IMG/VR virus record: IMGVR_UViG_3300021963_000523
Span: 1 to 28,079 of that record
Source: a virus
Direction: 5' to 3' (one strand)
Length of the DNA: 28,079 nucleotides
This document shows positions 1 to 28,079 of the stretch, one piece after another; position 1 is the first letter of the stretch; every line of letters begins with the position of its first letter. A program made the translations under genes and the position numbers. The notes under the pieces are model-generated. The model saw only the letters and a program-made list of their open reading frames with translations, searched no databases and was not told the DNA's origin.

Positions 1-89
1 TTCCAACTTAAAGCCTCTGCTTCAAGACGGCGGATTCTAGCCCTTTCTTCTCTTTCGTCTGGTGATAAGTTTTCTCCAGTAGTTGCCAT
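1..89 (-). CDS. 5' end of a gene of unknown function, running off the left edge
   Basis: An ATG at 89-87 opens a frame that stays open to the window edge, giving 29 complete codons. The peptide begins MATTGENLSPDERE and continues as a strongly charged helix rich in Arg and Glu. A TATTTATA element lies 24 nt upstream, as for other minus-strand genes here. The product cannot be named from 29 residues. In phage tail clusters the gene after the frameshifted tail-assembly-chaperone pair is often the tape-measure or a baseplate gene, but that is only an inference from position. Confidence 0.65.
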   Translation of the reverse strand, partial: MATTGENLSPDEREERARIRRLEAEALSW

Positions 90-113
90 TAAAATTTAGT
101 TTAGCTTGCTGAA

Positions 114-121
114 TATAAATA
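114..121 (-). promoter_or_regulatory. TATTTATA element (putative late promoter) for the leftmost gene
   Basis: The coding strand reads TATTTATA 24 nt upstream of the ATG at 89. It is one of eight exact copies in the window, all just upstream of minus-strand start codons. It sits immediately after the stop of the gp51-like frame. Confidence 0.5.
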
Positions 122-122
122 G

Positions 123-398
123 CTATCTCTTAGATTTTACTGTGGATTTGTAGGTAGGCTTGGAATCGGTATTGGTTTTGATACCAGGTTTGGTAGTCAA
201 AGGCTTCTCCGCAGTAACCATTTGGTTTTCTTGTTGGATTTCTTGGATTTTCTGTAAGTGTTCGTTAATAAACTTAATGTTTAACCTCCTTTCATTAACA
301 GGCATATCCATTACCTCAGACCACGAGAAGCCACCACCACCATGATAGGTTAGCTCAAATACTTCTCGTTTGAATACAGATCTATACTCAACTCCCGG
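123..398 (-). CDS. gp51-like frame, probably translated as a frameshift extension of the gp26-like protein
   Basis: This frame is open from 416 down to the TAG at 123-125. From 416 to 312 it has no ATG, GTG or TTG; the first start codon is ATG at 311, which would give only 62 aa. The startless part nevertheless encodes a protein-like segment, FELTYHGGGGFSWSEV, leading into MDMPVNERR. This layout (Gly-rich turn, aromatic, 'EV..MPV..R', then a charged helix of about 20 residues and a basic tail) resembles small gp51-type or tail-assembly-chaperone proteins of T4-like phages. A +1 shift at 400-397 would join residue 248 of the gp26-like protein to 91 residues here, giving a 339-aa fusion. Independent initiation at 311 would discard the conserved-looking motif, so the fusion is preferred. 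The family assignment is from recall, not a search. Confidence 0.6.
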   Translation of the reverse strand, partial: PGVEYRSVFKREVFELTYHGGGGFSWSEVMDMPVNERRLNIKFINEHLQKIQEIQQENQMVTAEKPLTTKPGIKTNTDSKPTYKSTVKSKR

Positions 399-1143
399 GA
401 AAAAAAAACTCTGTTGTTAGAGGTAAACTTTCTGTAACTTCTCTACCACTTGATAGAGTAAAATTGACTGATAAGTCAATGTCAGGAGTAATATCTCCTA
501 TATAGGATCGTAAATAACTTGAATCTCTTGCAAGTAAATAGTTGTCTACGAAGTCACGTACTGTTTTCTGGTCGTAATTACCGTTTATAGACGTTATTTG
601 GTGTTTTAATCTTGTAGTAAGCTCACCCGCTTGTAAGTTAGTTGCCTTCTTAAATCCCTTTATTTCTTGGTCTATTTTCTTTTCATCCCCAACTGTAAGT
701 AACTTGAATGTAACTACATTCTTTGAGGCTGGTAATTCAAGGGAAAACTCGTTTTTATGGTTAAATAGGTTAAGATCAACATCTTTATTACCTAATGCTT
801 GCAAGTCAATAGTAACCTGTTCTTTAGTATCTGACTCTACATCGCTGTATTCAAAAGAATACTGTGATCCATAAGCTAAAATACGTGCTGCAATAAGCAA
901 ACCATTTCTATCTCCTAACAACAAATCATCGTAATTGATTGGAGATTTAATCAAAGATTGTAACATCTTCTCAATAGCAATACCTTGTTTTAACAAGTTT
1001 ATGTTTGTTAAGATGTCCTCTTCTCTTGCAGTCATGTACTTCATTTCAATAGTACCAGAAGATAGTGGATTTTCAAGAGAATAAACCTTTCCTAAAGAGG
1101 GAAGCTCTACAGTTTCTGTAGGTAACGTGAACTTTTCTGACAT
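388..1143 (-). CDS. T4 gp26-like baseplate / tail-assembly protein
   Basis: This 251-aa protein resembles the T4 baseplate gp26 family (Pfam T4_baseplate). The N-terminus carries the family signature in order: LPSLGKVYS, NPLSSGTIEMKYMTAREED, then ILTNINLLKQG and a helix leading to SLI. GDRNGLLIAARILAYG follows at about residues 77-92. T4 gp26 is about 208 aa, so this is slightly longer. In T4 it is needed for assembly of the baseplate hub; in distant relatives the pair gp26/gp51 holds the place of tail-assembly chaperones (inference). The ATG at 1143 is preceded by an A/T-rich leader and a TATTTATT element. The 3' end contains a T9 run that may redirect ribosomes into the gp51-like frame. Confidence 0.8.
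   Translation of the reverse strand: MSEKFTLPTETVELPSLGKVYSLENPLSSGTIEMKYMTAREEDILTNINLLKQGIAIEKMLQSLIKSPINYDDLLLGDRNGLLIAARILAYGSQYSFEYSDVESDTKEQVTIDLQALGNKDVDLNLFNHKNEFSLELPASKNVVTFKLLTVGDEKKIDQEIKGFKKATNLQAGELTTRLKHQITSINGNYDQKTVRDFVDNYLLARDSSYLRSYIGDITPDIDLSVNFTLSSGREVTESLPLTTEFFFPGS
397..408 (-). other. Putative programmed ribosomal frameshift site (T9-CCC)
   Basis: The coding strand of the gp26-like gene reads GAG TTT TTT TTT CCC GGG AGT TGA. A +1 slip of the Phe-tRNA from TTT to TTC, before CCC is decoded, gives FPGVEY in place of FPGS-stop. A -2 slip on the T9 run reaches the same frame. The run lies four codons before the zero-frame stop, where recoding sites of phage tail-assembly genes are usually found. 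I saw no convincing downstream stem-loop. Confidence 0.5.
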
Positions 1144-1167
1144 AGTCTTTATTTAAATTAATGTACT

Positions 1168-1175
1168 AATAAATA
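1168..1175 (-). promoter_or_regulatory. TATTTATT element (putative late promoter) for the gp26-like gene
   Basis: The coding strand reads TATTTATT 24 nt upstream of the ATG at 1143. It is one of three copies ending in T instead of A, in the same position relative to the start as the exact TATTTATA copies. Confidence 0.45.
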
Positions 1176-1209
1176 TATACAATTCCAAAAATTTTTTTAT
1201 TAAAAACTG

Positions 1210-1240
1210 TTGCCAGCATCGGGTAACCTTGGTATCTTTA
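1210..1240 (+). promoter_or_regulatory. Candidate Bacteroidota-type host promoter for the plus-strand ORF
   Basis: TTG at 1210-1212 and TATCTTTA at 1233-1240 are separated by 20 nt. The primary Bacteroidota sigma factor recognises a -33 TTTG/TTG and a -7 TAnnTTTG. This site matches all but the last base of the -7 box, and the start codon lies 17 nt downstream. In AT-rich DNA such a match can arise by chance. Confidence 0.35.
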
Positions 1241-1256
1241 TGCAAAATCTAATAAA

Positions 1257-1547
1257 ATGAACCTTTCAACTTTTTTACTTAGTTTAGTAGTTATAACAGC
1301 TATCTTACTCATTATCAGGCTATTTTGGCCTATATTGATAGTGGTTTTCTACCTTTTAAATATACTTTGGTGGTCATTTGTAGCAGCTGTAATATGGGCT
1401 GCTTTTGTGGTTCAAACCTCTGAAGGTTGGGTTTATACCTGGATGTTGGTGTTTTTAACGTTTTGTGGTGTATTCGTAGTGGCTTATTTAATCGCAATAG
1501 AGGCTTTTGGTAGGTTCTTAACTGTACTTAAAGGGTTTATTAAATAA
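1257..1547 (+). CDS. Small multi-pass membrane protein, unknown function
   Basis: This 96-aa ORF is the only credible plus-strand gene, and no minus-strand ORF competes in the interval. It is very hydrophobic. The first membrane segment(s) lie near residues 5-35 (LLSLVVITAILLI, an R-L-F-W turn, then ILIVVFYLL). Others lie near 38-52 (WWSFVAAVIWAAFVV) and 60-85 (TWMLVFLTFCGVFVVAYLIAI). The C-terminus is short and basic. It faces away from the gp26-like gene and converges on the HNH gene, with five bases between the stops. A host-type promoter candidate lies directly upstream. Small phage membrane proteins in such positions can be holins, superinfection-exclusion proteins or early host-takeover factors; nothing here decides between these. 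Confidence 0.6.
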   Translation: MNLSTFLLSLVVITAILLIIRLFWPILIVVFYLLNILWWSFVAAVIWAAFVVQTSEGWVYTWMLVFLTFCGVFVVAYLIAIEAFGRFLTVLKGFIK

Positions 1548-1552
1548 AAAAG

Positions 1553-2197
1553 CTACTTATAGTATATTTTATAGCCTTTCTTCATTAATCCTTGAAATTT
1601 GTTTAATCTATAGCTTACTGTACTCTGGGGAAGGTTAGTTAATCCTGCTAATTGGAGTGCACTTCCAGCTTCTATGATTCTACCATCTTCGTATTCGCAG
1701 ATAACTGTACCTTTACTAGCTTTAGCGTCTAATCCAGTTTTACCTGTAAGTTGAGTTTTTCTTAATTCTGATAAAATTTGCTTGCCTTTTTCTGAAATAG
1801 GAGATTTCATACCTTTGTAAACCCTACTACTATTATTTGTATTACCCTTTTGAGCTTTGGATATTTTTTGTTTATGTTCTTCTGTGAATTTTCTTTTCCA
1901 TAAAGGCATTAAAATTAATCTAGCTTCAGCATATTCGTCCGCTGTTAACTTTCTTTGCTTATCATATGCTAGCCTATGAAAGGCCCACAACATTTTCTGT
2001 CCATAGATAGGATGCTTTCCAAGTTCTTGAGCAAGTATTCTATGGCATTCATAGTGTTCTTGAGGTGTAAGTAAAACTGTACCAGACTTTTTACTAAAGC
2101 TCTTAGGTACTATATGATGTGCTTCATAATAAACACTGCCTTTAACTCTACTTTTAGATAAGGCTTGTCGGATAATTTGAAAATAACTTTTTAACAT
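1553..2197 (-). CDS. HNH homing endonuclease with NUMOD DNA-binding modules
   Basis: This 214-aa protein is a free-standing phage homing endonuclease. Residues about 25-55 form the HNH core: YEAHHIVPKSF, then TVLLTPQEHYECHRIL, giving the catalytic His pair and the later EH..CH residues. A NUMOD3-type segment, FTEEHKQKISKAQKG, lies near residues 104-118. The C-terminus, with AGSALQLAGL and STVSYRLNK, resembles a NUMOD1/IENR1-like helix-turn-helix for target binding. Such enzymes cut a phage genome lacking the insertion and spread by repair. The gene lies between the tail tube and gp26-like genes. Unlike all neighbours it has a strong Shine-Dalgarno (AAGGAG), and this is enclosed in a hairpin. 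Confidence 0.9.
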   Translation of the reverse strand: MLKSYFQIIRQALSKSRVKGSVYYEAHHIVPKSFSKKSGTVLLTPQEHYECHRILAQELGKHPIYGQKMLWAFHRLAYDKQRKLTADEYAEARLILMPLWKRKFTEEHKQKISKAQKGNTNNSSRVYKGMKSPISEKGKQILSELRKTQLTGKTGLDAKASKGTVICEYEDGRIIEAGSALQLAGLTNLPQSTVSYRLNKFQGLMKKGYKIYYK

Positions 2198-2202
2198 AAA
2201 AA

Positions 2203-2231
2203 AACTCCTTTCTAATAAATAGTAAGGAGTT
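2203..2231 (-). promoter_or_regulatory. RNA hairpin hiding the Shine-Dalgarno of the HNH gene
   Basis: AACTCCTT at 2203-2210 is perfectly complementary to AAGGAGTT at 2224-2231. After one T-T mismatch the stem continues for three more pairs, leaving a five-base loop. In the minus-strand transcript the AAGGAG of the 3' arm is the ribosome-binding site, 8 nt before the ATG at 2197. The TATTTATT element lies inside the hairpin. The arrangement recalls T4 I-TevI, soc and e, where a hairpin blocks translation of early read-through transcripts while a late promoter within it frees the site. Confidence 0.55.
2214..2221 (-). promoter_or_regulatory. TATTTATT element (putative late promoter) for the HNH gene
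   Basis: The coding strand reads TATTTATT 16 nt upstream of the ATG at 2197. It occupies the loop and upper stem of the hairpin at 2203-2231. If it acts as a -10 element, the transcript would lack the 5' arm of that hairpin. Confidence 0.45.
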
Positions 2232-2254
2232 CTTAAAAAGTAGTAATTCAGGAC

Positions 2255-2740
2255 TCAATAATTTAATATACAGTAATCCATTCCAATTTGTAATTCAATT
2301 GTAATTGCGTCTTGGTTAGACCAGTCATAAGCTCCAAAGTTTGCTGTCTTAACGAAAGCACCTTTGATAATCCACTCACTCACTACATCACCCACTGGAC
2401 CTAAGATAGATAAGTTTAAATCTTTCTTATAGAAATCTGAATATCCATCACGTCCTGTTACAGACTCGTGTGATAAACGGATCCACTCCATACACGCTTG
2501 TTGACCAGAAGGAGAGATTGGGTTGTAAAGGTTTAATGTCATGTCTTGCCATTCTGCCTTTCCTTTGATTTTACGATAAACGTTGATATGGTCAATCTTA
2601 ACCTCATTTAAGTTTACGTTAGGAGCAGTTGCACTTTTGATCATGAAGGATGGAATACCATCAACATACATTATAAATCGGTTCTGAACCGTAGGTTCAA
2701 AACTAGTGAACATTATTTCATTTGGGTCTAATACTGGCAT
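2255..2740 (-). CDS. Tail tube protein (T4 gp19-like)
   Basis: This 161-aa protein has the length and pattern of the T4 gp19 tail-tube family (Phage_T4_gp19). It shows the N-terminal PxxP-like VLDPNEIMFTSFEPTVQNRF, MYVDGIPSFMIKSATAP, a central VYRKIKGKAEWQDMTLNLYNP and a C-terminal GDVVSEWIIKGAFVKTANFG with alternating beta strands ending ITIELQIGMDYCIL. It polymerises as stacked hexameric rings inside the contractile sheath. The ATG at 2740 lies 16 nt after a TATTTATA element. Sheath and tube are separated here by one 172-aa gene, whereas in T4 gene 19 directly follows 18. Confidence 0.9.
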   Translation of the reverse strand: MPVLDPNEIMFTSFEPTVQNRFIMYVDGIPSFMIKSATAPNVNLNEVKIDHINVYRKIKGKAEWQDMTLNLYNPISPSGQQACMEWIRLSHESVTGRDGYSDFYKKDLNLSILGPVGDVVSEWIIKGAFVKTANFGAYDWSNQDAITIELQIGMDYCILNY

Positions 2741-2756
2741 CTTGCGGTGTATTTAA

Positions 2757-2764
2757 TATAAATA
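2757..2764 (-). promoter_or_regulatory. TATTTATA element (putative late promoter) for the tail tube gene
   Basis: The coding strand reads TATTTATA 16 nt upstream of the ATG at 2740, in the 29-base gap before the tail tube gene. Confidence 0.5.
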
Positions 2765-2769
2765 TCTAA

Positions 2770-3288
2770 CTATTTGTTTTTAGCTTGCTTACGTAACTCA
2801 TTTAAGCTAACAGATTTCTCTTCTAGATTCTTACTAGGGTCAGCTTTTGAAATTGCAGAGCTAACACCTTGTAATTTTTTATACAACTCAGGATTTTTTG
2901 CTTTGATTTTATCTTGCCATTTAACAATACCAAGACCTCCTAAAGCAATACCACCCATTCCAGCTAATACTGAAAGCAAGTCTGTTACTGTTTGAGGATC
3001 GAAAGCTTCTTCAACTTCGCCTTCCTCAGCTACATTAACCTGCATTTCTTCCATGTCATCTTCTTTGTAAAGGCCTTTAGCCATTTTCTCTTTAGAAGAC
3101 ATTTCTTCCATTTTCTTCATTTTGTCAGTATCTGCTTTTGCATTTACTTCTTTTACTTGCTTAGGTACTTTTACAGCCTGTGTGTAAGCACCACCGCCAT
3201 TCACCTTAGCTTCTGCTAATACTTCTTTGGCAATAGTTTCAAATAAGGCTTTAGATACGTGTAATCTAATGTTTGTATTGTTTTTCAT
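2770..3288 (-). CDS. Uncharacterised 172-aa protein between sheath and tube genes
   Basis: I start this at the ATG at 3288 rather than the TTG one codon earlier. The N-terminal half is charged and helical, with a Lys/Met/Glu-rich run around residues 55-80 and an acidic patch (EEGEVEEAF). A hydrophobic, Gly-rich segment follows at roughly residues 105-125 (LLSVLAGMGGIALGGLGIV), which could be one membrane helix or a buried glycine-rich helix. The tail is basic and helical. It lies 14 nt after the sheath stop with no promoter motif, so it should be cotranscribed with the sheath gene. No family is recognised. A virion-associated or assembly protein would fit the position. Confidence 0.7.
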   Translation of the reverse strand: MKNNTNIRLHVSKALFETIAKEVLAEAKVNGGGAYTQAVKVPKQVKEVNAKADTDKMKKMEEMSSKEKMAKGLYKEDDMEEMQVNVAEEGEVEEAFDPQTVTDLLSVLAGMGGIALGGLGIVKWQDKIKAKNPELYKKLQGVSSAISKADPSKNLEEKSVSLNELRKQAKNK

Positions 3289-3305
3289 CAAATGTTATTT
3301 TTTAA

Positions 3306-5084
3306 TTATGCACCAAAGGATACTCCAGTTGGTAAGATGTTGAATGTTAATTGAATAAACTCAGCTGTTCTAGTTGGTTGTAAGTAGATAGCACCTACAA
3401 GTAAGTTTCTATCGATTACATCAGGAGTGTTGTTAGTTTCATCCATTACAACTCTGAATGCATACAAACCTTGTCTTTGTTGTACATAATCTAAGTATGG
3501 ATTAACTTGAGACAAGAATCTGTTTCTAGTTACAGCAGTATTTTGTTCGAATACTAATGTTTCAGCAATTTGACCAATGTAGCTCTTCAATGCGATCAAT
3601 AAACGTCTTACATTTACGCGATCTAAAGCAGAAGCTGCAGCTTGTAAAGTCTTCTGACCATATATTACTGTACCTTGACCTGGGAATACTGCGATTGGGT
3701 TTACTCTTCCTGAGTACAAAGTGTTTCTTTGTCCTACAGTTAAGCGTCTTTCTGGTTGGATTACTGTTGGTAAACCACCTCTATTCAAACCTGCAGGTGC
3801 AAACCACTCAGCAGATACTTTATCGTTGTATTCGTATACAGCAGGAACAATTGTAGAAGCAGGAACGAAGTTCAATCTACCAGTTTCAACTGATCTGATT
3901 TGTACCCATGGCCAATATGTAGCACCATATGAGTTATCATATCCTTGAGCAATTGAAGTTACTGTAGCAACAGCTTGGTTGTAAGTAACAACATCCACTA
4001 CTGCAATAGCATCTCCACGGTTTTGAACTGTACTTAAGATAGCAGCAATTTCGCTAGAAGCGTTTTGGCTATTGATACCAGGTGTGTATAACGCATTGTA
4101 AGCGTATGCATCTGTATTAGCTAACAAAGTAATTGCTACATCGTAGTCAGTTGCTCTTAAACCTTGAACGTTATTTGCATCTGAGCTAGCTGCTACTGCT
4201 TTAATGTTCTCATAAAGATTCAATGGAGCTGTTGTAGTCCAAGTAGAATCATTTAAGCAACCATATAAAGGACCGCTAGCACCACCAAACGCACCATTCA
4301 ATGAACCACTACCAGCTGCTGGTAAAGAAGCTGTGTAATAAGAATAAGCTTGACCTTTTGGATTTAAGTAATTTGGAGTTGGAGTGTAAACATTAGAAAC
4401 TCTGATGTAGTTAGAAGTATTTGGATAAGACCCTGTAACTTGTACGTAGTAGTCTCCAGCTTCGCTAGTTACATTTTGAGATTGGTTACCAATCACATAC
4501 TCAATATAGTTATTTTGGTTTGGATCTAAAGATAGATTTGACCAAGTCTCTAATACGCTTTGATTTGTTGTGTAGTCATTACCTTGTCTTACGATGAGTG
4601 TAAATAAACCAGAAGCTGTATCTACATTAGAGATTTGCCATCTAACGTTATTAGCAGAACCAGAAGGTAATAAACCATTTACAGCTAATGCTGCTGACGC
4701 ACTAGAGTTGTTATTCATCACTGTACCAACACTCAATGTTTGAAGTTCAAATGCTTGCGCACCACCCAAACTAGCAACAGATGCTGTAGCACTTGTGTAA
4801 GAACCACTTGCAACTCTTGTTACTAACAACGAAGTACCTCCTTGTTGGAAGTAATTGTACGCTGCTTGAGAAGTTAAGTATTCATAAGATACACCTCCAG
4901 AAATGAAGGTAGCACCAAATTTTGCTTTGTACTCAGAGTATGTTGTAATTAAAGTTGGGATATTTACTCTACCTAAAACTGTTGGGCCAACTAATGCTGC
5001 ACCAACTGTGATAGGACCTGCTGTTATTTGAGATTGGTCATTCTCAGTTAGGAATACACCTGGGGAAATTAATGCTTCTGCCAT
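3306..5084 (-). CDS. Contractile tail sheath protein (T4 gp18-like)
   Basis: This 592-aa protein is a tail sheath of the gp18 family, the outer helix whose contraction drives the tube through the cell envelope. It begins with the typical SPGVFLTENDQSQI. A variable Ser/Thr/Asn-rich middle region, about residues 90-270, would form protruding surface domains. The conserved C-terminal domain covers roughly residues 440-592. It includes GQGTVIYGQKTL, LDRVNVRRLLIALKS, LVFEQNT..TRNRFLSQV, YAFRVVMDETNNTPDVIDRN and a last beta strand FIQLTFNILPTG that exchanges with a neighbouring subunit in known sheaths. T4 gp18 is 659 aa. The start is ATG, 20 nt after a TATTTATT element. Confidence 0.93.
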   Translation of the reverse strand: MAEALISPGVFLTENDQSQITAGPITVGAALVGPTVLGRVNIPTLITTYSEYKAKFGATFISGGVSYEYLTSQAAYNYFQQGGTSLLVTRVASGSYTSATASVASLGGAQAFELQTLSVGTVMNNNSSASAALAVNGLLPSGSANNVRWQISNVDTASGLFTLIVRQGNDYTTNQSVLETWSNLSLDPNQNNYIEYVIGNQSQNVTSEAGDYYVQVTGSYPNTSNYIRVSNVYTPTPNYLNPKGQAYSYYTASLPAAGSGSLNGAFGGASGPLYGCLNDSTWTTTAPLNLYENIKAVAASSDANNVQGLRATDYDVAITLLANTDAYAYNALYTPGINSQNASSEIAAILSTVQNRGDAIAVVDVVTYNQAVATVTSIAQGYDNSYGATYWPWVQIRSVETGRLNFVPASTIVPAVYEYNDKVSAEWFAPAGLNRGGLPTVIQPERRLTVGQRNTLYSGRVNPIAVFPGQGTVIYGQKTLQAAASALDRVNVRRLLIALKSYIGQIAETLVFEQNTAVTRNRFLSQVNPYLDYVQQRQGLYAFRVVMDETNNTPDVIDRNLLVGAIYLQPTRTAEFIQLTFNILPTGVSFGA

Positions 5085-5104
5085 TTTGATAATTTATTTC
5101 TGAT

Positions 5105-5112
5105 AATAAATA
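5105..5112 (-). promoter_or_regulatory. TATTTATT element (putative late promoter) for the tail sheath gene
   Basis: The coding strand reads TATTTATT 20 nt upstream of the sheath ATG at 5084, in a 56-base gap. Confidence 0.45.
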
Positions 5113-5140
5113 GCTGATACTACTGGCAAAACCTAATTTA

Positions 5141-5386
5141 TTATACTTGGGTAATTTCACCTGTTTGTGAGTTGATGGAGCCATCTCCATACTTCTTACC
5201 AAATTCCTTTAATAAATCTCTTTCTTTAAGCGCATTTTGCTTAATAGTTTCCTTTAAACCGTCTAATTCAAGATCTAAAAGGGTTTTTCTGTAGTTTAAA
5301 TCACCTAAGATTGAGATTGTCTCATAAATGCCGTTTCTCAGGTCTTGGAATTGTTTTAATTCCTCTGGTGTTAATGTTTGACTCAT
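5141..5386 (-). CDS. Small coiled-coil protein (81 aa), unknown
   Basis: The protein is almost entirely helical. Two amphipathic heptad-like stretches, LRNGIYETISILGDL and LLDLELDGLKETIKQ, are followed by a charged helix and a short polar tail (NSQTGEITQV). The start ATG shares one base with the upstream stop (TAATG), so translation is probably coupled to the 153-aa gene. It resembles the short coiled-coil ORFs often found beside DUF1617-like genes in phages, but no function is known. Confidence 0.7.
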   Translation of the reverse strand: MSQTLTPEELKQFQDLRNGIYETISILGDLNYRKTLLDLELDGLKETIKQNALKERDLLKEFGKKYGDGSINSQTGEITQV

Positions 5387-5847
5387 TATTCGCTTACCTT
5401 TATTAATTTAAAAAATACTTGATAGTTTGCATCTGATTCAACAGAATCGAACTCTTCAAGTTTGAATGCGTTGTGTTCTACTTCTCTTTCTTCTTCTAAA
5501 AGAGCATTGAATTCATTTTGGAACTCTACAAACTTGGGATTAACCTCACGGCTAACAATTTGACCCTCTTCGTTTGTAACAACGTTGATGTACATTGGGA
5601 TACTGATTCCACCTTGCTCATCAGCTTCGCCATGCTTTTTAATCAACTCTTCTTTGATCTTTTCTACAGCTTCTTTTTCAGCTACTGCTTTTTTAGCTAA
5701 ATCAGTTAGCCAATACTTAGTTGTCAATTTGATCTTTTCGCCTAATAACCCTTTTGATGCAACTTGTCCGGTTTGCTGATTTACTACACCATTTAATTCG
5801 GCTTCTAGAGTGTAATACTCATGCAACTTTAATGAACTTTTTTCCAT
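5386..5847 (-). CDS. DUF1617-like phage protein (153 aa)
   Basis: The order of motifs recalls the DUF1617 family of phage proteins: LxEYYTLEAELNGVVNQQTG near the N-terminus, GLLGEKIKLTTKYWLTDLA, a long Lys/Glu helix (AVEKIKEELIKKHG), a short beta section (ISIPMYINV, VNPKFVEFQNEFNALLEEE) and a C-terminal FKLEEFDSVE..YQVFFKLIK. The molecular role of this family is unknown; members lie in structural gene clusters. Three bases separate its ATG from the stop of the 70-aa membrane protein upstream, and it overlaps the next gene by one base. These three small genes plus fibre A therefore precede the sheath unit. Confidence 0.65.
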   Translation of the reverse strand: MEKSSLKLHEYYTLEAELNGVVNQQTGQVASKGLLGEKIKLTTKYWLTDLAKKAVAEKEAVEKIKEELIKKHGEADEQGGISIPMYINVVTNEEGQIVSREVNPKFVEFQNEFNALLEEEREVEHNAFKLEEFDSVESDANYQVFFKLIKVSE

Positions 5848-5850
5848 ATT

Positions 5851-6063
5851 TTACTTTTGTTTTTTAGCTGTTGTTTTTTTTGCTTGTGGCTTTTTAGCTT
5901 TTTCTTTTTGAACTGCAGGTTCGTCATCAACTACAACTGGTTCAATTTTTTCAGGAGCTTTTACTTCAACTTTAGTTTTAACAGATGAATCTTCTTTCTT
6001 TGTGATTTTGTAAGCTACGAAGACTGCTGCTCCGATAATTACTAATACTACTAATGTTAACAT
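5851..6063 (-). CDS. Small N-terminally anchored membrane protein (70 aa)
   Basis: Residues 3-18 form one hydrophobic segment (TLVVLVIIGAAVFVAY) with almost no N-terminal extension, followed by ITKKEDSS. The rest is hydrophilic and low in complexity, rich in Lys, Ala, Val and Pro, and ends KKPQAKKTTAKKQK. This looks like a type I/III anchored protein with a basic, disordered cytoplasmic tail; the positive-inside rule favours the tail inside the cell. A TATTTATA element lies 22 nt upstream of the ATG. The function is unknown. Confidence 0.65.
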   Translation of the reverse strand: MLTLVVLVIIGAAVFVAYKITKKEDSSVKTKVEVKAPEKIEPVVVDDEPAVQKEKAKKPQAKKTTAKKQK

Positions 6064-6085
6064 ATTATTTGTTTTTGTTACTGTA

Positions 6086-6093
6086 TATAAATA
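6086..6093 (-). promoter_or_regulatory. TATTTATA element (putative late promoter) for the 70/153/81-aa gene set
   Basis: The coding strand reads TATTTATA 22 nt upstream of the ATG at 6063. The three tightly packed genes downstream would form its transcription unit. Confidence 0.5.
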
Positions 6094-6124
6094 TATAGGA
6101 TTTTAGTTAAACTACCAACTTTTA

Positions 6125-9100
6125 TTATCCTAATCCATTTACTGAATAGAAAGCAGATCCACAAGCTGTAAATTCAACATTATTCCAACCCACTAAACTT
6201 GAAGATCCACCGCTATCCCATCTTAATGTTATTAATTTAGAATCACCAGAAAGTGAAATTGAACCATCTAAAGTTCCATTAAATTGCCAGTTTGTTGCAT
6301 TTGCTAAATCTATCCATGTTGCACTATTATCTAAACTATATTGTAAACATCCTTTTCTTAAAGCTGTGTCTGCATAGTTTACTAAATAGATATATGCTCT
6401 AAACCATACAGGATTATGAACCATAAATTTATAATAAATCCAGTTACCAGCTGTAGTTGAACCTTGAACGTACCAAGTTCCATTTCCGTATTGAGCTCCT
6501 TTAGAAGCACAACATCTACTTGATGCTAAAGACCACAACGATTCAATTGATTGACAAGCTACAGATTGTGTGCCTGTAGGAAGGCCGGTAAAGGTAAGAA
6601 TGCTTGAACCTATAAATCTTGGAGAACAAACAGTATTTTGAAAGCAAGCAACACCACCAGGATATATTTGGAATCTTGTTCCTGATCCAGCTTCTACTAT
6701 TCCTATACTACACGCAGATACATTGCCTACACCACACGATGTTTCAAATTGCCAAGTTTTAGCACTTGTACCTAGTATCATTTGAGCTCTGCCATCACCT
6801 GATAGTCTTAGTTGTCCATCTGAAGAACATATTTGTAAAGCTGCTATTGGAGATGGAGTTCCTATACCAACATTACCCTCAGAAGAAATACGCATTCTTT
6901 CAACAGGCGAAACAGCTGGATTTGTACCATCAGAATCATTTGTGCTGAATGCTATTTCTCCTTTATACCAAGCGGCTGTATTTTTATTTCTAAATAAAAT
7001 GTTAGCCATTTGTGCAAGGTTATTACTATATCCTCTTGCTTGACCTATTATACCACCTTGGATAGCATTACTCACACCATCAGCTCCCGTATTCGTTAAT
7101 ACTATATAGTTAGGCGAACTATCATATAATTGTAGTTTTGTAATAGGAGAAGTGCCTATACCTACATAACCTCCAAATGTTGCTGTAGTATCTACAACAA
7201 AACAACCAGCACCACTAGTATTATCACTAAATCTAATGTTGTTACCATTTAGGTACATATCCCACTGGTGAGCACCACTAGATCCATATACTCTTAAATT
7301 TGCTGTTGAGCAAGTTGAAGTTGCAATGTGGTTTGGAGAGTAAACTTGACAAGTAAAGCAAGTTATTCCGTCAGCAGTCGTCACATATCTAGCTGTAGGT
7401 GTACCTCCAGTTCCGTTTGTGAATATAATATTACCTGAACCATCTGATTTAAAGGAAGCGTAGTTTGTACTACCTAATCTATAAATGTATAAGTTACCTG
7501 TGAATCCAGTAACAATATTAGGTGCACAAATGTTATTGGCAAAGCAAGATTCTCCAGACGCGTTTATAGTTAAAGTTGTGCTACCAGCGTTTACAAAAGT
7601 AGTAACGTTGGGAGTAGTAGCATGGCTTGCACCAAAAATTTTAAGGTATGTCTGACCTCCGATATTAGATACACCAACTCCGCCTGCTGCTGTTCCACCA
7701 TATATGAATGGATTAGCAGCTGATAATACTACATCACTTCCTGCTGTTACAGTACTTGTAAAACAAGCCGTACCTCCTACAAAAGCAGGAGCACAAACTT
7801 GGCAAGAAAAGCAAACAGTTCCCGCTGCAGAAAAATACATTCTAGAAGTACCTGAGAAAGGATCACCCCCTAAAGTACTACTCTGTGCTAAATTGAAATC
7901 ACCATATGCTAAAGCATTTGTAGCAATACCCCAGTTTCTTGTAGCTGCATCGCTGTACCCACTCATTAACGCTATTGATGTCTGAGTTGAGTTAGCGTTA
8001 ATTGTTAATGGATAAGAAATGCTGGAAGTACCTACGCTAAGCTTTGTTGGGAAAGAAGCGGCTCCGCTTGAACTTACAAAGCTGTTACCATAAAAACATG
8101 TAGCATTAGTATCTGTGTAGATTGCAGACGATGTAATGTGATCACCACCTTGACCCGCCATAATGTAGCAAGCTGTTGTTCCTACTTCGTTACCGAGTCC
8201 AGTCGTATTCCTAGGACCAGAGATGATCATACCTCCGTCATAGGTACTGCCGGAAGGATTTGAATAAACCCATCTATTGTTAACTGAATCCCATAACATT
8301 GAGCCGGTTACTCCAGCGTTTGAACCAGAATCAGCAACAGCCATTCCACCAAAGCGAACTGCAGGTGTTTGAGTATTAAGATTAATAATATTTGCTCCTA
8401 CGTTAACCTGGCTTGAGGTTAAGTATTGTATAGAAGAAGTTCCGTATACTACAACATTGTTAAAATAAGCTGTTCCTGATACGTATGAATCTTTACTAAC
8501 TCTTAAACCTCCGTCTGTGTACAAAGATGCAGTGGTTGTAAAACCCTGTGCATTTGTTGTTGCATTAATGTACTGTAGGTTAGTAAAAGTATTCGAGCCA
8601 GTTGTTGCGTATTTACTTTCAATCGTAGTAACTCTTCCTGAAATAGAACCACTTTCTGCAACAAAAGAAGAAGATAAGTTAGTGTAATTGCTTTCATCTG
8701 TGGTCAATCTAGTACTTAAAGAAGCACTCTGTGCTGCAAAGCTAGCACTAGCATTAGTTAATGTTGTGATGTTAGTTTCATCAGTAGTCAATCTTGTAGA
8801 TAAACTTGCAGACTGAGCTGCAAAACTAGCAGAAGCATTAGTTAAGGTAGTGATATTGGTCTCGTCGGTAGTCAATCTTGTAGAAAGACTAGCTGATTGA
8901 GCTGCGAATGAAGCTGATGCTTGAGTATTAGTAGAAGCTGTTGCTTCGGTATTTGTAACTCGTACACTCAGTGAACCACTAGCCGCTGCATAAGATGCTG
9001 ATGTAGTTAAATAAGAAGCGGATGTAGCTAAGTAAGAAGCTGAAACAGCTACGTAAGATCCTGAAGTTAAAGCATAAGAACTGCTTAAAGCAGCTTGACT

Positions 9101-9310
9101 AGCTTGAACTGATTGAGAAAGTACTAAGATTGAAGCTGTTACCGAAGCGTCGGTTGCAAAAGTCGCATCTAAAGAAGCACTAAACTGCTCAAGATTGGTA
9201 ACTCTTCCTGCTATTGAACCTGAAAAAACGGAAGAAGATACGACGTTATTTGTTACGTCTACTCCATTTACTATTAATGAGCCTGTGATGTCGGCGGTAA
9301 CTATTTTCAT
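6125..9310 (-). CDS. Tail fibre A (1061 aa), Cys-rich shaft
   Basis: This is the largest complete fibre paralogue. The N-terminus, DITGSLIVNGVDVT, resembles that of fibre C. Residues about 30-230 are a Ser/Ala/Thr shaft with SASYL/SASYA repeats and three 28-residue repeats. Residues about 233-408 are the core shared by all five fibres, ending NATCFYG. The rest is beta-rich with VGIG motifs near GIGTSP and NVGIGTPSP, and three copies of C-F-x3-[VI]-C at about 7796-7820, 7527-7550 and 6627-6651. The last 150 residues, with ESLWSLASSRCCASKG, ALRKGCLQYSLDN and WNNVEFTACGS, are unlike the other fibres and are the probable receptor-binding tip. It follows the glycosyltransferase cassette and has its own TATTTATA element. 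Confidence 0.8.
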   Translation of the reverse strand: MKIVTADITGSLIVNGVDVTNNVVSSSVFSGSIAGRVTNLEQFSASLDATFATDASVTASILVLSQSVQASQAALSSSYALTSGSYVAVSASYLATSASYLTTSASYAAASGSLSVRVTNTEATASTNTQASASFAAQSASLSTRLTTDETNITTLTNASASFAAQSASLSTRLTTDETNITTLTNASASFAAQSASLSTRLTTDESNYTNLSSSFVAESGSISGRVTTIESKYATTGSNTFTNLQYINATTNAQGFTTTASLYTDGGLRVSKDSYVSGTAYFNNVVVYGTSSIQYLTSSQVNVGANIINLNTQTPAVRFGGMAVADSGSNAGVTGSMLWDSVNNRWVYSNPSGSTYDGGMIISGPRNTTGLGNEVGTTACYIMAGQGGDHITSSAIYTDTNATCFYGNSFVSSSGAASFPTKLSVGTSSISYPLTINANSTQTSIALMSGYSDAATRNWGIATNALAYGDFNLAQSSTLGGDPFSGTSRMYFSAAGTVCFSCQVCAPAFVGGTACFTSTVTAGSDVVLSAANPFIYGGTAAGGVGVSNIGGQTYLKIFGASHATTPNVTTFVNAGSTTLTINASGESCFANNICAPNIVTGFTGNLYIYRLGSTNYASFKSDGSGNIIFTNGTGGTPTARYVTTADGITCFTCQVYSPNHIATSTCSTANLRVYGSSGAHQWDMYLNGNNIRFSDNTSGAGCFVVDTTATFGGYVGIGTSPITKLQLYDSSPNYIVLTNTGADGVSNAIQGGIIGQARGYSNNLAQMANILFRNKNTAAWYKGEIAFSTNDSDGTNPAVSPVERMRISSEGNVGIGTPSPIAALQICSSDGQLRLSGDGRAQMILGTSAKTWQFETSCGVGNVSACSIGIVEAGSGTRFQIYPGGVACFQNTVCSPRFIGSSILTFTGLPTGTQSVACQSIESLWSLASSRCCASKGAQYGNGTWYVQGSTTAGNWIYYKFMVHNPVWFRAYIYLVNYADTALRKGCLQYSLDNSATWIDLANATNWQFNGTLDGSISLSGDSKLITLRWDSGGSSSLVGWNNVEFTACGSAFYSVNGLG
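8669..8920 (-). repeat. Three tandem 28-residue (84-nt) repeats in the fibre A shaft
   Basis: The units lie at 8837-8920, 8753-8836 and 8669-8752. Each begins ASASFAAQSASLSTRLTTDE; the first two are identical in protein and the third ends differently (SNYTNLSS). Their DNA differs at many third positions, so the duplication is old and the protein sequence has been kept. Related units occur in fibre B (SLSTRLTGDETNI, SLSTRITQDETNF). Confidence 0.8.
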
Positions 9311-9336
9311 TCGCTAGGTAGATTAATCTATTCTAG

Positions 9337-9344
9337 TATAAATA
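9337..9344 (-). promoter_or_regulatory. TATTTATA element (putative late promoter) for fibre A
   Basis: The coding strand reads TATTTATA 26 nt upstream of the ATG at 9310, the largest spacing among the eleven copies. Confidence 0.5.
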
Positions 9345-9359
9345 GATTAAAATACACGA

Positions 9360-10109
9360 TTAGTTGTACTGGTTTTGGATGCTTTTAACTTCGTCTTCAG
9401 TCATATAAGCGTTGATTCTATGGTATCCAAACGCGCCTAATTCGAATTTTGACTCGCAAGAAAACTTCTTGGCTGCTTCTAAAGGTGCTAAAATCCCTGC
9501 GTTATACTTAATCATACGTAAACAGAAGAATATATCTTCTGCGAAGAAAGATGCTGTAGAATACTGTCCAACCACCATTAAATCCTGTAAATCTGAACTC
9601 CATCCGTATAATCTACAAATGTATTCCATAATTTTTGGATTCCTAAGCGATAATCCACCATTTTGGATAGTTTGGTCTTTCACAAAATTATAGCAAGGTG
9701 CACCTATATAATCATACTCGTAGAATTCTTCAATTCCAGTGCGCAAAATTGCCGAATCTCTTTGGAAGATAAGCACTCTTTCATATCCAAAATAATCCTT
9801 CCAAAATTCAGGTGTAGTCATAACCATACACATATTGAAAAGAGCTTTCATATGAGGATCTGCTAAGAACTGATCTACTCCATTTATGTATTTAATTGAG
9901 AATGGAATCTCTGCATTTTGGTTATAATTCAAGAATGTTGCGTTGATCTTGTAATTAATCAACTGCTCGTCGTATTTAGGCTTGTTTTCTTCTGACGTGT
10001 AGACATATAAATCTGTACCTTCCGGTAAATATTTCATGTGGTCATAACACGTCTTTCCAAAATCTTCGAAGAATCTATCTTCAATAATAAGTGCTGCTAA
10101 TTTTTTCAT
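9360..10109 (-). CDS. DUF5672-family glycosyltransferase-like protein
   Basis: The start is placed at ATG 10109, not at the in-frame ATG at 10145. The inner start overlaps the upstream TGA by four bases (ATGA) and puts MKKLAALIIEDR at the N-terminus, as expected for this family. The 249-aa protein shows the DUF5672 pattern: VLIFQRDSAILRTGIEEF at about 112-129, YDYIGAPCYN at 132-141, NGGLSLRNPKIME at 150-162, EDIFFCLRM at about 190-200 and a late FGYH near 235. DUF5672 proteins are thought to be sugar transferases, with the QxDS and ED residues near the active site (family knowledge). It is the third gene of an overlapping cassette just before fibre A. Confidence 0.75.
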   Translation of the reverse strand: MKKLAALIIEDRFFEDFGKTCYDHMKYLPEGTDLYVYTSEENKPKYDEQLINYKINATFLNYNQNAEIPFSIKYINGVDQFLADPHMKALFNMCMVMTTPEFWKDYFGYERVLIFQRDSAILRTGIEEFYEYDYIGAPCYNFVKDQTIQNGGLSLRNPKIMEYICRLYGWSSDLQDLMVVGQYSTASFFAEDIFFCLRMIKYNAGILAPLEAAKKFSCESKFELGAFGYHRINAYMTEDEVKSIQNQYN

Positions 10110-10798
10110 AACTGAGTTTCCCAATTTGTTAAAGGTGCTAACCATTTAGTTTCACCATGTGTTGCATATCCTGGTATTGAGGATATTAATTGTCTACCTT
10201 TATCTCTTAAGTCGAAGAACATTTGAAAGTCATGGGGATGAGTTCCACTTGTCCATTTTCTTAATATTTTTTCATCTTGCTTTAGTGTTCTTACTTTGGC
10301 TGCAAATGTCATAGTGGTTGAATTAGTTAATTTCCAATGACAATATTGACCTAAAAATACTCTTGTGTTTTCTGCTTTACCATAACAGTATGGATTTCCT
10401 CCGTTGCCTGGATCCATGTACTTGTCTGGGTGATCGTATAAAGTTACGTATTCAATTCCAAGATACATTTCGAAAGCACTTTGTATTACCTCCATTGCAT
10501 TCGGTTTATGAAGATAATCATTTTCTAAGAAATAAACAATCTCTTCATCAGGTAAATTCAAAGCAAAGTCTAAAGCGAGATTAAATGTTCCTGCACCATG
10601 ACCTACACTAACATGCTCTATAGTCTTTAATTCCCTGTTTAAAAACGCTTTAGTTTCTTCACCTACATTATCAGCAATCACCCACCAAGATGCTTTATTA
10701 AACGTTCTTAATGCGTTTAATAGGCAGTTTTGATTATTGATATACTTAGGCTTTTCTTTTTGATAGCCCGTATCGCTAATTCTATAGATGACCTGCAT
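10106..10798 (-). CDS. Putative GT-A type glycosyltransferase (230 aa)
   Basis: The N-terminal half looks like a nucleotide-sugar-binding Rossmann-like fold: MQVIYRISDTG, LNALRTF, WWVIADNVG, then GHGAGTFNLALDFAL at about 67-80 and the acidic motif YFLENDYLH at 89-97. That motif stands where GT-A enzymes carry the metal-binding DxD. The second half has WKLTNSTTMTFAAKV and HPHDFQMFFDLRDKG, plausibly acceptor and catalytic residues. The ATG overlaps the upstream TAA by one base (TAATG) and its TGA overlaps the next ATG by four. The substrate cannot be told from sequence; the Ser/Thr-rich fibres next door and host surface glycans are both possible acceptors. Confidence 0.6.
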   Translation of the reverse strand: MQVIYRISDTGYQKEKPKYINNQNCLLNALRTFNKASWWVIADNVGEETKAFLNRELKTIEHVSVGHGAGTFNLALDFALNLPDEEIVYFLENDYLHKPNAMEVIQSAFEMYLGIEYVTLYDHPDKYMDPGNGGNPYCYGKAENTRVFLGQYCHWKLTNSTTMTFAAKVRTLKQDEKILRKWTSGTHPHDFQMFFDLRDKGRQLISSIPGYATHGETKWLAPLTNWETQL

Positions 10799-11697
10799 TA
10801 CGCTTTGTTTATAGCCTTCAATACTTCGTTTATATCAAAGATCTCATCAGGTGAGTTGTAAGGACATTCGTGGAACTGACCATCTAACTGATAATCAAAA
10901 TAAGCTCCATCAATATTCTTAACATTACCTGTTGGTTTCTTAGCTTTAACGTTTGTATGCATTGAATAACCAAACATTTCTGGATGTGTTCCAATCCAAA
11001 GTACTGTAGAAGGTAATTTGTAAGCTGCAGCTGCGTGTTGTAAACAAGAGTCAATTAATACTCTCTTTGCAGATGCTCTAACTAAAGAAAATAATTCCAT
11101 ATTAGACATTGATCTGTGAACTACTTCAACCATTGGAGATTGGATAGCTTGAGATTCATGTTTTACTACTTGGATAATATGATACTGTTGTGCATAGTTT
11201 TGAATAATAGTCTCTGCAACGTATCTTGGCATATCTCTAGTCCAAGCATAGATTGGTGCACCATCCATTAAAGGACCACCATTTGTATGAAGAAGTAAGA
11301 TAGGTCTTTGTCTTTTCCAAGTAGCAGACATCTCTGTCTGAATCATGTTGTTGAATAACTCTGGAAGATCTTTCTCTTTGTTGTATGGAAGATCGTACAT
11401 CTTATGCCAAGTCTCGTGTAGTGGAGTCTTTTGCATAATGTGATTAGTTTCGAAGTAAGGTTCTCTCTTGAGTACAATAGTATCCTTACCGGAGATATAA
11501 TCTTCCCAAAAGTATGGTGTCATACCCATTCTAAACACTCTATGAACGTAGGGATTATTTAAGAAGACTTCAGGAAACGAAGCCATTACAATTAGCTTTC
11601 TATCCTTATGCTTTTCTGCGATATTCTTGATTACTGCAGTAGATGCGACGTTTTTACCGAGACCGCCCTCGACGTGGAACACAACGTATTTTTCCAT
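10798..11697 (-). CDS. GT-B / heptosyltransferase-like glycosyltransferase (299 aa)
   Basis: The protein starts VVFHVEGGLGKNVASTAVIKNIA, a Gly-rich loop and helix like the N-terminal domain of GT9 (ADP-heptose:LPS heptosyltransferase) enzymes. The C-terminal domain contains ELFSLVRASAKRVLIDSCLQHAAAAYKLPSTVLWIGTHPEMFGY (read in parts), which parallels the GT9 nucleotide-sugar site (decision-point Asp/Ser, His, Ala-rich helix, then a Leu-Trp strand and Gly). The family usually has 320-350 residues, so this is slightly short. It opens a three-gene overlapping cassette and has a TATTTATA element 15 nt before its ATG. The GT-B assignment is by pattern only. Confidence 0.6.
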   Translation of the reverse strand: MEKYVVFHVEGGLGKNVASTAVIKNIAEKHKDRKLIVMASFPEVFLNNPYVHRVFRMGMTPYFWEDYISGKDTIVLKREPYFETNHIMQKTPLHETWHKMYDLPYNKEKDLPELFNNMIQTEMSATWKRQRPILLLHTNGGPLMDGAPIYAWTRDMPRYVAETIIQNYAQQYHIIQVVKHESQAIQSPMVEVVHRSMSNMELFSLVRASAKRVLIDSCLQHAAAAYKLPSTVLWIGTHPEMFGYSMHTNVKAKKPTGNVKNIDGAYFDYQLDGQFHECPYNSPDEIFDINEVLKAINKA

Positions 11698-11712
11698 TTA
11701 AAACTTATTTAA

Positions 11713-11720
11713 TATAAATA
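11713..11720 (-). promoter_or_regulatory. TATTTATA element (putative late promoter) for the glycosyltransferase cassette
   Basis: The coding strand reads TATTTATA 15 nt upstream of the ATG at 11697, in the 37-base gap after the third LamG gene. It separates the cassette from the LamG unit. Confidence 0.5.
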
Positions 11721-11734
11721 TAAGTAAAAGTTAG

Positions 11735-12451
11735 TTAAATTCCAAATCGAGTTCTAGTAGCATTAAAATTCTGCAATACTTCTGTTGCCGATAATGCTCT
11801 AGTATAAAAAATCATACTTCCATATTTCCCATTGAAGTTTCGACCACCACCTCCCCATCCTCCTAGCCTAAAAGATTCTATACCAGTATACACTGGATTT
11901 CCACATACAGCACCTGTAGAAAATAATGTTCCGTTTATATAGCCTTTTGTTTGGTTTTGAAAAGTAAAAGTTAAAAAGTACCATGTGTTTGCTGTTAGTG
12001 TAAAAACACTAGTGCTGCTACCAGCACTTCCGTCACCAACACCAAATCCGAATTGATTGGTATTGGTATAGTCTTGTTGACATACGTAACTTGTACCTCC
12101 TCGGTGATTATTATCGAGTATGTCGGCGTATACCCCTTGTGTAGAGCCTGCGTTTACCCACACACAAATTGAAAAAGTATTAATTGAAAATGAAGATCCA
12201 AACTCGATAGTATCATCACTACCATCTAAAACTATTGCACCTCCACTTCCAGTAACAAAAGTTGGACCATTGGTTAAAGTACCATTTTTACTATTATTAC
12301 TTATATCGGTCCAAGTAGTTCCACTACCACTGTAGGAAGCTATTATACCAGCATCGACATATGTCAAAAGACTATCTCTAACAATATTTAAATTGTTATA
12401 ATAATTTATGTGGTTATACGTTATATTATTTCCTCCTACGTTAAATGCCAT
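11735..12451 (-). CDS. LamG / concanavalin A-like lectin-fold protein 3 (238 aa)
   Basis: Laminin_G_3-type protein. Visible signature order: YVDAGIIASYSGSGTTWTDI at about 32-51, NGTLTNGPTFVTGSGGAI and LDGSDDTIEF, then SICVWV, TWYFLTFTFQN, GYINGTLF, and the family ending FYTRALSATEVLQNFNATRTRFGI. Such jellyroll domains bind carbohydrate or act as adhesin tips on phage fibres. Its ATG follows the stop of the second copy by one base (TAATATG). It is the last of three tandem paralogues, about 240 residues each, which differ mainly in the loops between the conserved strands. Confidence 0.8.
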   Translation of the reverse strand: MAFNVGGNNITYNHINYYNNLNIVRDSLLTYVDAGIIASYSGSGTTWTDISNNSKNGTLTNGPTFVTGSGGAIVLDGSDDTIEFGSSFSINTFSICVWVNAGSTQGVYADILDNNHRGGTSYVCQQDYTNTNQFGFGVGDGSAGSSTSVFTLTANTWYFLTFTFQNQTKGYINGTLFSTGAVCGNPVYTGIESFRLGGWGGGGRNFNGKYGSMIFYTRALSATEVLQNFNATRTRFGI

Positions 12452-12452
12452 A

Positions 12453-13202
12453 TTATAATCCGTATTTTTGTCTTTGTGCTTGATAATTTTGTAAAATCTC
12501 AGTAGCTGTTAAAGCTCTATTATATATTTGAACTGCTCCTATTCTACCATTAAAAAAGTAAGCACCTGTATTGTTGTTTGGTACTCCTAGTGTAAGGTTA
12601 GTATAACTATCCGGATTACTGCCTGCCACTAAACTTCCTTGTTCTAAATAAATTCCGTTTTTATATGCTTTTAATGTCGATCCATCAGAAACAAACATCC
12701 AATAAATCCATGTACTAGTAGGAAAGTTAGTACTAGGACTGCTTATGTAAAATAATCCCTCAACTGATCCTTTAATAGCATAAAATGGAGTGCCACTTTG
12801 ATACGAAAATGCTATTCCCATATCACTAGTTTGAGCTCCTGTTGACATTATATATAAACCTCCGATAGCATAGCACCAACATCCAAAAGAAATTATATTG
12901 CTGTTTAAAGCGGGATTGCTTATAAAATTTCCTGCAAAAGAACCACAATCAACATAGTCATTAGTTCCATCAAATGCTATATAACCCCCATTTGAAGTTG
13001 AAAAGGATGGACCATTGGTCAACACTCCTGAATTACTTGGATAGTTTCCTGTAAACTCAGACCATGTTGTTCCTGATCCTGGATACGAGCTTACTAAACC
13101 TGCGTCCAGGTAATATTGTAATCCATCAAACACAGGGTAGGTGTTGACAAGCTGACTTGCTCTTGTGTTAACTACTTGATTTCCTCCTATATCTAATGGC
13201 AT
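12453..13202 (-). CDS. LamG / concanavalin A-like lectin-fold protein 2 (249 aa)
   Basis: Second of three tandem paralogues. It has GLQYYLDAGLVSSYPGSGTTW, GVLTNGPSFSTSNGGYI, FDGTNDYVDCGS, a strand SFGCWCYA, WIYWMFVSDGSTLKAYKNGIY and the terminal YNRALTATEILQNYQAQ. It is about ten residues longer than its neighbours through larger central loops, and its middle section (SSPSTNFPTSTWI) is the most divergent of the three. It carries Cys in SFGCWC and VDCGS that the other two lack. The gap to the first copy is 12 nt without a promoter motif, so one message is likely. Confidence 0.8.
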   Translation of the reverse strand: MPLDIGGNQVVNTRASQLVNTYPVFDGLQYYLDAGLVSSYPGSGTTWSEFTGNYPSNSGVLTNGPSFSTSNGGYIAFDGTNDYVDCGSFAGNFISNPALNSNIISFGCWCYAIGGLYIMSTGAQTSDMGIAFSYQSGTPFYAIKGSVEGLFYISSPSTNFPTSTWIYWMFVSDGSTLKAYKNGIYLEQGSLVAGSNPDSYTNLTLGVPNNNTGAYFFNGRIGAVQIYNRALTATEILQNYQAQRQKYGL

Positions 13203-13214
13203 ATTTTTAAATTT

Positions 13215-13934
13215 TTAAATTCCATACCTCTGTCTTTGAGCATCGAAATTTTGATAAATTTCATCACCGGATAATACACGATTATATGCATAAAAAGCTC
13301 CATATCTCCCATTCCAATATCTTGAAACAGTTCCAACTCCCCACCAAGCACCTAATCGTAAAAATGGACTTTGAAAATTAGATGCAGCAGATGCTCCAGT
13401 TCCAAATATAGTACCATTAATGTAACCTCTCACCTTATCATTATCCCAAGTAAAAGTTAAAAAAGTCCAAGTGTTAGATACTAAGGTAAAAAGACCAGAA
13501 GAGCTAGCGCTTGATGCCCCAATCATAGCGAATTCATATTGGTTTGTATTTGCAGCATTCTGCTGAATATTAAAGTTTTGATTACCAGTGTGTGAGGCAT
13601 CTAAAATATCAGCGTACGTATTTTGAGTTGATCCTGGGTATACCCATAAGCAGATTGTAAAATAATTATACTGGAAATTTGCTGTATTAATGTAGTCGTT
13701 TGATCCATCCAATATAATTGCCCCTCCATTAGATGTAGTAAATGTTGGTCCGTTGATTAACGTACCGTTAAACCCACTTACTCCTAAATCAGTCCACGTA
13801 GTTCCAGATCCAGGATAAGAGTTGGCAATTCCAGCATCCAAATAGATAATACTTCCACTAGTAACAATTCCTTTTTGATTTGCGAATTGTGTCCCTAGAG
13901 AGTTTAATTGGTTATTGGATAAATTAATTGGCAT
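13215..13934 (-). CDS. LamG / concanavalin A-like lectin-fold protein 1 (239 aa)
   Basis: First of three tandem paralogues. Signatures are IIYLDAGIANSYPGSGTTWTDL, NGTLINGPTFTTSNGGAI, LDGSNDYINTAN, TICLWVYPGS, FLTFTWDNDKVRGYINGTIFG, LRLGAWWG, YWNGRYGAFYAYNRVLSGDE and the C-terminal QRQRYGI. It is closest to copy 3, with which it shares STQ(N/G)xYADILD in the central strands. Three bases separate its start from the 83-aa gene that follows fibre B, so fibre B, the 83-aa protein and the LamG genes probably form one transcription unit. Confidence 0.8.
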   Translation of the reverse strand: MPINLSNNQLNSLGTQFANQKGIVTSGSIIYLDAGIANSYPGSGTTWTDLGVSGFNGTLINGPTFTTSNGGAIILDGSNDYINTANFQYNYFTICLWVYPGSTQNTYADILDASHTGNQNFNIQQNAANTNQYEFAMIGASSASSSGLFTLVSNTWTFLTFTWDNDKVRGYINGTIFGTGASAASNFQSPFLRLGAWWGVGTVSRYWNGRYGAFYAYNRVLSGDEIYQNFDAQRQRYGI

Positions 13935-13937
13935 AAA

Positions 13938-14189
13938 CTATGGAAGTGGATTTGGATCAGTCCATTCAGGAGTTGATAGTATTTCTAAGATCTCAGTATG
14001 CGAGTAAGGTCCTACTTTAGTTTCAAGACTAACTACACTAGAAGGCATTGCTTCATCTTTATACTTAACAAATGTTAAAGTACCATCTAAAGATTTTCTC
14101 ACTGTTTCAATTGATGTTTCGTACACTTGATCAAAATCTATTTTGATAAGTTCAGATACATTAAAAATTACATAGTATTTTGGTTCCAT
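13938..14189 (-). CDS. Small conserved-looking phage protein (83 aa)
   Basis: The sequence opens MEPKYYVIFNVSELIKIDFDQV, with ETSIETVRKSLDGTLTFVKY in the middle. It ends YSHTEILEILSTPEWTDPNPLP. It looks like a single alpha/beta domain and resembles small ORFs commonly placed after fibre genes in large phages. Its ATG is one base after the fibre B stop (TAATATG). A fibre-assembly chaperone is an attractive but unproven role; the 82-aa gene after fibre E occupies the same position. Confidence 0.65.
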   Translation of the reverse strand: MEPKYYVIFNVSELIKIDFDQVYETSIETVRKSLDGTLTFVKYKDEAMPSSVVSLETKVGPYSHTEILEILSTPEWTDPNPLP

Positions 14190-14190
14190 A

Positions 14191-17055
14191 TTATATTGAT
14201 CGTTTTGCAGGTGCTATTTCAGGACAAACTTCTTGTAACAAGAATTTAAACACCTTACATGAATTATTATTGTATAAGAATAAATCGCTTTCGCCTTCTA
14301 CTATTGTATAGTTACCTATACCGTTATTTAATGATAAGTCAGATGTGTATACTGTACACCATCTATAGGAGGATGAGCCTAAATTTTGAGCACCATTAGA
14401 TGTTGGAAGTATGCTACCTCCTGTACAGATGGTAGTACAAAAACATGCTACACCTGCACTATCTATATTTATCTTAGTTCCTCCTGTTCCAAGATTAAAG
14501 TAAAAACCACCTAAAGTATTAAACCACATTCTTTCACCACCTCCAGCAGAACCATCTAATCCAATACCAGGATCATTATTAACACCACCATTATCTGCCA
14601 TTCTAATTCTAAATGCCCCTTCGGTGCCAGGTGTTCCAAAAGTCGAATTTGTTAAAGCTACCATTCCTCCTACACATATTTGACAAGCAAAGCATGATAC
14701 ACCTGAGCTATCTATAAAGAGAGTGTAGCAGGATACACTAGAATTTGAAGTTTCTGATAATACTCTAAATGTACCTCTAGTTGATGTATCTGCTCCTCTT
14801 GATATTATTCTTGTTCCTGCTGCATACCAATCCATTGTAGATGAACTAGCAAAAGCACAAGTTGCAGTACCAGTAGTTGCTATAGCTCCAGCAACATGTA
14901 GTGCTTCTTTTGGAGAACATGTGTTAATACCTATCTTATTTATAGAAGCATCTGCATATAGCATTACACATCCTGATATTCTACAAGCTGTGGCAAGATT
15001 TTGAACAACGAATGGTCTATTATTCGGAACGCTAATTACTAAACTATCTGATCCCCAACAAGCCTCGCTTGCAGATAGTAAACCTACCCACCATCCGGTA
15101 TCTCTCAAATAAAGAGCGTTATATGAGTTAGCACCTATAATAGCACACTGTGTTGTTATTAAGCCAGTAGCACACGAAGTAGTAAAGCATCCTATTGGAG
15201 CACAAACAGAACTTCTAAAACAAGCATTACCTGTAGAAGATACTTGCATTAAAGTACAAGAAAAATCATCTTTATAAACATTAAAATTACCAGAATCTCC
15301 ACCAATATAAACACCGCCATTACTTGTGCCACATCTAAATAAACCAATTTGTGCAGAAGCATTATTTCCTGTAAATCTTGCTTTTATATTTGAATCTTTT
15401 GAATTAAATGAAACATCACCAGCAGATGTATAACAAAAATCACCACTAAGTGAAGCATTTGTACCTGAGATTGTTCCTCCTATAAAGGAAGGAGCGCAAA
15501 CTTGGCAACAGAAGGTAGCTACACCTGCAAGTGAAATATTAAGTTTAGTAGAACCTGAGGTTTCAAATTGGATATTTGATGTTGGTGAGCTTATAGATAA
15601 TCCACCTGATCCATTATCATAAAGATTTTGTCCATTTCCAAAGCATACAGAAGTTGGATAACCAGCAAATGTAATATTGCCACTATTAACAGTTGTATTA
15701 CTTCCTATTTTTGCTGTAGGAGCACAAACTTGACCACTAAAGCAAGCATCACCACTCGCACTTATAAAAGATTGTCCATAAAAACAAGTCGCATTACCAT
15801 AGCTATAAATCATTGAAGAGGTGATATGATCACCACCTTGACCAATCATCAAAGCACATGATGTAGTTCCTTGCTCACTTCCTAACGATCCAGTGTTACG
15901 AGGTCCGTTCATTAGCATAGCCGAGTTGTAAGCACTGCCTGATGGGTTAGAATAGATCCAGTGATTTCTCTCACTATCCCATAACATCGAACCAGTAAGT
16001 TGAGTTGATCCGCTATCGAATACTGCAAGTCCGCCAAATCTCACTGCAGGAGTATCTGTGTTTACTGTGATGATATTTGTTCCAAAATTAACTTGAGAGC
16101 TTGTAATGTATTGGATACTAGATGTTCCGTAAACAACTACGTTGTTAAAATACGATGTTCCTGAAACGAAAAGATCTTTTGTAATTCTAGCACCACCCGG
16201 TGTGTATAGGGAAGCTGTGCTTGTAAAGCTAATAGCATTGCTTGCTTGGTTAATAAACTGTGGACCAGTAAATACGTTACTACCAGTAGTTGCGTATTGA
16301 CCTTCGATCAAAGTTACTCTACCTGAAATTGATCCACTCGTAGAAGCAAAAGATGAACTTACAGTTGAAGAAGTAGATTCTAGGTTAGTAACTCTTGTAC
16401 TTAAACTACCCGATGTTGTAGCAAACGAACTAGATAAGTTTGTAAAATTAGTTTCGTCTTGAGTAATTCTTGTAGAAAGACTTGCAGACTGAGCTGCAAA
16501 TGAACCCGAAGCATTAGTTAAAGTAGTTATGTTAGTTTCATCTCCAGTCAATCTTGTAGATAACGAAGCAGAGTCGGCTGCAAATGAACTTGAAGCAGCT
16601 ACTAAAGTGCTTGAGGTAGCTTCTAAATTTGTCGTTCTAATACTTAAAGAACCAGATGCTGAAGCATAAGATCCAGAAGTAATAGTATAAGAACTGCTTA
16701 AAGCAGCTTGACTAGCTTGAACTGACCCAGATAAAACAAGTATTGAAGCAGTTACAGATGCATCGGTAGCAAAAGTAGCATCCAAGGAAGAACTGAAAGC
16801 TTCCAAATTAGTGATTCTACCTGCTGCAGACCCTGAAAAAGTGTTGAAAGAAGACGTAAAAACAAAAGAAGTAGAGTCCAAACCATCCAAAAACTCGGCT
16901 GTTGTCGCATACGAAGCCGAAGTAACAGACCCTGTAATACTACCATTTATGGTACCGGTAACACTTAAACTACCAGTAATCTGTACATTGCCAATCTGAG
17001 TAAGTGGACCTGAAGCATTCTGTGATCCACTAATTATAGGACTATCTATTATCAT
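14191..17055 (-). CDS. Tail fibre B (954 aa), Cys-rich shaft
   Basis: The N-terminal 20 residues begin MIIDSPIISGSQNASG. A Ser/Ala/Thr shaft with heptad-like SLSTR..NLE repeats extends to about residue 250. The shared core covers about 252-427 and ends in NATCFYG. The distal region has four C-F-x3-[VI]-C motifs (about 15721-15752, 15206-15228, 14676-14698, 14426-14450), GINTCSPKEALHV and many other Cys. The C-terminus, YRWCTVYTSDLSLNNGIG followed by YTIVEGESDLFLYNNN and FKFLLQEVCPEI, is a recognisable fibre ending where relatives I recall carry Thr or Gly at several of the Cys positions. It precedes the 83-aa protein and the LamG genes. Confidence 0.8.
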   Translation of the reverse strand: MIIDSPIISGSQNASGPLTQIGNVQITGSLSVTGTINGSITGSVTSASYATTAEFLDGLDSTSFVFTSSFNTFSGSAAGRITNLEAFSSSLDATFATDASVTASILVLSGSVQASQAALSSSYTITSGSYASASGSLSIRTTNLEATSSTLVAASSSFAADSASLSTRLTGDETNITTLTNASGSFAAQSASLSTRITQDETNFTNLSSSFATTSGSLSTRVTNLESTSSTVSSSFASTSGSISGRVTLIEGQYATTGSNVFTGPQFINQASNAISFTSTASLYTPGGARITKDLFVSGTSYFNNVVVYGTSSIQYITSSQVNFGTNIITVNTDTPAVRFGGLAVFDSGSTQLTGSMLWDSERNHWIYSNPSGSAYNSAMLMNGPRNTGSLGSEQGTTSCALMIGQGGDHITSSMIYSYGNATCFYGQSFISASGDACFSGQVCAPTAKIGSNTTVNSGNITFAGYPTSVCFGNGQNLYDNGSGGLSISSPTSNIQFETSGSTKLNISLAGVATFCCQVCAPSFIGGTISGTNASLSGDFCYTSAGDVSFNSKDSNIKARFTGNNASAQIGLFRCGTSNGGVYIGGDSGNFNVYKDDFSCTLMQVSSTGNACFRSSVCAPIGCFTTSCATGLITTQCAIIGANSYNALYLRDTGWWVGLLSASEACWGSDSLVISVPNNRPFVVQNLATACRISGCVMLYADASINKIGINTCSPKEALHVAGAIATTGTATCAFASSSTMDWYAAGTRIISRGADTSTRGTFRVLSETSNSSVSCYTLFIDSSGVSCFACQICVGGMVALTNSTFGTPGTEGAFRIRMADNGGVNNDPGIGLDGSAGGGERMWFNTLGGFYFNLGTGGTKINIDSAGVACFCTTICTGGSILPTSNGAQNLGSSSYRWCTVYTSDLSLNNGIGNYTIVEGESDLFLYNNNSCKVFKFLLQEVCPEIAPAKRSI

Positions 17056-17076
17056 CTTTTGCTGGGATTATTCCCA

Positions 17077-17084
17077 TATAAATA
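17077..17084 (-). promoter_or_regulatory. TATTTATA element (putative late promoter) for fibre B
   Basis: The coding strand reads TATTTATA 21 nt upstream of the ATG at 17055. The preceding bases, TTCATC, are identical to those before the element of the GIY-YIG gene. Confidence 0.5.
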
Positions 17085-17103
17085 GATGAATATTCGTGTT
17101 TAG

Positions 17104-17277
17104 TTACACAGCAGATACCTTAAATCTTCGGTTTGGATCTTCGGCTGCTAATTCGTCACATTTTGCTTGCGCTTCTGCTTCGGTTGGATATTCGTAGATT
17201 GGATCATCAGGTCCAAATTGACTCACCCAAATCTCGGCATTCACAAATGCTTGTTTTAATACGTAGTATTTTGTCAT
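17104..17277 (-). CDS. 57-aa protein coupled to the GIY-YIG gene
   Basis: An ATG at 17277-17275 overlaps the TGA of the GIY-YIG gene by four bases (ATGA) and opens a 57-codon frame ending TAA at 17104. The protein begins MTKYYVLKQAFVNAEIWVSQ, continues FGPDDPIYEYPTEAEAQAKC and ends RRFKVSAV. This looks like one small alpha/beta unit: strand, strand, a PTEAEAQAKCDELAAED helix, strand. It resembles short ORFs scattered through large phage genomes. No function is known. Coupling to a homing endonuclease suggests either that it was there first and the enzyme gene was inserted in front, or that they travel together. Confidence 0.65.
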   Translation of the reverse strand: MTKYYVLKQAFVNAEIWVSQFGPDDPIYEYPTEAEAQAKCDELAAEDPNRRFKVSAV

Positions 17278-17804
17278 GTTGTTTGTTTTTTTCTACAATT
17301 ATCGAAATGTCTGTTTTTCATAGGTCCAGGAGCTCCAATTTTGTGGCAGTGTGGACACTCTATTTTTACTCTTTTTTTAGCTGCGTCGCTTAACTTCTTT
17401 CTATATTCATCAGTGTAAGTTTGCACGGGATTCCATAAGCCTTTTAAATACCTTTCTTTTTGCCATGTGTTAAGACCTTTATGAGAATTACTCATTTTCT
17501 CTTTAGTCTCTTGAGATGGCTTAGATCCACACCTACCATCTCCACCATCTGTTAAATTTACTAAAGTACCTGTTTCATCAGCTTTTTTTCCATAAAAGCT
17601 AATTAAGTACTTTTCAATTGTACAAGCTTCCTCCCATATTAAATCCCTATGTGTTATTTCAACGGTATAATCTGTTTTATTTACTATGTTATGCCATAAC
17701 TTAGTTCTTTTTGCTTTTGAGTAAGCTCTTTTTTTGTTAGAGCCTATTCCCACATAAAAAACCTCGTTTGTATCCAACCTTATATGCTTATATACAATAG
17801 CCAT
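17274..17804 (-). CDS. GIY-YIG homing endonuclease with NUMOD3 and C-terminal zinc finger
   Basis: This 176-aa protein carries a variant GIY-YIG core: VYKHIRLDTNEVFYVGIGSNKKRAY at residues 4-28, in which VYKHI and YVGIG replace GIY and YIG, with the conserved Arg just after. The catalytic Glu is probably in WEEACTIEKYLISFYG (about 57-72), followed by VNLTDGGDG. A NUMOD3 element (SQETKEKMSNSHKG) lies near 96-109. A C-terminal CPHC..PMKNRHFDNC module resembles a zinc finger seen in T4-type homing enzymes. It lies among fibre genes, next to a fibre-like remnant, with its own TATTTATA element 13 nt upstream, and its stop overlaps the next ATG. Confidence 0.88.
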   Translation of the reverse strand: MAIVYKHIRLDTNEVFYVGIGSNKKRAYSKAKRTKLWHNIVNKTDYTVEITHRDLIWEEACTIEKYLISFYGKKADETGTLVNLTDGGDGRCGSKPSQETKEKMSNSHKGLNTWQKERYLKGLWNPVQTYTDEYRKKLSDAAKKRVKIECPHCHKIGAPGPMKNRHFDNCRKKQTT

Positions 17805-17817
17805 ATAACTTATTTGA

Positions 17818-17825
17818 TATAAATA
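17818..17825 (-). promoter_or_regulatory. TATTTATA element (putative late promoter) for the GIY-YIG gene
   Basis: The coding strand reads TATTTATA 13 nt upstream of the ATG at 17804, the shortest spacing of the set. It shares the upstream TTCATC with the element of fibre B. Confidence 0.5.
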
Positions 17826-17836
17826 GATGAATAATT

Positions 17837-17899
17837 TTATACGACTAAATTACCATTTACTGTTAGTGAACCTGTTACGGATGAAAAATATTGTAGCAT
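17837..17899 (-). pseudogene. Fibre N-terminus remnant (20 codons)
   Basis: An ATG at 17899 opens a 20-codon frame, MLQYFSSVTGSLTVNGNLVV, closed by TAA at 17837. The segment SVTGSLTVNGNLVV matches the pattern that starts fibres A and C (ITGSLIVNGVDVT, ITGSFIVNGVDVT). It stands 16 nt after the fibre C stop and just before the GIY-YIG promoter motif. This looks like the beginning of a lost sixth fibre, its body replaced or deleted. It is too short to exclude a chance match or a translated leader peptide. Confidence 0.45.
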
Positions 17900-17915
17900 G
17901 TTTTATTTTATATTG

Positions 17916-20381
17916 TTATCTAACCATTGCTGTTATTTCAGTAGTTATGTAGCTATTCGCATTCATGTTGATTATTATACAAGTACCTGATCCTACTACA
18001 GATTGTAGAATTGCTGCTGTACAAGAGGAAGGACCATAATTAGCAGATGACCAACTACCTCCACTGTTTCTACCTATATAAAAGTCTCTCACTTCAACTG
18101 TACCTCCTGATCCAAAGAAAGTTGTTTTGCCTATAATTCCCCAAACGTTTCCTCCCGATAAAAGTAGGGTTGGATATTCTGCAGGAAGATTGATTGTGAA
18201 AGAAGAAGCTGGTCCTCCTTCAAAAGTTTTTATTCCGTGAAGTGCACTTGTAGTAATAGATAAGTTTCTTGGATTTGCTAATGGTGTACAAACTGTGCCA
18301 GCAAAGCAAGCTGATCCTCCAATACCTATAACTCCTAGAGTTGTTCCATTTCTACCTATTACAAAAGATGCTATATCTGTAGAACTTCCTCTAGTAGCAC
18401 CCATTTGCCAACATTCACTGTACCAGTTAAAAGATAAACCTGCTATTGTTTTGTTTACAGTATTATCCGCTGCGCCATTATAAACCGATGCGTTTCCTAC
18501 GTAGTTTTGTAGCCATCTAGCATCCCCAGTATCGCAAAAGGTTACTACATAGTTACTACATACAGCTGATAAGAATGTACCTATACCTGAGGTGAAAAAT
18601 CTAGATGAACAAACTGTGTTGCAAAAGCAAGATACTCCAGTTGTTGTATCAATCTTTATTAATGTGCAAAAGCTAAAAGAACATCCAGCTCCCTGAGAAG
18701 TTGCTCCTTGAAACAATATATTCTGATTATATCCGCTAAGCACTATGCCCGCTGATCCATACCCTCCTTTTTTAATGTAACTTGTTCCATTATAATACCC
18801 GTTAGAGATAACGTACATTTCCGGTAAACCTATATAATTTCCTATATTATTTCCTTCTCTACCTTCTATTATTGGAGCTACTGGACTTCCCCAAGCACTC
18901 ATAGAAGTAATACCTGATCCGAATCTATCACCCAAGACTGTTCCACAAATGATAGCTTGAGGAGCACATATTTGACAAGCAAAACAAGTTATACCTGTTG
19001 AATTTATTTCAAGTCTTGTTGATGATGCTGTTTCATCATATATTGATAAAGAAGAATTATTGGCACCATTAAGACCACCAACAATACTGTACGTTCTTCC
19101 TCCACTTCCTGTATTTGTAATTCTAAGTCTAGTATTACTTTGGTCGTTATTTGAAATTAAAAGTACATTATTTCCAGTTCCTGTATTTCCAAAGCAAGCA
19201 GTTGTACCTGTCAAAGCATTAGTTAAAACAACACCCCTATTATCAAGTATTAATTGTCCACCACCATCACCGTTTACTATTAATTGTCCACCATTTGTAC
19301 AATGTGATTGTATGTAACCATATCTTGTTCCACCATCACTGCTATAAAATCCAATAGCACCAAAATTATCTGATGCTCTACCTTTTAAAGTAATACCAAA
19401 AAGTGTATTTCCGCTTGTCACAAAGTTACAAGCAGTAGTTGTGCTTATTGTTGATAAAGTGTTACTACAAATCTGCCCACTAAAACAAGCAGTACCTGAA
19501 GAACTAATATAGGACTGTCCATAAAAACACGTTGCATTACCATAGCTAAATATCGCAGAGCTAGTAATGTGATCACCACCTTGCCCCATCATTAAAGCGC
19601 AACTAGTAGTTCCTACTTCATTTCCAAGACCTGATGTATTACGAGGACCAGAAATTAGCATTCCACCATCATAGGTACTTGCAGAAGGATTGCTATAAAT
19701 CCACTTATCTTTTTCACTATCCCAAAATAATGAACCAGTACTCAAGTTATTACTTCCCGAATCGAAAACCGATATCCCTCCAAATCTTATTGCAGGTGTA
19801 TCCGTATTCAAAGTAATTAAATTTGTTCCAATAGCAATTTGCGAACTTGTAATATATTCAATTGAAGATGTACCATAAACGACTACGTCGTTAAAATAAG
19901 CTGTTCCCGAAATAAAAGCAGCACCCTTCACTCTCAAACCTCCATCCGTATACAAAGAAGCCGTTGATGCAAAACCAATAGCATTGCTAACATCTGTAAT
20001 TTGCTGCGGTTTTGTAAATGTATTAGATCCAGTCGTAGCATATTGCCCTTCTATCAAAGTAACTCTTGAAGAAATTGAACCAGAAGTCGTTGCAAAAGAA
20101 GAACTTACTGTTGAAGAAGTTGCTTCTAAATTAGTAACTCTTGAGGAAATTGACGCAGAAGTAGCTGCAAATGAGGAAGACACTGTACTTGAAGTTGCTT
20201 CCAAATTTGACGTTCTAATGCTTAAAGAAGCCGATGATTGAGCATATGATGCTGAGGTAATTACGTATGAACTGCTTAAGGCCAGGAAAGAACTTGAGAT
20301 TGCTGATGATCCGGTGATTCCGGTTACGTCTACCCCATTTACTATAAATGAACCTGTTATGACTGCGTTATTGATTAACAT
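17916..20381 (-). CDS. Tail fibre C (821 aa), Cys-rich shaft
   Basis: The N-terminus, MLINNAVITGSFIVNGVDVTG, resembles that of fibre A. A short Ser/Ala shaft with three SSTVSSSFA..SGSIS-type repeats leads to the shared core at about residues 114-288, ending NATCFYG. Four C-F-x3-[VI]-C motifs follow (about 19470-19493, 18966-18990, 18609-18632, 18291-18312). The distal region holds beta-rich segments such as GGRTYSIVGGLNG and GIIGKTTFFGSGGTVEVRDF. The C-terminal 100 residues, including HGIKTFEGGPASSFTINLP, STAIL-like SSCTAAILQSV and a hydrophobic YITTEITAMVR end, match no tip I recognise. Its TATTTATA element lies in the 34-base gap after fibre D. Confidence 0.8.
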   Translation of the reverse strand: MLINNAVITGSFIVNGVDVTGITGSSAISSSFLALSSSYVITSASYAQSSASLSIRTSNLEATSSTVSSSFAATSASISSRVTNLEATSSTVSSSFATTSGSISSRVTLIEGQYATTGSNTFTKPQQITDVSNAIGFASTASLYTDGGLRVKGAAFISGTAYFNDVVVYGTSSIEYITSSQIAIGTNLITLNTDTPAIRFGGISVFDSGSNNLSTGSLFWDSEKDKWIYSNPSASTYDGGMLISGPRNTSGLGNEVGTTSCALMMGQGGDHITSSAIFSYGNATCFYGQSYISSSGTACFSGQICSNTLSTISTTTACNFVTSGNTLFGITLKGRASDNFGAIGFYSSDGGTRYGYIQSHCTNGGQLIVNGDGGGQLILDNRGVVLTNALTGTTACFGNTGTGNNVLLISNNDQSNTRLRITNTGSGGRTYSIVGGLNGANNSSLSIYDETASSTRLEINSTGITCFACQICAPQAIICGTVLGDRFGSGITSMSAWGSPVAPIIEGREGNNIGNYIGLPEMYVISNGYYNGTSYIKKGGYGSAGIVLSGYNQNILFQGATSQGAGCSFSFCTLIKIDTTTGVSCFCNTVCSSRFFTSGIGTFLSAVCSNYVVTFCDTGDARWLQNYVGNASVYNGAADNTVNKTIAGLSFNWYSECWQMGATRGSSTDIASFVIGRNGTTLGVIGIGGSACFAGTVCTPLANPRNLSITTSALHGIKTFEGGPASSFTINLPAEYPTLLLSGGNVWGIIGKTTFFGSGGTVEVRDFYIGRNSGGSWSSANYGPSSCTAAILQSVVGSGTCIIINMNANSYITTEITAMVR

Positions 20382-20400
20382 GAGTTATTTCTTCGTTTTA

Positions 20401-20408
20401 TATAAATA
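20401..20408 (-). promoter_or_regulatory. TATTTATA element (putative late promoter) for fibre C
   Basis: The coding strand reads TATTTATA 19 nt upstream of the ATG at 20381, within the short gap that follows the fibre D stop. Confidence 0.5.
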
Positions 20409-20415
20409 GTTTTTA

Positions 20416-23391
20416 TTATCCTATTTTGACTGCTATCCAAGCACGTCCGTCTTCCATTATTTTCCAAACTCTACCCACCGATATTCTATATTGATCTAGT
20501 GTTGGGTTAGCTACTGCTTGGCCACCTACTTTACCATTTTCTAATTCAATCGGTATAATGTAATCACCTACATTTGCTCCTAATACATTGCAAGGAACTT
20601 GACCTGAAAATGCTATTCGATCTACTTTTGCTCTTTCTATTTCTAACTTAGCTTGGTACTCAGCTTTTTCTTCTTCTGTAGCTTCAATCGGCAACTTGCC
20701 TATAACATCTACACTTCCCCAAGTATCACCTCCTACGTAAGATGGATTAGTCGACTTAACTACAAAAGAAACAGAGTCTGCAAATATATTAGTTAGTAAT
20801 CCATTTGAATCTACTCCTACAATATCACCTTTTGCAATAGCATCTTCCACCGCTTTAGTCATATATTCAGCATAGTCAGTACCACTTGCATTGACTGTAC
20901 CACCGGCATTTATTGATCTTAGTGTGGATGTATTTCTACCTACCAATTGTCCCGCTGATGCGCCATTATATCCGGCTCCATTAACAGCTTGAGCTAGCAT
21001 ACTATATTCAGTACCGTTATCTATCGATAAAAAGTTACTACCTTGTGATACACCTCCGTTTACAGTTATTCTATGATACGAAGCAAAGCCCGTATTTGAA
21101 GACGCACCAACAAATAAATTACCGGCAGCGCTTAATCTCATAGATTCTGTGTTATTAGAATACCATGAAGTAAAACCTCCAAATGCAGCTGGATTTGCAT
21201 AGTATCTCAATTCACCTGAGGTAGCGTTGTACTTAATGTAAGCGTATTCAGTTCCGTCACTCGCTGCGTTATTTTGAAATACAAGACCACGCCAAGTATT
21301 TGTTACAGTACTGTTTACTGATATTTGACCCCCCGAAGCTGATGATACTTGTAGTTGATAAGTTGGAGACGCTATTCCTATTCCCACATTGCCAGCACTA
21401 GTGATAGATAGTGCGTTTGTACCGCTTAGTCCATTATATCCGCAAGCTGCTGGGCTTCCTCCTACAAAGAATTGTAGTAAGTTTGAACAAGTCGTTGATA
21501 TTCTGGAAGTGCCGTCTCCAACAGCCATAGTAAGCACTTGATCTACAGATCCTACATTTCTTTCTACTAACTTTAAAGTTGTTACGTCATCAGCTTGAAT
21601 AACTACAGTATCGTAAGTAAGATAGTTTATAGAACCATTACTATTTCCAAAAACAGCCTGTAAATTATTAGCATTATATGCTGTACAAGTATGAAGTTTT
21701 GCTATTGGAGAAGCAGCTCCTATGCCTAAATTACCCCCTGATGTTAAACGCATTTTCTCAGAACCGTTTGTATAAAATAACGTAGAGCAGGCTCCTGTTG
21801 ATGTTAGTGTTAGATCTTTTGCTGAATAAAGTTCGGCACCGGATGTATCAGCATAAAAATATCCCCCTAAAACACCGCTTATTCCCAAATTTAAAATTAC
21901 TTGACACGTACCATTAATAGTAGTCACTGTTCTATTTGCAGTCGTTTGAAGTGGGCTCGCTATTCCTATACCAACATTACCACCATTAGGCTGTAGTATT
22001 AGTGGATAAGTTGTGCCTAAAGCAGCTGTTGATTGTGATTGTACCCAATTACCAAATGGTGATGTTGGGTAAGCTCCTATTAGTATTGCATTATTTCCGT
22101 CATTTGGTTGGAATAAAGCTATACCGTTAGGAGTAGTTCCTGTTGTTGCTGGAGCAGTAGATGCACCGCTACATACATGTAATCCTAGCTTAGGAGAGTT
22201 TGTTCCCATACCAACATTACCACTACTGACATTTATATTTATACCTTTTGTAGCGGTGTTCCAATCTCCGATAAACAAAACATCTGTATTAGTACCTTGA
22301 AATATTCCTGATAAAGTACCAGTACCTGCACCTCCTATTTGTAGTTGACTTCCAGCACTATTAGCATACAGTGTACCATTTACTCTTACAGTGCTTGCAA
22401 AGCAAGCAGCACCGCTTGAGCTTATAAACGACTGTCCATAAAAACAAGTTGCGTTGCCGTATGAAAATATTGCAGAAGAAGTTATATGATCTCCTCCTTG
22501 ACCCATCATCAAAGCACAAGAAGTTGTGCCTACCTCGTTACCTAAACCAGTTGTATTTCTAGGACCGGATATTAACATTCCACCATCATAAGTCGAACCA
22601 GAAGGATTAGAATAAATCCATCTATTTTGTTCTGAGTCCCAAAGTAAAGAACCAGTTACACCTGCATTTGAGCCGGAATCGGCTACAGCCATACCACCAT
22701 AACGAACTGCTGGAGTTTGGGTGTTTAGGTTAATGATATTTGCACCAACATTTACTTGACTTGAAGTCAAATATTGAATTGAAGAAGTGCCATAAACAAC
22801 TACGTTGTTGAAGTAAGCCGTTCCCGATATAAAAGAATCTTTTGATACTCTTAAGCCTCCTGCTGTATACAAAGAAGCTGTTGATGTGAAGCTAATAGCA
22901 TTTGACACATCAGAAATCTGTTGCGGTCTAGTAAAGTTATTACTTCCTGTAGTCGCATATTGACCTTCAATCAAAGTTACTCTTCCTGCTATCGAACCAG
23001 AAGTAGTAGCAAAAGAAGAACTTACAGTTGAACTTGTAGCTTCAAGATTAGTTACTCTAGTACTCAAACTACCACTCATAGTAGCAAACGATGCTGATGC
23101 TTGGGTGTTAGTAGAAGCAGTTGCTTCAACATTAGTAACTCTTGTACTTAAGCTAGCAGAAGCTGCTGCATAAGATTGACTTACTGTATTGAAAGTTGCT
23201 GCAGGTGCAAATGAAGCACTACCTAACCCTTGAAGCTTTGATGCTTCGGAAGCACTTACTGCATACGATGCTGAAGTAGCTGAGCCTGTGATAGCACCTG
23301 TAATTCCTCCTAGGACTGTGAGAGATCCACTTACTGTTCCATTACTTGTTACTATTAGTGAACCTGAGATGTATGGTGAGTTTAGTATCAT
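20416..23391 (-). CDS. Tail fibre D (991 aa) with Peptidase_G2-like C-terminus
   Basis: The N-terminus begins MILNSPYISGSLIV. After a Ser/Ala shaft the shared core lies at about residues 144-319. The distal shaft has five or more GIG.(A/N)SP units (NVGMGTNSPKLGLHV, NVGIGIASP, NLGIGAASP), typical of trimeric beta fibres, and few Cys. The last 160 residues are distinct: SGTDYAEYMTKAVEDAIAKG, then DIVGVDSNG, VKSTNPSYVGGDTWG, a charged EEKAEYQ linker and DRIAFSGQVPCNVLGANVG. This recalls Peptidase_G2-type domains (DYAE...NPSVVG...), which act as intramolecular trimerisation chaperones and cleave themselves off. A one-base overlap with the 82-aa gene upstream (TAATG) implies coupling. The domain assignment is by motif only. 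Confidence 0.78.
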   Translation of the reverse strand: MILNSPYISGSLIVTSNGTVSGSLTVLGGITGAITGSATSASYAVSASEASKLQGLGSASFAPAATFNTVSQSYAAASASLSTRVTNVEATASTNTQASASFATMSGSLSTRVTNLEATSSTVSSSFATTSGSIAGRVTLIEGQYATTGSNNFTRPQQISDVSNAISFTSTASLYTAGGLRVSKDSFISGTAYFNNVVVYGTSSIQYLTSSQVNVGANIINLNTQTPAVRYGGMAVADSGSNAGVTGSLLWDSEQNRWIYSNPSGSTYDGGMLISGPRNTTGLGNEVGTTSCALMMGQGGDHITSSAIFSYGNATCFYGQSFISSSGAACFASTVRVNGTLYANSAGSQLQIGGAGTGTLSGIFQGTNTDVLFIGDWNTATKGININVSSGNVGMGTNSPKLGLHVCSGASTAPATTGTTPNGIALFQPNDGNNAILIGAYPTSPFGNWVQSQSTAALGTTYPLILQPNGGNVGIGIASPLQTTANRTVTTINGTCQVILNLGISGVLGGYFYADTSGAELYSAKDLTLTSTGACSTLFYTNGSEKMRLTSGGNLGIGAASPIAKLHTCTAYNANNLQAVFGNSNGSINYLTYDTVVIQADDVTTLKLVERNVGSVDQVLTMAVGDGTSRISTTCSNLLQFFVGGSPAACGYNGLSGTNALSITSAGNVGIGIASPTYQLQVSSASGGQISVNSTVTNTWRGLVFQNNAASDGTEYAYIKYNATSGELRYYANPAAFGGFTSWYSNNTESMRLSAAGNLFVGASSNTGFASYHRITVNGGVSQGSNFLSIDNGTEYSMLAQAVNGAGYNGASAGQLVGRNTSTLRSINAGGTVNASGTDYAEYMTKAVEDAIAKGDIVGVDSNGLLTNIFADSVSFVVKSTNPSYVGGDTWGSVDVIGKLPIEATEEEKAEYQAKLEIERAKVDRIAFSGQVPCNVLGANVGDYIIPIELENGKVGGQAVANPTLDQYRISVGRVWKIMEDGRAWIAVKIG

Positions 23392-23639
23392 TATACTACT
23401 GGTTTGTTATATTTTTCTTGATATTCAGCTATTACTTCGGGAGTCCATAGAGTTTGAGCAATAATTTTAACTTTATCAGCTAAATTATTAATATCATCTC
23501 CTGGAGTAGCTGTACTTCTATTAAATGTTCTTGAAATCTCAACTCCATCTCTTTCGATGATAGTTGCCTCTCTTATTTGAATTACGTTTGTTTCTAAAAC
23601 TTCAATCAAATCAATAATTGTTTTTTCTGCTAATGCCAT
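23391..23639 (-). CDS. Small conserved-looking phage protein (82 aa)
   Basis: The protein reads MALAEKTIIDLIEVLETN, a strand VIQIREATIIERDGVEISRT, then ATPGDDINNLADKVKIIAQ and a C-terminal LWTPEVIAEYQEKY. This two-strand, two-helix pattern recalls a small ORF common among fibre genes of large phages. It is fixed between fibre E (stop one base before its ATG, TAACATG) and fibre D (TAATG overlap), so all three are probably translated together. Like the 83-aa gene after fibre B it may help fibre folding, but no evidence shows it. Confidence 0.68.
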   Translation of the reverse strand: MALAEKTIIDLIEVLETNVIQIREATIIERDGVEISRTFNRSTATPGDDINNLADKVKIIAQTLWTPEVIAEYQEKYNKPVV

Positions 23640-23640
23640 G

Positions 23641-26169
23641 TTATGATGCTTTATAAGTTACTGTGAAATTTAAATCTCTTACTGTTGAATCTGCTGTAGG
23701 TGCTAGGTTAACATTCATGGATCCATTTGTACCTCTACATGCAAATCCTATTTGTGTAGCTCCTCTAGAAGTTACTGCACCTATACTTTGTACCCCCGCT
23801 GCATTTACTTGCCAAAATGAAGCTGCATATTCTTCTACAGCTCCTGCTGTTGATGTAGCAAAAGGTAAATTAGTTACATTAAAACCAGTACCAGCATAAG
23901 TACCACAAAAACAAACAGCTAAGTAAACTTGTACTGTTACTAAGTTACCTACTTTAATATAGGATCCAGCTCTATTTGAATAATATACACCCATTCCTCC
24001 AATAGACATACAAGGTGTGAATGTGCCTTCTTCATAATAATTTAAAACTCCACCTCCTCCTCCAAACTTAATACCGAATGGAGTACAAACAATTCCTGTT
24101 TTATGATTTATCGACATATTAACACCAGTACTGCCTGTATCTGTACCTACTAATATTCTAAATGAATCTTGATAGTTATCTAAATGTGTTGCGCAGCTAC
24201 AAGATGTTCCTTTCTGTAATACTAATTGACCACCTTCTATTGGGCCTTGAGCGCCTAAGAATAGATTTGCTTCTGTTGATGTATTTGTCGTACCAATGCC
24301 TACTTGACCTGTACTTTGAATGCGCATTTTCTCACCAAGTGAACATCCGTTTTGTCTTGTATAAAAGAGCATATTGAAGCCATAGTCTCCTTCTGTTGAG
24401 TTTACTTTAGAGGCTTCAATACCTGCTCCAGCTACTTGATCACCAATACTTCTATAGTTTCCTCTTAAAAGCAAACTACCACCAACTCCAGTAGCAAAAG
24501 ATGTGCTATCATCAACATTCACTAAAGCAACATCTGATGTGATTGCTTGCTTAGCTCCGTATACATTTAATCTACCTGAGGGGTTTGTGGTACCTATACC
24601 AACAATTCCCCCACTTGTAATATTAAATACCGCACTTCCTGATAATGGACTCGTAGCAGCTGTATTAGCGACGTATAAACTTAGCATTCCAAAAGCAGCA
24701 TAGTTAGCTGTCATAGCCCAAGCTCTTCTTGCAGATGAACTACTAAAACCATCATCGTCTCTTAACCAAAATGCTTGTTGTCCACCAACTGCTGCATTCC
24801 CATTAACTGTTAACGCTTGAGTTGGACTTGCTGTTCCAATTGATACATTGCCGGTAGCTGTAATTACATTTAAACCTGCAGTTGAGCTACCTACCTGTCC
24901 AACAAATATCCTATTTCCACTATCAGCAGTAATACCCATACTCGAGTTACCAGCATAAATCGTATTACCAGTATCGTTACCACTAATTCTCAATCCATAC
25001 AAATAAGAATAAGCACTTGTAGTTATTGATAATGCTGTTAAATTACAAGCAAACGTAGCATTACCTACAGGACTAATAGTTAGCCTACTACTATTATTAG
25101 TTGTTAATATAGTACAGCCACCAGCTGCGACACCAACTGTTAAGTTTCTAGAGCCTTCTGCCCATAATACAACACTTGATGCATCACCATAAACATATCC
25201 TACTGCTGATCCTGTATTTTGTAAAGCGTATAAAGCACTTGTATTACCATCTACTGCTAAAACAGTTCTATTTGCTGTTGTGTAGCTTGGACTCGATGTA
25301 CCAACACCGACACTACAACTTGAGCTTACAAACAAAGCATTGCCATAAAAACATGTAGCATTGCCGTAGCTAAAAATAGCAGAAGATGTAATATGATCAC
25401 CACCTTGACCCATCATTAATGCACAAGATGTCGTACCTACTTCATTTCCAAGTCCTGTAGAGTTTCTAGGACCACTTATTAACATACCACCATCGTAGGT
25501 AGATCCACTTGGGTTTGCATAAATCCATCTATTGTTTAAACTATCCCAAAGTAATGAACCTGTTACACCAACATTTGAACCACTATCAGCTACATTTATT
25601 CCACCATATCTTTGCGCAGGTAAGTTGGTATTTAAGTTGATATAACTTGCACCAATGTTAACTTGACTTGAAGTAATGTATTGAATGCTTGATGTACCAT
25701 ATACTACAACATTGTTAAAATATGCAGTACCTGATATAAAGGAATCTTTACCTACTCTTAATCCACCATCCGTGTATAATGAAGCAGTTGTTGTAAATCC
25801 TGCAGCATTAGTAGAAGAACTAATATATTGAATATTACTAAAAGTATTTGAACCAGTAGTTGCATAGCTAGTTTCGATAACATTAACTCTGCTTGCTATA
25901 GAGCCGGATGTTGTGGCGAAGGAAGAACTTACAGTTGATGAAGTAGATTCTAAATTAGTAACTCTCGTACTCAAGCTACCACTTGTAGTAGCAAATGATT
26001 GACTCACTGCATTAAAAGTACCTGCAGGTGCAAATGAAGCACTACCTAACCCTTGAAGAGTGGATGCAAATGAAGCACTGGTAGCACTTCCAGAGAATGA
26101 TCCTGTGATACCTTGTGTAGCATAAACACTACCTGTTATTACTAATGAACCTGATAATTGTACTGGCAT
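23641..26169 (-). CDS. Tail fibre E (842 aa) with YEEGTFTP-type tip
   Basis: The N-terminus begins MPVQLSGSLVITGSV. A short shaft (residues about 30-100) and the shared core (about 103-275, ending NATCFYG) are followed by VGVGTSSPSYTTANRTV, a unit also present in fibre D, and further GIGT.(S/N)P motifs. The C-terminus, LNYYEEGTFTPCMSIGG, YYSNRAGSYIKVGNLVTVQV and GTGFNVTNLPFAT, is a beta-sandwich tip found on many phage head and tail fibres. The Cys motif of fibres A-C is absent: the equivalent site reads ATFACNLTA. The ATG lies one base after the stop of the upstream structural gene (TAATATG). Confidence 0.8.
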   Translation of the reverse strand: MPVQLSGSLVITGSVYATQGITGSFSGSATSASFASTLQGLGSASFAPAGTFNAVSQSFATTSGSLSTRVTNLESTSSTVSSSFATTSGSIASRVNVIETSYATTGSNTFSNIQYISSSTNAAGFTTTASLYTDGGLRVGKDSFISGTAYFNNVVVYGTSSIQYITSSQVNIGASYINLNTNLPAQRYGGINVADSGSNVGVTGSLLWDSLNNRWIYANPSGSTYDGGMLISGPRNSTGLGNEVGTTSCALMMGQGGDHITSSAIFSYGNATCFYGNALFVSSSCSVGVGTSSPSYTTANRTVLAVDGNTSALYALQNTGSAVGYVYGDASSVVLWAEGSRNLTVGVAAGGCTILTTNNSSRLTISPVGNATFACNLTALSITTSAYSYLYGLRISGNDTGNTIYAGNSSMGITADSGNRIFVGQVGSSTAGLNVITATGNVSIGTASPTQALTVNGNAAVGGQQAFWLRDDDGFSSSSARRAWAMTANYAAFGMLSLYVANTAATSPLSGSAVFNITSGGIVGIGTTNPSGRLNVYGAKQAITSDVALVNVDDSTSFATGVGGSLLLRGNYRSIGDQVAGAGIEASKVNSTEGDYGFNMLFYTRQNGCSLGEKMRIQSTGQVGIGTTNTSTEANLFLGAQGPIEGGQLVLQKGTSCSCATHLDNYQDSFRILVGTDTGSTGVNMSINHKTGIVCTPFGIKFGGGGGVLNYYEEGTFTPCMSIGGMGVYYSNRAGSYIKVGNLVTVQVYLAVCFCGTYAGTGFNVTNLPFATSTAGAVEEYAASFWQVNAAGVQSIGAVTSRGATQIGFACRGTNGSMNVNLAPTADSTVRDLNFTVTYKAS

Positions 26170-26170
26170 A

Positions 26171-28079
26171 TTATGTTAATCTTATTAAGATAAAGTTTCC
26201 GTTTCTATATAATCCTCCTAATGGTACTCCACCTGCTGCTGCTGCAGTATCGTCCACAAAGTTTAAGCTCATTGATACTTGTGTAAGTACTACATATCCA
26301 TTTGTTACTGGATTCAAGTATGAAGCTGTAGTCGCATATGAAGCACTCACTGCACTTGGTGTACTTGCTACATACGAAGCAGTTGCAGCTAAAGATGCAG
26401 ATGTTGCAAATGAAGCTGATGTCGCATTAGGTGCACCATTAATACCGCTAAACATCGCTATTGCAGTACCAGCTGTTGGAGTTGCAAATGTTAATGTAGC
26501 GTTGTTATTATCTACTACTTTAATATTAGCAGGTATAACTACAAAGTCATTTGAATCGTACACTTCAAAGTTTACATACTTGCTATTTAAGTTGTGAGCA
26601 AAGCTCCAAGTCAACGCTGCAGAAGTTTGATTTAACTGAGCAGTAGAACCTGATACCGTTAAATTACCTCCATTAGATGCTACAGCATATCCAGATTGTG
26701 AGTAATCAAATCTTACTTCAGCTACGTTAGGTGTAATACCTACAATAGCGTTTGGTATTAATTGATTGTAAGATCCATCATATACTTGAAGTAATGGAGT
26801 ATAAGTATTTAAATTGTGTGTAAAGCTCCAAGTAGCTGCTGCTACTGATTGAGTCAATGCAGAAGTACCAGTTGCACCTATGATTGTAATAGATGCTGTA
26901 TTGTTTACTACTGAAGCTGAGATATTGTTTCCAATAAAGTCGAAGTAAGAAGCTGTACCAATCAACACTCCTTCATCTGCTATTGAGATAGCACTAATTC
27001 CACCACCACCTCCATTCAATGCAAATGATGCTGTTAATGCATAAGAAGATGAGTTTGCATTATTAGCATAAGATGAAGTGCCTAATAAGCTACCTGTAAA
27101 ACTACCAGTAAAAGAACCTGTAGTGCTGCTATTCAACGCATAAGAAGCAGTTAAAGCAAATGAAGAACTTACTGCATTAGAACTTGATACAGCGTAGGAA
27201 GCTGATGTAGCAAAGCTAGAACTTAGTACAGACATTGAAGCAGTTTGACTGCTATCAATTACTCTAAATCCATTAACACCTAAACTTCCTGTTACAGTTA
27301 CTGAACCAGTTAATTGTTGAGTGTTGGTTAATTGGTTACCAAATATATTCGATCCGCTAGAATAAACTATACTAGAAGTAATTGTTTGAATTACTAATGT
27401 TTGAGCAGTTACTGTTCCTGTTATTAAAGCATTGGATGCTGTAACGTTGTTTCTAATTAAGAAATTATCTGCAGAAGAAGCTGTTGCTGCATAAGAAGAA
27501 CTTAAAGCGTATGAGCTGCTTAATGAATAGCTACTTGATACTGCATTCGATGAACTTACTGCGTATGAAGCAGAAGTTGCAAATGAAGAGCTTACAGTGT
27601 ACGAAGAAGAGATTGATTGTGAAGTAAAGCTAATATTACCACCCAACGAAGCTACTGCCTTACCAGTTCTTGGTGTACTGAAGTATATTACAGCACTTGC
27701 AGTATCTACAACATTGATTCTTTGAGGTATAATTACATCATTATTGATGTCGTATATTGTGAATACAGGATATTGAGTATGTAAGTCGTGAGTAAATGAC
27801 CAAGTAGTCGCTGCTAATGTTTGATTTAACACTGCATTTGATCCACTTACTGCTAATACTCCACCAGTTGATATAATCGCATAACCACTCTGTGCTACAT
27901 CAAAGTAAACATTTGTAGCAAACGGTCCTGGATTGTAAATACGGGTTGGTATTAAAGTGTTGTAACCTAAGTCATAAATCTCTACTACTGGAGTTTGTGA
28001 ATTAATACTAGTTGCAAAAGACCAAGTATTAGCTGCTATTGATTGAGTGAATACTTGAGATGCACCTTGAGTAGCAGTT
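26171..28079 (-). CDS. Large modular structural protein, 5' end outside the window
   Basis: The frame is open from the TAA at 26171 to the right edge, at least 635 codons, so the true start lies beyond 28079; the apparent GTG start at 27832 is internal. The protein alternates two elements. One is a 57-residue module that opens WSF(T/A)H(N/D)L, has a central VYD..(x)..IP and ends GxA..xxGG; four copies are visible. The other is a Ser/Ala linker of SASYA and SSSYA units with a 'SFTGSFTGS' stretch near 27090-27115. The C-terminus ends GVPLGGLYRNGNFILIRLT. WSFTHNL modules recur in phage tail and fibre proteins as small beta-sandwiches. This is probably a long fibre or fibre-connecting protein; its own role cannot be fixed without the start. 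Confidence 0.75.
   Translation of the reverse strand, partial: TATQGASQVFTQSIAANTWSFATSINSQTPVVEIYDLGYNTLIPTRIYNPGPFATNVYFDVAQSGYAIISTGGVLAVSGSNAVLNQTLAATTWSFTHDLHTQYPVFTIYDINNDVIIPQRINVVDTASAVIYFSTPRTGKAVASLGGNISFTSQSISSSYTVSSSFATSASYAVSSSNAVSSSYSLSSSYALSSSYAATASSADNFLIRNNVTASNALITGTVTAQTLVIQTITSSIVYSSGSNIFGNQLTNTQQLTGSVTVTGSLGVNGFRVIDSSQTASMSVLSSSFATSASYAVSSSNAVSSSFALTASYALNSSTTGSFTGSFTGSLLGTSSYANNANSSSYALTASFALNGGGGGISAISIADEGVLIGTASYFDFIGNNISASVVNNTASITIIGATGTSALTQSVAAATWSFTHNLNTYTPLLQVYDGSYNQLIPNAIVGITPNVAEVRFDYSQSGYAVASNGGNLTVSGSTAQLNQTSAALTWSFAHNLNSKYVNFEVYDSNDFVVIPANIKVVDNNNATLTFATPTAGTAIAMFSGINGAPNATSASFATSASLAATASYVASTPSAVSASYATTASYLNPVTNGYVVLTQVSMSLNFVDDTAAAAGGVPLGGLYRNGNFILIRLT
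26440..28035 (-). repeat. Four WSF-x-H-x-L modules in two pairs
   Basis: Approximate limits are 27863-28035 (NTWSFATSI), 27638-27808 (TTWSFTHDL), 26662-26835 (ATWSFTHNL) and 26440-26615 (LTWSFAHNL). Shared positions are the W-S-F opening, a Y-D pair about 17 residues later, I-P in the middle and the closing S/T-G-x-A...G. Modules 1-2 and 3-4 are direct neighbours, and a Ser/Ala-rich linker separates the pairs, suggesting duplication of a two-module unit. Confidence 0.75.

Follow-up and report, generated by a model that had tools for sequence, protein, structure and literature searches.

A probable programmed +1 ribosomal frameshift in the gp26-family gene of myoviruses

The window, by which we mean the whole stretch of 28,079 nt that was analysed (IMGVR_UViG_3300021963_000523 of IMG/VR, positions 1-28,079), carries near its first position a minus-strand gene whose end overlaps a coding stretch in another frame. 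The features at this locus, together with the tube gene upstream of it, are the following.

1-89, minus strand: next gene, beginning MATTGENLSPDERREERARIRRLEAEALSW and leaving the window; tape-measure-like by position.
123-398, minus strand: +1-frame C-terminal (T-like) domain of 91 aa, beginning PGVEYRSVFKREVFELTYHGGGGFSWSEVMDMPVNERR; conserved in relatives.
123-1143, minus strand: putative N+C fusion product of 339 aa, with CCCG read in one step.
309-311, minus strand: ATG, the first start codon of the +1 frame, at residue 30 of the C domain.
388-1143, minus strand: gp26-family gene of 251 codons, the putative G-like N part of the chaperone, with its TGA stop at 390-388.
397-408, minus strand: candidate shift site TTT TTT TTT CCC, with slip codon and Pro codon conserved in relatives.
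2255-2740, minus strand: tail tube gene, gp19-like (PF06841, E=5e-4, under its cut-off).

Sheath and tube genes lie upstream of the gp26-family gene in the window. The gene that leaves the window at 1-89 has a counterpart annotated as tail tape measure protein in Flavobacterium phage immuto, and a close relative (L001) carries at this place an ORF of 757 aa with a similar beginning. The order sheath, tube, N/C, tape measure is also that of immuto, Bacillus phage SP-15 and Listeria phage LIS04, where the gp26-family gene is flanked by a tube (or tail completion) gene and an annotated tape measure or putative tail gene. The interval between tube and tape measure is the slot of the tail-assembly chaperones (G/GT), and the window's gene occupies it. 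Gene order in the relatives thus agrees with the parallel to lambda G/GT that the initial annotation had drawn.

Other genes of the window deserve mention. Two minus-strand ORFs (1553-2197 and 17274-17804) are homing-endonuclease-like, both with a NUMOD3 motif. The first sits between the tube and gp26 genes and has the sole clear Shine-Dalgarno leader (AAAGGAG) among 22 genes inspected. Between this endonuclease and the gp26 gene lies a hydrophobic 96-aa ORF on the opposite strand (1257-1547, plus strand) without a family match. Five long tail-fibre-like paralogues with SSS/TAS repeats and a recurring Cys motif, CFxxQVCAP, extend over 6125-26169 (minus strand), and three adjoining 240-aa paralogues are found at 11735-13934.

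By profile matching, the N part is a member of the T4 gp26 family. The 251-aa protein matches PF12322 (T4_baseplate) with E=1.3e-8 and 35.2 bits against a cut-off of 24.5, and its residues 4-247 match the baseplate hub family PHROG 150 with E=5e-12. Its predicted fold resembles T4-like 'baseplate hub assembly' proteins and the SP-15 'baseplate hub subunit'. Lone T4 gp26 or gp51 sequences gave no signal against the profiles, and PDB sequence and fold searches returned nothing meaningful.

At the junction the 0 frame ends with GAG (411-409), TTT TTT TTT (408-400), CCC (399-397), GGG, AGT and TGA (390-388). The stop is the third codon after CCC and not the fourth, a trivial correction to the initial annotation. 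The +1 frame is open from 416 to a TAG at 125-123 and its earliest ATG, GTG or TTG is the ATG at 311-309, just as had been described. Reading CCCG in one step gives a continuous product of 339 aa.

We have collected about 165 related loci from viral contigs and phage genomes, which reduce to 133 distinct junctions. The layout, a slip codon followed by the C-terminal domain in the +1 frame, is kept in 126 of these, a set that spans phages of Flavobacterium, Microcystis, Bacillus and Listeria. The same +1 layout was read separately in Streptococcus phage GXN1 and in the uncultured giant phage LR756508, and it recurs in all seven further loci from bacterial and archaeal metagenome assemblies, several of them Flavobacteriales, that a genome search with the N-part alignment brought up. 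Conservation of the C domain was seen in 50 aligned relatives, with the consensus LTPEYR..LF.QIHEIVFHG.GGYDW.TVYNMPIWLRRF and, in the window's group, PGVEYR...REVFELTYHGGGGFSWSEVMDMP..ERRLNIKFI. The recurrence of junction, frame relation and C peptide is far beyond chance. The earlier proposal that a shift links both parts into a 339-aa product beside the 251-aa one is thereby strengthened, and its expectation that related phages share the frame relation is borne out.

Selection on the protein can be read from the region between the slip site and the first common start-like codon. Synonymous changes make up 92%, 84% and 63% of the single-base codon differences there when three junction groups are read in the +1 frame; the 0 frame gives 11-16% and the -1 frame 6-14%. 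Judged by this substitution pattern, the +1-frame stretch before the first start-like codon evolves as protein, and comparison of the sequences indicates that purifying selection acts on the N and C parts alike.

AlphaFold2 predicts a three-helix C domain with block pLDDT values of 90-96 over residues 1-60. This fold starts directly behind the slip site, and the ATG at residue 30 comes after all of helix 1 (residues 3-19) and most of helix 2 (26-30). Naming this domain is less straightforward. The gp26-like half of the gp26/gp51 pair named in the initial annotation stands on PF12322 and PHROG 150, while the gp51-like half is at best tentative: hhalign places the ..NYSL..IM.MLP.ER.. of the gp51 C-terminus at the right place on the C domain, with a probability of only 8%. 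The second part is therefore best called a tail-assembly-chaperone C-terminal (T-like) domain. With DUF6760 (PF20546) the window's C domain scores 12.6 bits, below the cut-off of 27; among 50 C domains, 14 match this profile at E<=0.1, the best at 1.8e-4, and no match was found in five annotated phage records. Weak Pfam matches of the C domain to CreD, below the cut-off and without context, were judged to be chance.

Of the 126 junctions, 121 have TTT as slip codon and 5 have CTT; the site of immuto, an isolate, reads TTT CTT_TGG. The slip codon is followed by T in 85 junctions, by C in 40 and by A in a single one. When the junctions were clustered at 65% identity, the slip codon ended in T and a pyrimidine came next in all 36 clusters, where the background for a first-base pyrimidine is 33%; in 35 clusters TTT also precedes the slip codon. 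Within the window's group the Pro directly after the slip codon is encoded by CCC in 38 of 38 cases, compared with 21 of 320 Pro codons (6.6%) elsewhere in those genes. Phe codons of this group are TTT in 100% at the slip codon and 97% at the codon before it, but in only 58% one codon further upstream. The T-run, which the initial annotation had expected to be conserved, varies from 2 to 9 T; it is mostly 7, only 2-3 in six members, and 9 in the window. What is conserved, as far as the aligned junctions tell, is TTT or CTT followed by a pyrimidine, in the window's group TTT CCC, and not the T9 run. Codons TTT, CTT and CCC were reported as the most +1-shift-prone in randomised RF2 (prfB) sites (PMC10885494).

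We propose that a programmed +1 ribosomal frameshift yields small amounts of a 339-aa N+C chaperone in addition to the 251-aa N form, and consider this probable. One gene would in this way supply the phage's tail-assembly chaperone pair. The majority of ribosomes would terminate at 388 and release the 251-aa N protein, and a minority would move one base forward at TTT TTT_CCC, the slow, rare CCC codon probably being the moment of the slip. Either tRNA-Phe could re-pair from TTT (402-400) to TTC (401-399) or tRNA-Pro from CCC (399-397) to CCG (398-396), and both options would lead to an identical peptide. Shifted ribosomes would then read the +1 frame to 123 and complete the 339-aa protein. If lambda G/GT is a guide, the N part may coat the tape measure protein, the product of the next gene downstream, and the C domain may recruit tail tube subunits.

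The same fusion, with one extra Phe, could also arise through a -2 ribosomal slip on TTT TTT of the kind documented for phage Mu (PMC5009743). Both types of re-pairing are possible in most members, and the positions needed for a -2 slip are present in 125 of 126 junctions. Conservation of TTT before the slip codon speaks for it, since the +1 slip does not require this codon and the -2 slip does; LIS04, with TTT_A, is poor for +1 re-pairing and likewise favours -2. However, L099, GXN1 and LR756508 lack the upstream T for -2 re-pairing and could only shift by +1, and the conserved pyrimidine after the slip codon and the conserved CCC, which have no role in a -2 slip, favour +1. We therefore regard +1 as the more likely direction, also in the window, and a -2 slip as unlikely. 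The earlier view that the shift direction is unusual fits the +1 frame in which the window and 125 relatives carry the C domain.

RNA polymerase slippage on the T-run would produce some mRNA that is one T short and is read straight through. The window's T9 would suit such a mechanism, as loss of one T restores the frame. Yet the same frame relation is found with runs of 7, 6, 3 or 2 T, which are generally too short, and slippage is excluded in the six members with 2-3 T; the first Phe codon of the window's group is also freely TTT or TTC. Run length varies from 2 to 9 and therefore polymerase slippage is not the general mechanism. It may contribute on the window's T9, but as the explanation of the fusion it is very improbable. 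Translation of the C domain from its own start, be it the ATG at 311 or a start inside the N gene, is hardly credible. Genes of this phage mostly have no Shine-Dalgarno leaders and therefore a leader cannot be demanded for the C ORF, and a start-bearing separate C ORF does exist in six relatives (L038, L055, L094, L095, L098 and L100). These split loci, scattered on the tree, are the only relatives with a clear start for the second ORF, an arrangement that the initial annotation had set against its own reading. In the window and in most relatives, 29-32 codons of the conserved domain, a predicted helix among them, precede the first start, which agrees with the expected lack of a start in relatives; starts further upstream occur in only 48 of 126 junctions and are not conserved. 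A homopolymer sequencing error or a decayed gene, for which nothing but the position of the break at the T9 run could be said, is a negligible explanation, as isolate genomes and independently assembled contigs show the same break although their local sequence differs and their runs are shorter, and both parts are under purifying selection.

The split loci are of some interest in themselves. In L095 a GIY-YIG-like homing endonuclease ORF sits exactly at the N/C junction, directly after the N stop, and resembles the endonuclease split of the T4 topoisomerase gene 39/60. The other five have a short spacer and then a start-bearing C ORF with a repeated FPG.EYR motif.

Candidate stimulators of the +1 shift differ between groups. 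Consensus folds contained no conserved RNA structure around the site, and single-sequence folding z-scores downstream of it are slightly low (-0.93 vs -0.37). The Shine-Dalgarno core GGAGG stands at a near-fixed distance of about 29 nt 5' of the slip codon in 71 of 88 non-CCC junctions, compared with 9 of 2322 control stretches; carriers include L046, L058, L064 and L081. Such an upstream GGAGG or Shine-Dalgarno stimulator is not conserved in the window's own (CCC) group (4 of 38). A stop codon in the A site (CCC TAA) occurs at L031/L032 only.

Distant homologues place the gene in a wider evolutionary frame. Their N part was recognised by profile comparison with a probability of 100% and E=7e-50, from alignments that share XacN1 and are not fully independent. 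Cyanophage S-RIM8, OLIVR5, Atu_ph07, PA5oct, XacN1 and RAS14 have, like the window, a homologous N part and a C domain that is out of frame right after TTTTTT(C/T). They differ in the frame of the C domain, which is -1, with a T TTT TTY heptamer (mostly TTTTTTC or TTTTTTT) at the site. In S-RIM8 and OLIVR5 the second ORF is annotated as 'baseplate hub assembly catalyst'. A canonical -1 heptamer shift of the lambda or cyanophage type was rejected for the window on the grounds of the +1 frame described above. The -1-frame homologues fall outside the +1 clade on the tree, except for the poorly placed LR756511 (L171), in which the C domain appears to be in the -1 frame and the N gene ends with neither a T-run nor an obvious heptamer. 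With a +1 clade among myoviruses of the T4 gp26 family, -1 sister lineages and separate genes in T4, decoding would have changed at least twice in one homologous gene, and the GGAGG that most of the clade has at a fixed place about 29 nt upstream may assist the shift, although Shine-Dalgarno leaders are otherwise apparently unused; we hold this picture to be about as plausible as its opposite.

Frameshifting in tail-chaperone genes is known; new are the probable +1 direction in the gp26 family, the switch of direction and the upstream GGAGG in most relatives, though not in the window. No description of a forward-shifted version in the gp26 family was found in the open-access literature. The C domain is missing or truncated in the annotation of immuto, SP-15 and LIS04, and none of the public records checked annotates the frameshift. 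Should the shift be real, the 'baseplate hub subunit' genes of such phages are incompletely annotated. T4 shares with the window an N part of the gp26 family (PF12322/PHROG 150), but its genes 26 and 51 are separate and divergently oriented. We take these to be the genes meant by Vladimirov et al. in 2022. Going by its title, that paper proposes a mechanism different from frameshifting for the tail assembly chaperones of T4-like phages (PMID 34826709), and a statement in a paper citing it has poly-T -1 signals occurring in T4-like chaperone genes (PMC12846349). Tail-chaperone frameshifts have been described as widely conserved 'except T4', with -1, -2 and +1 versions in different phages (PMC5009743). 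A real shift at our locus would mean that many environmental gp26-family phages use chaperone frameshifting, and in the forward direction, despite T4-like phages being singled out as the exception.

Lambda G/GT and its equivalents in long-tailed phages share with the window the overlapping frames between tube and tape measure, the minor N+C fusion and a second ORF without a start. Lambda shifts by -1 and the window's C domain is in the +1 frame, and the likeness described here is one of layout. Mu (-2) and the Vandenendeviridae (-1 at GTTTTT; PMC12846349) share the contractile tail and the gene slot but differ in direction and slip sequence. Forward shifts are known from prfB (CTT T), Listeria PSA (CCC), the haloarchaeal myovirus HSTV-2 and 350 cases in the actinophage training set of PRFect (PMC5009743, PMC10885494). 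Like the window these involve +1 at CTT, TTT or CCC, some of them in tail chaperones, although in other gene families; prfB and PSA tsh need the A-site stop codon that the window's family lacks apart from the two junctions named above. If the shift proves real, the gp26 family, with its +1 and -1 forms, homing-endonuclease split and separate genes, would offer a natural series for studying how recoding signals are gained, switched and lost at a kept product ratio.
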